Notes under the pieces: model-generated
What the model saw: only the letters and a program-made list of their open reading frames with translations
Told to the model about the DNA's origin: nothing
Databases searched by the model: none
Made by a program: the position numbers and the translations under genes
In this document: positions 1 through 64,000 of the stretch, piece by piece
How positions within the stretch are numbered: the stretch's first letter is position 1
Layout of the letters: the number at the start of each line of letters is the position of its first letter
NCBI GenBank assembly: GCA_902388455.1
Contig: CABMPD010000004.1
Span: forward strand, 62,001 to 126,000
Direction of reading: 5' to 3'
DNA: 64,000 nt
Origin: an uncultured Alistipes sp.
GTDB lineage: Bacteria > Bacteroidota > Bacteroidia > Bacteroidales > UBA932

Positions 1-14
1 CCGCTGTTCTCCAT
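1..14 (-). CDS. Start of the next division-cluster gene, probably ftsI (cut by window edge)
   Basis: An ATG at 14-12 on the minus strand lies one base after the ftsL stop codon (TAG, 18-16) and begins a frame that leaves the window after four codons. In the conserved dcw order mraZ-rsmH-ftsL the next gene is normally ftsI (penicillin-binding protein). The assignment rests on position only, because no diagnostic residues are visible. Confidence 0.35.
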
Positions 15-15
15 A

Positions 16-339
16 CTATCTGTCCTCCATTTTTATTCTTGTGGGCGGTGTCTGAGGGGAAGTAAGGTCCAGGGAGTTGCTTTCGAGCAGATGTTCTATC
101 TCGCCTCTTTTGCCTGTGTGAAGCAGGCGGTTGTATTTGCCCATATACTCGGAGCGCAGGTTCCGGAGTGTCTCCTCATTGCCGGCCATCCTCTGCATCG
201 TGTTTCGTATCCCGAAATGGATGCTGATGTAGAGGATGACCAGTGCGAAAATGTATAAAATAAATCTCCAGTGTCGTGTGAAACTGCTCTTTGCCAGTAC
301 CTGTCCTCCCAGAACGTTCTCTATAACCCTTTTCTTCAT
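16..339 (-). CDS. ftsL: FtsL-like cell division protein
   Basis: A 107-residue bitopic protein with a basic N-terminus, one transmembrane helix at about residues 25-43, and a short periplasmic region with coiled-coil character (about 50-90). This is the layout of FtsL, the small scaffold that joins FtsB/FtsQ and activates septal peptidoglycan synthesis. The C-terminus is Pro/Thr-rich. Its start overlaps the rsmH stop by four bases (ATGA type) and it precedes a probable ftsI, as in the Bacteroidetes dcw cluster. Sequence conservation in FtsL is low, so the call depends mainly on topology, size and gene order. Confidence 0.75.
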   Translation of the reverse strand: MKKRVIENVLGGQVLAKSSFTRHWRFILYIFALVILYISIHFGIRNTMQRMAGNEETLRNLRSEYMGKYNRLLHTGKRGEIEHLLESNSLDLTSPQTPPTRIKMEDR

Positions 340-1250
340 GATTCTGCCCTCCGTGCTGCTCTGAGTTTGGCGCTGCGGGCCCTGGTGTTCTGTGCTACCT
401 CGGCATCACTCGGGAGGACAGGCTTGCGGGTAATCACAGAGAAAGGCGATGGTGTGCGGCCGTAGATGTCAGAGCTCTGGCGTCCGGACGGATTTCCGCA
501 GCGGAAAAAATTCTTGACCATGCGGTCCTCGAGAGAATGATATGTAATGATGGCTGCTATGCCCCCTGGTCTTAGGCTTTTGGCGATGCCGCGAAGCAGG
601 TGCTCCAGACTGCGCATCTCTCCGTTTATTTCGATTCTCAGGGCCTGATATATGCGGGCCAGGGTCTTGTGCGGCGCTACAGGCGGGAGGATGCTTTCAA
701 TGGCGGCGTTGAGATCGGCGGTGGTCCGGATAGGGCTTTTCTCCCTGGCTGTACAGATGAGGGATGCGATTTTCCGGCTGCCGTCCACCTCTCCGTAGAT
801 GTGGAGAATGTCGGCCAGACGTTCCTGCGTACAGGTGTTCAGCAGGTCGGCGGCGCTTTCTCCTGCGGAGGTGTTCATCCTCATGTCCAAAGGAGCGTCG
901 AAACGGAATGAAAAGCCTCTTTCCGGCGTGTCGAATTGATGGGATGATACCCCAAGGTCTGCCAGAATGCCGTCTACGGCGCGGTCGCAACCTAGGTTCC
1001 GGACGTGGTTGTGTATAAATCTGAAATTGCTGCGGACAGCTGTTACACGGCTGTCCTGCGGGGCGTTGGCTATCGCGTCCGGGTCCATGTCCAGGCAGAT
1101 CAGCCGGCCCTCGGGTCCAAGCTTTGAGAGGATGGCACGGCTGTGCCCTCCGCCGCCCAGCGTGGCGTCGATGTAGACACCGCTGGGGGTCACCTCAAGT
1201 ATGTCTACGCTCTCCCTGAGCATGACCGGTATGTGATACGCGTTGTTCAT
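336..1250 (-). CDS. rsmH: 16S rRNA (cytosine1402-N4)-methyltransferase RsmH
   Basis: A 304-residue class I SAM methyltransferase that modifies C1402 in the ribosomal P site. The SAM loop DATLGGGGH is at residues 28-36, and a second acidic motif (CLDMDPDAI) follows near residue 55. The family motif TYHSLEDR is present near the C-terminus. The start is the ATG at 1250, opening with the conserved HIPVML segment. A longer open frame to 1367 runs back into mraZ and is not homologous. It lies 19 bases after mraZ and is coupled to ftsL. Confidence 0.95.
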   Translation of the reverse strand: MNNAYHIPVMLRESVDILEVTPSGVYIDATLGGGGHSRAILSKLGPEGRLICLDMDPDAIANAPQDSRVTAVRSNFRFIHNHVRNLGCDRAVDGILADLGVSSHQFDTPERGFSFRFDAPLDMRMNTSAGESAADLLNTCTQERLADILHIYGEVDGSRKIASLICTAREKSPIRTTADLNAAIESILPPVAPHKTLARIYQALRIEINGEMRSLEHLLRGIAKSLRPGGIAAIITYHSLEDRMVKNFFRCGNPSGRQSSDIYGRTPSPFSVITRKPVLPSDAEVAQNTRARSAKLRAARRAES

Positions 1251-1269
1251 CGTCGTCTGTCGGAACTTG

Positions 1270-1716
1270 TTATCCCAGTATCTTCTCGGCCAGAGCCGTG
1301 AATTCCTCATCAGGCATGACAGAAATCTCGTATTTCTCACGTGCCCATAGCTCAATCTTGTGGTCATTGCCTGCGAACACCACTTCTTTCTCTACGCCGA
1401 TGCTGCCGAGCAGGGAACGGGGAATGGATATACGTCCGAGCTTGCCGTCAGGCTCTACCATGGCGCGTCCGCTCATGTAGCCGCGCCAGAATGCAGCGTG
1501 CTCGCGGTTGAAGAAATTGAGCCTGGACTTAATCTCGTCGGACTCCCGTTCCCATTCCTGGTAGGTGTATATGTCGAGGCATGGGGCAAAGAGGTTTTTC
1601 TTCACCACCAGAAGCATCGGCTGGCTGCTGTCCATGAGGGCCTTGAATGCCGATGGAAATACCAGTCTGCCCTTGTCGTCGGTCTTGGCTCTGTATTCTC
1701 CTACAAACTTTGTCAT
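1270..1716 (-). CDS. mraZ: Division/cell wall cluster transcriptional regulator MraZ
   Basis: A 148-residue protein with two tandem AbrB-like (swapped-hairpin) domains. The opening segment containing DDKGR and the later segment with DGKLGRISIPRSL carry the two DNA-binding loops typical of MraZ. MraZ usually represses its own dcw operon. The start at 1716 is chosen because the upstream in-frame codons lie in the AT-rich promoter and the family starts at this point. It is the first gene of the leftward dcw operon, and candidate MraZ boxes lie just upstream (1746-1775). Confidence 0.95.
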   Translation of the reverse strand: MTKFVGEYRAKTDDKGRLVFPSAFKALMDSSQPMLLVVKKNLFAPCLDIYTYQEWERESDEIKSRLNFFNREHAAFWRGYMSGRAMVEPDGKLGRISIPRSLLGSIGVEKEVVFAGNDHKIELWAREKYEISVMPDEEFTALAEKILG

Positions 1717-1721
1717 GCCTG

Positions 1722-1729
1722 CAAAATTA
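1722..1729 (-). promoter_or_regulatory. -7 element of the mraZ/dcw promoter
   Basis: Read on the minus strand, TAATTTTG matches the Bacteroidetes -7 consensus TAnnTTTG. The last G is six bases from the mraZ ATG, so the predicted transcript begins at or next to the start codon. Confidence 0.6.
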
Positions 1730-1745
1730 GTAAAAGATTTTACAT

Positions 1746-1775
1746 ATTTTTCCACTTTATTACAATTTTTTCCAC
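1746..1775 (-). promoter_or_regulatory. Candidate MraZ boxes
   Basis: Two direct copies of GTGGAAAAA (minus strand, cores at 1751-1755 and 1771-1775) are spaced exactly 20 bp and sit where the -33 element of the mraZ promoter should be. Known MraZ sites are tandem GTGG/AAAGTG-type repeats upstream of mraZ. The upstream-most base of the first copy extends to AAAGTGG. Binding is inferred, not shown. Confidence 0.5.
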
Positions 1776-1792
1776 AATTTCAAAATATTTTC

Positions 1793-1800
1793 TATTTTTG
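1793..1800 (+). promoter_or_regulatory. -7 element for the M23 peptidase gene
   Basis: TATTTTTG matches TAnnTTTG. Its last base is five bases before the ATG at 1805, which implies a leaderless mRNA. The promoter is divergent from that of mraZ in an 88-bp intergenic region. Confidence 0.5.
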
Positions 1801-1804
1801 TTTC

Positions 1805-3211
1805 ATGAAAATTCAGGAGTTAAAGGATAAGTTATTGTCTGACAGAATATTCAAAGGTGTTGTCTACGGTGTCCTCGGGACGCTGGCAATCGAATTCATA
1901 ATTTTACTGATAATATTTTCTATCAGGGCTTTGCCCGACCGGTCCGTCAGGGAGGCCCGGCAAGAGGAAAGACGGGAACTCCGTCAGGAAAGAAAAGATA
2001 TTGAAACTGGCGGAGTGAACGGAAGCGCAGAGGTGCCGCAGGAGTCAGACTCTGTCTCGGAAGTATATGAGTACAATATCCCCATATCCAGGTTCCGGAA
2101 GGTGGAAGGCTCAATCCGCAGGGGAGAGTTTTTCTCAACGCTGATGACGCGTCTCGGAGCATCCCAGAGTGATATTTATGCATTGGATGCCAAGTCCAAG
2201 GGAGTGTTCGATATGCGTCAGATAAAGGTAGGCTACCATTATCATGCCTATTATGCTCCTGGAGAGCCGGATACACTTGCATATGTGGTCTATGAGAAAG
2301 ACAATGCGTCGTACGTGGTCTTTTCTCTGCGGGATTCTCTTTCCGTTCAGGTGTTCGAGAAAGACATAACCAGTGAGATAGATTATGTGGAGGTGGAGAT
2401 TAACTACTCTCTGTGGCAGGACATCATTGACGCCGGAGCACCGGCCCTGCTGGCCATATCCCTTGCCGATATCTATGCATGGAGCATAGATTTCTTCGGC
2501 CTTCAGAAAGGAGATTCGTTCCGGGCTGTTTATGAAAAGACCGTGTGTGACGGAGAAATTCTGGATGTGGAGAAAGTGCTTTATGCGGAGTTCCGTCACG
2601 GAGGTGATGCGTACAGGTCATACTGGTTTGACAACGGAACGGGCAATTACTATTGGAACGAGAAAGGAGAGAGTATGCGCAAGGCTTTTCTGAAAGCGCC
2701 TCTGAGTTATACCCGTATCAGTTCCGGCTTTACTTACAGCCGCCGTCATCCCATTACCCGGAAAGTGCGCCCTCACACCGGTATCGATTATGCGGCTCCG
2801 ACCGGGACGGAGGTTATGAGCATAGGCGATGGAGTTGTGGTTTATAAGGGTTACAAACGGGCTGAGGGCAATATGGTCAAGATCAAGCATAATTCTGTGT
2901 ATACATCGGCCTACCTGCATCTGTCCCGTTATGGCAAGGGCCTCAATGTGGGAGACCGCGTCCGTCAGGGACAGGTCATCGGATATGTCGGCAGTACGGG
3001 CTATTCGACAGGACCTCATTTGGATTTCCGTATCTGGAAGAACGGTACTCCGATTAATCCGCTCAAGATGGAGTCACCGCCCGCCGAGCCTTTGGCGGAG
3101 GCGGATATGCCGGCTTTCAAGGAGTCAATGAGCGATTCCGAACATGCCGCTTCACGTTTCCTGGCACGTGAGGCTGTGCGTAGGGCTGCTTCACGCCTTA
3201 CAAGAAATTGA
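1805..3211 (+). CDS. Membrane-anchored M23 family peptidoglycan endopeptidase
   Basis: A 468-residue protein with one N-terminal transmembrane helix (about 17-41), a charged stretch, a periplasmic middle region resembling the LysM/OapA-like part of MepM-type proteins, and a C-terminal lysostaphin-type zinc peptidase domain (about 320-430). The metal ligands are visible in HTGID and, further on, GPHLDFR, so the site looks intact. Such enzymes cleave peptidoglycan cross-links during growth. The start at 1805 is used because the upstream frame is antisense to mraZ. Being divergent from the division cluster fits a cell-wall role. Confidence 0.88.
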   Translation: MKIQELKDKLLSDRIFKGVVYGVLGTLAIEFIILLIIFSIRALPDRSVREARQEERRELRQERKDIETGGVNGSAEVPQESDSVSEVYEYNIPISRFRKVEGSIRRGEFFSTLMTRLGASQSDIYALDAKSKGVFDMRQIKVGYHYHAYYAPGEPDTLAYVVYEKDNASYVVFSLRDSLSVQVFEKDITSEIDYVEVEINYSLWQDIIDAGAPALLAISLADIYAWSIDFFGLQKGDSFRAVYEKTVCDGEILDVEKVLYAEFRHGGDAYRSYWFDNGTGNYYWNEKGESMRKAFLKAPLSYTRISSGFTYSRRHPITRKVRPHTGIDYAAPTGTEVMSIGDGVVVYKGYKRAEGNMVKIKHNSVYTSAYLHLSRYGKGLNVGDRVRQGQVIGYVGSTGYSTGPHLDFRIWKNGTPINPLKMESPPAEPLAEADMPAFKESMSDSEHAASRFLAREAVRRAASRLTRN

Positions 3212-3240
3212 ACTGCAGTTATAATTATTTAAAAATTTCT

Positions 3241-3248
3241 TATATTTG
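3241..3248 (+). promoter_or_regulatory. -7 element of the efp promoter
   Basis: TATATTTG is followed by C, an exact match to TAnnTTTGY, after an AT-rich stretch. It lies 21 bases before the efp ATG. Confidence 0.6.
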
Positions 3249-3268
3249 CGCACTATTTTTCAAGATTT

Positions 3269-3838
3269 ATGGCAACAACAGCAGATTTCAAGAACGGACT
3301 GTATTTCAATTATGAAGGTAAACCAGTGTCAATCATTTGGTTTCAGCATGTAAAACCCGGCAAGGGTCCTGCGTTCGTCAAGACCAAGCTCCGCAATCTG
3401 GAGAATGGTAAAATCCTCGACAGGACATTCACGGCAGGCGAGAAAATCGAGCCCATCAATGTGGAGCGCAGACCTTATACTTATCTCTACAAGGATGATA
3501 TGGGATTCAATTTCATGCATACGGAGACTTACGAGCAGGTCAGCATTCCAGAAGAAATGGTGGAGAACGCCGATCTTATGAAGGAAGGACAGTATGTGGA
3601 GATGATGTTCCTTGCCGATGAGGAGAAATGCCTCACATGTGAGCTTCCGACCTATGTAGAGCTGGAGGTGACTTATACCGAGCCCGCCGTGAAAGGTGAT
3701 ACGGCTTCCAGCAATGCTCTTAAGGCAGCAACGCTGGAGACAGGCGCTGAGATTATGGTTCCTCTGTTTATCAATCAGGGAGACAAAATCCGTGTCAACA
3801 CTGTTGACCGCAGCTATGGCGAGCGCGTGAAAGAGTAA
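3269..3838 (+). CDS. efp: Translation elongation factor P
   Basis: A 189-residue protein of normal EF-P length with the KOW-like N-domain and two OB domains. EF-P binds between the ribosomal P and E sites and relieves stalling at polyproline. The modified loop is visible as PGKG with the lysine at residue 32, the position modified by EpmA in some bacteria; what modifies it here cannot be told. It is monocistronic, with its own promoter at 3241 and a bidirectional terminator after it. Confidence 0.95.
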   Translation: MATTADFKNGLYFNYEGKPVSIIWFQHVKPGKGPAFVKTKLRNLENGKILDRTFTAGEKIEPINVERRPYTYLYKDDMGFNFMHTETYEQVSIPEEMVENADLMKEGQYVEMMFLADEEKCLTCELPTYVELEVTYTEPAVKGDTASSNALKAATLETGAEIMVPLFINQGDKIRVNTVDRSYGERVKE

Positions 3839-3866
3839 GACCTGAACTGGCCTGAAGAATCTGTCC

Positions 3867-3908
3867 AAAAGAGAGAGACTGCGGCGTGCCCGTTCAGTCT
3901 CTCTTTTT
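3867..3908. terminator. Bidirectional terminator between efp and the O-methyltransferase gene
   Basis: A perfect 10-bp stem (AGAGAGACTG at 3872-3881, CAGTCTCTCT at 3895-3904) has a 13-base loop, an A run on the left and a T run on the right, so it can act on both strands. The stop codon of the leftward gene (3894-3896) overlaps the right arm of the stem. Confidence 0.85.
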
Positions 3909-4505
3909 ATTTATTACGGCCAGTCCGTCACGTACTGGTATGATTACGGTCTCTACCCTGGGATCGCTGCGGACTGTGTTGTTGAAATCCATTATCGCTT
4001 TGGTCTGGCAGTCAGCCGGAGGGTTCTCAAGTGAGGTCTTCCCGCTCCACAGGACGTTGTCTGTGAGAATATAGCCTCCAGGCCGGACCTTGTCGAAAAT
4101 CTGGTCATAGAATGTGTGATACAGGCGTTTGTCGGCATCAATGTAGACGATGTCATAAGGTCCTGTCAGGGACGGGAGCAGCCTGGTGGCATCGGCTTGG
4201 TAAGTGTGTATGAATCCTGACGCTCCGGCTATTTCGAATGCGCGTGTGAAGATGTCGGTCATCTCGTCGTCTTTCTCTATGGTGTCCACGCGGCCTCCGG
4301 GACGCAGTCCTCGTGCCAGGCACAGGGTCGCGTAGCCGGTAAAAGTTCCAATCTCCAGTACGGCATCCGGTCTTACCATAAGGGAGAATGCCTGAAGGAA
4401 CTCTCCTTGAGTACCGTCTGAGAGCATTCTGTAGGATTTGGTCCTGAGATGAGTCTCTTTTTCTATGAAAGCGAGGGCGGCTTTAAGTCTGAAGGGCTCG
4501 ATCAT
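3894..4505 (-). CDS. SAM-dependent O-methyltransferase (YrrM/catechol-O-methyltransferase-like)
   Basis: A 203-residue single-domain class I methyltransferase of the methyltransferase_3 type. SAM motif I VLEIGTFTGYAT is at about 49-60, and the metal-binding/acidic segment YDIVYIDADK is near 125. Family members methylate catechol-like or tRNA-hydroxyuridine substrates (TrmR); the substrate is not evident here. It is the third gene of a leftward unit, 18 bases after the M16 peptidase. Its last codons are encoded inside the terminator hairpin shared with efp. Confidence 0.85.
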   Translation of the reverse strand: MIEPFRLKAALAFIEKETHLRTKSYRMLSDGTQGEFLQAFSLMVRPDAVLEIGTFTGYATLCLARGLRPGGRVDTIEKDDEMTDIFTRAFEIAGASGFIHTYQADATRLLPSLTGPYDIVYIDADKRLYHTFYDQIFDKVRPGGYILTDNVLWSGKTSLENPPADCQTKAIMDFNNTVRSDPRVETVIIPVRDGLAVINKKRD

Positions 4506-4523
4506 GATTTGTGTCAGATGCTG

Positions 4524-5762
4524 TTAGATGTATATCAGCCTGGAAAGTCCTGCGGGGTCGAATACTTCGGCCGCAGTGCTGCGCAAGTCTTCAGCAGTAA
4601 TGGCTTCCACCATTTCTGTAGTTTCGGTGCTGCTGATGACGCGGCCGTATGTCATAAGGCTTTTCCCCATGCTCAGGACTTGTGCCTCGCCGTTGTCGGA
4701 GGCAATGGCCATCTGGCCCAGCAGCTGCTTCTTGGCCCAGTTGAGGGCCCTTGAAGACAACAGGTCTTCGCGCAGTCCTGTCAGAACCCGCTCTGTCAAA
4801 GACAGGCATCGTTCAAGATTTCCTTTCTCGCACCCGAAATAGATGGTGGCGATGCCGGCGTCCGAGTAAGGGCCGTATGAGGCTTCTACGCTGTAGACCA
4901 ATCCGTACCGTTCGCGTAGCAGCAGATTAAGGCGGGAGTTGGCGACTGGGCCGCCCAGAATGTTAATCAGCAGGCTGAGCGGGATGCGGCGGTTGTCGTA
5001 GGCAGAGTGCGCCCTGGCACCGATGATGCAGTGGACCTGATGGTTGTGGCGTGCGACTGTGCGGTCAAAGGGGGGATTGGTACGCAGCGGCGGGATGTCC
5101 GGAACTGTCAGTCCTGCTCCTTCTGCATGAAAGTCTCCGTCCCCGGACAGGCCGGAAATACCGGACCGGGAATATGTTTCCAGGGCTTTCTCTACCATTT
5201 CCATGACTTTCCTTTCTTCCAGGTCCGCTACAACGGTGAAGAACATATTGTCCTCCCTGAACATTTTATGATAGTATTCCATCACTGCCTGGCGGTCCAT
5301 TTTCCGCAGGTACCTGGCTTTGCCGAGGACCGGCATTGACAGAGGTGTGCCTTCGAATACAAGTTCCTCGAAGTCATCGTAAATCTGTTCTGCCGGAGAG
5401 TCTTTGTAGGTGCTGATCTCTTCCAGTACCACGCCCCTCTCTTTTTCTATTTCCTTTTCCGGGAATGTGCATCTGAAGGCGATATCCATTATCAGGTCCA
5501 CAGCACGGCGCAGATCTTCCTTGAGCACTGTGGCATGGATCACGGTCTCTTCCTTGGTGGTGTATGCGTTGAGCTCACCTCCCAGTTTCTCGATGTAGGA
5601 GTTTACGGTGCCTGCACTTCTTGTCTCGGTGCCCTTGAAGAGCAGATGCTCAGTAAAATGTGCCAGGCCTCCTTTCCCGGAATCCTCATATCTGGTTCCG
5701 GTCCTGACATGCAGGGCGCAGTAGGCTACTTGAGACAGACTGCGCTTGAACGCGAATCTCAT
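4524..5762 (-). CDS. M16 family zinc metallopeptidase (processing peptidase-like)
   Basis: A 412-residue protein with the inverted zinc motif HFTEH (about 35-39) and the distal glutamate region after it (EKERGVVLEEI near 107-117), followed by the inactive-like C-terminal half. This is the usual length for a single two-domain M16 subunit that degrades peptides or processes precursors. The start at 5762 overlaps the upstream secreted-protein gene by four bases, indicating coupling. No signal peptide is seen, so the protein appears cytoplasmic. Confidence 0.9.
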   Translation of the reverse strand: MRFAFKRSLSQVAYCALHVRTGTRYEDSGKGGLAHFTEHLLFKGTETRSAGTVNSYIEKLGGELNAYTTKEETVIHATVLKEDLRRAVDLIMDIAFRCTFPEKEIEKERGVVLEEISTYKDSPAEQIYDDFEELVFEGTPLSMPVLGKARYLRKMDRQAVMEYYHKMFREDNMFFTVVADLEERKVMEMVEKALETYSRSGISGLSGDGDFHAEGAGLTVPDIPPLRTNPPFDRTVARHNHQVHCIIGARAHSAYDNRRIPLSLLINILGGPVANSRLNLLLRERYGLVYSVEASYGPYSDAGIATIYFGCEKGNLERCLSLTERVLTGLREDLLSSRALNWAKKQLLGQMAIASDNGEAQVLSMGKSLMTYGRVISSTETTEMVEAITAEDLRSTAAEVFDPAGLSRLIYI

Positions 5763-6703
5763 TTCTCTTCTTTGGCGACAGTATTGACCGGCTTGAAGTC
5801 GGGGGTGATGAGTCGGGATATGCGCTTGAGGTCTGATTTCAGGAAGCCGGGCCCTTTTTTGGGTGTGAGCCTGTGCCGCTTCCAGTAGAGCAGCTCGTAT
5901 GTGTCCGCGCTGATAATCATTTTGTAGCAGAAAGCCTTGCCGTAGATTTCAGACGGAGCGACAACCAGGGATACCATAGTCCTCGGCGTGCCTTCAGTCA
6001 ATGCTTTGTCTATGTCATCCTGCGGGACTTCGTCAGCCCGTCCCCGGAACATACGCTCGAACTCCTGCATGGCCGGCCGGTAAGCCAGGTCCCCTTTGCG
6101 GAAGAGGACTTTGGTACTGCGGCTTTTCTCGAAAGCTCCTGTCTGGATTGCGCCGTTCTTGAACGGGTAAATCCTGCCGTCGACTATTTTCTGCAGATAG
6201 TTCTGAATGATATTCATGTAAGCCGGCAGGTAAGAGTATATGCGGTCGCTGTTGTCATTCTCAGGGAAAAGAGGAAGTGCTATGAGTTCCGGCATGGCGG
6301 AAATATCGTCTGATGCCTTTTCATTACCTTTAAGAAAGCATATAAACTCCATTGCGGGGTCGTTTTCGCTGCGGTGCATTTTGTCCAGTCGCATCAGAAA
6401 GTAGTAATTGGTGTCGGTCTTGATACGGTCAAACTCTTCGTAGTCGCAGAACTCGAAGGGGGAGATGTTCCAGCTCTTCTCAACTGCACTCTTGAAAATC
6501 AGGTCTGTCATAGAATTGTCTCCGGCTATGACTACTTTGGTCATCCGGGCCGGTAAGTCTCCGTAATATTCTCTGCCGGACTCGACTTTCTGGTTCTCGA
6601 ACTGTTTGATCTCCATGTCGGGACGGGTCTCCTGTGCTGTCACGGGGAGGGCTGCGAGCAGGGGCAGCAGGAATGCAAAGATTCTTTTCATTTCAGAGTT
6701 CAT
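5759..6703 (-). CDS. Exported protein of unknown function
   Basis: About 314 residues, opening with a clear signal peptide (positive residues then FAFLLPLLAALPVTAQ), so it is periplasmic or outer-membrane-associated. I do not recognise a domain. The body is mixed alpha/beta with a basic C-terminal third and no cysteine motifs. A start at 6691 (MKRIF...) is equally possible; 6703 is the first ATG after the -7 box. It is translationally coupled to the M16 peptidase, which suggests a shared process, but no function is assigned. Confidence 0.7.
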   Translation of the reverse strand: MNSEMKRIFAFLLPLLAALPVTAQETRPDMEIKQFENQKVESGREYYGDLPARMTKVVIAGDNSMTDLIFKSAVEKSWNISPFEFCDYEEFDRIKTDTNYYFLMRLDKMHRSENDPAMEFICFLKGNEKASDDISAMPELIALPLFPENDNSDRIYSYLPAYMNIIQNYLQKIVDGRIYPFKNGAIQTGAFEKSRSTKVLFRKGDLAYRPAMQEFERMFRGRADEVPQDDIDKALTEGTPRTMVSLVVAPSEIYGKAFCYKMIISADTYELLYWKRHRLTPKKGPGFLKSDLKRISRLITPDFKPVNTVAKEEK

Positions 6704-6715
6704 ATTAAATTTCTG

Positions 6716-6723
6716 CAAAAGTA
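6716..6723 (-). promoter_or_regulatory. -7 element for the secreted protein/M16/O-methyltransferase operon
   Basis: TACTTTTG on the minus strand, followed by C, lies 13 bases before the ATG at 6703. It is divergent from the cmk promoter. Confidence 0.55.
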
Positions 6724-6736
6724 GATAAAATATGTG

Positions 6737-6744
6737 TATTTTTG
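6737..6744 (+). promoter_or_regulatory. -7 element for cmk-ispH
   Basis: TATTTTTG followed by T ends six bases before the cmk ATG at 6750. The predicted transcription start therefore falls on or beside the start codon. Confidence 0.55.
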
Positions 6745-6749
6745 TACTT

Positions 6750-7463
6750 ATGACTTCACCTATTATCATTGCCGTCGACGGTTACTCTTCCACGGGAAAG
6801 AGCACATTCGCCAAAGCTATAGCGAAAGAGCTGGGCTACATCTACATTGATACCGGAGCCATGTACCGGGCCGTAACCCTTCTGGCTCTTAGGAATGGAC
6901 TTGTATCCAAAAATAATACCATAGAACCGGACAGCCTGAGTGAAATGCTGTCCCGAGGCTCCTGTCCGGTGGATATATCATTCAGAACTTCAGGTCCGGG
7001 CGGAGCCAGTGAAACCTGGCTGAACGGGGAAAATGTAGAGCGGGATATCCGTACTCTCGGGATTTCCAAAGTGGTGAGCTATGTGGCCGCTGTTCCGGCT
7101 GTGCGTCACTATGTCGACAGACGTCTGAGGGAGATAGGCTCCCGAAAAGGGGTCGTTATGGACGGTCGTGATATAGGAACTGCCGTATTTCCGGATGCGG
7201 AACTAAAGATATTCATGACGGCGAGGCCGGAGGTGCGGGCCAGGCGCCGTTTTGACGAAATGTGCTCCAAGGGACAGCATCCTTCGTATGAGGAGGTTCT
7301 CAGCAATATCAAGGAACGGGATTATATGGACGAACACCGGCAGACAGCACCCCTGGCCCGTGCTGCTGATGCAGTTCTGTTGGACAACAGCGATATGAGC
7401 GTAGAGGACCAGATTCTGTGGTTCAAGGACTTATTAATGCGGAGGCATCTATGCGGGTACTGA
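6750..7463 (+). CDS. cmk: Cytidylate kinase
   Basis: A 237-residue P-loop kinase converting CMP/dCMP to the diphosphates. The Walker A motif GYSSTGKS is at residues 11-18, DTGAMYR at 34-40, and GRDIGT in the middle of the protein. The start is at 6750 because earlier in-frame codons lie within the promoter box and the family begins just before the P-loop. The 3' end overlaps ispH by 13 bases, so the two genes are co-translated. Confidence 0.95.
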   Translation: MTSPIIIAVDGYSSTGKSTFAKAIAKELGYIYIDTGAMYRAVTLLALRNGLVSKNNTIEPDSLSEMLSRGSCPVDISFRTSGPGGASETWLNGENVERDIRTLGISKVVSYVAAVPAVRHYVDRRLREIGSRKGVVMDGRDIGTAVFPDAELKIFMTARPEVRARRRFDEMCSKGQHPSYEEVLSNIKERDYMDEHRQTAPLARAADAVLLDNSDMSVEDQILWFKDLLMRRHLCGY

Positions 7464-8365
7464 TAGACGTGGGTTCCGGCTGCTGCAACGGAGTCGGTCG
7501 GGCTATTTCCACTGCGGAACAATATCTGGCAGATCACGATGTACTTTATTCTTTAGGTGCAATAGTGCATAATGATGCGGAGATTCAGCGCTTGGCCGGT
7601 CTGGGTCTACGGACGGTCGGGTATGCTGATTTACCCTCCCTCCGTGGATCGACTGTGCTCATACGGGCTCATGGAGAACCGCCTTCCACATATGCCCTCG
7701 CGCGTAAGTCCGGTGTCTCTCTGATAGACTGCACGTGCCCTGTGGTCCTGGCCTTGCAGAAGAGGATTGCCTCCAAGTATGCGGAGTTGTCTTCGCGTGG
7801 AGGTCAGGTGCTGATTTTTGGAAAACGCGGTCATGCTGAGGTCAATGGCCTGGTGGGGCAGACGGATGGTCATGCAGTAGTGGTTGAGAATATGGAAGAC
7901 CTGGAAGCAAAGCTGGACTCCGGTGTTATCAATCCGTCCTGTCCTCTGGCGCTTTTTTCTCAGACCACCAAGGATCCCGAGGAATTCACCGCTCTGGCAG
8001 CCAGGTTGAGGAAGGAGGTCGGGACTGTTGCGGACGGAACAACATATTCAGGACAATCCTGTTCGGGCGGCCGTGTGGAGGTGTATGATACTATCTGCCG
8101 GCATGTCTCTTCCCGTCACAAGGCTCTGAAGGCATTCGCCGCTGCCTGCTCGGTCATCATCTTCGTCTGCGGCCGTGAAAGCTCCAACGGCAAGGTCCTC
8201 TTCGAACTGTGCCGCTCGGTCAATTCCCGTTCTTACAAAGTCGAGAGCGCTGATGAGCTTCCGGCCGGAATCTTCTGTCCCGATGACACCGTAGGCATCT
8301 GCGGAGCCACTTCCACTACCCGCTGGCAGCTTGAGAAGGTAGCTGCGGCGATTTCCCGCTTATAA
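7451..8365 (+). CDS. ispH: 4-hydroxy-3-methylbut-2-enyl diphosphate reductase
   Basis: A 304-residue enzyme of the last step of the MEP isoprenoid pathway, yielding IPP and DMAPP. The three cysteines expected to hold the Fe-S cluster are visible in GSGCCNGV (residues 11-12), IDCTCPVV and DTICRHV, along with conserved histidines in the IVHN and KRGHAE segments. The first Cys motif is CCNG rather than the common CxG, a small variation. The start at 7451 begins the family's first strand. It overlaps cmk and is convergent with lptB 13 bases away. Confidence 0.92.
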   Translation: MRVLIDVGSGCCNGVGRAISTAEQYLADHDVLYSLGAIVHNDAEIQRLAGLGLRTVGYADLPSLRGSTVLIRAHGEPPSTYALARKSGVSLIDCTCPVVLALQKRIASKYAELSSRGGQVLIFGKRGHAEVNGLVGQTDGHAVVVENMEDLEAKLDSGVINPSCPLALFSQTTKDPEEFTALAARLRKEVGTVADGTTYSGQSCSGGRVEVYDTICRHVSSRHKALKAFAAACSVIIFVCGRESSNGKVLFELCRSVNSRSYKVESADELPAGIFCPDDTVGICGATSTTRWQLEKVAAAISRL

Positions 8366-8378
8366 TGCTGCTGAGGAG

Positions 8379-9125
8379 TTAATCGCGCGGTTGCAGGACG
8401 GCTTTTCGAAGTTCGAAGTTCTGGCCGAGGTATTTCTTGCGGACTTCCGGGTTTGAGGCGAGATCCTCGGCGGTACCGCTCTCGAGTATGCTGCCTTCGT
8501 AGAGGAGGTAGGCGCGGTCTGTGATGGCCAGGGTCTCGTGGACGTTGTGGTCTGTGATGATGATGCCGATATTCTTGGTCTTGAGCTTGGCGATGATGTG
8601 CTGGATGTCCTCGACCGCTATCGGGTCTACACCTGCGAAAGGCTCGTCCAGGAGGATGAACTTGGGGTCGATGGCCAGGGCCCGTGCTATCTCGCAGCGG
8701 CGGCGCTCGCCTCCGGAGAGCTGGATACCGTAGCTCTTGCGTACCTTGGCGAGACCGAACTCATCGATCAGGGACTCCAGACGGTCGCGTCTCTCCTTCT
8801 TGGTGAACTTGGAGAATTCCATGACGGACATGATGTTGTTCTCGACCGACATCTTGCGGAAGACTGAGGCCTCCTGGGCCAGGTAGCCGAGGCCCTTCTG
8901 GGCGCGGCGGTACATCGGCAGGTCGGTGATCTCCTCGTCGTCCAGGAAGATGTGCCCGTCGTTGGGCTTGATAAGGCCGGTGATCATGTAGAAGCTCGTG
9001 GTCTTGCCGGCTCCGTTGGGCCCGAGCAGACCCACTATCTCGCCCTGCTCGACGTTGATGGACACGCCTTTTACGACTGTACGGGCTCCGTATTTCTTTA
9101 CCAGGTTCTCGCTGTAGAGTTTCAT
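8379..9125 (-). CDS. lptB: LPS export ABC transporter ATP-binding protein LptB
   Basis: A 248-residue single-domain ATPase. It has Walker [10 protein letters not shown], signature LSGGERRR, Walker [13 protein letters not shown] and the family-specific continuation after it (PIAVEDIQ). LptB powers lipopolysaccharide extraction from the inner membrane together with LptFG. It lies 20 bases downstream of dnaX on the same strand and is probably co-transcribed. Confidence 0.95.
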
Positions 9126-9145
9126 TGTCGGAAATGTATTCTATG

Positions 9146-10915
9146 TTATTTGACGTCCAGTCCCAGGTCCTTGACCAGTTCGTTCAGCTCAGGCTGCTTG
9201 GCTGCCAGGAACTTGGCTTTGTCCACCGGCATGTATGGAGTGGTGTCCTTATGTCCGGAGGGGGATTCGTAGATCTGGACGTCTATTTTTACTTTACTGT
9301 TTCTCAATTCCTTGCGTAGTGCCGCTTCCATCCTTGTGAGGGCTTTCTCCCGGATCCATTCCTGCTGGGCGCTGTTGCTCACGAAGAATGTCAGTACGGC
9401 AGTTTCAATATCTATGCCGGGACTGCGGTGGAGCATGGCAGTGGCCAGGGAACTGCGGCCCGAGGACTTCTCCCGGTCGGCCAGGGCCTGCCAGGCGTTC
9501 ATCATGGATTCGAAGGTCAGAGGCTCGTCGGTCAGGGCGGCTGCATCTGCGGCGGCACCTGTGGCACTTTGTTGCTCTGCTCGGGATATCAGGTTCTTCA
9601 GGGACAATCCGGGGAGTTTCGCTGTGGGTTGTGACTGGGCCGGATGTTGCGGAATCTTCGTGGGTGCCGGTTCTGGGACCTGTTCAGGAACTGGTTCTGG
9701 TGCTGAGGAAACTGGCTGGGGGGGCCGGTCTGCTGATGCGGCTGCCGTGGTTGTCGCCTGTGCCGGTGGTGCAGGCTGTTGTGCGGCGGTCTGCGGTGCT
9801 GCCGGCTGAGGCTGCAGGGCCGCGGCCGCCTTCTCCGCCAGCCGCATCAGGGCGAACTCGATGAGCAGCCGCTGGTTGCCGCTCTGACGGTAGGACGCCT
9901 CGCATGACATTGTAATATTGAGCGAGGAGAAGATGAACTGGACGGAGCACCTTGCCGCCTGTTCCCGGTACCGCTCGATGAGCGAGGGAGGCAGCGACAG
10001 CAGGGCCGAGCCGTGGGAGTTCTTGCATACCAGCAGATCCCGGAGGTGGGAGCTCAGGCCCGATACGAAGTAGAGGGCATTGAACCCCTTTGAGAGAATC
10101 TCGTCCAGGAGCAGGAGGGAGGAGGTGTAGTCTCCCGAGAGCGAATTGTCTATTATTTTGAAATAATACTCGTAGTCCAGGACGTTGAGGTCGCGGATGA
10201 CGTCCTCGTAGCGGACTTCCTTCCCGCAGAAGGCCACTATCTGGTCAAATATCGTGAGGGCGTCCCTCATGGCCCCGTCGGCCTTGACGGCGATGACGTG
10301 CAGGCTCTCGCTGTCTATGGTGATGCCCTCCTTGGAGGCTATGTCCGTGAGGTTGCGCACGATGTCGGGGACGCTGATGCGGTTGAAGTCGAAGGTCTGG
10401 CAGCGGGAGAGGATGGTCGGCAGTATCTTGTGCTTCTCGGTGGTGGCCAGGATGAAGATGGCGTGGGCGGGCGGTTCCTCGAGGGTCTTGAGGAAGGCGT
10501 TGAAAGCCGCGGACGAGAGCATGTGCACCTCGTCGATGATGTAGACGCTGTACTTGCCGACCTGGGGCGGGATGCGGACCATGTCGGTGAGGTTGCGGAT
10601 GTCGTCCACGGAGTTGTTGGAGGCCGCGTCGAGCTCATGGATGCAGTAGGAGCGGCCCTCGGCGAAGGACAGGCAGGACTCGCACTTGCCGCAGGGCTCC
10701 ATATCGGGGCCCGGGTTGAGGCAGTTGATGGACTTGGCGAATATCCTGGCAGTGGTGGTCTTGCCCACTCCGCGCGGTCCGCAGAAAAGGTAGGCGTGGG
10801 CCAGCTGCCCCCTGATGATGGAGTTCTTCAGGGTCCTGGCGATGTTCTCCTGGCCGATGAGCGACTCGAAAGTGTCGGGCCGATATTTCCTGGCTGATAC
10901 TATAAACTGTTCCAT
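9146..10915 (-). CDS. dnaX: DNA polymerase III subunits gamma/tau
   Basis: A 589-residue clamp-loader ATPase. Walker A GPRGVGKTT is near residue 45, a four-cysteine zinc module follows (CGKCESC), and a DEVHML Walker B and sensor region complete the AAA+ part. Domain III and a Pro/Ala/Gln-rich linker (about 375-460) lead to a C-terminal tau-like tail. The start at 10915 (MEQFIVSARKYRP) matches the family; a longer frame to 10933 overlaps the -7 box. It is divergent from the sigma54 regulator. I see no obvious slippery site for a separate gamma product. Confidence 0.95.
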   Translation of the reverse strand: MEQFIVSARKYRPDTFESLIGQENIARTLKNSIIRGQLAHAYLFCGPRGVGKTTTARIFAKSINCLNPGPDMEPCGKCESCLSFAEGRSYCIHELDAASNNSVDDIRNLTDMVRIPPQVGKYSVYIIDEVHMLSSAAFNAFLKTLEEPPAHAIFILATTEKHKILPTILSRCQTFDFNRISVPDIVRNLTDIASKEGITIDSESLHVIAVKADGAMRDALTIFDQIVAFCGKEVRYEDVIRDLNVLDYEYYFKIIDNSLSGDYTSSLLLLDEILSKGFNALYFVSGLSSHLRDLLVCKNSHGSALLSLPPSLIERYREQAARCSVQFIFSSLNITMSCEASYRQSGNQRLLIEFALMRLAEKAAAALQPQPAAPQTAAQQPAPPAQATTTAAASADRPPQPVSSAPEPVPEQVPEPAPTKIPQHPAQSQPTAKLPGLSLKNLISRAEQQSATGAAADAAALTDEPLTFESMMNAWQALADREKSSGRSSLATAMLHRSPGIDIETAVLTFFVSNSAQQEWIREKALTRMEAALRKELRNSKVKIDVQIYESPSGHKDTTPYMPVDKAKFLAAKQPELNELVKDLGLDVK

Positions 10916-10930
10916 AACTCGAATAACTGC

Positions 10931-10938
10931 CAAAGATA
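10931..10938 (-). promoter_or_regulatory. -7 element of the dnaX promoter
   Basis: TATCTTTG on the minus strand, 16 bases before the dnaX ATG. Confidence 0.6.
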
Positions 10939-10945
10939 CGGAAAC

Positions 10946-10961
10946 TGCCGGAATTCCGGCA
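10946..10961. promoter_or_regulatory. 16-bp perfect palindrome between divergent promoters
   Basis: TGCCGGAATTCCGGCA is its own reverse complement and sits midway between the -7 boxes of dnaX (10931-10938) and of the response regulator (10971-10978). It covers the -33 region of both. The position suggests an operator for a dimeric regulator; the regulator is unknown. Confidence 0.45.
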
Positions 10962-10970
10962 TTAAAGTTG

Positions 10971-10978
10971 TATATTTG
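10971..10978 (+). promoter_or_regulatory. -7 element of the response-regulator promoter
   Basis: TATATTTG followed by T, 24 bases before the ATG at 11002. Confidence 0.6.
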
Positions 10979-11001
10979 TCGGATTGAAAATCAGAAATGC
11001 G

Positions 11002-12159
11002 ATGAAAGTACTTATCATAGACGACGAGCGGAGCATCCGCAACACTCTCAAGGAGATTCTCGAGTTCGAAGGACATCAGATAACGCTGGCTGAGGACGGA
11101 GCGGCAGGGCTGGAGGCGGCATCCGCCGGCAGTTTCGACGTGATATTCTGCGACATCAAGATGCCCGGAATGGACGGAGTGGAGGTGCTGGACAAGCTCG
11201 CCGAGAGCGGCAACGAGACTCCGGTCGTGATGATTTCGGGCCACGGCTCGATAGATACGGCGGTGGAGTGCATCAAGAAGGGTGCATTCGACTTCATTCA
11301 GAAGCCGCTGGACCTGAACAGGATACTGATTACTCTGAAAAATGCTACGGACAAGGGCTCCCTCGTCCGCGAGACCAAGATCCTCAAGAAGAAGGTCGGC
11401 GGGGTGCAGGAGATTATCGGCGAGTCGCCGGCCATCGTCCGTATCAAGAACATGATAGACCGGGTGGCCCCGACCGACGCCAGGGTGCTCATCACAGGTG
11501 CCAATGGTACCGGAAAAGAACTGGTGGCCAGATGGCTGCACGAGAAGAGCGACAGGGCTTCGATGCCTTTCATCGAGGTCAACTGCGCGGCCATCCCCAG
11601 CGAGCTGATAGAGAGCGAGCTCTTCGGTCACGAGAAGGGCGCCTTCACCGGGGCTCAGAAACAGCATAAGGGCAAGTTCGAGCAGGCCGACGGCGGCACT
11701 CTCTTCCTGGACGAGATAGGCGACATGTCCCTCGCGGCCCAGGCCAAGGTCCTCCGCGTGCTGCAGGAGAACAAGCTGACCAAGGTCGGCGGCGACAAGG
11801 ACATCACCGTGAATGTCAGGGTCGTGGCCGCCACCAACAAGAATCTGAAGGAGGAAATCGAGAAAGGCAACTTCCGCGAGGACCTCTACCACCGTATCAG
11901 CGTCATCGTCATCCGCGTGCCGTCACTGGCCGAGAGAAGGGAAGATATTCCGATGCTTATCGACCATTTTATCAAGCAGATATCCCAGGAGTCCGGCAAG
12001 CCGGTCAAGGAGATAGACGCCGACGCCGTCGAGGAACTCTGCAACCACGCCTGGAGCGGCAACATCCGCGAGCTGCGCAACGTCGTGGAGCGTCTGCTGA
12101 TACTTTCCAATGCCCGCATCACTAAGGACGACGTGATGATGTTCGCCCTGCCCAACTAG
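11002..12159 (+). CDS. Sigma54-dependent response regulator without DNA-binding domain
   Basis: 385 residues. There is an N-terminal receiver domain (DDE near 7-9, phospho-acceptor Asp in FCDIKMPG, then Lys in QKPLDL). A sigma54 AAA+ domain follows, with Walker A GANGTGKE, the sigma54-contact loop GAFTGA, and the arginine region WSGNIRELRNVVERL. The protein stops about 20 residues after that point, so the Fis-type helix-turn-helix present in NtrC (about 470 aa) is missing. HTH-less activators such as FlgR act from solution. Its tail-to-tail neighbour is an NtrY-like kinase, the likely partner. The start at 11002 opens with KVLIIDDE. Confidence 0.9.
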   Translation: MKVLIIDDERSIRNTLKEILEFEGHQITLAEDGAAGLEAASAGSFDVIFCDIKMPGMDGVEVLDKLAESGNETPVVMISGHGSIDTAVECIKKGAFDFIQKPLDLNRILITLKNATDKGSLVRETKILKKKVGGVQEIIGESPAIVRIKNMIDRVAPTDARVLITGANGTGKELVARWLHEKSDRASMPFIEVNCAAIPSELIESELFGHEKGAFTGAQKQHKGKFEQADGGTLFLDEIGDMSLAAQAKVLRVLQENKLTKVGGDKDITVNVRVVAATNKNLKEEIEKGNFREDLYHRISVIVIRVPSLAERREDIPMLIDHFIKQISQESGKPVKEIDADAVEELCNHAWSGNIRELRNVVERLLILSNARITKDDVMMFALPN

Positions 12160-15100
12160 GTGTAGTCCTCAGAAACCTCGGTGTGCATCGGCAGTATTAC
12201 GGTGAAGTCCGCACCACCCAGTTTCTGCGATTTGGAGTAGTAGATGTCGCCGTGACTTTGGGTGACGATGCTCTTGCAGATGGCCAGACCGAGGCCGGAA
12301 CCTTTGGTTTTGGTAGTGAAGTTAGGGCTGAACAGTTTGCCCAGGTTCTCTTCTGAGACACCGCTGCCGTTGTCCTCGATGTCTATGCGGTATCGGCCAG
12401 TAGACATTATGAGCGTAATGTCTATGATGCCTTGTTCCTTGCTTTCCACTGCCTGGATAGCATTGGTTATCAGATTTACGAATGTCCTTGTTATCTGCTC
12501 TTTTCTTGCCAGGACGACGGCTTTTTCTACGGTACGGTGGAAATTCATCTGTATGTTGTCCCGGTTGTCGAACAGGATTTTCTGTTCTGTGAGAATTTCC
12601 ACTAGATCGACTTCCGTTTCTTCTTCTTTGTAGAGCTTGGCGAAGCTGGAGAACTCGCTGGCCGTGTTGGACAGGATGTCTATCTGCTCTATGAGCGAGG
12701 AGGCGAGGGCCTCGAAGCGGTCCTGCCATTCTGGTCTGCCCTGCATTTTCATGCGCACGAGATGCTGTATGCTCAGTTTCATGGGAGTGAGCGGGTTCTT
12801 GATCTCATGGGCTATCTGGCGGGCCATCTGGCTCCATGCCTGTTCCCTTTCGCTCTGGGCCAGTTCTTTGGCACTGCGGTCGAGGTCATCTATCATCTGG
12901 TTGTAGGTCTTGACGAGCAGACCCAGCTCATCGTCAGCCTTGTAGTTGATATGCCCTACCTTGTGTGTGATGTCCATGGCTTGCATGTTGCGGCTGATTT
13001 CTTTCAGTGGCCTGGTGATGGAGTTGGACATGGTGATGCCCACGAAGAGGGCTATGATGATGAGCAGCAGATAGAGGTTGACAATAGCGGCTATAATGGG
13101 AGTTGCGTCATACTCGAAGTTGGTGTCGTTGATGAAGAACGGAATGTTGGCGATAGCCAGCAGAATACCTTTCTCATTATAAATGGGTGTGTAGAGGGAA
13201 TAGTAGGACAGCGTCGAGATATGTTCTTCCTGGATGACCTGCATGCGCTTGTTGTAGACGAGTTCGGAGTAGGCCTCCGAGTTCATCCTGGAACTTGCCA
13301 GGTATTCGTTGAATATATCGGGCTTGGTGGTTCTTATCAGTCGTCCGTGCGGATCGAAAAGATTGATGTCAACCTGTGAATTTTGGGAAACAGCGTTCAT
13401 CGCGCTGAATACTTCGGCAGTATTGAGGGCATCGTAGTTCTCGGTGGTCCGGGTCATTTTTGTCAGTGCTCCTTGTACGGAAAGCATTGCCTCCTCCATC
13501 ATCATATTGTTGTTCCCGTTGATGTAGCCGATGATTATGACGACACTGCCGATGGCCATGAGGATCAAAGCGCCTACCATTGACGCAGTGAGCAGTACTG
13601 TCATTTTCATACGGAATGACCGTTTGGGCCGGAACAGTGATTCGCGGTGCCGTTTACGGAAAAGTCTGGGCAGGGCCATTATCAGCAGACCGAAGGTCAG
13701 CAACACATAGGAGAATGAGATGAGGGTGGGGAAGATGCCTCTGGTCGGCCGGCTGACGGTGATCATGTTAGTACCGGGAAGCTTGTTTATAAACAGTACG
13801 GTTTCATCCAGGAAGTAGTGTGAGAAGCCCTCCTCGAAACTGTAGACGTTGATGGATACCGGGAAATTGTACCTGCCCTGGTGGCTGGTGAGCCTGCCGT
13901 TGTGGTATTTTGCGACGGAGTAAGGGTAACGTACGGTATTGGATGCCGGATTCAGGTTGTCGAGCAGGGCCGACGGATAGCCGATGTTGTCCGAACTGGT
14001 TTTGGAGTCGATTTCCAGATACAGGTCGTAGCGCATGTTGCCGCGGATGATACTGAAAGCGCCGAGATAGCTGATGCTGTTGCGGAAATAGTCCAGATAG
14101 TAGAATGCCGAACTTTCCGACAGTTTCACTCCGTAGTTGTCAATGATGTCCTTGTAGTAGCTGAAGCAGTTGACAGGACCGGAATAGTCTTCTGTTAGAA
14201 TGCTCTGGTAGCGGTTGCAGACAGCAAGGCGTATATCGTATTCAGAAAGTATGTTGAAGAAATACCGTTCTGCGAGCCTGTTGAGTATGGTGTTCTCATA
14301 TTCGGGATTTCCGGTCAGGCGGCGTACCAGAGGATCCGTGATTATGCTCTTCTCTATAGCCTGCAGCTGCATTTCCAGACCAAGGTCCCTTTCTATGGCC
14401 AGGCGGCCGGTGAGGACGCGGATATTCTCGCACTCTTTTTCGAAACTGAAGACGCCTACGCAAGTTGTAATATAAGCGGAGGCCAGCAGTACATATCCCA
14501 GTATCAGCCGTTTGGAATGCCGTTTGCGCTTGTGCCGGTACAGTCCGCTGGCAGTCGGAACGAATATGTTGAGAAGCAGGAGCCCGGCCAGGAACAGTAA
14601 TCCGTACATTATGAATGTTATTATGGTATAGACGGATATGTTGTTGATCTGGAATAGGTCGAAGTTGATGCCCGAGTTGAGGATGAGAGACCGGAATGTA
14701 GTGTGGATGTACGCTCCCAATGCGATGATGGCCAGTCCCAACGAAGCGGTCTTGATGTTGCGTGCCGGTCGGGGAGAGTTCCAGATGTCTTTGATAATAT
14801 TTTTACGGGAAGTATAAGTAGCTATGCAGTAAAGCAGTACGAATATGTGGAATACCATGAGAGCTCCGAAGGAATTGAAATTTCCGTCGGCATACAGCAT
14901 CGGGGAGAACAGCTCTGTGTCCAGAGGTATGTCCTTTGTCATCATGAAGGAGCATAGCTGCATGATGAAAATCCCTCCGAGTGAGAAATACAGTGAGACG
15001 ATGTTTTTATACCGGTTGTGGAAGGACAGAATGGCTATCAGGGCCAGGAGCATGGCTGCCCACCGCATTCCGGACGATCGGTGATTGCTGTTGTTAAGAC

Positions 15101-15752
15101 TCTCATTCTTCAGAAGAGAAAAAACGGGTGTGCCGTCTGAGGCGTATATTACGTTGGTGTCGTCGATATACACCGGGACGGTGGTGTATGAGCCTGTGAG
15201 ACCGATATGCCTGTTGACGGAGTTGTGCAGTACAGTGTTCTCGGAAGTGTACTGCGTCATAACCTCTATTGCTCCTATTATCCGGATATTGTCCTTGTAG
15301 AATGTTTTTACGATATACCAGGAGTTGCCGAGATTGACATACTGTACACCGTCTTCCAAAAATGCCAGGGGAAGATTGAACATGTTCCGGTTGTGCAGAT
15401 CGTGGATGCGGTACCATGAGGAGGAAACAGAAATATCGTCGTTGCTGATAGGAAATGTGTTGGCCCAGCTTTGAAGTTTTCCTCCCACGTAGCGGTAGAG
15501 CACCATGTCCTCAGGGAAATCCTCGAATTCCAACCATTCATCAGCAGGTGCGGTAAAAGCTCTGTCGATGTACTTCTGCAGGTTTTTCTCCCGTTTATGA
15601 AGCATTTTCTCCACTCTGTCCACCCTCTTCCAGGAAGATGTGGCGTCCATGTGGAAAAAAGAGAGCAGGAAGCACAACAAAGCAAGTGTCCAGAAAATGG
15701 AAATCCGGTTTCTGGATATTAGTCGCTGTGTATTTTTTAAAAAGGATCTCAT
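12156..15752 (-). CDS. Large NtrY-like sensor histidine kinase
   Basis: 1198 residues, well above the usual size. An N-terminal transmembrane helix (about 16-34) and a first periplasmic region lead to a multi-helix membrane block (about 230-450). A second extracytoplasmic region, helices near 725-755 and 875-900, a HAMP domain (about 900-950), the phospho-acceptor helix HEIKNPLTPM (about 980) and an ATPase domain ending in DNGSG, TTKTKGSGLGL complete it. All catalytic boxes look intact. Its stop overlaps the stop of the convergent response regulator by four bases, so the two form a tail-to-tail two-component pair. It is followed upstream by rlmH, 9 bases away. Confidence 0.88.
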   Translation of the reverse strand: MRSFLKNTQRLISRNRISIFWTLALLCFLLSFFHMDATSSWKRVDRVEKMLHKREKNLQKYIDRAFTAPADEWLEFEDFPEDMVLYRYVGGKLQSWANTFPISNDDISVSSSWYRIHDLHNRNMFNLPLAFLEDGVQYVNLGNSWYIVKTFYKDNIRIIGAIEVMTQYTSENTVLHNSVNRHIGLTGSYTTVPVYIDDTNVIYASDGTPVFSLLKNESLNNSNHRSSGMRWAAMLLALIAILSFHNRYKNIVSLYFSLGGIFIMQLCSFMMTKDIPLDTELFSPMLYADGNFNSFGALMVFHIFVLLYCIATYTSRKNIIKDIWNSPRPARNIKTASLGLAIIALGAYIHTTFRSLILNSGINFDLFQINNISVYTIITFIMYGLLFLAGLLLLNIFVPTASGLYRHKRKRHSKRLILGYVLLASAYITTCVGVFSFEKECENIRVLTGRLAIERDLGLEMQLQAIEKSIITDPLVRRLTGNPEYENTILNRLAERYFFNILSEYDIRLAVCNRYQSILTEDYSGPVNCFSYYKDIIDNYGVKLSESSAFYYLDYFRNSISYLGAFSIIRGNMRYDLYLEIDSKTSSDNIGYPSALLDNLNPASNTVRYPYSVAKYHNGRLTSHQGRYNFPVSINVYSFEEGFSHYFLDETVLFINKLPGTNMITVSRPTRGIFPTLISFSYVLLTFGLLIMALPRLFRKRHRESLFRPKRSFRMKMTVLLTASMVGALILMAIGSVVIIIGYINGNNNMMMEEAMLSVQGALTKMTRTTENYDALNTAEVFSAMNAVSQNSQVDINLFDPHGRLIRTTKPDIFNEYLASSRMNSEAYSELVYNKRMQVIQEEHISTLSYYSLYTPIYNEKGILLAIANIPFFINDTNFEYDATPIIAAIVNLYLLLIIIALFVGITMSNSITRPLKEISRNMQAMDITHKVGHINYKADDELGLLVKTYNQMIDDLDRSAKELAQSEREQAWSQMARQIAHEIKNPLTPMKLSIQHLVRMKMQGRPEWQDRFEALASSLIEQIDILSNTASEFSSFAKLYKEEETEVDLVEILTEQKILFDNRDNIQMNFHRTVEKAVVLARKEQITRTFVNLITNAIQAVESKEQGIIDITLIMSTGRYRIDIEDNGSGVSEENLGKLFSPNFTTKTKGSGLGLAICKSIVTQSHGDIYYSKSQKLGGADFTVILPMHTEVSEDYT

Positions 15753-15761
15753 TGGCAGAGG

Positions 15762-16235
15762 TTATTCATTATGATAAGGCTCGCCTCTGATTATGGTCAT
15801 GGCCCTGTACAGCTGCTCTGTGAAAAAGAGGCGGATAATCTGGTGTGAGAATGTCATGTCTGACAGGGAGAGAGTTTCGGCGGCGGCGGCCTTTATTTTG
15901 GGTGAGAATCCCCATGCTCCTCCGATAACGAATACCAGGCTGCGGCAGCCAGTATCCGCCAGATGGCTCAGACGTGCGGCCCACGCGGTGGATGAGTATC
16001 TCTGTCCCCTCTCGTCCAGCAGCACAACACGGTCTCCTTCCTTGATTTTTTTGAGGATGAGGATGCCTTCTTTCTCTTTTACCTCTTCCGGTGTGAGGGA
16101 CGATGTTCCGCTGAGCGCCGGAATCTCGATCCTGGTGTAACTTAGATACCGGCCTATGCGTTTTTCGTACATGGCCATACCTTCCTTGACGAAGTCAAAA
16201 CTGGTTTTACCTACTGTTATCAGGGTGATTTTCAT
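15762..16235 (-). CDS. rlmH: 23S rRNA (pseudouridine1915-N3)-methyltransferase RlmH
   Basis: A 157-residue SPOUT-class methyltransferase that modifies pseudouridine 1915 in helix 69. The trefoil-knot SAM site is visible as FVIGGAWGFSP in the second half, with the conserved C-terminal segment SHQIIRLFFTEQLYRA. Length and start (MKITLITVGKT) fit the family. It probably shares a transcript with the kinase gene downstream. Confidence 0.95.
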   Translation of the reverse strand: MKITLITVGKTSFDFVKEGMAMYEKRIGRYLSYTRIEIPALSGTSSLTPEEVKEKEGILILKKIKEGDRVVLLDERGQRYSSTAWAARLSHLADTGCRSLVFVIGGAWGFSPKIKAAAAETLSLSDMTFSHQIIRLFFTEQLYRAMTIIRGEPYHNE

Positions 16236-16256
16236 GCTGTCAGCTAATTCTGCCTA

Positions 16257-16264
16257 CAAATGTA
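16257..16264 (-). promoter_or_regulatory. -7 element of the rlmH promoter
   Basis: TACATTTG followed by T on the minus strand, 22 bases before the rlmH ATG. Confidence 0.55.
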
Positions 16265-16328
16265 GCAAAATTTGCACCATGATTGGCCTGAATTTTGCTA
16301 ATGAGTGAACAAAAATAGGAATAAAACG

Positions 16329-16751
16329 ATGAACAGGTTGGTTTTAATACTTGGACTTCTGTCTTTTCTCCCTATGACGGTGTCTGCACAGAATATGGTG
16401 CAGGTGAGTACCGACAGTGCGGGGGAGAGCAGTGTTTTCGTTCCTATTGCTAAGTATCTGCAAAGAGGTGATGCAGAATGTCTTGCTGCATGGTTCGCGG
16501 AGAATTTACAGGTCAATGTGATGGGCACGGTCTCCAACTGCAGCAGATCCCAGGCCCGGCAGATTATCCGCAACTTCTTCACCAACTATACTCCGCGCAA
16601 CTTCGAGATAGTCTACAAGAGCGGTACCTATCCTATGGAGTATGCCGTAGGCAATCTGGACAGCGGCGGCAATATCTTCACGGTCACGATTCTCGTCAAG
16701 ACCAACGACGCCGGGAACTATATCGAGCAGCTCAAAATCGAGAAACAGTAG
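16329..16751 (+). CDS. Small exported DUF4783-like (NTF2-fold) protein
   Basis: A 140-residue protein with a signal peptide ending in VSAQ. The body resembles the DUF4783 family of Bacteroidetes: a cystatin/NTF2-like fold with the pattern GD...AWFAENLQVNVMG and a later Gln-Ala-Arg-rich helix. The role is unknown; it is presumably periplasmic. The start at 16329 has an AGGA element about 10 bases upstream; a GTG at 16305 is the alternative. Its TAG stop forms the first bases of the inverted repeat element 16749-17132. Confidence 0.75.
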   Translation: MNRLVLILGLLSFLPMTVSAQNMVQVSTDSAGESSVFVPIAKYLQRGDAECLAAWFAENLQVNVMGTVSNCSRSQARQIIRNFFTNYTPRNFEIVYKSGTYPMEYAVGNLDSGGNIFTVTILVKTNDAGNYIEQLKIEKQ

Positions 16752-16928
16752 TCGGCGTGTCATAGCGGGCAATCTGCTGCGTCATTTTCGTCGCAGGGCT
16801 CAGTCATTTACGTCCAGTAAACTCCTTCGCCCTGCTCCTCAATGACTTGCATATTGCCCACTCTGACGCACCGACAATTTAGTGGTATGACGCCTTGCAT
16901 TTTACCCGCTCTGAAGCGTTTACGAGTA

Positions 16929-16968
16929 CCGCAATGGCAGAGAATTGCGGTTTTTTCTGCCGTTGTGG
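16929..16968. repeat. 40-bp interrupted palindrome, copy 1
   Basis: CCGCAATGGCAG, 16 bases, then CTGCCGTTGTGG. The arms are imperfect inverted repeats. The same layout with the same 16-base spacer recurs at 17034 and 60357. Confidence 0.7.
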
Positions 16969-17033
16969 AGGTGGAACGGAAGGACAATGCCTTCCAGAAG
17001 GCTTGTAGAGTGGGTGCGGCGAAAAAGATAATA

Positions 17034-17073
17034 CCGCAACGGCAGGCAAATACGGGAAATGCTGCCGTTGTGG
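17034..17073. repeat. 40-bp interrupted palindrome, copy 2
   Basis: CCGCAACGGCAG, 16 bases, then CTGCCGTTGTGG: 11 of 12 arm bases pair. It is 105 bp from copy 1, inside the inverted-repeat element. Confidence 0.7.
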
Positions 17074-17129
17074 AAGAGGTTAGAATTCGAAAAGGGAGGT
17101 GCGTCAGATCGCCCGCTATGACGCGCCGA

Positions 17130-18440
17130 CTATTTTTGGCGCATGAAGATGCGGATGGGACAGCCGGTGAAGTCGAAGTGCGAGCGCAGCTTGTTCTCCA
17201 AGTAGCGCTTGTACGGTGCTCCGATGTACTGCGGTAGATTGCAGAAGAACGCAAATGAGGGACAGGGCGTAGGCAGCTGTGTGACGTACTTGATCTTGAT
17301 GAACTTGCCCTTGGTCGAGGGGGGAGGATAGTTCTCGATCTCCTCGAGCATGACCTCGTTGAGGGTGGAGGTGGGTATCTTCTGGGAGTAGCTGGACCAT
17401 ACCTTGGCGGCAGCGTCCAGCACGTCGAGGATTCTCTGTTTCTTGATTACCGACGTGAATATGACCGGGATGTCGCTGAAGGGGGCGAGCCGCTTGCGGA
17501 TGGACTCGGCGTATTCCTTCATGGTGTTGTTGGTCTTGTTCTCTATGAGGTCCCACTTGTTGACGGCCACTACGCAGCCCTTGCTGTTCTTGAGGATGAG
17601 GTTGAAGATGGCCATGTCCTGGGCCTCGACTCCGTACTGGGCGTCGATCATCAGGATGCAGACGTCCGAGTGCTCGATGGCGCGGATAGCCCTCATCACG
17701 GAGTAGAACTCCAGGTCCTCGCTGACCTTGGTCTTTTTGCGGAGGCCGGCGGTGTCGACGAGGATGAACTCGTGGCCGAACTTGTTGTAGTAAGACTCCA
17801 CTGCGTCGCGGGTGGTGCCGGCTACGGGGGTGACGATGTTGCGCTCCTCCCCGAGGAAGGCGTTGGTGATGGATGACTTGCCGGCGTTGGGCCGTCCTAC
17901 GATGGCGATGCGGGGAACTCCGGCGTGCGGGTCTTCCACTGCCTTGTCGGCCGGGAGCATGGAGACGAGCTTGTCGAGCATGTCTCCGGTGCCGCTGCCG
18001 TTGGCCGAGGAGATGTCCCAGGGATCACCCAGTCCCAGGGAGTAGAACTGGTATGAGTCGAAGCGTTTCTCGGCGTTGTCCACCTTGTTGACCACCAGCA
18101 GGACGGGTTTGGCGCTGCGGCGCAGGATGTCGGCTATTTCCTCGTCGAAGTCGGTGATGCCGGTGCCTACCTCCACCAGGAAGAGGATCACGTCGGCCTC
18201 CTCGATGGCGATCATCACCTGTTTGCGGATCTCTTCCTCGAAGACGTCCTCCGAGTTGGAGGTGTATCCGCCGGTATCCACTACCGAGAAGGTGGTGCCG
18301 CACCACTCGCACTGACCGTAATGGCGGTCGCGGGTGACTCCGGCCGTCTCGTCGACGATGGCCTGGCGCATGCCTACAAGGCGGTTGAAAAGGGTCGATT
18401 TACCTACGTTGGGTCGTCCTACTATGGCTACTAAACTCAT
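17130..18440 (-). CDS. der: Ribosome biogenesis GTPase Der (EngA)
   Basis: A 436-residue protein with two GTPase domains: G1 motifs GRPNVGKS (residues 8-15) and GRPNAGKS (about 179-186), each with DTAG/DTGG and NKxD motifs. A C-terminal KH-like domain follows. Der is needed for 50S subunit maturation. Its stop codon lies at the edge of the inverted-repeat element. Upstream on the same strand are a small Cys-rich membrane protein, nadE, prs and engB, probably one operon. Confidence 0.96.
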
Positions 18441-18453
18441 ACTCTTTCTTGTT

Positions 18454-18729
18454 CTATTTCTTCTGTTCTGCAGGATGGTGGTCGCAGCTGCCCAGGGCGT
18501 TGAGGCCGCAGTCCGAGCAGGAAGCCCCGTCGCAGGTGGCGGCGCCTCCCCGCTTGGGACCCCAGAGCTTCATCTCCTCCTCCTTGGCGCAGACGATGCC
18601 CCGCTTGCGGAGCTCCTTGCTGTGCCCTATCTCGCTGTCGGGGAAGGGCTTGTTACGGAAGATGATGTTGAAGCACATGATTAGGACCGCAAGGCCTACG
18701 AAGATGATTGCTGCGATTAGAATTTCCAT
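18454..18729 (-). CDS. Small cysteine-rich membrane protein (possibly NqrM-like)
   Basis: 91 residues: an N-terminal transmembrane helix (about 4-24), a short [12 protein letters not shown] segment, then a cytoplasmic tail with a single Cys and a cluster CDGASCSDC followed by a further Cys near the end. A single-helix protein with this kind of Cys cluster resembles NqrM (DUF539), which helps deliver iron to the Na+-translocating NADH:quinone reductase of Bacteroidales. The similarity is by pattern only. It lies 13 bases before der and 15 after nadE. Other Cys-rich membrane proteins remain possible. Confidence 0.55.
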
Positions 18730-18744
18730 TGTACCTAATATTAT

Positions 18745-19593
18745 TTATTCCGCCGGCTCCACCCATTTGCTCCTGTCCAGGAGAGGGGCGGTGCTCAGCC
18801 GTATCATGGGGGCCAGCTGGTGGACCTTGAAGGCCGCGGCCTTGCGGAGCCGGAGGATTCTGTCCACGAGCCCCTTGTCCACGCCTTCCTGCAAAATCTG
18901 TTCCGCGCTGCAGCCGCCCTCGTTGAGGCGGTAGAGTATCGGATCCAGGACATCGTAGGGCGGGAGGGAGTCGGTGTCCTTCTGGCCCTCCTTGAGCTCG
19001 GCCGAGGGGGCCTTGGTGATGGTCGAGGAGGGGATGACCTCGCCGTCGCGGTTGATCCAGGCGGCCATCTCGTAGACCTCGGTCTTGTAGAGGTCGGCGA
19101 TGACCATCAGTGCGCCGCAGAGGTCGCCGTAGAGGGTGCCGTAGCCCATCGAGAGCTCGCTCTTGTTGGTGGTGTTCAGGAGCAGGGCCCTGTGCCGGTT
19201 GGAGTAGAGCATCAGGATGGTGCCGCGGATGCGGGCCTGGAGATTCTCCTGGGTGGTGTCCCAGTGGAAGTCCCCCTCGAAGAGAGGCTCGGCCTCCTTC
19301 ATGAACCGGTCGTAGACGGCGCTGATGGGGACGATGTGGTATTTGATTCCGAGATTGTCGGCCAGGGTCACCGCGTCATTGACGGAGTGGACGGTGGACC
19401 AGGAGGAGGGCATGAGGATGCCGGTGACATTGTCCTTGCCCAGGGCCTCTGTCGCCAGAGCCGCCACTACCGCCGAGTCCAGGCCCCCGGAGAGACCCAG
19501 CACGGCCCGGGACATCCCCGCCTGAGCGAAGAAATCCCGGATGGTGCGGATGATGCGGCTGTGTACGTCCCCGATGTTAGAACCCGAATGCAT
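18745..19593 (-). CDS. nadE: NAD+ synthase (synthetase domain only)
   Basis: A 282-residue adenine-nucleotide hydrolase-fold enzyme that amidates nicotinic acid adenine dinucleotide. The PP-loop SGGLDSA is near residues 36-42, with later motifs NTTNKSE and GDLCG. There is no N-terminal glutaminase (CN hydrolase) domain, so it would use ammonia or a partner amidase. Its start overlaps the prs stop by 17 bases. The pairing with prs (PRPP supply) is sensible for NAD synthesis. Confidence 0.92.
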   Translation of the reverse strand: MHSGSNIGDVHSRIIRTIRDFFAQAGMSRAVLGLSGGLDSAVVAALATEALGKDNVTGILMPSSWSTVHSVNDAVTLADNLGIKYHIVPISAVYDRFMKEAEPLFEGDFHWDTTQENLQARIRGTILMLYSNRHRALLLNTTNKSELSMGYGTLYGDLCGALMVIADLYKTEVYEMAAWINRDGEVIPSSTITKAPSAELKEGQKDTDSLPPYDVLDPILYRLNEGGCSAEQILQEGVDKGLVDRILRLRKAAAFKVHQLAPMIRLSTAPLLDRSKWVEPAE

Positions 19594-20539
19594 CGCTGAT
19601 GGACTTGTAGTTGTAGATGCGGTCGATGACCTCGGCGAACATGTCGGCTACGGAGAGGACGGTGAATTTAGACAGGTCGGTGCCGGCCGGGGCTCTCAGG
19701 GGAATGGTGTCGGTTACGACCACTTCCTGAAGGGCGGACTTGTTGATGCGCTCGTAGGCCTGGCCAGAGAATACGGGATGGGTGGCCATGGCCCTGACGC
19801 TGAGGGCACCTTTCTCCATGAGCATGTCGGCGGCCTTGGTGATGGTGCCGGCTGTGTCGATCATGTCGTCGATGATGACGATGTTGCGGCCCTCGACGTC
19901 ACCGATGGCTGTCATTGAGCCTACGACGTTGGGCCTTTCACGCGACTTGTGGCAGATAATCATGGGGCAGCCGAGTACGCGGGAGTAGTTGTTGGCTCTC
20001 TTGGCGCCTCCCATGTCGGGTGCGGCGATGGAGAGGTTCTCCAGCTGCATGTCCCTCAGGTAGGGCATGAAGATGGTGCTGGCGTATATATGGTCTACCG
20101 GAAAATCGAAGAAGCCCTGGATCTGGTCGGCGTGCAGGTCGGTGGTGATGACCCTGTCGCAGCCGGCGGCTACCAGGAGGTTGGCCACTAATTTCGCTCC
20201 GATGGATACTCTGGGACGGTCTTTGCGGTCCTGACGTGCCCATCCGAAGTAGGGGATGACGGCGATGACCTTGTAGGCCGATGCGCGGCGGGCGGCGTCG
20301 ATCATGAGCAGGAGCTCGAAGAGGTTGTCCAGGGGAGGGAAGGTGGACTGCACGATGAAGGTGGTGGTTCCGCGGACGGATTCGTTGAAGGCGGGCTGGA
20401 ACTCGCCGTCGCTGAAGTCGGTTACGATGGAGTCGCCGAGGTCGAGTCCGAGGGACTTGGCTATCTTCTCGGCCAGATAACGGGATCCTCTGCAGGAGAA
20501 GATCTTGATACCGTGGGTGTGGTTTGTGGTCTGGTTCAT
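19577..20539 (-). CDS. prs: Ribose-phosphate pyrophosphokinase
   Basis: A 320-residue class I PRPP synthetase. It has the flexible-loop DRKDRPR, the metal/ribose region DLHADQIQGFF, and the PRPP-binding loop IIDDMIDTAGT. It makes PRPP for nucleotide, His, Trp and NAD synthesis. It lies 12 bases after engB and overlaps nadE, suggesting one transcript. Confidence 0.96.
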   Translation of the reverse strand: MNQTTNHTHGIKIFSCRGSRYLAEKIAKSLGLDLGDSIVTDFSDGEFQPAFNESVRGTTTFIVQSTFPPLDNLFELLLMIDAARRASAYKVIAVIPYFGWARQDRKDRPRVSIGAKLVANLLVAAGCDRVITTDLHADQIQGFFDFPVDHIYASTIFMPYLRDMQLENLSIAAPDMGGAKRANNYSRVLGCPMIICHKSRERPNVVGSMTAIGDVEGRNIVIIDDMIDTAGTITKAADMLMEKGALSVRAMATHPVFSGQAYERINKSALQEVVVTDTIPLRAPAGTDLSKFTVLSVADMFAEVIDRIYNYKSISDAFGF

Positions 20540-20551
20540 ATGGTCAGTATT

Positions 20552-21172
20552 TTATCGTTTGTCTTCGGTTGTTTCTGCCGCTGCTCCCTTCAGGTCGGCG
20601 TCTATCACGTCCAGGATGGCCTCCTTGCCGATGCGTTTCTCGGATGAGGCGGGTATGACGGTCACGTCAGGCTGTATGGCGCCGATGGTGCGGATCATGT
20701 AGTCCAGACTGCGGTCCAGGGCCGATTTCGAGAGCTTGTCGCACTTGGTCAGGATGACGGTGAAGGGGATGCCGGCTCCTGCCACCGCGGTGATGAAGCT
20801 GCGGTCTATCTCCTGCAGCTCGTGCCTGGAGTCCAGCAGGATGAAGAGCCGTGCGAGCTCCTCCGAGTGGCTGACGTAGTCCTCTATCATGGCTTTCAGG
20901 GAGGCCTGAGCCTTCTTCGAGGCCTTTGCGAAGCCGTAGCCGGGCAGGTCCACCAGGTACCACTTCCCGTTGATGAGAAAATGGTTGACCAGTATCGTCT
21001 TGCCGGGCATGGATGAGGTCTTGGCCAGGTCCTTGCGGCCGCACAGCATGTTGATAAGCGAGGACTTGCCCACGTTGGAACGTCCTATGAAGGCGTACTC
21101 GGGCGCTCTCAGCTTCGGTTTCTGAGTCACGTTGGTGCTGCTTCCCTGGAATATGGCCGTCTTGATTATCAT
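20552..21172 (-). CDS. engB: Ribosome biogenesis GTP-binding protein EngB (YihA/YsxC)
   Basis: A 206-residue Era-like GTPase: P-loop GRSNVGKS, switch region SSMPGKT, DLPGYG and TKCDK, in the correct order. It is required for late 50S assembly. The C-terminal tail is slightly longer and charged. It is the first gene of the engB-prs-nadE-(small protein)-der series, with its own -7 box at 21189-21196. That puts two 50S assembly GTPases in one transcription unit. Confidence 0.95.
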   Translation of the reverse strand: MIIKTAIFQGSSTNVTQKPKLRAPEYAFIGRSNVGKSSLINMLCGRKDLAKTSSMPGKTILVNHFLINGKWYLVDLPGYGFAKASKKAQASLKAMIEDYVSHSEELARLFILLDSRHELQEIDRSFITAVAGAGIPFTVILTKCDKLSKSALDRSLDYMIRTIGAIQPDVTVIPASSEKRIGKEAILDVIDADLKGAAAETTEDKR

Positions 21173-21188
21173 ACCTTATTTAAAATGG

Positions 21189-21196
21189 CAAAAGTA
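21189..21196 (-). promoter_or_regulatory. -7 element of the engB operon promoter
   Basis: TACTTTTG followed by C on the minus strand, 17 bases before the engB ATG. It is divergent from the xseA promoter. Confidence 0.6.
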
Positions 21197-21228
21197 GCAA
21201 ATTTTCCATACCATTCGTGGATTTGTGC

Positions 21229-21236
21229 TAAATTTG
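21229..21236 (+). promoter_or_regulatory. -7 element of the xseA promoter
   Basis: TAAATTTG followed by T, 16 bases before the ATG at 21252. Confidence 0.55.
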
Positions 21237-21251
21237 TTCTGCGTATGTAAA

Positions 21252-22592
21252 ATGATAAATCGTCAGAATATGCAGGAATACATCACATTGACCCGGCTGC
21301 TGCAGGGAATACGGGGGGCTGTGGCGGACAATTTCCCCGCTCCGGTATGGGTGCGGGCGGAAATCCATGATATGAAAATGCACAATAACGGGCACTGCTA
21401 CCTGGAACTGGTGGAGAAGGGCTCCGGCCGGGATCTGTTCAGCGCGAAGGCTCAGGCGGTTATCTGGAGGTCGAGGCGGTCTCTGGTCGAGGCGGCCTTC
21501 TACCAGGGGACGGGTCGCCGGCTGGAAGTCGGAATGACCGTGCTGGTGCAGGTGAGGGTGCAGTATTCGGAGGTCTACGGGATGAGCCTGAGCATCGAGG
21601 ATATCGACCCGGCGTTTACGCTCGGGGAGGTGGAACTGGCCCGGCAGCGGACCCTGGAGAGGCTGCGCAAGGAGGGTATGCTGGACATGAACAGTACCCT
21701 GCCGCTGCCCCGGCTGCCCAGGCGCTTCGCCCTGATCACTTCGGAGACGGCGGCGGGCTACGGGGATTTCATGCATCATCTCTACGACAACGGTTACGGC
21801 TTCAAGTTCTATACTCGTCTGTATCAGGCTCCGATGCAGGGACCGACGGCACCCGGCGGCATCATCGCCGCCCTGGATGCGGTAATGGCCGATGTGGAGG
21901 CCGGCGAGGTGTATGACGCGGTGCTGCTGCTGCGCGGAGGCGGGGCCGTGGCCGACTTAGTCTGCTTCGACGACTACGACTTAGCTGTGAATATTGCCCA
22001 GTTCCCGCTCCCGGTGATGGTGGCCGTGGGGCACGAGCGCGACACGCATATCTGCGACATGGTGGCCGCCCGCTCGGTCAAGACACCTACTGCCCTCGCT
22101 GACCTGATAGTGAATGCCTTCGTGGAGGAGGACGCCTCTTTGACCGCTTTGGGCGACCGGCTGCGCTCCTCGGTTACGCTCAGGCTCGACGGCATGCGTC
22201 AGCGGCTGGAGCAGACCGCCCGCCGCTTAGGTTCAGGCACCGAGATGCGCTGCCGTCTTGAGCGGAACCGTATGGACATGCTCCTGATGCGTATGCGGAA
22301 GGGTGTGACTCTCCGTTCAGGCAATGAACAGAACGCCCTTAATATCCTGTGGATGCGGGTCAGAAGCGGTACCGCCCTGCGTCTGAAAGCCGAGTCCGGC
22401 AAGCTCGACATGCTGGAACTCCGTGTCCGCAAGGGCGACCCCGTGGCCATGCTCCGTCCCGGCAGCGCCTACGTCCTCCGCGACAGCCGCCCCGTCGAGT
22501 CCGCCGCCGACCTCACCCCCGGCGACCGCCTCGACCTGCTGCTGCGCGACGGCACCGCCCGTTGCCTCGTCGAATCCGTGAATCAGGGGTAG
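21252..22592 (+). CDS. xseA: Exodeoxyribonuclease VII large subunit
   Basis: About 446 residues: an N-terminal OB domain (first 100 residues), the catalytic XseA domain with LITSETAAGYGDF, LLRGGGAVADL and the downstream GHERDTHICD motif, and a coiled-coil-rich C-terminal region for small-subunit binding. It degrades single-stranded DNA to oligonucleotides. The start is placed at 21252, after the -7 box; an ATG at 21270 is also possible. xseB follows 51 bases later. Confidence 0.93.
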   Translation: MINRQNMQEYITLTRLLQGIRGAVADNFPAPVWVRAEIHDMKMHNNGHCYLELVEKGSGRDLFSAKAQAVIWRSRRSLVEAAFYQGTGRRLEVGMTVLVQVRVQYSEVYGMSLSIEDIDPAFTLGEVELARQRTLERLRKEGMLDMNSTLPLPRLPRRFALITSETAAGYGDFMHHLYDNGYGFKFYTRLYQAPMQGPTAPGGIIAALDAVMADVEAGEVYDAVLLLRGGGAVADLVCFDDYDLAVNIAQFPLPVMVAVGHERDTHICDMVAARSVKTPTALADLIVNAFVEEDASLTALGDRLRSSVTLRLDGMRQRLEQTARRLGSGTEMRCRLERNRMDMLLMRMRKGVTLRSGNEQNALNILWMRVRSGTALRLKAESGKLDMLELRVRKGDPVAMLRPGSAYVLRDSRPVESAADLTPGDRLDLLLRDGTARCLVESVNQG

Positions 22593-22643
22593 GGGCTTGC
22601 GCGGTATCGGATTTTTTTGTAAATTGCAACGATGTTTTAAATT

Positions 22644-22853
22644 ATGCAGAATATGGCTGAAATGGAAAAAATGAAATATGAGGAGGCGCTCGGGCGTCTG
22701 GAGAAGATAGTGGCTCAGATCGAGGACCCGCAGACGGCGGTGGGGGATATCCCCGCGAAGGTGAAGGAGGCGGCGGAGCTGCTGACTTACTGCCGGAAGA
22801 TGCTGAAAGAGAGCGAGGAAAGCATCGGGAAAATACTCGATGATGAACAATAG
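22644..22853 (+). CDS. xseB: Exodeoxyribonuclease VII small subunit
   Basis: A 69-residue helical protein with the XseB pattern YEEALGRLEKIVAQIED followed by a second helix with a Tyr-Cys-Arg core. This is the normal size for the subunit that coats the coiled-coil of XseA. Its position directly after xseA supports the call. A start at MAEMEK, nine bases in, is possible. Confidence 0.92.
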   Translation: MQNMAEMEKMKYEEALGRLEKIVAQIEDPQTAVGDIPAKVKEAAELLTYCRKMLKESEESIGKILDDEQ

Positions 22854-22880
22854 TCAGGTGAAACATTAAAAATAACAGCT

Positions 22881-24854
22881 ATGATATTCGACAAGGATCC
22901 ATATCTGATGCCCTACCGGGGCCAGATTGAAAAACGCTACAGGGAACTGGTAATCAGGAAACAAGAGCTGGCCGGATACGGCCGCAGGCTCTCAGATGCA
23001 GTGAACAGCCACCTGTACTACGGAGTACACGCCGACAAGAAGGAAGTGGTCTTCAGGGAGTGGGCTCCGAACGCTACGGCGATATACCTCATCGGGGATT
23101 TCAACGGCTGGCGAAAGGATGAGAAGTACCGGCTGAACTCCGTCGGCGGCGGCAACTGGGAACTCCGTCTGCCGGCTGCGGAGGTGCCTCACGGCTCTCT
23201 GTTCAAATGGCTGGTGGAGTGGAACGGCGGCAGCGGCGAGAGGCTTCCGGCCTATGCGACCCGCTGCGTCCAGGATCCGGAGACGAAGATTTTCTCCGCC
23301 CAGGTATGGCTTCCTCCTAAGAAATACCGCTGGCGGCATACCCGCTTTGTCCCGCACAATCGCTGCCCCCTCATCTACGAGGCCCATATCGGCATGAGCT
23401 CCGAGGAGGAGAAGGTCGCCTCGTTTGACGAGTTCCGTCAGAACGTGCTGCCGCGCATCCGCGACCTCGGGTACAATACCCTGCAGATCATGGCCCTCCA
23501 GGAGCATCCCTACTACGGCTCCTTCGGCTATCAGGTCTCCAACTTCTTCGCCCTGAGCTCCCGCTTCGGCACTCCGGAGGAGTTCAAGGCCCTGGTGGAC
23601 GAGGCGCACGGGATGGGCATCGCGGTGGTCATGGATCTGGTGCACTCGCACGCGGTGGACAATGAGGTGGAGGGCATCGGCATGCTCGACGGCACCGAAT
23701 ACCTCTACTGTCACGCAGGGGCAAGGGGGCGGCACCCGGCCTGGGGCTCGCGGTGCTTCAACTACGGCAAGCCCTCGACGGTCCATTTCCTGCTCTCGAA
23801 CATCAAGTTCTGGATGGAGGAGTACCGTATAGACGGTTTCCGCTTCGACGGGGTGACCAGCATGATATATCTGGACCACGGCCTTGGCAAGGACTTTACG
23901 GACTATTCCTGCTATTTCGACGGCAATCAGGACGAGGACGCCCTGCTCTATCTCGGCCTGGCCAACATCATGATAAAGGAGATAAATCCCAAGGCCATCA
24001 CCATCGCTGAGGACGTCAGCGGCATGCCCGGGCTGGCGGCTCCTATGGGAATGGGCGGCATCGGCTTCGACTTCCGCCTGAGCATGGGCATAGCCGACCA
24101 CTGGATCAAGTGGATAAAGGAGCGCAAGGACGAGGACTGGAGCATGGGCGAGATATACTACGAACTGACCAACAAGCGGGCCGACGAGCGCACGGTCTCC
24201 TACGCCGAGTGCCACGATCAGGCCCTTGTGGGTGACAAGACGATCATCTTCCGTCTGATGGACAAGGAGATGTACACGGCAATGAACAAGGCTTCGCAGA
24301 ACCTCACAGTGGAGCGAGGTATGGCCCTGCACAAGATGATAAGGCTCGTGACGATAGCCACGGCCGGTGACGGTTACCTGAACTTCATGGGCAATGAGTT
24401 CGGCCATCCCGAGTGGATAGACTTCCCCCGTGAGGGGAACGGCTGGTCCTATTTCTACGCCCGCCGCCAGTGGTCCCTGAGCGACAACCCGGACCTGCGC
24501 TACGGCGAACTCCGGGATTTCGACCGGGCGATGATACACCTCTTCGCCGAAAACAACATCCTTACCGAGCGCCCCGTGCAACTTTACGTGGATGAGGCCC
24601 GAAAAGTTTTGATTTTTGCAAGAGGATGTTTTATCTTTGCGCTCAATTTCCACCCATCTGAGTCGGTGGCAGACTTCAAGTTCCCGGCACCGGCTGGAGA
24701 ATACAGGCAAGTACTTGATACAGATGCGCCTGCATTCGGAGGTTTCGGGCGGAATGACGAGAGCACGGCTCATTTTACCGTGCGGGATAACGACTGTGAC
24801 ACACTTTCCCTTTACCTGCCCAGCAGGTCGGCCATAGTCCTGAAACGAAAGTAA
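22881..24854 (+). CDS. glgB: 1,4-alpha-glucan branching enzyme (GH13_8-type)
   Basis: 657 residues: an N-terminal CBM48 domain (about 45-140, with FREWAPNATAIYLIGDFNGW) and a GH13 barrel. Catalytic motifs are DLVHSHAVDN, DGFRFDGVTSM (nucleophile Asp) and TIAEDVSG (acid/base Glu), plus a conserved His-Asp in SYAECHDQ. It resembles the eukaryotic/GH13_8 group more than E. coli GlgB, agreeing with the eukaryote-like synthase further on. It introduces alpha-1,6 branches into glycogen. First gene of the glycogen operon. Confidence 0.95.
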   Translation: MIFDKDPYLMPYRGQIEKRYRELVIRKQELAGYGRRLSDAVNSHLYYGVHADKKEVVFREWAPNATAIYLIGDFNGWRKDEKYRLNSVGGGNWELRLPAAEVPHGSLFKWLVEWNGGSGERLPAYATRCVQDPETKIFSAQVWLPPKKYRWRHTRFVPHNRCPLIYEAHIGMSSEEEKVASFDEFRQNVLPRIRDLGYNTLQIMALQEHPYYGSFGYQVSNFFALSSRFGTPEEFKALVDEAHGMGIAVVMDLVHSHAVDNEVEGIGMLDGTEYLYCHAGARGRHPAWGSRCFNYGKPSTVHFLLSNIKFWMEEYRIDGFRFDGVTSMIYLDHGLGKDFTDYSCYFDGNQDEDALLYLGLANIMIKEINPKAITIAEDVSGMPGLAAPMGMGGIGFDFRLSMGIADHWIKWIKERKDEDWSMGEIYYELTNKRADERTVSYAECHDQALVGDKTIIFRLMDKEMYTAMNKASQNLTVERGMALHKMIRLVTIATAGDGYLNFMGNEFGHPEWIDFPREGNGWSYFYARRQWSLSDNPDLRYGELRDFDRAMIHLFAENNILTERPVQLYVDEARKVLIFARGCFIFALNFHPSESVADFKFPAPAGEYRQVLDTDAPAFGGFGRNDESTAHFTVRDNDCDTLSLYLPSRSAIVLKRK

Positions 24855-24871
24855 CATATTAATAAAGGTAT

Positions 24872-26815
24872 ATGTCGTATCTTAAATTTGACAAAGAAGA
24901 ATTGGTGAACTTAGAGTACTCTCTGGTCAGGGAAGTGCTCGCCACCAATAAGACCGGCGGATATCTGAACACTACGCTCGTAGGCTGCAATACCCGCAAG
25001 TACCACGGTCTGTTTGTGCTCCCCGTCAAGAACTTCGACAACAGAAGGTATGTCCTTCTATCCTCGCTGGATGAGACGCTTATCCAGCATGGCCGGGAAT
25101 TCAATCTCGGCATTCACTGTTATGGCAAGAACAACTATGAGCCCCGCGGACACAAATACATCGTGGATTTCGAGTTCGACAAGTACCCCACGATTACCTA
25201 CAGGGTCGGAGGTATCCTCTTCAGCAAGTCCATGCTCTTCCTGCACAACAAGGAGCAGCTGCTGATCAAGTACACCCTGCTCGACGCCCACTCGGCCACC
25301 ACGCTGCGCCTCAGGCCGTTTCTTTCATTTAGGGAAATCCACACCCTGACCCATGCCAATGAGGACGCGGAACGCGGATACGTGACCGTGGAGAACGGAG
25401 CCGCCTACAGGCTCTACGACGGTTTCCCCACCGTCAACCTCCAGATCAACAAGCAGAACGATTATTTCCACAATCCCGACTGGTACTACAACATCGAGTA
25501 TCTCGAGGAGAAGCGCCGCGGCTTCGAGTATCAGGAGGACCTCTATACCCCCGGCTACTTCGAGCTCCCCATCAAAAAAGGAGAATCGATAGTAGTGTCG
25601 GTATCCACTTCCCCCGTAGCGGCGAAAGGCCTTTCCGGAGTATTCACCCGCGAGGCCGCCAAGAGGATTTCCCTCCAGAGCTACGACGACTGCCTGCACC
25701 GTGCAGCCAAGCAGTTCATCGTCAACACCGGCAAGGGCCTCAAGGAGATATACGCCGGCTACACCTGGCTCGGCAAGGGACTGCGCGAGACCTTCATCTC
25801 CCTGCCCGGCCTGACCCTTTTCGCCGACGGAGACACCGCCCAGTTCGAGGAGGTGCTCGAGAGCACTTTCAAGATATACAACCATCAGCTCCTGCATGGC
25901 TCCAAGCAGGTGGACGCTGCCCTGTGGCTGTTCTGGGTTATCCAGCAGTATGCAGCCTTCACCGGTGACGCCCAGGGCACGTGGCTGAAATACCGCACAA
26001 AGCTCAAGGCCATCCTCAAGAGCATCCTTGACGGAGGCCGTATGGGAGTGTCCCTGTCCGACAACGGCCTGCTGTGGGCCAGAATGAACGGTGTGGCCAT
26101 GACCTGGATGAACGCCTACGACAAGGACGGAGTGCCCGTCACCGAGCGCAGCGGTTTTCAGGTGGAGACCAACGCCTTCTGGTACAACGCCGTCAGCTAC
26201 ATGATCGACATGGAGACCAAGTACGGCTCAGACACCCGTTTCGTATATCAGCTCCAGGCCGTGAAGGATAAGATAGACGCCAACTTCTACAACGTCTTCT
26301 GGTGTGAGGAGCGCCAGCATCTGGCCGACTACGTGGATGAGAACGGGCAGAATGTCTTTACCCGCCCCAACCAGATCTTCGCCTGCAGCCTGGACTACTC
26401 GCCTCTTAGCGAGGAGGTCAAGGGCAAGATAATGGATGCAGTGAAGAGGGAACTGCTCACAGCCCGCGGTATCCGTACTCTGGCTCCCAAGAATCCTCTC
26501 TATAAGGGAGTGTATGACGGAAATCAGGATCAGAGGGACCATGCCTATCATCAGGGCTCAACCCGGGTATGGCTTCTGACTTACTATATTGAGGCCATGT
26601 TCAGGCTCTACGGAGGAATGTTCTCGCGCAGGGCCACCGAGCTCATAGATGCCTTCGAGGAAGACATTGAGCGTCACGGTATAGGTGCCATCTGCGAGCT
26701 TTACGACGGAGATCCTCCGCACAATCCCCATGGGGCCATCTCCAGCGCAGTGGCCACCGCATCCTTGCTTCGTTCCGAATACCTTGTAAACAAATATAAA
26801 ACGGAGGAGATATGA
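24872..26815 (+). CDS. Glycogen debranching enzyme (amylo-alpha-1,6-glucosidase)
   Basis: 647 residues: an N-terminal beta-rich GDE_N-like domain opening with NKTGGYLNTTLVGCNTRKYHG, and a C-terminal alpha/alpha barrel (about 290-630) with the GLTLFADGDT and DQRDHAYHQGSTRVW stretches seen in bacterial amylo-1,6-glucosidases. It removes branch stubs so that the phosphorylase can proceed. It lies 17 bases after glgB; its stop overlaps the next start by four bases. Not the isoamylase-type GlgX. Confidence 0.92.
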   Translation: MSYLKFDKEELVNLEYSLVREVLATNKTGGYLNTTLVGCNTRKYHGLFVLPVKNFDNRRYVLLSSLDETLIQHGREFNLGIHCYGKNNYEPRGHKYIVDFEFDKYPTITYRVGGILFSKSMLFLHNKEQLLIKYTLLDAHSATTLRLRPFLSFREIHTLTHANEDAERGYVTVENGAAYRLYDGFPTVNLQINKQNDYFHNPDWYYNIEYLEEKRRGFEYQEDLYTPGYFELPIKKGESIVVSVSTSPVAAKGLSGVFTREAAKRISLQSYDDCLHRAAKQFIVNTGKGLKEIYAGYTWLGKGLRETFISLPGLTLFADGDTAQFEEVLESTFKIYNHQLLHGSKQVDAALWLFWVIQQYAAFTGDAQGTWLKYRTKLKAILKSILDGGRMGVSLSDNGLLWARMNGVAMTWMNAYDKDGVPVTERSGFQVETNAFWYNAVSYMIDMETKYGSDTRFVYQLQAVKDKIDANFYNVFWCEERQHLADYVDENGQNVFTRPNQIFACSLDYSPLSEEVKGKIMDAVKRELLTARGIRTLAPKNPLYKGVYDGNQDQRDHAYHQGSTRVWLLTYYIEAMFRLYGGMFSRRATELIDAFEEDIERHGIGAICELYDGDPPHNPHGAISSAVATASLLRSEYLVNKYKTEEI

Positions 26816-28092
26816 AAGTATTAATGTTCGGATGGGAGTTTCCGCCTCATATCTCGGGCGGACTCGGAACGGCCTGCTACGGCATGGTCAGGGGCTTGGC
26901 CAACAATGATGTGGACGTACTTTTCGTAATGCCGTCCGCATCCGGTGACGAGGACGGCCGGGTGGCCCGTATCATCAACGCCAGTGATGTGGAGGCTACC
27001 GACATCAAGTGCAGTCCCATGGATTTCCTGGAGAGGATCAATTTCCTCAGGATAGGTTCCAATCTGGTGCCGTATGTCGATCCTCAGGATTTCACCGAGA
27101 TGGTGGAGGAAGACCGGCACAGCCAGGCCAGGGAGTTTAAAATCAATTTTAAGCAGAAATATAAATTCTCCGGTAAGTATGGCACCAACCTCATGGAGGA
27201 GGTAGCCCGCTATGCTCTCGTCGGCGGCACCATTGCCCTGCAGAATGATTTTGATATCATTCATGCGCATGACTGGCTGACCTACGCAGCGGGAGTGGCC
27301 GCAAAGAGACTGACAGGCAAGCCACTGGTTGTGCATGTCCACGCCACCGAGTTTGACCGTACAGGAGAGAATGTCAATACTCAGGTCTACGCCCTTGAGA
27401 AGATGGGGATGGAGGCTGCGGACAAGGTCATTACTGTCAGCAACCTCACCCGCAACATCGTCATCAACCGTTACGGTATCTCGCCCGACAAGGTGGTGAC
27501 GGTCCACAATGCCGTGGATTTCAGCGGGCGGAATGACATTGACGTACACCGCGGAGTCCCTGAGAAGGTGGTCACCTTCCTGGGCCGCATCACCTTCCAG
27601 AAAGGACCGGAGTACTTCATCGAGGCCGCCAACAAGGTTCTCAAATACTATAAGAATGTGCGTTTCGTGATGGCCGGCAGCGGAGACCTGCTCAACCGCT
27701 CGATCCGCCGCGTCGCCAAACTGGGCATATCCGACAGATTCCATTTCACGGGCTTCCTCCGCGGGGCTGACGTTCAGAGGATGTTCGCCATCTCCGATGT
27801 CTATGTGATGCCTTCCGTGTCGGAGCCTTTCGGCATCTCTCCCCTCGAGGCTATGAGGACGGGAGTGCCCACCATCATCTCCAAGCAGTCCGGTGTGGCT
27901 GAGGTCCTGAAACACTCCATCAAGGTGGACTTCTGGGATATCGATGCCATGGCTGACGCCATTTACGGTCTTCTCAAGTATCCGGCTATCGCGGATATGT
28001 CGTCCCGCTGCGGACTGGAGGAGGTCAACACTCTCAAGTGGAACAACGCAGCACAGAAAATCAAACAAGTTTATTTGTCAACATTGGATTAA
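26812..28092 (+). CDS. GT4-family glycosyltransferase, glycogen-associated
   Basis: 426 residues with a GT-B fold. The N-terminal KVLMFGWEFPPHISGGLGTA binds the acceptor/nucleotide, HAHDWLTYAAGV is central, and the donor-binding motif EPFGISPLE (EX7E) is near residue 343. It looks like a glucan or maltose-phosphate synthase-like enzyme. The donor (UDP- or ADP-glucose) and product cannot be read from the sequence. Its placement between debranching enzyme and GH57 indicates alpha-glucan metabolism, perhaps primer or oligosaccharide synthesis. Confidence 0.85.
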   Translation: MKVLMFGWEFPPHISGGLGTACYGMVRGLANNDVDVLFVMPSASGDEDGRVARIINASDVEATDIKCSPMDFLERINFLRIGSNLVPYVDPQDFTEMVEEDRHSQAREFKINFKQKYKFSGKYGTNLMEEVARYALVGGTIALQNDFDIIHAHDWLTYAAGVAAKRLTGKPLVVHVHATEFDRTGENVNTQVYALEKMGMEAADKVITVSNLTRNIVINRYGISPDKVVTVHNAVDFSGRNDIDVHRGVPEKVVTFLGRITFQKGPEYFIEAANKVLKYYKNVRFVMAGSGDLLNRSIRRVAKLGISDRFHFTGFLRGADVQRMFAISDVYVMPSVSEPFGISPLEAMRTGVPTIISKQSGVAEVLKHSIKVDFWDIDAMADAIYGLLKYPAIADMSSRCGLEEVNTLKWNNAAQKIKQVYLSTLD

Positions 28093-28104
28093 AAGCACAT
28101 TATT

Positions 28105-29310
28105 ATGGAAACAAAACCTTCAATCTGCATATATTTTCAGGTTCATCAGCCTGACCGTCTCAGACAGTACCGTTTCTTCGATATAGGAAACGACCACCAC
28201 TATTACGATGACTTTGCAAACAGAACCATCCTCAAGCGTGTTGCCGAAAGGTGCTACCTGCCCATGAACAAGCTCCTGCTGGAGGTGATAGCAGCCTGTG
28301 GCAAGAAATTCAAGGTGGCTTTCTCCATCTCCGGTTCCGTGATAGAGCAGTTCGAGGCATACGCCCCCGAGGTGCTCGACAGCTTCAAGGCCCTGGCCGC
28401 CACCGGTTGCGTGGAGTTCATCGGTGAGACATATTCGCATACATTGGCTTCTCTTTTCTCTCCCGCGGAGTTCGAGAAGCAGGTAAAGCTGCATTCTGCC
28501 CTCATAGCCAAGCATTTCGGCAAGAAGCCCAAGACCTTCAGGAACACCGAGCTGATTTACTCCGATGAGATAGGAGCTGCAGTCAGCAAGATGGGCTTTA
28601 CCTGTATGCTGACAGAGGGGGCCAAGCATATTCTAGGTTGGAAATCCCCCAATTATGTCTATACCAACGCAATCAATCCCAAGCTCAAGCTTCTGCTCCG
28701 CAACTTCAGCCTGAGCGACGACATAGCATTCCGTTTCTCCGACAAGTCCTGGGACAAGTGGCCTGTGGATGCCGGCAAATACGTGTCATGGCTGACCGAT
28801 TCCATCCGGGACGGAGAGGTTATCAACCTCTTCATGGACTATGAGACATTCGGTGAGCATCAGAATGCTTCCACCGGCATCTTCGAGTTCTTCCGCGCCC
28901 TTCCCGAGGCCGTGCTCTCGCAGACCGGTTTTGAGTTCTGCACCCCGCAGCAGGTGATCAAGAAGCATCAGCCCGTAGCTCCTCTCAATGTGCCGTTCCC
29001 CATCTCCTGGGCCGATGAGGAGAGAGATACCACCGCATGGCTAGGTAACGAACTGCAGAACGATGCGTCCTCAAAGCTCTATGCGCTTATCGACAAGGTT
29101 ACGGCTACCGAGGACCCGAAGATTGCCAAGGATTTCCTGAAACTGCAGGAAAGCGACCATTTCTACTACATGTGTACCAAGTTCTTCTCAGACGGAGCCG
29201 TGCACAATTACTTCAATCCGTACGACACCCCGTATGAGGCATTTATCAACTACATGAACGTTTTAAGTGACTTTATGCTGAGGATCGACGGACGTCTGAA
29301 ACAAGAATAA
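28105..29310 (+). CDS. GH57 family alpha-amylase/glucanotransferase
   Basis: 401 residues with the GH57 motif order: HQP near residue 14, FSISGSVIEQ, EFIGETYSH containing the expected nucleophile Glu, and FMDYETFGEHQ with the acid/base Asp region. It is the short form and lacks the extended C-terminus of 4-alpha-glucanotransferases. No signal peptide is present, so it acts on cytoplasmic glucans. It sits 12 bases after the GT4 gene and 27 before the synthase-phosphorylase fusion. Confidence 0.92.
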   Translation: METKPSICIYFQVHQPDRLRQYRFFDIGNDHHYYDDFANRTILKRVAERCYLPMNKLLLEVIAACGKKFKVAFSISGSVIEQFEAYAPEVLDSFKALAATGCVEFIGETYSHTLASLFSPAEFEKQVKLHSALIAKHFGKKPKTFRNTELIYSDEIGAAVSKMGFTCMLTEGAKHILGWKSPNYVYTNAINPKLKLLLRNFSLSDDIAFRFSDKSWDKWPVDAGKYVSWLTDSIRDGEVINLFMDYETFGEHQNASTGIFEFFRALPEAVLSQTGFEFCTPQQVIKKHQPVAPLNVPFPISWADEERDTTAWLGNELQNDASSKLYALIDKVTATEDPKIAKDFLKLQESDHFYYMCTKFFSDGAVHNYFNPYDTPYEAFINYMNVLSDFMLRIDGRLKQE

Positions 29311-29337
29311 TATCCGTTACCAACATCAAGACATTTT

Positions 29338-32300
29338 ATGAGTACTGAAAAAGTTGTGATGCCCGACTATCTGTTCGAGGCAAGCTGGGAAGTCTGCAAT
29401 AAGGTAGGAGGCATCCATACCGTATTGGCTACCAAGTCCCTTAACCTTTCCGAGGAACTGGGCAGCAATCATATTCATATCGGACCGGACGTATGGGTGG
29501 ATACCGCCCAGAATCCGGAATTTACCGAGGATCCCATCCTCTTCCGTACCTGGAGGATCGCCGCCGCCGAGGAGGGGCTGCGCCTGAGAGTGGGAAGGTG
29601 GAACATCCCGGGAAAGCCGATTGCCATCCTCGTGGATTTCTCCCAGTTCATTTCCAGGAAAAATGAGATATTCACATCCCTATGGGAGAAGTTCAAACTG
29701 GACTCCCTCTCCGGACAGTGGGACTTTATCGAGGCTGCTCTTTTCGGTTATGCCGCCGGAAAAGTGATAGAGAGTTTCGTACAGTTCAACCTCCAGCCTC
29801 ATCACCGCGTAGTGGCTCAGTTCCACGAGTGGATGACCGGAGCAGGTATCCTCTATCTCAAGAGTATCAATGCCCATATAGGCACCATCTTCACCACTCA
29901 CGCCACAGTCGTGGGCCGCTGCCTGGCATGCAACAATGTGCCTCTGTACGAGACACTGAACAACTGCAACGCAGATGAAAAGGCCCGCTACTACAACGTA
30001 ATGGCCAAGCACTCTCTCGAGAGATGTGCAGCCGTCAACGCAGACGTATTCACTACTGTCAGTGACATCACAGCCACCGAGTGCGAGCGTCTGCTGGGCA
30101 AGAAGGTGGACCTGATTACTCCCAACGGTTTTGACAACAGCATACTGCCTCCCAAGGATAAGAAAGCTGAGGCTGTAGCCGAAGGACGCGGCATTCTTCT
30201 GGACTTGGCTTCGGCCATGTGCGGGGAGGATTGCTCGGATGCTTTCATTATGGGTATCAGCGGTCGTTATGAGTATAAGAACAAGGGTATAGACGCATAC
30301 CTGGACGTGCTCGGCAGGCTTGCCAACTCCAGTTACAACGGCCGGACGGTGGTCGCTTTCATAATGGTGCCTGCCGGTCATAACGGTCCGGACAAGGACT
30401 TGACGGCAAAACTCTCACGTGACGGTGCGAACTCCAGCTATCAGTGTCTTAGCACCCATGTCCTCAATGAGCCGGGCAGTGACATTATCCTTAATAGAAT
30501 GAAGGCACTGGGACTGGTCAACCGTCCCGGAAGCAAGGTCAAGGTCATATATGTGCCTTCGTACCTCAATGGAGATGACGGTATCCTGAACCGGAAGTAC
30601 TATGACCTGCTGATGGCAATGGACCTGACAGTATTCCCGTCATACTACGAGCCGTGGGGATATACTCCTCTGGAGTCTCTGGCGTTCGGTGTACCTACTG
30701 TAACTACGACACTGGCCGGTTTCGGCCTTTGGGTACGCAGCCATTACAACGCGGCTCATCCCTCGATAACCATTGTGCCCCGCAATGACTCCAACTATGA
30801 TCAGGTGGTGGACACTGTTCTCAAGCAGGTCATAGAGATGACTCAGCTCTCTCCCGATGCAATGGAACTCTGCCGTGCAAATGCCGTGGAGGTATCGGAG
30901 ATTGCATTGTGGAAGCACAATATCTATTATTACAAGCAGGCATACTCCCTGGCTCTGGACCGTGTGGTTCACGCAATGGGTGCTTACCCCGAATATAAGG
31001 AAGACAAGGTGCAGAACTATCACCGTATCGAGGTCAACCGTCCTTCGTGGAGCCGCATTATAGTAACCCGCGTGATGCCCGAGAGGCTCCGCTACCTGGA
31101 CATCATCTCCAAGAACCTGTGGTGGTGCTGGAACCAGGAAGCCATGGACCTGTTCATGAGCATCAATCCAGACCTGTGGAAGAAGTGCGAGAAGAACCCC
31201 ATCGCCCTGCTCGACCGTCTGACCCTCGACGATTACAGGAGGCTGGAGGCCGACACCGACTTCCTTGCCCGTCTGGATGCCGTTACGGAGATATTCAAGA
31301 CCTATATGGAGGGAAAGAACGACCGTCCCTCTCCCTCGATAGCCTATTTCAGCATGGAGTACGGCCTGGACACTTCCCTGAAAATCTATTCGGGAGGTCT
31401 GGGTATCCTTGCCGGTGACTATCTCAAGGAGTCTAGCGATATGAGGGTCAAAATGACCGGTATAGGTCTGCTCTACCGCTACGGATATTTCAGCCAGAGA
31501 CTGACTGCACAGGGAGACCAAGTGGCCGATTACGAGCCTCAGGACTTCTTCAAGATTCCGGCCATGCCCGTCAGGGACGAGAACGGCAACTGGAAGATGG
31601 TGTCGATAGTCTTCCCTGGACGTACAGTGCACGCGAAGATATGGAGGGTGGACGTAGGACGTACCGAACTCTACCTGCTCGATACTGACTTCGAGGACAA
31701 CCTGCCCGAGGACCGTCAGATTACCCACCATCTCTACGGAGGTGACTGGGAGAACCGTCTGAAGCAGGAGCTCCTGCTGGGTATCGGCGGTATCAGGGCC
31801 CTGCGTACCCTCGGTATCCAGTGCGATATCTATCACTGCAACGAGGGACACGCCGCCTTTATCGGACTTGAGCGCCTGCGCGAGTATGTGGCTGCCGGAT
31901 ACACTTACAGTGAGGCGGTCGAGCTGGTAAGGTGCTCGTCACTGTTTACTACCCATACACCTGTGCCTGCAGGACATGATGCATTCAGCGAGGATCTGCT
32001 GAGAACCTATATGAACCACTATCCCCAGAGGATGAAGATAGACTGGGAGACCATGATGGCCCTCGGCAAGATCAATCCTCTGGACCATAACGAGAAGTTT
32101 TCAATGAGCAACCTCGCCTGCAACCTCTCCCAGGAGGTCAACGGTGTAAGCTGGATGCACGGCAAGGTCAGCCAGCAGATACTCGGAGGTCTGTGGCCCG
32201 GCTATCTGCCCGAGGAGCTGCATATCGGATATGTGACCAACGGAGTACACTATCCCACATGGACCGCTCCTCAGTGGAAAGAGATTCACGCCAAGGTCTT

Positions 32301-33579
32301 CGGCGCCGACTTCGCCGCCCACAAATACGACAAGAAATGCTTCGACGGCATCTACTCGGTGGACGACAAGGTCATCTGGAATGTGCGCAGTGAGCTCCGC
32401 GCCAGGATGATAGAGGTGGTTAAGAAACGCATTTCCAACACCGATATCTCCAGTCACTACTCGCCTCACCAGATAGTAACCATCATGGACACCCTGCGAA
32501 GCGACGTGCTGACCATCGGCTTCGCCCGCCGCTTCGCCACCTATAAGAGAGCTCATCTGCTCTTCAGGGATCTGGACCGTCTCAACGAGATAATCAACGA
32601 TCCCGAGCATCCTGTACAGTTCATTTTTGCCGGAAAGGCTCATCCTGCCGATAAAGCAGGTCAGGACCTCATCAAGCGTATTGTGGACATCTCCAAGATG
32701 CCTCAGTTCATCGGTAAGATTGTTTTCGTTCCGAACTACGACATGAATCTGGCGAAGGCTCTCGTACAGGGTGTGGACGTGTGGATGAATACCCCGACCC
32801 GTCCTCTCGAGGCTTCCGGTACATCGGGAGAGAAGGCTGCCATGAACGGTGTGATGCACTTCTCCGTGCTTGACGGCTGGTGGATTGAAGGCTACAAGAA
32901 GGACGCCGGCTGGGCCCTGCCCATGGAGCGTACCTATGAGGACCAGAACTTCCAGGACGAGCTGGACGCCGCCACTATTTATAATATCATCGAGAACGAG
33001 ATTGCTCCCGGCTTCTACGACGGAAGGGATAAGAATACAGGTGTTCCTTCACAGTGGATCAAGTATATCAAGAATACCATAGCACAGGTGGCATCCAACT
33101 TCACCACCAACAGGATGCTCAATGACTATCTCGATAAGTACTATATGCCGCTGTATCAGAGGACTCTTAAACTCAATGCCGATGGATGTGCCGTGGCCAA
33201 GGAGATAGCCTTCTGGAAGAAGAACATCCGCCACAGCTGGCAGCACATCGAGATTAAGGACTATGTCCGTCCGACCGATGCCAACGATCAGCCTATGCTC
33301 GGCAAGGAACGTACTTTCGAAGTAGAGCTCTTCCTCGGTGACATCAATCCAAACGACATAGGAGTCGAGCTGGTATGGGCAGAGCAGGACCGCAAGGGCG
33401 TATACCATGTGCGCAAGTGCTTCACCTTCGACTACGAGTCGGGTTCCGATGGCACTGCCCGCTACGTATGCCATCTCGTTCCCACAGCGACAGGAGTATA
33501 CTATCTGACGGCCAGAGTATTCGCCAAGAATGATCTCCTGCCTCACCGTCAGGACCTGGAACTCGTAAGATGGTTGTAG
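29338..33579 (+). CDS. Fused glycogen synthase (GT3) and alpha-glucan phosphorylase (GT35)
   Basis: 1413 residues. Residues 1 to about 560 match the animal/fungal-type GT3 glycogen synthase: ASWEVCNKVGGIHTVL, FHEWMTGAG, TIFTTHATVVGR, TPNGFDNS and PSYYEPWGYTPLES. From about 570 an alpha-glucan phosphorylase follows: a DUF3417-like start (NLWWCWNQEAMDLF), then FSMEYGLDTSLKIYSGGLG, and the pyridoxal-phosphate loop EASGTSGEKAAMNG near 1163, where the lysine is present. Synthesis and phosphorolysis are thus in one polypeptide; both sites look intact. It is the last glucan gene of the operon; its stop overlaps ribF by 10 bases. Confidence 0.93.
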   Translation: MSTEKVVMPDYLFEASWEVCNKVGGIHTVLATKSLNLSEELGSNHIHIGPDVWVDTAQNPEFTEDPILFRTWRIAAAEEGLRLRVGRWNIPGKPIAILVDFSQFISRKNEIFTSLWEKFKLDSLSGQWDFIEAALFGYAAGKVIESFVQFNLQPHHRVVAQFHEWMTGAGILYLKSINAHIGTIFTTHATVVGRCLACNNVPLYETLNNCNADEKARYYNVMAKHSLERCAAVNADVFTTVSDITATECERLLGKKVDLITPNGFDNSILPPKDKKAEAVAEGRGILLDLASAMCGEDCSDAFIMGISGRYEYKNKGIDAYLDVLGRLANSSYNGRTVVAFIMVPAGHNGPDKDLTAKLSRDGANSSYQCLSTHVLNEPGSDIILNRMKALGLVNRPGSKVKVIYVPSYLNGDDGILNRKYYDLLMAMDLTVFPSYYEPWGYTPLESLAFGVPTVTTTLAGFGLWVRSHYNAAHPSITIVPRNDSNYDQVVDTVLKQVIEMTQLSPDAMELCRANAVEVSEIALWKHNIYYYKQAYSLALDRVVHAMGAYPEYKEDKVQNYHRIEVNRPSWSRIIVTRVMPERLRYLDIISKNLWWCWNQEAMDLFMSINPDLWKKCEKNPIALLDRLTLDDYRRLEADTDFLARLDAVTEIFKTYMEGKNDRPSPSIAYFSMEYGLDTSLKIYSGGLGILAGDYLKESSDMRVKMTGIGLLYRYGYFSQRLTAQGDQVADYEPQDFFKIPAMPVRDENGNWKMVSIVFPGRTVHAKIWRVDVGRTELYLLDTDFEDNLPEDRQITHHLYGGDWENRLKQELLLGIGGIRALRTLGIQCDIYHCNEGHAAFIGLERLREYVAAGYTYSEAVELVRCSSLFTTHTPVPAGHDAFSEDLLRTYMNHYPQRMKIDWETMMALGKINPLDHNEKFSMSNLACNLSQEVNGVSWMHGKVSQQILGGLWPGYLPEELHIGYVTNGVHYPTWTAPQWKEIHAKVFGADFAAHKYDKKCFDGIYSVDDKVIWNVRSELRARMIEVVKKRISNTDISSHYSPHQIVTIMDTLRSDVLTIGFARRFATYKRAHLLFRDLDRLNEIINDPEHPVQFIFAGKAHPADKAGQDLIKRIVDISKMPQFIGKIVFVPNYDMNLAKALVQGVDVWMNTPTRPLEASGTSGEKAAMNGVMHFSVLDGWWIEGYKKDAGWALPMERTYEDQNFQDELDAATIYNIIENEIAPGFYDGRDKNTGVPSQWIKYIKNTIAQVASNFTTNRMLNDYLDKYYMPLYQRTLKLNADGCAVAKEIAFWKKNIRHSWQHIEIKDYVRPTDANDQPMLGKERTFEVELFLGDINPNDIGVELVWAEQDRKGVYHVRKCFTFDYESGSDGTARYVCHLVPTATGVYYLTARVFAKNDLLPHRQDLELVRWL

Positions 33580-34478
33580 CCGCCACAGGTTTCTTCGACG
33601 GGGTGCACGCCGGACACCGGGCCGTACTTCAGGTGCTGAAGGATACGGCCCGGGAGGAAGGCGAGGAGAGCGCGGTGGTCACATTCTGGCCTCATCCGCG
33701 CAACGTCCTCCAGCAGGACGCCTCCACCTTCCGCCTGCTCAACACCTTGGAGGAGAAGAGAGAGCTCATCTACCGTTTCGGCATAGACCATGTCCATGTC
33801 GTCCCGTTCACCCGGGATTTCAGCCAGCTGAGCACGACCGAATTTATGAAAGAGTATCTCGTGGACCGCTTCCACGCAGATACTCTTATCATTGGATATG
33901 ACCATCGGCTCGGACGCTCGTCCTCTGCATCCAGAGAGGAATTGGCTGCCTTGGCCGCTACCGTAGGCTTGAAAACCCGCATAGTTGAGGAAGTACACTG
34001 CGGCGAGCGCAAGGTCAGCTCAACGCAGATCCGCAACGCTATAGCCGCGGGAGAGGTCCGGGAGGCCGCCGAAATGCTGGGCTATAGCTATTCTCTCCTG
34101 GGGGTAGTGGTCGCCGGCAACAAGCTCGGCAGGACAATGGGTTTCCCCACAGCCAACATGGAACTTTACGAGCCGCTGAAAATAGTGCCGGCCAACGGAG
34201 TCTACGCCGTCGAGGTGGAAGTCCTCGGACAGCGTCACGGCGGCATCTGCAACATCGGCACCCGTCCTACCGTAGACGCCGGCAACGCCCGTACCATCGA
34301 GACCAATATCTTTGGCTTCAACGACGACATCTACGGCCTCGACCTCCGTATCAGTTTCATTGCCCGCCTCCGCGACGAGCACCGCTTCGCTTCCCTCGAC
34401 GAACTGCGTGCTCAGATTGAGGCCGACCGCAAGCAGGCTTCGGCTTATTTATTGAATAATTCACTATCTTTGTTTTAA
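33570..34478 (+). CDS. ribF: Bifunctional riboflavin kinase/FMN adenylyltransferase
   Basis: 302 residues: an N-terminal nucleotidyltransferase domain with GFFDGVHAGH and the SSTQIR motif, and a C-terminal riboflavin kinase beta-barrel (about 180-300) with GRTMGFPTANM. It converts riboflavin to FMN and FAD. The N-terminus starts directly at the first strand, a little shorter than usual, because it overlaps the preceding gene by 10 bases. No functional link to glycogen is evident; the linkage is transcriptional. Confidence 0.94.
   Translation: MVVAATGFFDGVHAGHRAVLQVLKDTAREEGEESAVVTFWPHPRNVLQQDASTFRLLNTLEEKRELIYRFGIDHVHVVPFTRDFSQLSTTEFMKEYLVDRFHADTLIIGYDHRLGRSSSASREELAALAATVGLKTRIVEEVHCGERKVSSTQIRNAIAAGEVREAAEMLGYSYSLLGVVVAGNKLGRTMGFPTANMELYEPLKIVPANGVYAVEVEVLGQRHGGICNIGTRPTVDAGNARTIETNIFGFNDDIYGLDLRISFIARLRDEHRFASLDELRAQIEADRKQASAYLLNNSLSLF
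34465..34472 (+). promoter_or_regulatory. -7 element inside the end of ribF
   Basis: TATCTTTG followed by T overlaps the last codons of ribF and lies 25 bases before the ATG at 34497. Confidence 0.5.
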
Positions 34479-34496
34479 TAATAAAGCAAATTTTAT

Positions 34497-34925
34497 ATGG
34501 ACTGGCTGAGTATTCTTATAGCGATTCTGGTATTTGTACTTCCCGCTATCTTTGAGAGTGACAAGAAGAAGAAAAAGCGGAAGGAGGCGCATCTGCCGCA
34601 TCCGGTGGAGGATCCGGATCTGATGGAGATACCCTGGCCTGCGGAAGAAGTACGGCAGGAGGACGATAACCGCCATACCGTACAGCCCGTAAATCCCGTT
34701 CCTGACGAAGTCCCGGCTCCCGCCGAGCCTGAGGCGGAACCTGTGTGCGTGGAGACGCCTGTCTTTGCGGAAAAGCAGATTCTACAGTGTGTACCTGATG
34801 CCAGCGCAGCAGCGCCGACGGATCAGTCCCCTACAGTCCGGAATTCCGGCCGCAAGCACCGCTTCAATGCCAGGGACATGGTGATATATTCGGAGATAAT
34901 GCATCCGAAATATCTGGAGAAATGA
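34497..34925 (+). CDS. Membrane-anchored Pro-rich protein of unknown function
   Basis: 142 residues: an N-terminal transmembrane helix (about 3-20), a lysine cluster (KKKKKRK) immediately after it, a long Pro/Glu-rich disordered middle, and a short C-terminal block (ARDMVIYSEIMHPKYLE) of the kind conserved among small Bacteroidetes membrane proteins. The positive cluster predicts the tail is cytoplasmic. No domain is recognised. It has its own promoter within ribF and precedes greA. Confidence 0.65.
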   Translation: MDWLSILIAILVFVLPAIFESDKKKKKRKEAHLPHPVEDPDLMEIPWPAEEVRQEDDNRHTVQPVNPVPDEVPAPAEPEAEPVCVETPVFAEKQILQCVPDASAAAPTDQSPTVRNSGRKHRFNARDMVIYSEIMHPKYLEK

Positions 34926-34945
34926 ATTTTATTTAAAAATATTCG

Positions 34946-34953
34946 TATCTTTG
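34946..34953 (+). promoter_or_regulatory. -7 element of the greA promoter
   Basis: TATCTTTG followed by C, after an AT-rich stretch. It implies a leader of roughly 70 bases before greA, unusually long for this window. Confidence 0.6.
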
Positions 34954-34963
34954 CATCTAGAAA

Positions 34964-34997
34964 GGGTCCCGTACTGACAGCGCGGGATTCTTTTTTT
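34964..34997 (+). terminator. Hairpin plus T-run in the greA leader (terminator or attenuator)
   Basis: GGGTCCCG (34964-34971) can pair with CGGGATTC (34983-34990), including two G-T pairs, with an 11-base loop and seven T residues directly after. It lies downstream of the likely greA promoter and upstream of its ATG. It could also terminate the preceding gene if a second promoter (GATTTTTG, 34998-35005, imperfect) is the real one. Confidence 0.6.
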
Positions 34998-35028
34998 GAT
35001 TTTTGTAAAATAACATAACAAGTCAATT

Positions 35029-35499
35029 ATGTCAGACACTCATTATGTAACAGCCGAAGGACTTGAGAAGCTCAAGGCTGAACTGGCGGAGGCTATCAGC
35101 CAGCGACCCATTATTTCCAAGCAGATAGCAGAGGCAAGAGATAAGGGCGATCTTTCTGAGAACGCAGAATACGACGCAGCCAAGGAGGCTCAGGGCCTTC
35201 TGGAGCTCAAGATATCCAAACTCGAGAATCTCGTAGCTAACGCCCGCGTCATCGACGAGTCCAAGATCAGCACGGACCATGTGCAGATGCTCACCAAGGT
35301 AACGCTAAAGAACCTGCTCAACAACACCACCGTCCAGTACACCTTGGTCGGTGAGAGCGAGGCTAACTTCCGCGAGGGCAAGTTGGCTGCCGGCACCCCT
35401 ATAGGCAAGGCCCTGATAGGCAAGCGTAAGGGCGATGTAGTGGAGGTCAAGGTTCCCTCCGGCATCCTGAAGTTCGAAATCCTCGATATCTCACTCTAA
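35029..35499 (+). CDS. greA: Transcription elongation factor GreA
   Basis: A 156-residue protein with an N-terminal antiparallel coiled-coil (about 1-75) carrying the acidic tip (DLSENAEYDAAKE) and a C-terminal FKBP-like domain ending with PIGKALIGKRKGDVVEV. It rescues backtracked RNA polymerase by stimulating transcript cleavage. The leader carries a possible attenuator hairpin. It is followed 15 bases later by a HIT protein, probably co-transcribed. Confidence 0.96.
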   Translation: MSDTHYVTAEGLEKLKAELAEAISQRPIISKQIAEARDKGDLSENAEYDAAKEAQGLLELKISKLENLVANARVIDESKISTDHVQMLTKVTLKNLLNNTTVQYTLVGESEANFREGKLAAGTPIGKALIGKRKGDVVEVKVPSGILKFEILDISL

Positions 35500-35514
35500 T
35501 CCATACAGGAAATT

Positions 35515-35916
35515 ATGGCATCTGTTTTTTCTAAAATAGTAAAGGGGGAGATACCCTCCTACAAGGTCGCTGAGACCGATAGCTGCTACGCATTTCTGGA
35601 CATCAATCCCCTGAAGGAGGGACATACCCTGGTTATTCCGAAGAAGGAGGTGGACTACCTCTTCGATCTGGACGAGCAGACCTACGTTGAACTGCAGCTT
35701 TTCGCCCGCAAGGTTGCCAAGGCCGTCAGGGCCGCAGTCCCCTGCAAGAGGGTAGGAGTGGCCGTGCTGGGGATGGAAGTGCCTCACGCACACATACATC
35801 TGGTGCCCCTGAACAGCGAGGGCGACATGGATTTCAGGAAGACGAAACTTTCACTGAGCGGCGAGCGCTTCGAGGCTCTGGCGGCCTCCATTGCTGCGGA
35901 ATATGCTAAGCTCTGA
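35515..35916 (+). CDS. HIT family nucleotide-binding protein (HinT-like)
   Basis: 133 residues with the histidine triad PHAHIHLVPL near residues 100-109 and the N-terminal FSKIVKGEIPSYKV segment typical of Hint/PKCI hydrolases that cleave phosphoramidates of AMP. Length matches the family. It overlaps nothing but precedes a lipoprotein gene by four bases. Confidence 0.92.
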   Translation: MASVFSKIVKGEIPSYKVAETDSCYAFLDINPLKEGHTLVIPKKEVDYLFDLDEQTYVELQLFARKVAKAVRAAVPCKRVGVAVLGMEVPHAHIHLVPLNSEGDMDFRKTKLSLSGERFEALAASIAAEYAKL

Positions 35917-35920
35917 GTCT

Positions 35921-37093
35921 ATGAAATCGAAATACTACTGGATTTGTTTATTCTCCCTGCCGTTGTTCACAGCCCTTATTACAACATGCGGAAACAGGGA
36001 TACAGCGCGTATAAGTCTTACGCTGGAAGGGGCCCCGGACAGTACCGTGGTAGTGGTTTCCCGACTGGCACTCAATGAGATTCAAGCGTTGGATACGATA
36101 TATGTATCGGACGGTCATGCAGAAAGCAGTGTGACTGTATTTCCGGAAGCTCCGGAGTTCATATACCTGACTTTCGGTAATGGCGGGAGCGTCTCCCTTA
36201 TTCTTCAGGACGGGGACAGGGTGAAAGTCTCGGCAGATTGGGCTGATCCTTCCTCAGGAACGTGTATAGAAGGATCGGAGGAGTCGGTTCTAATGCAGAA
36301 AGTAAGTCTGGAAATCGGAGCGTTCAATCATGTGTTCGATTCATTGTCCAGAGAACTGAATGCAGCATCGGAGATGGGACGTGAGAAGGAAATAATCCGT
36401 CTCAAACGGGAGTTGGGCGCTCTTTACGTCAAATGCAAGCAGGATGCAGTCAAGTATGTGGTCGAGCATCCCGCATCTATGAGTGTTATACCTGTGCTAT
36501 ATCAGAAGACTTCGGGCGGTCTGCCTGTATTTGGCCAGGCAACGGATGCTATAATCATGGAAATGGTATATGATACGCTTCGTACTGTTTACCCTGCTTC
36601 TCCATATCTGGTCTCATTGGCGGACGAGGTAAGCATAAGACGCAACACTCTGGAAATACAGAACCGTATCGCGTCTGTGGAGGCTGTGGATTTTCCTGAG
36701 ATAGTTCTTTCGGATGTCAATGGGCAGCAACAGTCGCTTACCGCTCTTAAAGGCAATGTGGTGATCCTGATGTTCTGGGACCCGACAAATGTGCAGCAGA
36801 GGGTGTATAATTCGGATCTGAAGGTAATGTATGAAATGTATCATAACAGGGGCCTGGAGGTGTATCAGGTCGGACTATGCTCGGATAAAACCGTATGGGC
36901 GATGCAGGTCAAGGAACAGGAACTGCCGTGGGTAAGTGTATGTGATCCGGCGGCGGGTGCCTCAGTCGCAGCCATGCTGTATAATGTGTCCCAGCTTCCG
37001 GCTATGTATATTATCTCTCGTGACGGAAGTATTCAGTCACGGGATGTTTTTGAGATGAGTCAACTTCAGGCGGAGATCCGGCGTCTGTTATAG
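35921..37093 (+). CDS. Lipoprotein with degenerate thioredoxin-like domain (DUF4369/TlpA type)
   Basis: 390 residues. A signal peptide ends at a Cys (ITTC, about residue 23) that may be lipidated, although the lipobox is weak. A DUF4369-like beta domain and a helical middle follow, then a C-terminal thioredoxin/AhpC-like domain (about 265-385). Where TlpA proteins carry WCxxC this one reads WDPTNVQ, so the redox cysteines are absent and it is unlikely to be a disulfide reductase. Start at 35921, just after the HIT stop. Its end overlaps the convergent tsaB end by six bases. Confidence 0.82.
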   Translation: MKSKYYWICLFSLPLFTALITTCGNRDTARISLTLEGAPDSTVVVVSRLALNEIQALDTIYVSDGHAESSVTVFPEAPEFIYLTFGNGGSVSLILQDGDRVKVSADWADPSSGTCIEGSEESVLMQKVSLEIGAFNHVFDSLSRELNAASEMGREKEIIRLKRELGALYVKCKQDAVKYVVEHPASMSVIPVLYQKTSGGLPVFGQATDAIIMEMVYDTLRTVYPASPYLVSLADEVSIRRNTLEIQNRIASVEAVDFPEIVLSDVNGQQQSLTALKGNVVILMFWDPTNVQQRVYNSDLKVMYEMYHNRGLEVYQVGLCSDKTVWAMQVKEQELPWVSVCDPAAGASVAAMLYNVSQLPAMYIISRDGSIQSRDVFEMSQLQAEIRRLL

Positions 37094-37825
37094 ATGCCGG
37101 TCGGGATGCAGCACTGCCTCCAGTTTGCGGGACGGGTCGGCTGCAATGAATTCCTTAAGATAGAATGGTTCGAAGTACGCTGTGTCTTCGAACCTTTTTT
37201 CTTGCAGGGCCTGGAAAGCAGGGGCTGCCATGTACTCAGCATCGGGGTGAGAGGGAAGGACTATGCACTTGTCGCGGTATTTTTCAGGTATCATGGCTTC
37301 GTATTTGGCTGCACCGTCACCGGTAAATACAATGCGGCTATAACGCTCCAGCTCTTCGGAGAAAGTATCCGGCGTGAGTACGATGGCCGCGGTCTTGGTA
37401 ATCCTGTTTCCGGTAATATCATAGAGGGCTGTATAGACCTCCATTCGGCGGGCGTCTGTCATAGGGACAATCAGAGTGTTTTCAGGGCCGTTTTTTACGG
37501 CATCGTCCTTGAGGGCTCCGTTAGCAATGATTGTCAGGGTTTCTATGCCTATAAGGGGTATTCCGGCTCCGAAGCAGATACCCTTGGCTGTCGATACACC
37601 CACCCTCAGACCGGTGTAGGATCCAGGGCCAGAGCTTACTGCTACTGCTGCAAGTCTGTGTACCTGTGTGTCTGTTTTCTTGAGAACATTCTGAATCATG
37701 GGCGCCAGCCGTGAAGCCTGGCTCCTGGCATCCGGGATATGTTCTGCTGAGAGAATCTGCTCTCCTTCAGCTATGGCCACGGAGCATACGTCTGTGGCGG
37801 TTTCTATGAGTAAAATTCTATTCAT
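37088..37825 (-). CDS. tsaB: tRNA threonylcarbamoyladenosine biosynthesis protein TsaB
   Basis: A 245-residue ASKHA-fold protein with the N-terminal ILLIETATDVCSVAI strand pair and the conserved SSGPGSYTGLRVGVSTAKG motif. It acts as the partner that activates TsaD in making t6A37. The start at 37825 is chosen by homology; the longer frame overlaps the adaptor gene. It overlaps that adaptor gene by 8 bases, so it is translated from the TolC/adaptor message. Confidence 0.94.
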   Translation of the reverse strand: MNRILLIETATDVCSVAIAEGEQILSAEHIPDARSQASRLAPMIQNVLKKTDTQVHRLAAVAVSSGPGSYTGLRVGVSTAKGICFGAGIPLIGIETLTIIANGALKDDAVKNGPENTLIVPMTDARRMEVYTALYDITGNRITKTAAIVLTPDTFSEELERYSRIVFTGDGAAKYEAMIPEKYRDKCIVLPSHPDAEYMAAPAFQALQEKRFEDTAYFEPFYLKEFIAADPSRKLEAVLHPDRHL

Positions 37826-39050
37826 TGTCTGTTGTATTTTCGTTGTTGTCGGTCTGAGGATAGACTTCCATACCGTCCTCAAGTATTTTGCTTATGGTGC
37901 TGTAGGGACCTGTCACGATTTCCACTGTATCGGCAGCGTCCAATCCGGATATGACTTCTATGTTTCCGATGTCCTGAATTCCTGTTGTTACCTGTATTTT
38001 CCTTACGGTTGAGGAAGCTCTGTCAAGAACATAGATGCAGCCATCAGGCGTTACGGCCTGCAGGGGGACAGTCGTGACACTGTCCTTGCGTTCTGTCTCA
38101 ATCTCCACAGATGCAGACATTCCGGGCCTGAAAGGAATGGGGTCATTGGAAAGCAGGTCGGAGTAGGACTCCTGCAGTATCCGGACCTTGACTTCGAAAT
38201 TGGTCACGTCTGTCAGGGCAGAGGTGGTGCTGCTCAGGTTTTTTGCCGAGTTGGCTATCTGTGTGACAACGCCCTTGAAAGTTCTGCCAGGATAGGCATC
38301 GACCTCGATGTCCGCGGTGTCTCCCTTTGTTATGCGGATGATGTCGTTCTCGTTGACATCCACCAAGACTTCCATCATGTCGAAGTCTGCTATTCTGAGC
38401 ATCTCCGTGCCGGCCATCTGTGATGTCCCGACAACTCTCTCGCCTTTCTCAACGCTCAGACTGGATACGATACCGGCTATCGGGGAATATATTACAGTCT
38501 TGGTCAGATTTTCCTCGGCTTCATCAAGGGATGCTACGGCGCTTTCGATATTGTATTCAGCGGCATTGAGCTGCTCGCGGGCCATCTCATATTCTGCGGT
38601 GGATGCCTGAAATTCCTGCAGGGAGATGGCACGCTGTTCATAAAGCTGCTTGTTACGCAAGTAGTTCTGCTCAGCCTGGGTAAAACTGGCTTTCTGCTGC
38701 TGGTACTGTGCTTTGGTGGCATTGAGAGTGGCTGCTGCTCTGTCCCGAAGGGAAAGGTACACATCCTGCTTAATCATAATGATCAGATCTCCACGGCTGA
38801 CACGGTCGCCTTCCTCGACATTCAATTCTATTATTTCTCCCGATACGTCGGGTGATATTTTTACTTCGGTCACCGGATGAATCTTGCCGTTGGCCGGAAT
38901 CCTTTCAATTATAGTGCCTGTGACCGGCCGTCCTACGGTGACCGGCTCGCCGTGCTCTGGATAGAGTATCGCATATACCACTACTGCAGCCAGAATAACG
39001 GCAACGGCGGCCAGAAGTCTTTTCAGTCCTTTATTTTTTGTTTTTCTCAT
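37818..39050 (-). CDS. Periplasmic adaptor (membrane fusion) protein, MacA/HlyD-like
   Basis: 410 residues: an N-terminal transmembrane helix (about 10-28), a biotinyl-lipoyl-like half (GKIHPVTEVKISPDVSGEI), a long alpha-hairpin (about 105-185, Gln/Glu/Ala-rich), the second lipoyl half (IYSPIAGIVSSL), and beta-barrel and membrane-proximal domains. It would bridge an inner-membrane transporter to TolC. The usual partner for this subtype is a MacB permease, which is not here; the nearest transporter is the C39-peptidase ABC protein upstream. It is 14 bases after tolC. Confidence 0.88.
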   Translation of the reverse strand: MRKTKNKGLKRLLAAVAVILAAVVVYAILYPEHGEPVTVGRPVTGTIIERIPANGKIHPVTEVKISPDVSGEIIELNVEEGDRVSRGDLIIMIKQDVYLSLRDRAAATLNATKAQYQQQKASFTQAEQNYLRNKQLYEQRAISLQEFQASTAEYEMAREQLNAAEYNIESAVASLDEAEENLTKTVIYSPIAGIVSSLSVEKGERVVGTSQMAGTEMLRIADFDMMEVLVDVNENDIIRITKGDTADIEVDAYPGRTFKGVVTQIANSAKNLSSTTSALTDVTNFEVKVRILQESYSDLLSNDPIPFRPGMSASVEIETERKDSVTTVPLQAVTPDGCIYVLDRASSTVRKIQVTTGIQDIGNIEVISGLDAADTVEIVTGPYSTISKILEDGMEVYPQTDNNENTTDNE

Positions 39051-39064
39051 CTGTATCTATGGGG

Positions 39065-40411
39065 TTAAAGGGTGAGGGGGATTCCTTTATAATAGTCTAT
39101 TATCTTGAGCTGGAAAACAAATTGATACTTAGCCTGTATGTATTCCGAACGGGCTTTGAGGAGGTTAGTTCTGGCTACGGTATAATCGGTGCCGTTGAGG
39201 ATGCCTGCATCGAATTTTTCCTGAACGTAGCGCATGGATTCTTCCATGGATGCTACATTGGCCAGGGCTGCCTCCATCTGCCTGAAGAAGGTCTCTGCCT
39301 CAGTTACTGCTGTCTGTATGTCCTTGTAGAGAGTCTGTTGCTTCATCTGCAGGTCTATCTCCAGGTTTTGTCGTGTGAGCTTGGCATTCTTGACGTTGGT
39401 CCTGACGTTCCAGTTGTTGAATATCGGGATACTGAGGCCGATGCTTACGGATGGATTGATATTGTCCCTGAACTGTTCGAAAAAGGGATATGTGCTTCCG
39501 TCCGGAGCAAAGGAGGAAGAGCTGTAGAATGTGCCGTAGCTGGCTGACAGAGATATTTTGGGATAGTACTGTCCTTGAGCCGTTTTAAGATCCAGGTCTC
39601 CTTTTTCCAGAGCCAGTCGGGCGCTCTGTATTACCGGCATGGACATGGCAGAGGCATAGATGGCGTCTGTATTGTCCGGTGTATAAGCCGTCAGAACGTG
39701 ACTTATGTCTGGAACAGCCACTTGAAACTCTTTGCTGTACGGTAAATCAAGAAGTTGCTGGAGGGCCAGCGTGTTGGTGGTCAGTTGATTCTGGGCAGTT
39801 ACTACTTGGACGCGCTCGGATGCCAGCTGGGATTCTAGCTCCAGCAATGAAGAGTAGGGCTGGCTACCTGCCTCTACAAGGAGTACGGTTCTGTCCCGCT
39901 GTTCGGATACGGACCGCATGCTTTCCTGTGCGGCGGACAGTATTTCTTGTGAAAGCAGTATCTGCAGATAGCTGCGTACTATGGATATGGAAATCTCATC
40001 CTTCAGTCTCTCCACTTCCTGTATGGATATTTCCAGATTTTTCCGTGAACTGCGCAGGCTGTTGAGCTTGGAAAGTCCGTCAAGCAGGTATATGGATGCG
40101 TTGACAGATGCACTTGTGCTCTGTGAAAGCTTGTTGCGGATAATTTCCAGATTCTGCAGGTCTACGGACCGGCCCCAGTTGAAATTGTGCCCCAGCGATG
40201 CGTTTACACCAGGGATAAAGTCCAGTTTGTCCTGAAGCAGCTGGTTCTCACTGCGGGATACTTCTATGCTCTGTTGCCGGATGCTGAGATTGTTGGCCCA
40301 GGCATATTCTATGCATCGGTCCAAGGTCCAGATATCCTGGGCTTTGCCGGTGATGGAAAAGAGTGTGAGCAGTAAGAGCGCTGCGGTATGTTGTATTGTA
40401 GTGGCCTGCAT
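39065..40411 (-). CDS. TolC family outer membrane efflux protein
   Basis: 448 residues with a signal peptide ending in GKAQ and two repeated OEP halves of long helices and strands, as in TolC channels. It starts the second transcription unit of the locus, with a -7 box at 40430-40437, and is followed by the adaptor gene. Together with the adaptor and an ABC transporter it would form a type I-like export conduit. Confidence 0.9.
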   Translation of the reverse strand: MQATTIQHTAALLLLTLFSITGKAQDIWTLDRCIEYAWANNLSIRQQSIEVSRSENQLLQDKLDFIPGVNASLGHNFNWGRSVDLQNLEIIRNKLSQSTSASVNASIYLLDGLSKLNSLRSSRKNLEISIQEVERLKDEISISIVRSYLQILLSQEILSAAQESMRSVSEQRDRTVLLVEAGSQPYSSLLELESQLASERVQVVTAQNQLTTNTLALQQLLDLPYSKEFQVAVPDISHVLTAYTPDNTDAIYASAMSMPVIQSARLALEKGDLDLKTAQGQYYPKISLSASYGTFYSSSSFAPDGSTYPFFEQFRDNINPSVSIGLSIPIFNNWNVRTNVKNAKLTRQNLEIDLQMKQQTLYKDIQTAVTEAETFFRQMEAALANVASMEESMRYVQEKFDAGILNGTDYTVARTNLLKARSEYIQAKYQFVFQLKIIDYYKGIPLTL

Positions 40412-40429
40412 GAAGGAAATAAATACTTA

Positions 40430-40437
40430 CAAAAATA
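40430..40437 (-). promoter_or_regulatory. -7 element of the tolC-adaptor-tsaB unit
   Basis: TATTTTTG followed by T on the minus strand, 19 bases before the tolC ATG and just after the hairpin that closes the peptide unit. Confidence 0.55.
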
Positions 40438-40453
40438 GAAAAAATAATCTTTG

Positions 40454-40491
40454 AAAAGGTCCGCCGGGGCTGATTCTCTCCTCGGCGGACC
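40454..40491 (-). terminator. Terminator after the two peptide genes
   Basis: A perfect 9-bp stem, GGTCCGCCG (40458-40466) with CGGCGGACC (40483-40491), has a 16-base loop. On the minus strand it is followed by TTTTC. The T run is short, so read-through into tolC is possible. Confidence 0.6.
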
Positions 40492-40508
40492 ATAATCAGG
40501 GAATAAGG

Positions 40509-40685
40509 CTACCAGCAACCGGCGGCCTGAGGATCCCGGTGTTTTCCGGTCAATAAGTCGTAGAGTGCCCTGAGGGCAGCGCCGACAAGGCGTCCCAGCA
40601 TTCTGGCAACCCTGTCTTCAGGTGTTTTTGTCCCGCCCAGGATGTCACATGCCTGGTATCGTTCAATAGCGATGAATTTTTCCAT
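40509..40685 (-). CDS. Double-glycine leader peptide B (putative bacteriocin/pheromone precursor)
   Basis: 58 residues, not reported by a simple long-frame search. The leader is short: it begins MEKFIAIERY, carries a Cys at position 13, and ends DILGG (residues 17-18), the cleavage signal of C39 peptidases. The predicted mature part (40 residues) has net positive charge and an amphipathic helix containing GRLVG, a GxxxG motif, and ends in GCW. The leader start (ME-basic-aromatic-Ile) and Cys13 are shared with peptide A just upstream. The ABC-peptidase gene is in the same unit. Function (toxin or signal) is inferred. Confidence 0.72.
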   Translation of the reverse strand: MEKFIAIERYQACDILGGTKTPEDRVARMLGRLVGAALRALYDLLTGKHRDPQAAGCW

Positions 40686-40700
40686 AACAGACAGTTTTAG

Positions 40701-40886
40701 TTAATTCACAAAAGCATCCACTATGTCCTGTCCGCTCCATCCTTCAATGAAGCCGAGGAGGAACTGGTCAAGGTGATCCTTGAAGAACTTTACGATGCTG
40801 CCCCAGAGGCCGCCGCCGTAGACTGTCGTGCTCAGGTCGGAATTAATGCATTCAAACCCTGCGTACCCGTTAATAATTCTTTCCAT
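40701..40886 (-). CDS. Double-glycine leader peptide A (putative bacteriocin/pheromone precursor)
   Basis: 61 residues. The leader begins MERIINGYAG, has Cys at position 13 and ends TTVYGG (24-25), followed by a third Gly. The predicted mature part (about 36 residues) starts GLWGSIVKFF, is amphipathic and Trp/Phe-rich, and contains GFIEG, a GxxxG motif (45-49). It is close to neutral or slightly acidic, complementing the basic peptide B. It lies 45 bases downstream of the C39-peptidase transporter gene and 15 before peptide B. Two unlike peptides with GxxxG helices, encoded side by side, is the layout of two-peptide class IIb bacteriocins. Confidence 0.75.
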   Translation of the reverse strand: MERIINGYAGFECINSDLSTTVYGGGLWGSIVKFFKDHLDQFLLGFIEGWSGQDIVDAFVN

Positions 40887-40931
40887 GATGTTTGGTTTTA
40901 ATGTTGTGCCGCGGATAAAAGGCGCCGCGGC

Positions 40932-43025
40932 TTACGCCTGTGAATGCGCATTCTTATTGATATCTATAATGTTGTCGGCAATAGTTTCTGCACCTTCCTC
41001 GTGTGATATGAGTATTATGGTTATTCCGTTGTCCCGGAGTGTGCGTACCGTTTTCTCAAGCCTGTCGCGGCTGTCGCTGTCCAGATGGGTGGCAGCTTCG
41101 TCCAGAATCAGAACTTTCGGTTTCCGGTATAGAGCTCTTGCGAGAGCTATCTTCTGACGCTCTCCTCCTGAAAGGCGGCAGGCATGCTCTCCTGTGTGGG
41201 CCATGATTCCGCCGGGGATATTATCCAGCATGGAACTGAGTCCTGCCATAGCGCATACGGCCGCAACTGAGCGGATATCATAGTCTGTGTCGCCCATGAG
41301 GATGTTCTCCAGTATGGTGCCGTCGAAGATGTCGGCTTTCTGAGGAACAATTGAGATATGTTTTCTCCAAATGTCAGGGTGTATGGTCTGAATATCAATG
41401 CCTCCGACAGTTATTTTGCCGCTTTGAGGAGTGTATCCCTTCATCAGCAGGGCGGCGACTGTGCTCTTTCCGCTGCCGTTGGCACCGCGGATCAGATTTA
41501 TTTTGCCCGGGAGTATATCGAAAGAGAGGTTTTCCAGCAGCTGCATCCTGCCTGGAAAGGAGAAGCACAGTCCGACGGCCCTGATGGTGTCTTCACTTCC
41601 GGGAATGAAATCCAGATATTTACCGCTGCTCTCTTCTTCCATATCCAGAATGTCAAAGATTCTTTCAGCGGATATCCTGGCTTCTGTAATTTCTCTGTTG
41701 CTCTCTATCAGCATGACAATCGGGGCAGTGAATACGGATGTGAATGCGTAGAAAGAGACGAGTTCACCCACGCTCAGGCTGGAGTTGAGTACGAGGAATG
41801 CTCCGGCCGTAAGGGTAAGTATATTTATTATCCGGCCGATGACGTCCGATGTGGAAGTCATGGCTGAGGTGAAAATACCTCCTCTGTAAAGAGCTGAGGC
41901 TGTTTGGAAATATTGTCTCTCGATGTGGCGTACTGCCTCGCGTCCTGAATTGAAATATTTGACGGCCCTGGCAGAAGACAGCCACTCTATACTGGTCTGC
42001 TCAAATTTGGCGTTGGCTTCTATGATGCGTCTGTTCAACCGGCTGTTCACTTTGTCCGAGATACGGTAGAGTAGAACGAACAGAGGTGTCAGGCTAAGTG
42101 TCAGCAGTGTGAGCTTCCAGTTGAATGTAAGCAGTATGCACGTGGCGATAATCAGTGTAATGACACTTACGGCTATCAGAAGCAGCCTTCCTGTGATAAA
42201 TGCCCGTATTCGGTAAGCGTCGGAGATGCGGGAGTTGAGCTCTCCGCTGGTCATGGAGTCGAAGAAAGATACAGGCAATGAGAATAATTTGCGGAAGTAA
42301 CTCATGATCAACCTGCAATCTATCTGAACACTGGCTCTTACCAGCAGTGTTGAGCGCATGAATGATATGACCCATGTCAATGCGGTCAGGCATATGAGAA
42401 TTGCGCAGACCGCTCTCAGTGAGCTGCGGTCTTGTGACGGCAGGATGTCGTCTATGATTCTTTGGAGAAATACGGAAGTGCTGAGGGTTGCTGCGATAAA
42501 GGCTGCAGATCCGGCGAGGACCAGGCACATTTCTTTTCTATAATGGAGAAACAGTTCTTTGAACCGGGCCAGAACAGGGGTCCTGTAGTCTCCCTTGCTG
42601 AAAGTAGGGGAGGGGGCTGCTGCTACTATGAATCCGCTCCACTCTTCTTCGAGCTCTCCAAGATCCGTTTTGTGCAGTTTGCCGTCTTCCGGATCCATAA
42701 TGATTGCCTGCGTGTTGTCCATGCTGTATAGGACTACGTAGTGGAGCCAGCCGTTTTTTTTCTGCAAGTGCATAATGACAGGCTTGGCGGCATCCCGCAG
42801 ATCATGGATGCATTTTTCTTTCGCACGAAGCCCCGCTGCGTCCAGTCCCAGTTTGCCGCAGGCGTCGATGATACCCTGCAGTGTGGTGCCGTCCGGCCCT
42901 GTACCGCATACTTCTCTTATTTTTAGCAGCGGCAGTCTGAGCCCGTAATGTGCACATATTGAAGCAACACATGCCGCGGCACAATCGCTTCTGTCATGTT
43001 GTCTGACCTTGATCTCCTTCTTCAT
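40932..43025 (-). CDS. Peptidase C39-containing ABC transporter (peptide cleavage and export)
   Basis: 697 residues. The N-terminal C39 cysteine peptidase (1 to about 140) has the oxyanion Gln9, catalytic Cys15 (in DRSDCAAAC), His95 and Asp111. A six-helix ABC membrane domain follows (about 165-440). The ATPase has Walker A GANGSGKST, signature RLSGGERQ and Walker B LILDEAATHLDS. It should cut substrates after GG and export them. Two GG-leader peptides are encoded directly downstream and a 48-aa membrane protein upstream, which identifies the likely cargo. Confidence 0.95.
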   Translation of the reverse strand: MKKEIKVRQHDRSDCAAACVASICAHYGLRLPLLKIREVCGTGPDGTTLQGIIDACGKLGLDAAGLRAKEKCIHDLRDAAKPVIMHLQKKNGWLHYVVLYSMDNTQAIIMDPEDGKLHKTDLGELEEEWSGFIVAAAPSPTFSKGDYRTPVLARFKELFLHYRKEMCLVLAGSAAFIAATLSTSVFLQRIIDDILPSQDRSSLRAVCAILICLTALTWVISFMRSTLLVRASVQIDCRLIMSYFRKLFSLPVSFFDSMTSGELNSRISDAYRIRAFITGRLLLIAVSVITLIIATCILLTFNWKLTLLTLSLTPLFVLLYRISDKVNSRLNRRIIEANAKFEQTSIEWLSSARAVKYFNSGREAVRHIERQYFQTASALYRGGIFTSAMTSTSDVIGRIINILTLTAGAFLVLNSSLSVGELVSFYAFTSVFTAPIVMLIESNREITEARISAERIFDILDMEEESSGKYLDFIPGSEDTIRAVGLCFSFPGRMQLLENLSFDILPGKINLIRGANGSGKSTVAALLMKGYTPQSGKITVGGIDIQTIHPDIWRKHISIVPQKADIFDGTILENILMGDTDYDIRSVAAVCAMAGLSSMLDNIPGGIMAHTGEHACRLSGGERQKIALARALYRKPKVLILDEAATHLDSDSRDRLEKTVRTLRDNGITIILISHEEGAETIADNIIDINKNAHSQA

Positions 43026-43060
43026 GGCTTACCCCTCCAGAAATTTTTCCAGGATTATAC

Positions 43061-43207
43061 TTAAAAAACAGGAAGCAGAGGAAGCGCTGACAGCAACATT
43101 GTGGCCGTGACAGCTGTAATATACCACAGAAATCTACCCTTGGCCATGGGCGGCAGCATGGTGTCCGCACTGAGGCCGATCTTCTCCTTTAAACTCATTT
43201 CTTCCAT
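43061..43207 (-). CDS. 48-residue membrane protein at the head of the peptide-export unit
   Basis: A short frame beginning MEEMSLKEKIG with a charged 25-residue N-terminal part and one hydrophobic helix (LWYITAVTATMLLSALPLLPVF) reaching the C-terminus. It lies 35 bases before the C39 ABC gene, which has a GGAGGGG sequence before its ATG. It has no GG cleavage site. It could be an immunity or accessory factor, or simply a leader peptide. I do not recognise a family. Confidence 0.55.
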   Translation of the reverse strand: MEEMSLKEKIGLSADTMLPPMAKGRFLWYITAVTATMLLSALPLLPVF

Positions 43208-43233
43208 ATCCGTGTAATTTCATGTTTCAGATG

Positions 43234-43264
43234 CAAAGCTATGAAAATAATTTCACAACTTCAA
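43234..43264 (-). promoter_or_regulatory. Promoter of the peptide-export unit
   Basis: On the minus strand TTG (43264-43262) and TAGCTTTG (43241-43234) are separated by 20 bases, matching the Bacteroidetes -33/-7 arrangement, in an AT-rich 100-bp intergenic region. The -7 box ends 27 bases before the ATG of the 48-aa gene. Confidence 0.65.
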
Positions 43265-43308
43265 CCAAGACTTGAAATAATTTTACGAAAATGGTTGATT
43301 AAAAATGA

Positions 43309-43803
43309 TTATGCGTTGAAAAGCTGCTTTAAATAAGGGAATACAGCATCTGTTATAGACGAGATAATTTGTACGCTTTTGGATGCGGCCATCTGCTCCG
43401 GGGGAACAAGAACAAACCAAGTGGTGTTGACGTACTCGATAAGAGAGATAAGTGCTCCGACCAGCAGTACGACGGTGCATACAGAAAGAAGTACGCCCAG
43501 AAGACGGTTGACCCAGCCCAGTGTGGTAATCTTGATGATTTTCTCAAGCAACCGGCCCAAAAGATACATGCATAGGCATACTACAATGATAATAATGGCA
43601 AAAGAGACAGCCTTGACTACGCTCTCCGAGGCGTCCAGCCATTGATGGAGCCATCCGGCCATTATTGCCGAGAACCGGCCCGCCAGAAAAATACCGAGGA
43701 TAAGGCCCGCGATGCCGCCTACCTGCCTTACCAGTCCGTCCTTGATGCCCTTGAACACCGCCAGGGCCAGGAGTACGAGAATGATGATATCTATAACTGT
43801 CAT
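43309..43803 (-). CDS. cvpA: CvpA family membrane protein
   Basis: 164 residues with four hydrophobic helices and the CvpA opening (VIDIIILVLLALAVFKGIKDGLVRQVGGIAG). Family members were named for colicin V production but are general inner-membrane proteins tied to envelope stress or division. Its position upstream of a peptide-export locus is suggestive only; a 100-bp promoter region separates them. It has a near-consensus -7 box, TATCTTCG, seven bases before the ATG. Confidence 0.88.
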   Translation of the reverse strand: MTVIDIIILVLLALAVFKGIKDGLVRQVGGIAGLILGIFLAGRFSAIMAGWLHQWLDASESVVKAVSFAIIIIVVCLCMYLLGRLLEKIIKITTLGWVNRLLGVLLSVCTVVLLVGALISLIEYVNTTWFVLVPPEQMAASKSVQIISSITDAVFPYLKQLFNA

Positions 43804-43809
43804 GACATG

Positions 43810-43817
43810 CGAAGATA
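43810..43817 (-). promoter_or_regulatory. Near-consensus -7 element for cvpA
   Basis: TATCTTCG (one mismatch to TAnnTTTG) ends seven bases from the cvpA ATG and forms an inverted repeat with the ileS -7 box. Confidence 0.4.
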
Positions 43818-43830
43818 GGAATATTTTCCC

Positions 43831-43838
43831 TATCTTTG
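43831..43838 (+). promoter_or_regulatory. -7 element of the ileS operon
   Basis: TATCTTTG followed by C, 21 bases before the ileS ATG. Confidence 0.6.
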
Positions 43839-43858
43839 CCCATTAAAATTCAGAATAT

Positions 43859-46800
43859 ATGTTCAAAGAGTATAAAGGACTGGACCTGACAGGTCTCTCC
43901 GCCGAGGTGCTGGAGAGCTGGAAGAAGCAGGATGTGTTTCACAAGACGTTGGAAATGAGGGAGGGTGCTCCCGAGTATGTGTTCTTCGAGGGACCTCCCT
44001 CGGCCAACGGCATGCCGGGCATACACCATGTGATGGCCCGCTCCATCAAGGACGTGATCTGCCGCTACAAGACTCAGTCCGGCTACCACGTAAGCCGCAA
44101 GGCCGGATGGGACACCCACGGTCTGCCCGTGGAGCTGGGAGTGGAGAAGGCCCTGGGCATCACCAAGGACGACATCGGAAAGAAGATATCCGTGGCGGAG
44201 TACAACTCTATCTGCCGCCGCGAGGTCATGAAATATACCAAGGAATGGGTCAACCTGACCGAGCGCATCGGCTACTGGGTGGACACCGACAATCCATACA
44301 TCACCTACGACAACCGCTATATCGAGACCCTCTGGTATCTCCTGAAGGAGATCTACAAGAAGGGTCTGCTGTACAAGGGCTACTCCATCCAGCCCTATTC
44401 CCCCGCCGCAGGCACCGGCCTGAGCACCCATGAGCTCAACCAGCCCGGCTGCTACCGCGACGTGAAGGACACCACGGCCGTAGCCCAGTTCAAGGTCATC
44501 CGCGACGAGGCTTCCGAGCCTTTCTTCCAGAAAGCCGGAGGGGATCCCCTCTATTTCATCGCCTGGACCACCACCCCCTGGACCCTGCCCTCGAACACCG
44601 CCCTCTGCGTAGGCCCCGGCATCGAGTACGTCTTAGTGCGCTCCTCGAACCCCTACACCGGTCTTCCCGGAGTGTACATCGTCGCAAAGGCATTGGTCCA
44701 TGACCATTTCGGAGGAAAGATACCCTTCGAGGTGCTCGAAGGCTCCTACAAGGGCACTGACCTGGTGGGCATGCACTACGAGCAGCTGATTCCCTGGGTG
44801 CGTCCCGACGAGGGCGCCTTCCGCGTGATTCCCGGCGACTACGTGACCACGGACGAGGGCACCACCGGTATTGTCCACATTGCCCCGACCTTCGGAGCCG
44901 ACGACGCCAAGGTGGCCCGCCAGAGCGGAGTGCCCGCCCTGATGGTACGTGACGCCGCCGGAGTGATGCAGGCCCTGGTGGACCGCACCGGCAGGATGTA
45001 CCGGATAGAGGACCTCGACCCGGAATTTGTCCGCGAGAGGGTGGATGTGGAGCTGTACGGGGAGTATTCCGGCCGCTATGTGAAGAATGCCTACGACCCT
45101 GAGGCCACCCCCGACACCCCGACCATCGACGTGGATATCTGCGTGATGCTCAAGGGCCAGAACAAGGCCTTCAAGATAGAGAAGCACGTGCACTCCTATC
45201 CCCACTGCTGGAGGACCGACAAGCCCGTGCTGTACTACCCCCTCGACTCCTGGTTCATCCGCACCACCGCCGTGCAGGATCAGATGATCGAGCTGAACAA
45301 GACCATAACCTGGAAGCCCGCATCGACCGGAGCAGGCCGCTTCGGCAAGTGGCTGGAGAATCTGCAGGATTGGAACCTCTCCCGCAGCCGCTATTGGGGT
45401 ACACCGCTGCCCGTATGGAGGACAGAGGACGGGGCCGAGGAGAAGTGCATCGGCTCGGTGGCAGAGCTTTACGCCGAGATTGACAAGGCTGTGGCCGCCG
45501 GCATCATGAAGGAGAACCCGCTGGCAGCGGCAGGATTCGTCCCCGGGGACTATTCCAAGGACAATTACGAACGCATCGACCTGCACAGGCCGTATGTGGA
45601 TGAGATATACCTCGTCTCGGACAAGGGACGGAAGATGGTGCGCGAGACCGACCTGATCGACGTGTGGTTCGACTCGGGCTCGATGCCATACGCCCAGGAG
45701 GGGCTGCAGGCGCTCGGCTCTCCCAAGTTCGGACAGACCGCCGACTTCATCGCCGAGGGAGTGGACCAGACCCGCGGATGGTTCTTCACCCTGCACGCCA
45801 TCCATACGATGATCAGCGGCAGCACGGCATTCAGGACCGTGATATCCAACGGACTGGTGCTCGACAAGGACGGCAACAAGATGAGCAAGCGCCTGGGCAA
45901 TGCCGTGGATCCATTCAAGGCACTTGATAATTACGGACCCGACGCCCTGCGCTGGTACATGCTCACCAACTCCCAGCCCTGGGACAACCTCAAGTTCGAC
46001 GAGGCGGGAGTGGACGAGGTGCGCCGCAAATTCTTCGGTACCTTATATAATACCTACTCGTTCTTCGCCCTCTATGCCAACGTGGACGGATTCGGCACTA
46101 AGCCTGAGCACCTGCAGAAGCAGATACCCGTGGCTGAGCGTCCGGAGATCGACCGCTGGCTGATGTCCCTGCTCAATACCCTGATCAAGAACGTCAAGGA
46201 GTGCTACGAGAGCTACGATATCACCGGCGCCGGCCGTCTGATTCAGGACTTTGTCTGCGACAACCTCAGCAACTGGTACGTGCGCCTGAACCGCAAGCGT
46301 TTCTGGGGAGGCCAGATGAACGATGACAAGCTGGCAGCCTACCAGACCCTGTACTCGGCCCTCGAGACAGTGGCCGTGCTCGCGGCTCCCATCGCGCCTT
46401 TCTATATGGACCGCCTTTTCTGCGACCTGAACAGCGCGACCGGGGCTCATGACGTGATGTCCGTACACATGATGCCCATGCCTGAGAGCGACCCTGCCTG
46501 CGTGGATACTGACTTAGAGGAGCGCATGGCCCTGGCCCAGAAGTCTTCCTCGATGGTGCTCGCCCTGCGCCGCAAGGTCAATATAAAGGTGCGTCAGCCC
46601 TTAGCCCAGATGATCATCCCCGTCCTCGACCCTAAGATCGAGGAGCAGTTCGAGAAGGTGCGCAACTTAGTGCTCAGCGAGGTCAATGTCAAGGAGGTGG
46701 TCTACATCAAGGATACGACCGGCCTCATCACCAAGAAGATAAAACCCAACTTCAAGACCCTCGGCAAGCGTTACGGCAAGCAGATGAAGGAGATAGCCGC

Positions 46801-47266
46801 CGCGTTCGGGACTCTGTCCCAGCAGGAGATCGCCGCAGTGGAGCTCGCCGGCATGCAGGAGGAGGTCTATACCCTCCGTCTGCCCTCCGGGGACGTGGAG
46901 CTGCAGCCCGCTGACTATGAGGTGTCCTCCGAGGACATGCCCGGAAGGCTCGTGGCTACTGAGGGCAAGCTGACCATCGCCCTCGATATCACCGTCACTC
47001 CGGAGCTCCGCAATGAGGGAGTGGCCCGCGAGCTGATCAATAGGATACAGAACCTCCGCAAGGACAGCGGATTCGAGGTTACGGACAGGATCGTGGCCCG
47101 CATCCAGAGGCTGCCCGAGGTGGAGGAGGCCATAGCCGGATTCAAGGACTATATCGCTTCACAGACCCTCGCCCGCGAGATCATCCTGGAGGATGCCGTC
47201 TCCGGCGGAGTGGAGGTCGAATGGTTAGAAGACAATAAGATAACTCTTAAGCTCGAGAGAATATGA
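43859..47266 (+). CDS. ileS: Isoleucyl-tRNA synthetase
   Basis: 1135 residues. Class I signatures: the HIGH-equivalent PSANGMPGIHHVMARSIKD (about 48-66) and KMSKR (about 673), with the editing domain inserted between them and an anticodon-binding domain after. The HIGH motif variant and length point to the eukaryote-like (type 2) IleRS group common in Bacteroidetes and associated with reduced mupirocin sensitivity in general. The first gene of a tightly packed operon; its stop overlaps the deaminase start by four bases. Confidence 0.96.
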   Translation: MFKEYKGLDLTGLSAEVLESWKKQDVFHKTLEMREGAPEYVFFEGPPSANGMPGIHHVMARSIKDVICRYKTQSGYHVSRKAGWDTHGLPVELGVEKALGITKDDIGKKISVAEYNSICRREVMKYTKEWVNLTERIGYWVDTDNPYITYDNRYIETLWYLLKEIYKKGLLYKGYSIQPYSPAAGTGLSTHELNQPGCYRDVKDTTAVAQFKVIRDEASEPFFQKAGGDPLYFIAWTTTPWTLPSNTALCVGPGIEYVLVRSSNPYTGLPGVYIVAKALVHDHFGGKIPFEVLEGSYKGTDLVGMHYEQLIPWVRPDEGAFRVIPGDYVTTDEGTTGIVHIAPTFGADDAKVARQSGVPALMVRDAAGVMQALVDRTGRMYRIEDLDPEFVRERVDVELYGEYSGRYVKNAYDPEATPDTPTIDVDICVMLKGQNKAFKIEKHVHSYPHCWRTDKPVLYYPLDSWFIRTTAVQDQMIELNKTITWKPASTGAGRFGKWLENLQDWNLSRSRYWGTPLPVWRTEDGAEEKCIGSVAELYAEIDKAVAAGIMKENPLAAAGFVPGDYSKDNYERIDLHRPYVDEIYLVSDKGRKMVRETDLIDVWFDSGSMPYAQEGLQALGSPKFGQTADFIAEGVDQTRGWFFTLHAIHTMISGSTAFRTVISNGLVLDKDGNKMSKRLGNAVDPFKALDNYGPDALRWYMLTNSQPWDNLKFDEAGVDEVRRKFFGTLYNTYSFFALYANVDGFGTKPEHLQKQIPVAERPEIDRWLMSLLNTLIKNVKECYESYDITGAGRLIQDFVCDNLSNWYVRLNRKRFWGGQMNDDKLAAYQTLYSALETVAVLAAPIAPFYMDRLFCDLNSATGAHDVMSVHMMPMPESDPACVDTDLEERMALAQKSSSMVLALRRKVNIKVRQPLAQMIIPVLDPKIEEQFEKVRNLVLSEVNVKEVVYIKDTTGLITKKIKPNFKTLGKRYGKQMKEIAAAFGTLSQQEIAAVELAGMQEEVYTLRLPSGDVELQPADYEVSSEDMPGRLVATEGKLTIALDITVTPELRNEGVARELINRIQNLRKDSGFEVTDRIVARIQRLPEVEEAIAGFKDYIASQTLAREIILEDAVSGGVEVEWLEDNKITLKLERI

Positions 47267-47733
47267 ACAGAGACGAACTGATGCTCAGGGCAGTGGCCCT
47301 TGCCGAACGCAACGCCGCCTCCGTGACGGGCGGACCCTTCGGGGCTGTCATCGTCAAGGACGGGAAGGTGGTCGCAGAGGCCTCCAACACCGTCACGGTC
47401 GACAATGATCCGACGGCCCATGCCGAGGTCAATGCGATACGGAAGGCCTGTGCCGCCCTGGGAACATTCGATCTCTCCGGCTGCGAGCTTTATACCAGCT
47501 GCGAGCCCTGTCCGATGTGCCTTGCCGCCTGCTATTGGGCCCATATCGACAGGGTGTACTACGCTGCGGACCGGGAGGATGCCGCCGCGGCAGGATTCGA
47601 CGACAGCGACATCTACAGGGAGGTCGCTCTGCCCGTGGACGGACGGAAGATACCGTTTGTCCACATCATGGAGAAGGAGGGGCTCCGTCCCTTCATGCTC
47701 TGGGCCTCGAATGATAAGAAAGTGGAATATTGA
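47263..47733 (+). CDS. Nucleoside/guanine deaminase (CDA superfamily)
   Basis: 156 residues with the zinc site HAEVNAI (His and catalytic Glu) and PCPMC (two Cys ligands). The C-terminal region with a conserved WASNDKKVEY-like end resembles GuaD-type guanine deaminases rather than TadA, whose usual length and basic C-terminal helix are not seen. The substrate is therefore guanine or a related base, not certain. Coupled to ileS by a four-base overlap. Confidence 0.88.
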   Translation: MNRDELMLRAVALAERNAASVTGGPFGAVIVKDGKVVAEASNTVTVDNDPTAHAEVNAIRKACAALGTFDLSGCELYTSCEPCPMCLAACYWAHIDRVYYAADREDAAAAGFDDSDIYREVALPVDGRKIPFVHIMEKEGLRPFMLWASNDKKVEY

Positions 47734-47757
47734 CAAAACACATAAAAATTTCAACTT

Positions 47758-48171
47758 ATGGACGACAACATGGATAACAGGAATGAAGTACTCGAGAAGG
47801 TACGCTACAGCGATGAAGAGCTGCAGGAATTCAAGGAAATCATTCTGAAGAAGCTGGAAAAGGCCCGCGATGACTATGAGCAGCTCCGCTCGGCCATCAC
47901 CCACAACACCAGCAACGACACTGAGGACACTTCGCCGACATTCAAGGTCCTCGAGGAGGGAGCATCCGCCCTGTCCAAGGAAGAGTCGGGACAGCTGGCC
48001 CAGAGGCAGCTCAAGTTCATCAACTCGCTGGAGGCCGCTTTAGTCAGAATCGAGAACAAGACTTACGGAATCTGCCGTGAGACCGGCAAGCTGATCCCCA
48101 AGGAGAGGCTCAAGCTCGTTCCTCACGCTACCCTCAGCATAGAGGCCAAACTTAACTCCAAGAAGAAGTGA
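47758..48171 (+). CDS. TraR/DksA family protein
   Basis: 137 residues: a coiled-coil helix pair (about 20-95, RNA-polymerase secondary-channel probe) and a C-terminal remnant of a zinc finger (YGICRETGKLIPKERLKLVPHATLSI), in which only one cysteine remains and a His is in the distal half. Such Bacteroidetes proteins are annotated as DksA/TraR and probably modulate transcription with ppGpp. An ATG at 47770 is an alternative start. The stop overlaps the GTG start of lspA. Confidence 0.9.
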   Translation: MDDNMDNRNEVLEKVRYSDEELQEFKEIILKKLEKARDDYEQLRSAITHNTSNDTEDTSPTFKVLEEGASALSKEESGQLAQRQLKFINSLEAALVRIENKTYGICRETGKLIPKERLKLVPHATLSIEAKLNSKKK

Positions 48172-48809
48172 AGCACCTCTCCCGCGGTAAGAAAACAGCC
48201 TTCATCGTCATTCTTGCTGTAGCGCTGCTGGTCTTCGATCAGATCACCAAGGTCCTGGTCAAGACCGGCATGCACATAGGGGAGTCCATCCCTGTCTTCG
48301 GGGAATGGTTCCAGATCCTCTTCATCGAGAACGAGGGCATGGCATTCGGCATGGCGTTCGGCGGGGAAGTCGGGAAATACGTCCTGACCTCCCTGCGGAT
48401 CGTCCTCTCGGTCCTGCTGTTCTTCTATGTGCGGCATCTGCTGCTCAGGAAGGACGCTCCGCTCGGAGTGCTGCTCGGCCTGACGGCCATCATGGTCGGG
48501 GCCATAGGCAATGTGGTGGACTGCATGTTCTACGGACTGATATTCGAGCCGTCGACCTACACCCATGTGGCTTCGGCCGTGCCTTTCGGAGAGGGATACG
48601 GAACGTTCGGCTTAGGTAAGGTGGTGGACATGCTGTACTTCCCGATAATCAACACCACGTGGCCGGACTGGGTGCCCGGCAAGGGAGGGGAACCGCTGAT
48701 TTTCTTCCGGCCCATCTTCAACGTGGCTGACTCCTGCATCACTGTCGGAGCGCTGTACCTGCTGATCTTCAAGTGGAAGTATTTTCAGGTGCACGAGCTC
48801 TCCAAGTGA
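48168..48809 (+). CDS. lspA: Lipoprotein signal peptidase II
   Basis: 213 residues with four predicted membrane helices and the two catalytic aspartates in NVVDCMF and FNVADSC. It is somewhat longer than E. coli LspA because of a periplasmic loop between the third and fourth helices, typical of Bacteroidetes. It cleaves prolipoprotein signal peptides. The start is a GTG overlapping the TGA stop of the preceding gene (GTGA). The stop overlaps the phosphoesterase ATG. Confidence 0.95.
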   Translation: MKHLSRGKKTAFIVILAVALLVFDQITKVLVKTGMHIGESIPVFGEWFQILFIENEGMAFGMAFGGEVGKYVLTSLRIVLSVLLFFYVRHLLLRKDAPLGVLLGLTAIMVGAIGNVVDCMFYGLIFEPSTYTHVASAVPFGEGYGTFGLGKVVDMLYFPIINTTWPDWVPGKGGEPLIFFRPIFNVADSCITVGALYLLIFKWKYFQVHELSK

Positions 48810-50104
48810 TGTTCCCGCTGTTCTATATCATAGTATCCCTGCTGGTTGTGCTGCCGGATGTGTATATCCGGTGGGTGTGTCTGCGGGGGATGGACTTAGG
48901 CTGGTGGAACCTGCTGTTCTGGGCTCCGCTGGCTTTTTTCGTGTTCCTGCTGGTGATGTATTTTGCCGGCGGGCCGCAGCCCTTTGTGTTCAAGGGGATG
49001 GTGTCCGCGATACTGTGCTTCACCGTGCCGAAGCTGCTCTTCTGCATCGTCTCGATAATCGGAAGGGCGGCGGGCTATATCGCCTGGGACTCAGGCGGGT
49101 CGGAAGTGCTGCGCGGGGCTCTGACGGGCGGCTTCGATGTGGCGGGGATCGTGCTCGCGGGCTGTTTCTTAGTGTCGGCGGTCTACGGCCTGACCTACGG
49201 GCCGAAACGCTTGGAGGTGCGGGAGGAGACCCTGACCTTCGAGGACCTTCCGGCTTCCTTCGACGGATACCGGATAGTGCATCTGTCGGACCTGCATGCC
49301 CGTTCGTACGCTGCGCCGGGACTGATTGAGAAGCTGGCCGCTACGGTCAATGATCTGGATGCGGACCTGATAGCATTTACCGGGGACTTAGTCAATTCCT
49401 CCCCGGAGGAGCTGGATCCGCGGATGACCGCGGCCCTGTCCTCCCTGCGGGCCCGGGACGGGGTGTTCTCCGTGGTGGGCAATCACGATTATTGCGAGTA
49501 CCACGACTATGCCACGGCTGACGGGGCGGCCCGCGCCTTCGCCGAGGTGGTCCGCCGGGAGCGGGCGATGGGGTGGAGGGTGCTGATGGACTCTTCGGCG
49601 GTGATTACCCTGCCGGCTGTTTCGGACAATGGTGAGCCGGAGCGCAGGCAGGACAGCATCTATGTGGTAGGGGTGGAGCACTGCGGCAAGCCGCCTTTCG
49701 GCAGCAGGGGAGACCTGCAGAGGGCCCTTTACGGAGTGCCGCCGGTGTTTTTCTCGGCGGATTCCGCAGCTGTCGGTCTTGCCGGTTCTGATACCGTGCG
49801 TTCTTCCTCGCCCTTTAAGATTCTCCTGAGCCATGACCCGAGCCATTGGCGCCTGGAAGTCCTGCGGAACTCCGATATTCAGCTGACCCTTTCCGGCCAT
49901 ACCCACGCCATGCAGTTCCGCATCGGGCGTTTCTCCCCCTCCCGCTGGATGTACCGCGAGTGGTACGGAGTGTACCTGGAGCCGGCGGCGGACTCTACAG
50001 GTGCCCGCGTCCTCAACGTGTCCGCAGGCATCGGCGGTTCCTTCCCCTTCCGCATCGGTGCCTGGCCGGAGGTCGTAGTCATTACCCTCCGCCGTCCGGG
50101 ATAA
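48809..50104 (+). CDS. Membrane-bound metallophosphoesterase (calcineurin-like, YkuE-type)
   Basis: 431 residues: several N-terminal membrane helices (about 1-140), then a phosphoesterase domain with HLSDLHA, FTGDLVNS, GNHDY, LLSHDPSHW and SGHTHAMQF, the complete dimetal ligand set. Related proteins are thought to hydrolyse envelope lipids or nucleotides; the substrate is unknown. Start at 48809 (TGATG overlap with lspA); upstream codons belong to lspA. Confidence 0.9.
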   Translation: MFPLFYIIVSLLVVLPDVYIRWVCLRGMDLGWWNLLFWAPLAFFVFLLVMYFAGGPQPFVFKGMVSAILCFTVPKLLFCIVSIIGRAAGYIAWDSGGSEVLRGALTGGFDVAGIVLAGCFLVSAVYGLTYGPKRLEVREETLTFEDLPASFDGYRIVHLSDLHARSYAAPGLIEKLAATVNDLDADLIAFTGDLVNSSPEELDPRMTAALSSLRARDGVFSVVGNHDYCEYHDYATADGAARAFAEVVRRERAMGWRVLMDSSAVITLPAVSDNGEPERRQDSIYVVGVEHCGKPPFGSRGDLQRALYGVPPVFFSADSAAVGLAGSDTVRSSSPFKILLSHDPSHWRLEVLRNSDIQLTLSGHTHAMQFRIGRFSPSRWMYREWYGVYLEPAADSTGARVLNVSAGIGGSFPFRIGAWPEVVVITLRRPG

Positions 50105-50139
50105 AACCATTTTTACATTGATATGATATTCCCTTTATT

Positions 50140-50655
50140 ATGACTAACAGACAGATATCATTGGACAATATTGACAGGGTGGAGAACCTTGCATTTGCCC
50201 CCCTTGAAAAGAAGTACCTAAAAGCACATACGGCCGCTACGGCATTGGCCTGGCTCGGGCTGATGCTGCTGCCGCTTTTTATTCTCTTAGCCGATGAGCT
50301 GGATGGGCGGAACCTGATCGTGATATGCGCGGAGGCGGTGTTGCTTGTGGCGGGGCTCGTCAATCTGGCGATTCTGCCCAGGGCATACGCCTACAAGGGC
50401 TATGCGGTCCGGGAGCACGATATCACCTACCGCTCCGGGATAGTCTTTCCGAAGACAGTTACGATTCCTTTCTGCAAGGTGCAGCAGGTGAGCGTCCGGC
50501 AGAATCCCGTTTCGCGGATGTTCGGACTCTATGCCGTGGATGTCGTAAGCGGGGCGCAGATGTTGGCGGAGACCGTCATCCCCGGGCTGACGCAGGAGAA
50601 GGCGGAGGAGATAAAGTCACTGTTGATAGAGAGGACGCGGAATGAGAACAGGTGA
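50140..50655 (+). CDS. Bacterial PH-domain membrane protein (YdbS-like)
   Basis: 171 residues: two membrane helices (about 35-80) followed by a bPH2 (DUF304) domain with the pattern YRSGIVFPKTVTIPFCKVQQVSVRQNP. YdbS/YdbT-type pairs in other bacteria occur together and affect envelope resistance to antimicrobial compounds; the role here is inferred. Overlaps the next PH gene by 14 bases. Confidence 0.88.
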   Translation: MTNRQISLDNIDRVENLAFAPLEKKYLKAHTAATALAWLGLMLLPLFILLADELDGRNLIVICAEAVLLVAGLVNLAILPRAYAYKGYAVREHDITYRSGIVFPKTVTIPFCKVQQVSVRQNPVSRMFGLYAVDVVSGAQMLAETVIPGLTQEKAEEIKSLLIERTRNENR

Positions 50656-52180
50656 TTTTTCCGAGCCAAGGCGGATGAGCGGGAGTGCTTACTGGGTGTT
50701 GATGGCCAAGGGGCTGCGGGAGTATGCGAGCCTTTTCGTGATCCTTATCGTCCTGAAATTTATCGATGCCGATGACCAGCATACCTTCATGGAGAGGATG
50801 CGGGCGGTATCGCTGCTGAGCGCCGGGTATCTGGCCCTGGCGGCTCTGACGGCTTTCATCAGCTGGTATTTCAAGAAATACTATATCGAGGGCGGCAAGC
50901 TGATTTTCATTCACGGGCTGCTGAGCAAGGAGACGACCAGCATACCTCTGAGCAAGGTCCAGTCGATGCGGACCAAGCAAGGGTTCATCTACCGGGTCAT
51001 GGAGATGCGGGGCGTACTCTTCGATACGCTGGCGTCCAAGTCGGCGGAGATAGAGCTTATCCTGGATGACCGGGACTGGAAGGCGCTGATGGAGAGGGTG
51101 GAGGTGGAGGAGGTTGTTTCTGGCTCTTCTGAATTGTCAGACTCTTCTGAATTGTCCGTAGCTTCCGGCACCTCCCGCTTTCCCGAAGCGGCAGAGGAGC
51201 GGACCTCCGGGAGTTCGCTCAGTTTCAGCAATTCCAATTTGATCAAAGGGGCGTTCTGCCAGAACCACCTTCAGGGCATGGCCGTGCTCTTTGCCGCCTT
51301 AGCCGCTGTGTATAATACAGTCTCCACTGTCGACGACCATGCGGTGGACCATATCATAGACTATGTGGACACACATGCCGGGACTCTGTCGCTCCAGCCT
51401 TCGGGTTATGTGGTCGTCGCTGTGGCTCTGTACTTCTTCGTGATGCTGCTGTGGATAGGCAAGGTCTTTCTGCGTTATGCCAACATGGAAGTGCGTATCG
51501 CCCGCGGTCAGCTGACCTTCGAGAGCGGACTCATAGCCCGCAACAGCAGCCGCTTCTCCTACGATAAGATCTGTACGGTATATGTCAAGCGCAATTTCCT
51601 GGAGCAATGGCTGCACGGCAGTACCGTCATGCTGCGGCAGGCACTGAATGCCACCGATGAGAAAAAGGGTGCGGATGTGAGGGTCTACGGCTCGGAATCG
51701 GCTGCGGATTTCCTCAGCTGGTGGCTCGGAAGCAGCTACGGCTCTTCTCCGGAGATCGTTTCGGCCCGCTCGGGGTACGGCCTGATGTGGCACGTCATGC
51801 GTCTGGATATTCTGATATCGCTGGCCGCCGCGGTCACACTGGCCTGCTTCGGCCTGTATGTGTGGCTCGCTGTGCCGGCGGCCTGGCTGCTGATATCTGT
51901 GGCCAAAGGATTCATGGCCGTCCGCCGGGGCCGTATCACGCTGAAGGAGGACTACATCGAGATCCACAACGGCAGGTTTGCAGACATCCGGAACTACGTC
52001 AAATACAGCAACGTCGAGGTGGTCCGCCTTCGGAGCACTCCCTTCACCCCGTATTCCCGCCGGGTGAGCCTCACCCTCTCCACCAACGGCACTTCCTTCA
52101 CGCTCCGGAGCCTGCGGGTCGAGGAGGCCCGGGAGATCTACGAGCTGCTGCTGTGCAACTGCGCTGGCCGGCCCTCGTAG
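50642..52180 (+). CDS. Triple bacterial PH-domain membrane protein (YdbT-like)
   Basis: 512 residues with alternating membrane helix pairs and bPH2 domains, the clearest beginning at IHGLLSKETTSIPLSKVQSMRTKQGF and TFESGLIARNSSRFSYDKICTVYVKRNF. This is the usual YdbT layout. A serine-rich linker near residues 160-200 contains an 18-bp tandem duplication (51122-51157). Probably forms a complex with the preceding YdbS-like protein. Confidence 0.88.
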   Translation: MRTGDFSEPRRMSGSAYWVLMAKGLREYASLFVILIVLKFIDADDQHTFMERMRAVSLLSAGYLALAALTAFISWYFKKYYIEGGKLIFIHGLLSKETTSIPLSKVQSMRTKQGFIYRVMEMRGVLFDTLASKSAEIELILDDRDWKALMERVEVEEVVSGSSELSDSSELSVASGTSRFPEAAEERTSGSSLSFSNSNLIKGAFCQNHLQGMAVLFAALAAVYNTVSTVDDHAVDHIIDYVDTHAGTLSLQPSGYVVVAVALYFFVMLLWIGKVFLRYANMEVRIARGQLTFESGLIARNSSRFSYDKICTVYVKRNFLEQWLHGSTVMLRQALNATDEKKGADVRVYGSESAADFLSWWLGSSYGSSPEIVSARSGYGLMWHVMRLDILISLAAAVTLACFGLYVWLAVPAAWLLISVAKGFMAVRRGRITLKEDYIEIHNGRFADIRNYVKYSNVEVVRLRSTPFTPYSRRVSLTLSTNGTSFTLRSLRVEEAREIYELLLCNCAGRPS

Positions 52181-52457
52181 TCTGCTCCCCCATAGCCCGT
52201 TTCCTAATACTCCGTTCGTTCCGGTCCCATTCTCCCTGCCCTGTCCGGAAGGTGCCGACCGAAGCAGCCTTTCTCCGTCACCTTCTCGAATTCGTTTGGA
52301 GAGATTGCGCCTAAAAGACAAGACCTGAATGCTGGCTGTGAATAACATTTTACATGGTGAAAAATCGTGTAAGTATCTGATTGCTACGATGATGCGACGG
52401 AGTGTCCGCCATTCTGCCTGTGAATTTATTTATTGCCCCAGATGAGCTGTTCAGTAT
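52181..52457 (+). other. Intergenic stretch without recognised genes
   Basis: No start-to-stop frame with plausible coding character, no clear hairpin terminator and no RNA gene seen on either strand. GC falls towards the promoter at 52458. Confidence 0.5.
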
Positions 52458-52465
52458 TATGTTTG
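52458..52465 (+). promoter_or_regulatory. -7 element for the outer-membrane receptor gene
   Basis: TATGTTTG followed by C, with TTG at 52433-52435 about 22 bases upstream, 30 bases before the ATG. Confidence 0.5.
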
Positions 52466-52494
52466 CGGAAAATTTTCACAAACACGACACGAAC

Positions 52495-54909
52495 ATGAAT
52501 ATGAACATGCCATACCGCTTAACCGCCATCCTCCTACTGACCGCCGTATCCGCGCTCTGCGCCTCGGCCTCCTCCCGCGACCTCAAGGGAAAAGTGACCG
52601 ACCCGTCCGGAGCTCCCGTTGAGTCGGCGCTCATCGTCCTGATGTCCGGGGCAGACAGCACCGTCATGGATTTTACATACGCCGACACCTCCGGATTCTT
52701 CTCGCTTGACGGTATTTCCGACGGGGCATTTGTGGAAGTATCCTTCATAGGATTTGAAAAGGTCCTGAGACCGGTGACTGAGGATTTCCTGACCATAGTC
52801 CTGGAGCCGTCCGTGGAGCGGCTGGACGAGGTGACAGTTACCGCCAGCAGGGGGCTTGTGGACAGGCGTCCGGGCAGGCTGGTCTACTCGCCTCCGGCAG
52901 AGGTGGCCGCTGCGGTAAACGCATACACCATATTGGGATACGCGCCGCTTGTGACCGTCAACCGTGAAAACGTCTCGGTGGTAGGCGGGAAGAGCGCTGA
53001 GATATGGATAGACGGCCGTAAGCCTGTGATGGGGCAGGAGGCGGCAATGGACATCCTGCGCAACACCTCCGCTGACAAAATCGAGAAAATCGAAGTCGTC
53101 ACATCTCCCGGAGCATCCTACAGGGCCGCCGTCGGCAAGGCCGTAATCAACATCGTGTACAAGAAGGAACCGGGCCGGGGATTTGACGGAAGTGCCAGTG
53201 TAGAAGGCATGTACCAATTCAATAAAGTCTCACCCCGGGTGTCCCTGAACCTAGGCTATGCCGGGGAGAAACTGATCGTCTCGGGCAACATCGGGTTCCG
53301 CAACACCAGCTCCCTTCTGGAGCAGGACGACGCCTATCACTACCGCGACACCGATGAGGACATCAGCTACATATCCAGCACCCGCCGCAACAACTGGCTG
53401 CTCAACGGCAATCTGAACCTGAGCTATGATTTCAATTCCAAGAACCGGCTGGGAGCATCGCTCGCCCTCGGAGGAGCCTGGCAGGACAGCGACGGCAGCA
53501 CCTATACCGACTATGCAAGGCACGGCGCTTTGGAGAGACGTACACTGGTCTCGTCTGTCTCCGACAATCCCGAGGTAAAGCCCTCGGTCGGAGCCGCACT
53601 GTACTACAACCTCAAGACTGACGACATGGGCAGCAACCTGGACATCAGCGTCAACTACTCCTCCTACAGCAGCAGTCTCCTCAACGGTACGGACATCTCC
53701 GGGACATCCTCCTCCGGGGCGGACTCTCTCTTCCAGAGCTACAGGCAGCATACCGTCCATGACTTCCGGACTGTGGAGGCAAAAGCCGTCTACGAGCATG
53801 ACTTCGAGGACGGCAGCATCCTGAAAGCCGGTCTGGAGAACTCCACGGCCTTCCTCTCCAACGACTTCCTCAGGACAGACCTGGACCTGCTGACAGGTGA
53901 CTATATCCGCAACGACCGTTACTCCAACCTTTTCCGTTACGATGAGAACATAAGCAGTGCGTACATATCCTACGACCGGCAGTGGAACGACGTCATCTGG
54001 TCCGTCGTAGGAGTAAGAGGCGAATACACCGGCATCAAGGGCGACCTCAGGACCACCGGGGAGACCTTCCGCCAGAGCTACCTCAACGTCTTCCCCTCCG
54101 CAAGCCTCATGTTCGACCTCGCGGAAGGCATGCACAGCATCTCCGTGGACTACGCCATGGGCATCGAAAGACCGTTCTACTCCGACCTCAACCCCTTCGA
54201 GACATGGACGACCGAGAACACGTTCACCTCCGGCAACATCCGCTTAGGACCCTCCCTGTCCCACGAGGTGACCCTGACTTACGCCCTGATGTTCGATTAC
54301 ATGGTGGGAGTCAGCTATTACCGGCTCTCGGACGCCATGTTCGACTATGACGAGTATGTCGGAGGGAACATTATGAAGACTTCCGTAGGCAACTTCGGCA
54401 CAAACGACATCGTCATGTTCTTTCTGAACCTGAACCAGAGCATGTTCAACGGAATATGGCAGATTACGGTCGATGCCGGGGCCGACTACGAGAGTGTCCG
54501 GGCCAATATCGCCGGTGACGATATGTCCTACACAGTCTGGAGCTGGTCTGCAGGAATAAAGAACCTCATCAACCTGTCAAGAAATCACGGCATCAACATG
54601 TCCCTGAACTACAGCTACGCCTCCCCCACGAGATCCCTGACATGGGAAATCCCGGACAGGCACCAGCTGGGTCTGTCCTTCTCCAAGCAGTTCGGTTTTG
54701 GAGGGACGATAAGCATAGACGCCATAGACATACTCGGAAGCTTCGGCCCCAGGTTCTTCTCCACGGACAGCTACTCGTACAGGCGCAACCTCCGTACCTA
54801 TCCCGGAATCTTCATACTCACTTACAGGCAGACCTTCGGGGACAAATTTGTCAGGAAGGCGTCGAACCGCTCCGCCGGAGGACTTCAGGGCAGGATAAAA
54901 GGCGAATGA
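52495..54909 (+). CDS. TonB-receptor-like outer membrane beta-barrel protein
   Basis: 804 residues: a signal peptide (ending SASS), a CarboxypepD-regulatory-like beta domain (about 27-105; LKGKVTDPSGAPVESA), a plug-like domain (about 115-225), and a long beta-barrel ending in an aromatic-rich strand pattern. It is of the SusC-unrelated 'outer membrane beta-barrel' type (OMP_b-brl_3), and no SusD neighbour is present. The ligand is unknown. The start at 52495 follows the -7 box; longer frames contain no signal peptide. It precedes a membrane-bound TPR/HTH regulator, perhaps its sensor. Confidence 0.82.
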   Translation: MNMNMPYRLTAILLLTAVSALCASASSRDLKGKVTDPSGAPVESALIVLMSGADSTVMDFTYADTSGFFSLDGISDGAFVEVSFIGFEKVLRPVTEDFLTIVLEPSVERLDEVTVTASRGLVDRRPGRLVYSPPAEVAAAVNAYTILGYAPLVTVNRENVSVVGGKSAEIWIDGRKPVMGQEAAMDILRNTSADKIEKIEVVTSPGASYRAAVGKAVINIVYKKEPGRGFDGSASVEGMYQFNKVSPRVSLNLGYAGEKLIVSGNIGFRNTSSLLEQDDAYHYRDTDEDISYISSTRRNNWLLNGNLNLSYDFNSKNRLGASLALGGAWQDSDGSTYTDYARHGALERRTLVSSVSDNPEVKPSVGAALYYNLKTDDMGSNLDISVNYSSYSSSLLNGTDISGTSSSGADSLFQSYRQHTVHDFRTVEAKAVYEHDFEDGSILKAGLENSTAFLSNDFLRTDLDLLTGDYIRNDRYSNLFRYDENISSAYISYDRQWNDVIWSVVGVRGEYTGIKGDLRTTGETFRQSYLNVFPSASLMFDLAEGMHSISVDYAMGIERPFYSDLNPFETWTTENTFTSGNIRLGPSLSHEVTLTYALMFDYMVGVSYYRLSDAMFDYDEYVGGNIMKTSVGNFGTNDIVMFFLNLNQSMFNGIWQITVDAGADYESVRANIAGDDMSYTVWSWSAGIKNLINLSRNHGINMSLNYSYASPTRSLTWEIPDRHQLGLSFSKQFGFGGTISIDAIDILGSFGPRFFSTDSYSYRRNLRTYPGIFILTYRQTFGDKFVRKASNRSAGGLQGRIKGE

Positions 54910-54925
54910 TGACGGGATTTCATGC

Positions 54926-54933
54926 TATCTTTG
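54926..54933 (+). promoter_or_regulatory. -7 element for the TPR regulator gene
   Basis: TATCTTTG followed by C ends five bases before the ATG at 54938, implying a leaderless mRNA. Confidence 0.55.
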
Positions 54934-54937
54934 CAGC

Positions 54938-56689
54938 ATGAAAACTCTATACCTGATAGTACTGCTCTGCTCACTGTGCTCGTGCACAGGCAGGCACCTG
55001 AGCCGGTATCCTGAGCTTGCCGCCGCGGACTCCCTGATGATGACGGATCCGCAGGGTGCCCTCGGCATTCTGAGCGGTATCGACAGTGCGGAGATCGGGA
55101 GAATGGACAGAGAGGAGCGTGCATTCCATACCCTGCTCATGACGGAGGCGGAGTATAAGAATTACCTGCCTGTAGCAGAGGACACAGCGGTGTCGGAAGC
55201 AGTAAGTTATTACCGCCGCCGCGGACCGGAAGAACTGCTGGCCCGTGCGCTGGTCATGCAGGGGGCTGTGCTCTCGGAGCGAGGCGACGCGGAGGGTGCG
55301 ATGCTCGCCTATAAGGAGGCGGAGCCCTTGGTCGAGCGCATGGGCGACATGGAGCAGTTAGGCTTGCTCCACACCCGTATAGCCTCGCTCTACAGAAGTA
55401 GTTTTGTGAACGAACCGGAGGCTATTCTCAGGTATAGGAAAGCTCTCGAGTGCTTTGAGAAAGCAGAACAGCCCGAACGTATTATGTCTGCCCATCTTTC
55501 TCTGTCCAGAATATTGATGATTGACTCAGTAGACAAAGCCATTCCTCATTTGGAGAAGGCATTGTCAATGGCAGAGCAGTATGATAATCGACTCTGTGGC
55601 CTCTCTGCATTTGACCTTCTCTGTTATGTCTATGAACCTGATGACGATGCAAGGAAAATCTTAGACTTGATCAAGAGAGCCTTCTCACGGTATGGGGAGA
55701 CACCTCAAAATATTGCCGAAGAGAGCCTATATAATGATTTTCAATATCTTACCACAAAATGCTATGTTGGTTTAAAGATAGCAGACTCTGCCCGGTTCTA
55801 TTGTGAATCTATTAAGGCCTACAGTCAGACGGACAGTCTTCTAATCTACTCGCTTTTTAAAGATATTGCAGAGTTGGAAAATAACAATGATGACATATTG
55901 ATAAACCAAAGTCACGCACATAGAATCGAGCTGGCACTACTTGGGGAAGGCTACGAATCTCAGCTCCGGGACTCGGAACTGCGGTATGACCACTCCCGGC
56001 TCGAGGCGGAGCTGTACAGACGGGACAGGAGTATCCTGCTGCTTACCGTCATTTTCCTTCTGTCAGGCGCGGCGGTGGCAGCTGTGATCTTCCTCCTCAG
56101 GACAATGCTCCGGCGGCAGAGGGCCGAGGCCCGCAGGTTCAAGGCCCTGGCGGATATCCGCGGGAAGGAGCTGGACCGTCAGACAGCGGAGAGCAACAGC
56201 CTTCGTGAGGAGAAAATCCATGAGGAGGAGGCAAGAAAATCCATGGAGCAGATGTTCCGCCGCTATGCTGCTGCCAACAGCGGCCTGATGCGGTTCTACA
56301 ACCTTACCTACAGTACCATGCGTAAGATCATCGACATCTACGACATCCATCAGAGCAATCCCGCTCACCTTCTTGACAAATCCGTGGACGTCGCCCGCGA
56401 CTTCATCCGCGGCATCAACACCTACGGTGACGCGAGCACCCTGATAGACACCGTGTACCCGGGGTTCCTCAGCGGACTGTTCTCGGAATATCCCGGCCTG
56501 TCGAAGGACGAGCGGTACCTTATAATCCTCACCTGCCTCGGATATCCCGCCAGCACATTGTGCACCATCCTCGACATCAGCGAGACCAACCTCAGCACGC
56601 GCAAGACCAGGCTCGCCCGTAAAATGGGCCTTGACGGCAGCCTCGCAAAGTACCTCAGCAGCCGCTTGGCCGCCTGGGGAAAGCGGTAA
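54938..56689 (+). CDS. Membrane-anchored TPR protein with C-terminal DNA-binding-like domain
   Basis: 583 residues: a signal peptide with lipobox-like LCSLCSC (Cys16), TPR helices (about 60-340), one transmembrane helix (about 367-390), a coiled-coil linker, and a C-terminal helical domain with LDISETNLSTRKTRLARKMG, resembling a helix-turn-helix. Proteins of this layout are common regulators in Bacteroidetes that sense in the periplasm and bind DNA inside. Codon usage changes sharply between about 55395 and 55960, which is much more AT-rich than the flanks. The partner is probably the adjacent receptor. Confidence 0.78.
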   Translation: MKTLYLIVLLCSLCSCTGRHLSRYPELAAADSLMMTDPQGALGILSGIDSAEIGRMDREERAFHTLLMTEAEYKNYLPVAEDTAVSEAVSYYRRRGPEELLARALVMQGAVLSERGDAEGAMLAYKEAEPLVERMGDMEQLGLLHTRIASLYRSSFVNEPEAILRYRKALECFEKAEQPERIMSAHLSLSRILMIDSVDKAIPHLEKALSMAEQYDNRLCGLSAFDLLCYVYEPDDDARKILDLIKRAFSRYGETPQNIAEESLYNDFQYLTTKCYVGLKIADSARFYCESIKAYSQTDSLLIYSLFKDIAELENNNDDILINQSHAHRIELALLGEGYESQLRDSELRYDHSRLEAELYRRDRSILLLTVIFLLSGAAVAAVIFLLRTMLRRQRAEARRFKALADIRGKELDRQTAESNSLREEKIHEEEARKSMEQMFRRYAAANSGLMRFYNLTYSTMRKIIDIYDIHQSNPAHLLDKSVDVARDFIRGINTYGDASTLIDTVYPGFLSGLFSEYPGLSKDERYLIILTCLGYPASTLCTILDISETNLSTRKTRLARKMGLDGSLAKYLSSRLAAWGKR

Positions 56690-56830
56690 TTGCGTCCGCA
56701 CCTACGGTGATGTGACCTTTAAAATGTGGAAGCATGTAGGGTGTATGTGCTTGTATAAAAGCAGTTTGATGCTTGAAAGCCGCGCTGTGGCCCGTGATTT
56801 TATTTTTATCTTGCCGGAACTTTTCCATAT

Positions 56831-56838
56831 TATATTTG
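56831..56838 (+). promoter_or_regulatory. -7 element for the small outer-membrane protein gene
   Basis: TATATTTG followed by C, 31 bases before the ATG at 56869. Confidence 0.6.
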
Positions 56839-56868
56839 CGGCCTGAACCATATAACCGAATCAGAATC

Positions 56869-57651
56869 ATGAGCAAGCTTTCATTACTGTACGCGGCCAT
56901 CACAATATGCATGTTTGCCGCAGTGTGTAATCCCGCCGTCCTTACAGCGCAGAACACTGTCAGACTCTACGGCGGCATCGGTTACTGGGGACTCTATTCC
57001 GAGTACTCCGGTCCGGCAGCCGGCGGCGGAGTGAACTTCGGGCAGAGATACCGAGCCACAGCTGTCTACGGATTCAGCTATCAGAGAGACTTAGTGCGCA
57101 GATTGTCCCTGGAGCTGGACGTACAGAACTCCTACCGCAACACGTTTCCGGACATCGCGGATGCTCCGGCCGTCACCACGACGGACAGCCCTGGAGGCTA
57201 TGAGGGTCTTGCCGATATGCCGTCTGTGCGCGACTATATCGACCGGTGGATAGCGGCGGGGAATGACCCCAACAATCTCACGTGGCTGCGTCACAACTCC
57301 CTGGCCGTCTCGGTCCGTCCAGTCTTCCATATGATCGACACCGAGCATCACCGCTTCTCCGCCTATGCCGGCATCGGATGGTACTTTGCCGACGGCCTCT
57401 GCTTTGAGACGGCGGCCCTGTTCCCGGAGATCGAGCCCGAAAACTACACCGCCTCCACCTGGCAGTACCATGTCTCCGGCCTGACAGGCAACGCGGGCCT
57501 GCGCTATGAGTACACCTTCCTCGAGCACTACATGGTCGGCCTGGACGCAGGAGTGACATTCAACGACAGCGGCGCCCCCTGGCAGGATGACCGCACCATG
57601 CTCACTGCCACGGATGCCCGTGCGCTGGTGTACGTGGGTTTCAGATTCTAA
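56869..57651 (+). CDS. Small outer-membrane beta-barrel-like protein, unknown function
   Basis: 260 residues with a signal peptide ending VLTAQ and alternating aromatic/hydrophobic strands (for example TVRLYGGIGYWGLYSEYSG and a final LVYVGFRF). The C-terminal Phe and strand pattern indicate an 8- to 10-stranded outer-membrane barrel. It is unrelated to a named family as far as I can see. The start is the first ATG after the promoter; earlier frame has no signal peptide. Confidence 0.7.
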   Translation: MSKLSLLYAAITICMFAAVCNPAVLTAQNTVRLYGGIGYWGLYSEYSGPAAGGGVNFGQRYRATAVYGFSYQRDLVRRLSLELDVQNSYRNTFPDIADAPAVTTTDSPGGYEGLADMPSVRDYIDRWIAAGNDPNNLTWLRHNSLAVSVRPVFHMIDTEHHRFSAYAGIGWYFADGLCFETAALFPEIEPENYTASTWQYHVSGLTGNAGLRYEYTFLEHYMVGLDAGVTFNDSGAPWQDDRTMLTATDARALVYVGFRF

Positions 57652-57911
57652 ATTTACCTCGAATGGAGAAAAGCATCCTCGCAGCGGCAACGGTAAGTGC
57701 TGCAGCACCTGCTTTTTGTAAAAGGCCGATAAATAAGAACTTACAAAAGTAACGAGAGCTTTTCGTACACCCCGAAGTGTCCGAAAAGAACACGTTGAAA
57801 ATAGAACGTATTGATAGTGAGGTTATTGTAATTTTATGCCGTGTATCTGCTTACCGTTGTCTGAAATCGATAAAGAGCGGCTTGCGGCATGTTCGGAGCG
57901 AAGCGACCAAG

Positions 57912-57966
57912 CCTCCCCTCAGGGGAGGTTTGGAGGGGGTAGAAAAGAGAAAATGCGCAGCATTTT
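57912..57966. repeat. Two hairpins in the gap before tRNA-Ser
   Basis: CCTCCCCT-C-AGGGGAGG (57912-57928) and AAAATGC-GCA-GCATTTT (57950-57966) are perfect inverted repeats, with a G-rich run between them. The rest of the gap from 57652 shows no coding frame that I would support; a GTGCTGCAGCAC palindrome lies near 57698. Confidence 0.55.
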
Positions 57967-57986
57967 CATCCCTCCGCCCCCGCACT

Positions 57987-58019
57987 AAAAAAGCCCGCAG
58001 CAACGCTGCAGGCTTTTTT
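57987..58019. terminator. Terminator after tRNA-Ser
   Basis: AAAAAAGCC-GCAGC paired with GCTGC-GGCTTTTTT (one mismatched position on each side, three-base loop AAC). On the minus strand it follows the tRNA by five bases. The A/T runs allow function in both directions. Confidence 0.85.
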
Positions 58020-58023
58020 AGTG

Positions 58024-58108
58024 CGGAGGCGGAGGGATTCGAACCCCCGGAACGTTGCCGTTCAACAGTTTTCAAGACTGCCGCCATCGACCACTCGGCC
58101 ACACCTCC
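58024..58108 (-). tRNA. tRNA-Ser(UGA)
   Basis: 85 bases. The acceptor arm GGAGGTG pairs with CGCCTCC (one G-T). The anticodon loop CTTGAAA reads UGA, and the T-arm contains GGTTCGAATCC. A long variable arm, as expected for serine tRNA, lies between. The discriminator is G and the following bases are CA, so CCA is not encoded. A -7 box lies upstream and a strong terminator directly downstream. Confidence 0.95.
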
Positions 58109-58135
58109 ATGTCCCTTCATTTCTGAATCGGGCGG

Positions 58136-58143
58136 CAAAGATA
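58136..58143 (-). promoter_or_regulatory. -7 element of the tRNA-Ser promoter
   Basis: TATCTTTG followed by C, with TTG (58165-58163) 19 bases upstream. Transcription would start about 20 bases before the tRNA. Confidence 0.65.
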
Positions 58144-58188
58144 TGTAAATTTTCCTAATCAGCAAAATTATCTGTAGGGCAATTTTGC

Positions 58189-59880
58189 CTACCGCGGCAC
58201 GTCCTCGTATATGATCCTGTCCTGCTCGGCGATTCTCTTCGGTACGGCTCCGATGACCTGATTCAGTTCATCTATGGAAAGAGCATTGAGCGGTTTGCCG
58301 AATTTTTTCTGCGAGTAATTGTCCCTGGCGGTGTCGTAGGCCTTGTCCATTGCGTTTCGGATCTGGACGTAGACCTCCGGGGACGAGTCTCTGTTGAATC
58401 CGATGCTGAATATTCCCAGGAACTGATCCGCATCTGTATCTGTGCGGATACCCTGTTCCATGATTATCCCGACGGCTTTTTCCGGAATTTCTTCCAGTGT
58501 CACCTGATATCCGTCCATCATGATCCTGTCGTTGCTGTTCACGCGGATCTGGTGGAAATATTTCCGATTGGCAGAGGTTACGGGAATGACTGTCGAAATC
58601 TCCTCATTGTCGCTGATGGCCGGAGGCAGTATGTGTACTGATTCTGCGGACAGTACCGCACCGCCGCCAAGGTCTGCCGTGTAGCGGACTCTTAGGAGGC
58701 CGGCCTTCCGGAGGCTGTTTTTTACGTCGGTCACGGCCCCCATGTCGGTGCCGCCGGAGATTTCAATCTCAGCAATGGTGGGCTTGCCGGCAGCGATTCT
58801 GTCTGCAATGGCTTTGTCTATGTCCTCAGATCTGTATTGCTGACCGTCGATTGTCAGCATATCTTTCGATACAGTGATGGTCAGTACGCTGTCCTGCGCG
58901 GCGGAGACTGCGTCCGGAGAAGTGCTGTGAGTGCCGGTTGCCGTAGCGGAGACGGCACTCTTCTGTGTCTGATCCTTGGTCCCGCAGCCGAACGCGAGGA
59001 AAGTGGCGGTGAGCAGCGGGAGGGCGGCGGCCAGCCTCAGTGAGGCGTAGCGGCCGAGTCGTGTCTTTGTCATCATAATAAACCGTTTTTTAGTGAGTGA
59101 GTGATTCAACCCGCTGGATATATCCGGATTATAACCAAAGAGTTGCTTGAAGATGGCTGTTCTATATAGAGTCAGGTCATTTCCTTCGTTGAGAACGTCG
59201 CGGTCGGCCTCCCATTCCTGCACCTCCTTCAGGTCCTTCTCGGCTATCCACAGGAAGGGGTTGAACCACAGGAGGCTGCGCAGGAAGGAAAGGACGAGCC
59301 TCTCGTAGGAATGCCGGTGCCGGACGTGGCTGGCTTCGTGGGAGAGAATCATCCGGCGCTCGGAGGGGCTGTAGTTGAAGCCCATGTAGACCGTCCGCAG
59401 GAAGGAGAACGGAGTCTGTATCTTCCCGCTTTCGGCTAAGGTCCAGTCCTCCATGCGGGTCAGGCGGGCTCCCCGGCGCAGGCGGCGTATCCGTATGATA
59501 TTCAGGATTATCAGGACAATAGAGGCTGCGGCAGTCCCTCCGTAGACGGCAGCGGCCGTTTTCAGGACAATGGCCTTTGCGGAGGTTTTCCGGGAGGTGG
59601 CGGCGGCATCCTCTGCCGTGACCGCGCCGTAGCCTCCGTCCTCCGGGAGCAGGCTCCCCCGGAATTCGTGGAGTACGGCCGTCCCCTCTGCTGCGGGCTC
59701 CGGGGCGGGGGAGTACAGCGGCACGTCGAGGGCGGGGATGAGGGCTGCGAGCAGCATTGTCCCGACGATGTATGCCCGGCACAGCCTGTAGCCGACCTTT
59801 CCTGCCAGCAGCCACCGGTAAAGGACAAGGAACAGGCCGCTGCAGATCAATACCTCTATTATGTATTCGACAGTCTTCAT
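58189..59880 (-). CDS. M56 (BlaR1-like) membrane peptidase with ExbD-like C-terminal domains
   Basis: 563 residues: three to four membrane helices (about 7-25, 35-55, 100-120, 280-300) and the gluzincin site HEASH near residue 183, followed by EVQEWEAD. After the last helix there is no penicillin-sensing domain. Instead the periplasmic part (about 325-563) resembles ExbD/TolR: ISGGTDMGAVTDVKNSLRKAG and a second stretch with VRVNSNDRIMMDG-like and SQKKFGKPLNALS motifs typical of Bacteroidetes ExbD. The upstream BlaI-like gene is five bases away. A long alternative frame running to 60297 is antisense to blaI's frame and rejected. Confidence 0.82.
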   Translation of the reverse strand: MKTVEYIIEVLICSGLFLVLYRWLLAGKVGYRLCRAYIVGTMLLAALIPALDVPLYSPAPEPAAEGTAVLHEFRGSLLPEDGGYGAVTAEDAAATSRKTSAKAIVLKTAAAVYGGTAAASIVLIILNIIRIRRLRRGARLTRMEDWTLAESGKIQTPFSFLRTVYMGFNYSPSERRMILSHEASHVRHRHSYERLVLSFLRSLLWFNPFLWIAEKDLKEVQEWEADRDVLNEGNDLTLYRTAIFKQLFGYNPDISSGLNHSLTKKRFIMMTKTRLGRYASLRLAAALPLLTATFLAFGCGTKDQTQKSAVSATATGTHSTSPDAVSAAQDSVLTITVSKDMLTIDGQQYRSEDIDKAIADRIAAGKPTIAEIEISGGTDMGAVTDVKNSLRKAGLLRVRYTADLGGGAVLSAESVHILPPAISDNEEISTVIPVTSANRKYFHQIRVNSNDRIMMDGYQVTLEEIPEKAVGIIMEQGIRTDTDADQFLGIFSIGFNRDSSPEVYVQIRNAMDKAYDTARDNYSQKKFGKPLNALSIDELNQVIGAVPKRIAEQDRIIYEDVPR

Positions 59881-59885
59881 GTCTT

Positions 59886-60269
59886 TTATTTGCCTGAGTT
59901 GAGGATCCTTAGGATCTCGTCGGTCTCCTCCACCGAGATGGACTTCTGCGAGGAGAAGAAGTTGACCATCCGGCTGACGGATCCGTCGAAGAAGTTGTCC
60001 AGCACCGTGCGCATGTAGGTGCCGGTGTACTCTTCCTTCGCCACGAGCGGGAAGTACTCGTAGGTCCGTCCGTAGGCCTTGTGCGAGACGAAGCCCTTGC
60101 TTTCCAGTATCCGCACGATGGTAGATACAGTGTTGTAGGCCGGCCGCGGCTCCGGCATCTCCTCCAGGATGTCGTGTACCAGCACCTTTCCCTTCTTCCA
60201 GATTACCTGCATTATCTCGAGCTCGGCGCGTGTGAGCTCCTGCCGTTCTTCCTTGACTATTTTTGCCAT
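59886..60269 (-). CDS. BlaI/MecI family transcriptional repressor
   Basis: 127 residues: an N-terminal winged-helix domain (LTRAELEIMQVIWKKG, then YNTVSTIVRILESKGFV as recognition helix) and a C-terminal dimerisation helix region. Cleavage by the neighbouring M56 peptidase normally inactivates it. The start at 60269 matches the family. Tandem AACTAAA half-sites in the promoter (60306-60341) are likely operators, giving autoregulation of the pair. Confidence 0.93.
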   Translation of the reverse strand: MAKIVKEERQELTRAELEIMQVIWKKGKVLVHDILEEMPEPRPAYNTVSTIVRILESKGFVSHKAYGRTYEYFPLVAKEEYTGTYMRTVLDNFFDGSVSRMVNFFSSQKSISVEETDEILRILNSGK

Positions 60270-60296
60270 GATGTGTGTAGTTTCTATTTCCGACCA

Positions 60297-60341
60297 CAAA
60301 GCTATAACTAAATTTTTAAATATGCAACTAAATCTTTAGTT
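60297..60341 (-). promoter_or_regulatory. Promoter and operator of the BlaI/M56 pair
   Basis: Minus strand TTG (60327-60325), 20 bases, TAGCTTTG (60304-60297). A perfect dyad AACTAAA-TC-TTTAGTT (60326-60341) overlaps the -33 element, and a further AACTAAA at 60306-60312 lies exactly 20 bp away. Dyads of this kind are the usual BlaI/MecI target style. Confidence 0.6.
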
Positions 60342-60356
60342 AATTTCACCACCCTT

Positions 60357-60396
60357 CCGCCACGGCAGTAAAATCCGCGATTCGGTGCCGTTGTGG
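60357..60396. repeat. 40-bp interrupted palindrome, copy 3
   Basis: CCGCCACGGCAG, 16 bases, then GTGCCGTTGTGG. It matches the two copies near 17 kb in arm sequence and spacer length, 43 kb away, in the intergenic region between blaI and a DUF2490-like gene. Confidence 0.65.
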
Positions 60397-60478
60397 GAGT
60401 GCTTTCAGGGTGTGAGTGGAAGTGGGAGAAGAAATGGGTCCAGCCGATAGTCCCGGACGGGGTCAGTCCCGTTCTAAC

Positions 60479-61270
60479 CTAGTCCCAGCCGAAATTGAAC
60501 GAGAGGCCGAGGACATGAATGTACTGCTGCTCCTTGTTGAGGTAGATGTCGTAGATACCTGAGGAGCCGGTGGTGTAGCTGACATCGCGGGAGTTGCGGA
60601 TGTCGAAGTAGTAGTAGAGCTCCATGTTGCAGAAGTCGGAGAAGTCCCACTTCACGCCCAGGCAGAACCGCATGCGGTCTACGAAGGGACCTCCGCCGTA
60701 GTCCACTGTGTTGAGGGTGTTGGAGAGCTCGAAGAATGCGTAGGGGGTGAGTTCCGTCTTGGGGATGTCGTAGTCGACCTTGAGTTTGGAGCGGATGAGC
60801 CATTCGTCCAGCGGGTCGTGTATGCCGTCAGCCCAGGGGCGGAGGTTGACCAGCGGACGTTCGGTCAGGGAGAGTTTCCAGTCGTCGAGCTCGACTTCGG
60901 CCTTCAGGTCCAGGAAGACCCTGTGCCGGTACTGCCACTCCCGCTCGTATTCCACGTCTCCGATGTTGAGCACCGACTGGAAGATATAGCCGGCGTCCAG
61001 GGAAAAATAGTCGCAGGTCTCCCAGGAGAATGACCCCTGCAGGTAGTTGCGGTCTATCCTGGTCATATTGTCGCGGAAACGCAGCTCGTTGTTGAGCGTG
61101 AAGGTAAAATCGTCCGCCAGCGGGAACTCAAATCCGACGTCCACCCTCGGTTGGAAGTCGGAGGGTATGGTGCTCTCGAACACGTCGTATCTCGGGGAAT
61201 CCTGGGCTCCGGCGCACAGGACCGCACTTGCAAGGGCCGCGGAGGCTGATATAAGTCGAAGTCTGCTCAT
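60479..61270 (-). CDS. DUF2490-like outer membrane protein
   Basis: 263 residues with a signal peptide ending CAGAQ and a beta-barrel sequence dense in YFxFxLNNELRFRDN-like strands. DUF2490 members are 12- to 14-stranded outer-membrane barrels of unknown function. Ends with an aromatic strand (LGLSFNFGWD). The promoter was not clear. Monocistronic, followed by the copy-3 repeat. Confidence 0.78.
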   Translation of the reverse strand: MSRLRLISASAALASAVLCAGAQDSPRYDVFESTIPSDFQPRVDVGFEFPLADDFTFTLNNELRFRDNMTRIDRNYLQGSFSWETCDYFSLDAGYIFQSVLNIGDVEYEREWQYRHRVFLDLKAEVELDDWKLSLTERPLVNLRPWADGIHDPLDEWLIRSKLKVDYDIPKTELTPYAFFELSNTLNTVDYGGGPFVDRMRFCLGVKWDFSDFCNMELYYYFDIRNSRDVSYTTGSSGIYDIYLNKEQQYIHVLGLSFNFGWD

Positions 61271-61372
61271 ATATACAAAGGTGTAAATTTCAGCAGCGCA
61301 AATATGAGCAATAATTCTGAAAAGAATCTGAAATGGCTGTTAAATAAATGTTACAAAATCAAAAATAAAAAA

Positions 61373-61712
61373 GGCGGGACTGTAAGCCGGGTTCTGTACT
61401 CCGGAGCGGACCCCGGAGCCTCTATCATTTATCTGAGCAGCCTACCCCCCGGCAAAGAGCGAGCAACCCTTGACTGCCGGTATATTTGGCCTTGCAGGCC
61501 GCAGGCGGATACTCCGATGATGTCGCCATCGAACGGACGCAGGCTCTTACCCTGCATTTTCACCCTTACCTCTCCCGAGGGAGGGGCGGTTGTTTTCTGT
61601 TACCCGTGACGTAAGCTTTCGCCTACCTGTGCTTTCCACAGTGCGGTGCTCTGTCCTGCCCGGACTTTCCTCTCCCGGACCTTACGGCCCGACAGCGATA
61701 GAGCGCCCCGCC
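61373..61712 (-). ncRNA. rnpB: RNase P RNA (bacterial type A)
   Basis: About 340 bases. On the minus strand the conserved core GAGAGGAAAGTCCGGGC occurs near the 5' end, ACAGAACCCGGCTTACAG (the CR V/3' element) near the other end, and GGCGGG at the 5' end pairs with CCCGCC at the 3' end as helix P1. An A run on the plus strand (T run on the minus) after the 3' end can terminate it. The exact 5' end is uncertain: a structured segment of 72 bases lies just upstream (61727-61798). Confidence 0.95.
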
Positions 61713-61726
61713 TTAAAGCATCTTTT

Positions 61727-61798
61727 CGGCAGATTCCTACTATCCTCTTCGTCAGATAGCAATAGTATCCTTCCTCATCGGATAGCAGAAATCTGCCC
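61727..61798 (-). other. Clover-like repeat structure upstream of rnpB
   Basis: An outer stem (GGCAGATT at 61728-61735 with AATCTGCC at 61790-61797) encloses two consecutive hairpins: CTATC/GATAG (61740-61759) and TATCC/GGATA (61766-61784). The two hairpins are near-direct repeats of about 25 bp. It may be a 5' extension of the rnpB transcript, or a 3' element of the oxidoreductase gene. Confidence 0.55.
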
Positions 61799-61810
61799 GA
61801 AAATATATCT

Positions 61811-63046
61811 TTAACCATTATGGTAATATTTCTTAATGTTCCGCTCCACCTCGCGCTTCATGCGGGGAGAGAGCTTGCAGTTCTCGTGGCACTGCATGTC
61901 GTAGTTCCAGATGCGGGCCACGCAGTAGTTGGCGTGACGGCAGCCGCTCTCGGTGCAGACTCCGTCGCGGAGCTTGTTGACGAAATCGGTGTCGTAGACC
62001 AGCGGACGGGCCATCTCCACGAACTCGAAGCCGGCATCGAGCACCCGGTTGATGGTCGCCATGGAGTTGACGCCGCCGACGAATGCCAGGGGCATTTTCA
62101 GCTCCCGGCGGAAGCGGATCGAGTCATCGAAGAAGAAGGCCTCCTTGAAGGGTTCGTCCTTAATCATCATCTTACCGAAGAGGTTGACTCCCATCTTGAG
62201 CCACCACAGTCTCCAGGGCATGTAGCCGGTGAGCACGCTGATGGGCATGGCACCGCGCATCACGTACATCGGGGCCCGGCTGACGAAACCGCCGCTGAGT
62301 ACCAGACAATGGGCTCCGTCCTGCTCCAGCCGCTTGGCGACTTTGATGCAGTCCTCCACCTCTAGACCGCCCTTGAAGCCGTCGCGGGTATTGGTCTTGA
62401 CCAGTACCGCGATGTCGTCTCCAGCAGCCTTCATCACCTCCTCCATGACCATGTCCATGAATTTCATTCGGTTCTCCAGCGGGCCGCCGAACTCATCGCG
62501 GCGGTGGTTGGTGTAGGGCGAGAGGAACTGCGAGATGAGGTAGCCGTGGCCGGCGTGTATCTCCACAGCGTCGAACCCTCCGTCGCGGGCGATGCGCACT
62601 GCGTTGCCGAAGTCCTTGACAGTCTGTAGTATCTCGTCCTTACGCAGACCGTGTACGAAGGTAGGGGAGTAGAGATTGAAGCCGCTCGATGCTCCCACTG
62701 GTCTCTGGCCGCAGTACATCCGGTGCGACATGTTGCCGCAGTGACCGAGCTGGATGCAGGCCTTGGCACCGGCTGCGTGTATCGAGTCGGTCAGGTCGCG
62801 TAGGCCGGGGATGATCTCGGGACGCATCCACAGCTGGCGGTGGAAGGACAGGCCGCTCTTGTTGATGGAGGCGTAGGCCACGGAGGTCATGCCGACTCCG
62901 CCGCGGGCCACAGCCGTGTGGTAGTCCTTGAGCTGCTGTGTGGGTACGTGTCCGTCGCACATGCCCTCGTAGGCCGAGGCGCGGATGACGCGGTTCTTGA
63001 TTTCTATGGGGCCGATCTTGGCCGGGGTGAAGAGTAAGGATTCCAT
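61811..63046 (-). CDS. Old Yellow Enzyme-type NADH:flavin oxidoreductase
   Basis: 411 residues forming a TIM-barrel flavoenzyme: FTPAKIGPIEIKNRVIR start, QLGHCGN, HAGHGYLISQFLSPYTNHR with the catalytic-type histidines, and FVGGVNS. A C-terminal cysteine group (364, 369, 375, 386, 390) suggests an iron-sulfur site as in BaiCD/2,4-dienoyl-CoA reductase relatives, but the FAD/NAD domains of those larger enzymes are absent. Immediately downstream of a steroid 5-alpha-reductase-like gene (stop and start codons abut), so they probably act on a common enone substrate. Confidence 0.88.
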   Translation of the reverse strand: MESLLFTPAKIGPIEIKNRVIRASAYEGMCDGHVPTQQLKDYHTAVARGGVGMTSVAYASINKSGLSFHRQLWMRPEIIPGLRDLTDSIHAAGAKACIQLGHCGNMSHRMYCGQRPVGASSGFNLYSPTFVHGLRKDEILQTVKDFGNAVRIARDGGFDAVEIHAGHGYLISQFLSPYTNHRRDEFGGPLENRMKFMDMVMEEVMKAAGDDIAVLVKTNTRDGFKGGLEVEDCIKVAKRLEQDGAHCLVLSGGFVSRAPMYVMRGAMPISVLTGYMPWRLWWLKMGVNLFGKMMIKDEPFKEAFFFDDSIRFRRELKMPLAFVGGVNSMATINRVLDAGFEFVEMARPLVYDTDFVNKLRDGVCTESGCRHANYCVARIWNYDMQCHENCKLSPRMKREVERNIKKYYHNG

Positions 63047-63838
63047 TTAATATATAAAAGGTATGAGTCGTTTGCGTTTGAGGGAGGTGAACTCCTCGCC
63101 GAATTCCTTGGCGTACTTCTCGTACAGGGAGTTGGCCCTCGGGGCCAGGTTGGCGAAGGTCCACATGCAGAAGATGATGCCCGGCAGGGACCAGGTCAGT
63201 ATAGCGAATCCGAACCACTCGGTGATCTCGCCGTAGTAGTTGGCCGAGGATACGAATCTGAACATGCCGCCCCGCGGGATATAGTGCTTGGTGTCACCGG
63301 GCTTGCGGAGATGACGGATGATGTGGTCGGAGTGAAGGTTTACCACCATGCCGAAGATGAATATCAGCGCTCCGATGATGAACTGCGGGGAGTACAGCCA
63401 CTCGGGAGTGTAGCGTCCCTCGGGGGCCAGGACGAAGAGCCAGCCGCAGATCAGGTAAGCGTTGATGACGTTGAAGACCGCGCCCATGAGCACTACCGTC
63501 ACCGGTATCCGGCTTTTGCCCCTCATCATGAAGGGGTAGATGAGCGAGCGCTGGATGTAGTGTACCAGCAGGAAGGACACCAGGATGAATTCGGTCAGGT
63601 GCTGCCATCCGCGGGCGGGAATGATGATCAGCAGGGCGGCAATCAGCACCGGTATCTCCATCAGGACCCAGCCCAGCTTGTTGTCTATCATGGGACCCCA
63701 GCCCTTGGCACGGAGGTAGCCGTAGCCCGCCTTGAAGTACTGCAGGGCCACGAAGACCACTACGGCCAGGACGATCATCACACGCTCGACGGTGTGGAAG
63801 AACTCGGGGTCAAATATTGTCAGTTCGCTCAGATTCAC
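63047..63838 (-). CDS. Steroid 5-alpha-reductase-like membrane protein (DUF1295/S5AR superfamily)
   Basis: 263 residues with about six membrane helices. The C-terminal half carries the family signature: NLHSDHIIRHLRKPG, YIPRGGMFRFVSSAN, and NYYGEITEW at 200-208, matching the N-Y-F/Y-G-E-I-x-E-W motif of steroid 5-alpha reductases. NADPH-dependent reduction of a 3-oxo-delta4 or other enone is the expected type of reaction; isoprenylcysteine methyltransferases and DUF1295 proteins are related alternatives. Same operon as the oxidoreductase. Confidence 0.82.
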   Translation of the reverse strand: MNLSELTIFDPEFFHTVERVMIVLAVVVFVALQYFKAGYGYLRAKGWGPMIDNKLGWVLMEIPVLIAALLIIIPARGWQHLTEFILVSFLLVHYIQRSLIYPFMMRGKSRIPVTVVLMGAVFNVINAYLICGWLFVLAPEGRYTPEWLYSPQFIIGALIFIFGMVVNLHSDHIIRHLRKPGDTKHYIPRGGMFRFVSSANYYGEITEWFGFAILTWSLPGIIFCMWTFANLAPRANSLYEKYAKEFGEEFTSLKRKRLIPFIY

Positions 63839-63869
63839 GGTTTATGGTTTTAATACGATTTGTCAATAA

Positions 63870-64000
63870 TTAAGGTTTCAGCCGTATGGCGGCCTGGAAC
63901 ACGGCCTTGTCGCCGCAGCGTCCCTCTACGAAGAACTCTCCGGGTGCGGTGACTGCCCGGAAAAGGTCGACGCGGTCGCCCAGGCGGGTCTCGTGGTTGA
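63870..64000 (-). CDS. C-terminal end of an upstream gene, partial
   Basis: The last 42 codons of a leftward gene that continues beyond the window: the stop codon is at 63872-63870, 31 bases before the 5-alpha-reductase-like ATG. The fragment contains LGDRVDLFRAVTAPGEFF and ends AAIRLKP. It is too short to assign, though the pattern could fit a hotdog/acyl-ACP thioesterase C-terminus. Probably first or earlier gene of the same operon. Confidence 0.6.
   Translation of the reverse strand, partial: NHETRLGDRVDLFRAVTAPGEFFVEGRCGDKAVFQAAIRLKP

Follow-up and report, generated by a model that had tools for sequence, protein, structure and literature searches.

The window (the whole stretch of 64,000 nucleotides that was analysed) carries what is probably, at a rough probability of 0.55, a chromosomal two-peptide secretion cassette, in which exported helices would pair through GxxxG motifs and permeabilise membranes in a manner resembling the class IIb bacteriocins. 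On the minus strand, the gene for a 48-aa protein is followed by those for a C39 ABC exporter, peptide A and peptide B, and downstream of peptide B, past a terminator-like hairpin, by tolC, a periplasmic adaptor and tsaB on the same strand. An earlier note on this DNA had described a 48-aa membrane protein, a C39 ABC transporter and peptides of 61 and 58 aa as one leftward unit. All four genes were found as placed, but the note had missed tolC, the adaptor and tsaB, as well as the family-wide conservation of the cassette at a single site; its interpretation as a whole is partly supported. The features are as follows.

43233..43264, minus strand: promoter-like site preceding the 48-aa gene (TTG at 43262-43264, TAGCTTTGC at 43233-43241)
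43061..43207, minus strand: 48-aa protein with a single hydrophobic segment, possibly an immunity or accessory protein
40932..43025, minus strand: C39-peptidase ABC exporter, 697 aa (Pfam C39, ABC_membrane, ABC_tran)
40908..40931, minus strand: 7-bp hairpin directly after the exporter stop codon
40701..40886, minus strand: peptide A precursor, 61 aa (leader 40812-40886, mature part 40704-40811)
40740..40754, minus strand: GFIEG, the GxxxG of peptide A, residues 45-49
40509..40685, minus strand: peptide B precursor, 58 aa (leader 40632-40685, mature part 40512-40631)
40581..40595, minus strand: GRLVG, the GxxxG of peptide B, residues 31-35
40450..40491, minus strand: terminator-like hairpin and T run after peptide B
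39065..40411, minus strand: TolC-type outer membrane protein (Pfam OEP)
37818..39050, minus strand: periplasmic adaptor, RND_mfp family (NCBIfam TIGR01730, 178.9 bits, cut-off 94.9)

The exporter has the Walker A, Walker B and signature motifs together with the catalytic residues of the C39 domain. Gln9, Cys15, His95 and Asp111, earlier described as intact, are indeed present, and were kept in 80, 80, 81 and 81 of the 81 aligned homologues, respectively, one row being gapped at the first two positions. Its closest solved relatives are peptide-cleaving exporters, the best being 4ry2, 'ABC-type bacteriocin transporter' (E 5e-105), and ComA. The exporter lies directly upstream of the peptide pair in 82 of 84 loci; at L179 and L180 the contig stops there. 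Matches of the exporter to PADLOC defence models were matches to Walker motifs and were dismissed as meaningless.

The mature parts of peptides A and B comprise 36 and 40 residues. Both leaders end in GG, as had been claimed, and this site is kept across the family, with AG in place of GG in 5 of 80 B leaders as split automatically. Position -4 is occupied by I or V in 58 of 81 A sequences, and by V or I in 74 of 80 B sequences. The Cys13 that had been reported for both peptides is present in both leaders, but its distance to the GG differs between them and it is not kept in all A sequences.

The two GxxxG motifs named by the earlier note, GFIEG and GRLVG, proved genuine and form the best conserved stretch of each mature peptide. 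Both glycines of GFIEG are invariant in 21 sequences, and in 30 diverse sequences the first is invariant and the second reaches at least 90%. For GRLVG, G35 is invariant in both alignments, and G31 is kept at 90% or above in one and gives way to A in several sequences of the other. Among distinct mature sequences, 77 of 80 for A contain GxxxG (mean 24 and maximum 37 in 2000 shuffles), as do 70 of 80 for B (mean 21, maximum 32, again 2000 shuffles), and after clustering below 40% identity it is still found in 22/23 A and 13/17 B. Peptide B carries AxxxG in 10 of 80 sequences, a point against the best explanation; counting small-residue variants brings the motif to 80/80 in both peptides, a figure for which the chance level was not computed.

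Mature A of the window has a charge of -3 and mature B of +3, so that the earlier description of a basic peptide holds for B, whereas its near-neutral partner is acidic in the window; across the family the mean charge of mature A is near 0. Amphipathicity, ascribed earlier to both mature parts, is strong for B and marginal for A, the latter again counting against the best explanation. A helix was predicted for residues 27-59 of the window's A with low confidence (mean pLDDT 58), and for residues 22-46 of its B (mean pLDDT 76, rising to 93 in the block 31-40). Neither peptide of the window matched a Pfam or NCBIfam model at cut-off. Peptide A gave sub-threshold matches to PSMalpha (17.6 bits, cut-off 23) and LvrD, the displayed names of all database relatives were 'hypothetical protein', and no description of such a pair was found in the literature.

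The genes for peptides A and B are adjacent in all 84 loci read (the window and 83 genomes, from 12 genera of one Bacteroidales family); 83 of these loci were called by profile, and B of L144 was read by eye. About half of the family's sampled genomes are without the pair, an observation against the best explanation. Where present, the cassette occupies a fixed chromosomal site, with cvpA directly upstream in 76/84 loci and tsaB downstream in 80/84. The dN/dS values of the mature parts (A 0.36, B 0.37; 13 loci, using only pairs with dS < 1.5) indicate purifying selection. Distances of A and B are correlated (r 0.84, 62 loci), and the distance test, made on 62 of the 84 loci, indicated that both were inherited together with the neighbouring genes. 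Between genera the mean distances of the peptides are 0.73 and 0.78, and apart from the glycines at the cleavage site and a single GxxxG or GxxxG-like motif per peptide they have little in common. Conserved frames, a kept GG site and coding constraint, the lack of which the earlier note had said would speak against its idea, are all present, purifying selection included. Paired GG peptides with GxxxG-type motifs beside a processing exporter are thus conserved and co-inherited in these Bacteroidales.

An ORF resembling the 48-aa protein was present in all 17 tested loci of the window's genus and in 34 of 58 tested overall, a count obtained with permissive start codons, so that a few may be due to chance. 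The test left out 26 of the 84 loci, 22 because the start of the exporter did not fit the pattern used, two as near-duplicates, and two because their contig carried no exporter. The protein has a dN/dS of 0.27 and no match in Pfam or NCBIfam. As it is the only immunity candidate, its not being found in 24/58 tested loci speaks against a weapon.

Both tolC and the adaptor gene lie within 77 of the 84 loci read. The tolC-adaptor-tsaB triad is also present elsewhere without the cassette, and in four genomes of genus g14 tolC and the adaptor gene are not beside the cassette, with diverged copies elsewhere; both observations count against the best explanation. Since the triad occurs without the cassette, dedicated cassette parts were ruled out, and the TolC-type protein and the adaptor may instead serve as a non-dedicated outer exit for the peptides. 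The gene cvpA ('colicin V production') was likewise rejected as a functional link, because it adjoins tsaB or tolC without the cassette too.

In the proposed mechanism, the C39 domain of the exporter would cut the A and B precursors after GG, and the exporter would then transport the mature peptides, of 36 and 40 residues, from the cytoplasm, their onward route probably being the adaptor and the TolC-type channel. Outside the cell, helices A and B would pair via their GxxxG faces and, by analogy with class IIb, the pair would insert into and permeabilise the membranes of nearby bacteria, probably relatives of the producer. In loci that have it, the 48-aa protein would protect the producer.

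Class IIb bacteriocins typically depend on a C39 exporter, and many members have a double-glycine leader. With these bacteriocins (e.g. lactococcin G, plantaricin EF/JK) the cassette has in common two adjacent small peptides, GG leaders and a C39 exporter. According to passages of PMC8538875, class IIb peptides contain GxxxG or GxxxG-like motifs within helices; a motif of this kind is found in each peptide here, the helices being predicted only for the window's peptides. In contrast to class IIb, the producer is Gram-negative with tolC and an adaptor gene adjoining, the window's peptides match no Pfam or NCBIfam model at cut-off, there is no universal immunity candidate, and inheritance is vertical at one site. 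The likeness, as read from the genes, is architectural.

Among Gram-negative systems, Cdz of Caulobacter crescentus (CdzC/CdzD) also relies on two small peptides that are exported by type I secretion and accompanied by a small membrane protein, as described in parts of PMC5380434. In the same parts, CdzC and CdzD are 84-86 aa long, contain long glycine zippers and have a 75% share of small hydrophobic residues, and CdzI has three predicted helices, whereas the 48-aa protein has one hydrophobic stretch. A GxxxGxxxG zipper was found in 5/80 mature A and 1/79 mature B sequences, and the mean G/A/V/I fractions of the mature peptides are 0.33 and 0.35. Membership of the Cdz group, as far as these parts define it, was rejected on the lack of extended zippers, the G/A/V/I content and the lack of a three-helix CdzI-like protein.

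Bacteroidetocins (class IIf) likewise pair a GG-leader peptide with a C39-type exporter in Bacteroidales, but in the relevant sections of PMC6671954 they are single Cys-containing peptides, with at least two Cys in the mature part as a criterion, accompanied by a TM protein with five helices and, in most cases, by a thiol oxidoreductase. Mature A has no Cys in 73/84 loci and mature B in 58/83, two Cys occur in one A only, and neither a five-helix TM protein nor a thiol oxidoreductase was found in the window's gene row; by those sections, bacteroidetocin membership was rejected. Class II microcins such as colicin V export a GG peptide through a C39 ABC exporter, an adaptor and TolC (see also PMC10352776), but differ from the present case, which has two co-conserved short GxxxG peptides, and tolC and adaptor genes that also occur without the cassette. 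The GG-motif RiPP clusters of Bacteroidales, in the portion of PMC10352776 that deals with them, combine GG precursors with C39 exporters and hold modification enzymes, none of which was recognised in this unit.

Since vertical inheritance is unusual for a weapon and the immunity candidate is not universal, a self-directed or signalling role is conceivable, in which the targets of A and B would be the producer itself or its kin, and the peptides, as signals or at the cell surface, would have a core role such as density sensing, envelope or biofilm behaviour. The fixed site, the inheritance with neighbours and a dN/dS near 0.36 suit a core function better than a weapon. This reading is nevertheless rather unlikely, because two co-conserved GxxxG peptides are unusual for a signal, the peptides diverge strongly between genera, and neither the unit nor its conserved neighbourhood contained a recognisable kinase or regulator gene (Pfam, NCBIfam, loci read), so that the pheromone half of the earlier reading gained no positive support. 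A variant, to be entertained only tentatively, is a vertically inherited helix pair used on self or kin, in which class IIb-like chemistry would underlie a core function that may have supplied weapons sporadically. If true, GxxxG pairing would let the peptides assemble on membranes of their own type or communicate with them, and the lack of an immunity gene common to all loci would also be accounted for.

A pair that stays on the cell surface and kills on contact, as in Caulobacter, would fit the general composition of Cdz, but is improbable given the zipper and residue content reported above, and systems of that kind look horizontally acquired in the part of PMC5380434 that reports them. It is similarly doubtful that only one of the peptides is an effector, with its partner serving as helper, immunity factor or modulator, or that both are surfactant-like helices acting alone. 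The acidic A and basic B of the window and the sub-threshold PSMalpha match of A would suit such readings, yet both peptides carry a leader and share the motif type, they co-vary, and the family-wide charge of A does not follow that of the window. Short frames are common by chance, many being in the ORF list, but conserved frames, motifs and purifying selection ruled out chance ORFs and leave next to no room for decaying genes.

The cassette resides in some poorly known gut bacteria, and by its sequence appears to be built like a Gram-positive two-part weapon and inherited like a core gene. If the preferred reading, killing through membrane damage, is true, it would be a class IIb-like two-peptide antibacterial system in Gram-negative gut Bacteroidales and a stable trait of whole genera, offering many natural A/B pairs for studying GxxxG helix pairing and target choice. 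If the peptides do not kill, the design would have a core, non-weapon use. Under either reading, 83 matched natural pairs are at hand with which pair specificity can be tested directly, by combining the A of one genus with the B of another.

A clear copy of the pair outside the family was not found in a sample of 344 genomes of the order. Profile A matched nine of these, four of them in the same family; the five outside matches, when opened, were GG-leader or other small frames, and only L196 had a C39 exporter with two GG peptides, which counts against the best explanation. Profile B matched 43/344 genomes, again four in the same family, and the 39 outside matches (loci unopened) lay nearly all inside frames of at least 327 aa and appeared chance-like, apart from frames of 51 aa in G308 and 39 aa in G473. 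A filter for GG peptides gave 139 candidates in 81 family loci, 124 of them with GxxxG, and three candidates in 20 other Bacteroidales C39 loci (20 of 30 fetched, some cut by contig ends), none with GxxxG and no pair. The filter found two candidates in only 56/81 positive loci, a further observation against the best explanation.

Rfam gave no match on the locus. The promoter-like site, judged by its consensus, is weak, because TAnnTTTG was found 5' of the 48-aa gene in only 4/13 Coprenecus-genus loci, compared with 0.70 expected from shuffles. The 7-bp hairpin is common to 12 of 16 loci of the window's genus; the four deeper loci L044, L045, L046 and L070 lack this form and were left out of the 12-locus set. 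Two of its seven pairs change on both sides (four cells), and its covariation score exceeded 500/500 shuffles, but the double-change count was reached in 35/500. A hairpin with a T-rich tail follows peptide B in 16/17 loci of the window's genus by a loose test without shuffled control, and in 15 of the 17 the hairpin has a strength of -12.7 kcal/mol or stronger.

The earlier note proposed a leftward row consisting of a 48-aa protein, a C39 ABC exporter and two small peptides, and this is present in the window as part of a longer row:

Minus strand: ileS (divergent), cvpA, 48-aa protein, 697-aa C39 ABC exporter, peptide A, peptide B, TolC-type protein, RND-type adaptor, tsaB

Peptide A (61 aa) and peptide B (58 aa) adjoin the exporter on its 3' side. 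The catalytic residues of the exporter, which had been described as intact, were confirmed in the window and are retained across the aligned homologues; the closest solved structures are 4ry2, an 'ABC-type bacteriocin transporter' (E 5e-105), and ComA.

The genus Coprenecus is listed in the NCBI taxonomy as Rikenellaceae incertae sedis, and the closest genome had 25% of sampled words in common with the window. A draw of 59 relatives included 19 genomes of this genus; every one of them has the exporter (one copy being a contig-end fragment) and, on reading, both peptides. Both are likewise retained on six public MAG contigs, of which three bear the title Candidatus Coprenecus; five hold the entire row as far as tsaB, and the sixth (L003) stops after peptide B.

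In the 149 genomes of the family, profile searches (E 0.01) matched A in 74 and B in 75. The B matches in G083, G084 and G117 lie within large frames (345–395 aa), and were rejected as likely chance matches. Reading of the loci recovered A in G086 and B in G102 and G165, and a third B-profile miss was read by eye in G095 (locus L144) as a GG frame with GxxxG directly after A. The pair is thus carried by 75 of the 149 genomes, and was not found in 74 at the sensitivity of the profiles used. Some of the latter may be false negatives, because in G035 a C39 exporter lies beside ileS-cvpA and the contig ends within a GG leader. Together with eight more genomes of the genus and the window, this gave 84 loci (83 genomes in 12 genera), and the co-occurrence suggested for checking in related genomes was borne out: the exporter is directly upstream of the pair in 82, the contig ending in L179 and L180. 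The gene cvpA is just upstream in 76 of the 84 and tsaB downstream in 80; the ileS-cvpA side is relocated to the opposite end in L048, L055 and L133.

The GG leaders and GxxxG motifs noted in both window peptides proved to be conserved. An alignment of 21 A sequences is invariant at the second glycine of GG and at both GxxxG glycines; all 21 aligned B sequences share GG and the second GxxxG glycine, and at least 90% keep the first. Thirty more diverse sequences of each peptide gave a like pattern, but the first glycine of the B motif is often alanine. Of 80 distinct mature A sequences, 77 have an exact GxxxG (shuffle mean 24), as do 70 of 80 for B (shuffle mean 21); with one sequence per <40%-identity cluster, the counts are 22/23 and 13/17 (shuffle means 5.9 and 4.0). 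Position -4 is I or V in 58/81 A leaders and 74/80 B leaders, the double-glycine pattern. Frames that lost the GG site or coding constraint beside homologous transporters would have spoken against the proposal; GG was kept, and median dN/dS over 13 loci of the genus was 0.36 for mature A and 0.37 for mature B, compared with leader values of 0.25 (A) and 0.32 (B), 0.27 in the 48-aa protein and 0.16–0.21 across the exporter domains.

Twenty C39 loci outside the cassette (exporter plus A and B), 19 from other families and the second C39 of G001, served as controls. The GG filter gave three candidates there, none with GxxxG, and no pair. The identical filter gave 139 candidates in 81 cassette loci, 124 with GxxxG; it overlooks some pairs, since only 56 of these loci gave two or more candidates. 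The second exporter of G001, the nearest genome (L301, C59), had no GG peptide beside it by this filter. An A-profile match in another family (G458, locus L196, 2891–6780) has a C39 exporter related to that of the window (E 1e-130), a neighbour of 378 aa, and two GG peptides; the first of these, like peptide A, ends in GLADGW. L196 is possibly a distant form of the pair, and speaks against its strict restriction to the family.

Both mature peptides had been described as amphipathic. This held for B, whose hydrophobic moment exceeded all 2000 shuffles, and was only marginal for A, where two stretches were matched by 2.8% and 5.7% of shuffles. AlphaFold2 predicted a helix at 22–46 in B (mean pLDDT 76, 93 in the helix middle) and, with low confidence (mean pLDDT 58), at 27–59 in A.

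A and B are best read as a class IIb-like pair. The precursors would be cut at GG, exported, and pair through GxxxG, a motif that a review (PMC8538875) links to helix pairing in class IIb bacteriocins; the paired peptides would then permeabilise membranes. The main doubts are that an immunity candidate, a small membrane protein, is not universal (found in 34 of 58 loci tested), and that inheritance is core-like. Across 62 loci, distances of A and B correlate (r 0.84), as do those of exporter and tsaB (0.79), exporter and ileS (0.62), A and ileS (0.53) and B and ileS (0.48), none equalled in 500 permutations, which supports a common, mostly vertical descent. No description of the pair was found in the literature searched, among the matches listed; PMC13289728 reports 21 predicted two-component clusters from rumen isolates. 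The B profile matched 220 of 5.8 billion proteins, and every name shown among the 120 listed was 'hypothetical protein'.

Since tolC-adaptor-tsaB occurs without the cassette in four of 16 tsaB loci read (G025, G065 and, in outgroup families, G042 and G056), the cassette most likely either entered an older gene row or dropped out of it. The empty site of G025 (L244, cvpA-tolC-adaptor-tsaB) is of use in dating that gain or loss. TolC and the adaptor are plausible, though shared, outlets for the peptides. They do not adjoin the cassette in four genomes of one genus (g14), where only diverged relatives occur elsewhere, and in G165 their orthologues lie about 10 kb downstream.

A hairpin directly after the exporter stop codon covaries in 12 of 16 genus loci, and a terminator-like hairpin lies 3' of peptide B; a single transcript may therefore run from the small membrane protein through the exporter to A and B, with the peptide mRNA set apart. 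At 43245–43300, an inverted repeat (CAACCA...TGGTTG) overlaps the TTG of a promoter-like site, and its arms seem altered in step in some relatives, a possible operator. Elsewhere in the window, 29338–33579 is a single 1413-aa frame with a glycogen synthase match at its start and DUF3417 and phosphorylase later, an apparent fusion, and the sole recognised domain of a 1198-aa frame at 12156–15752 is a histidine-kinase-type ATPase at the C-terminal end.
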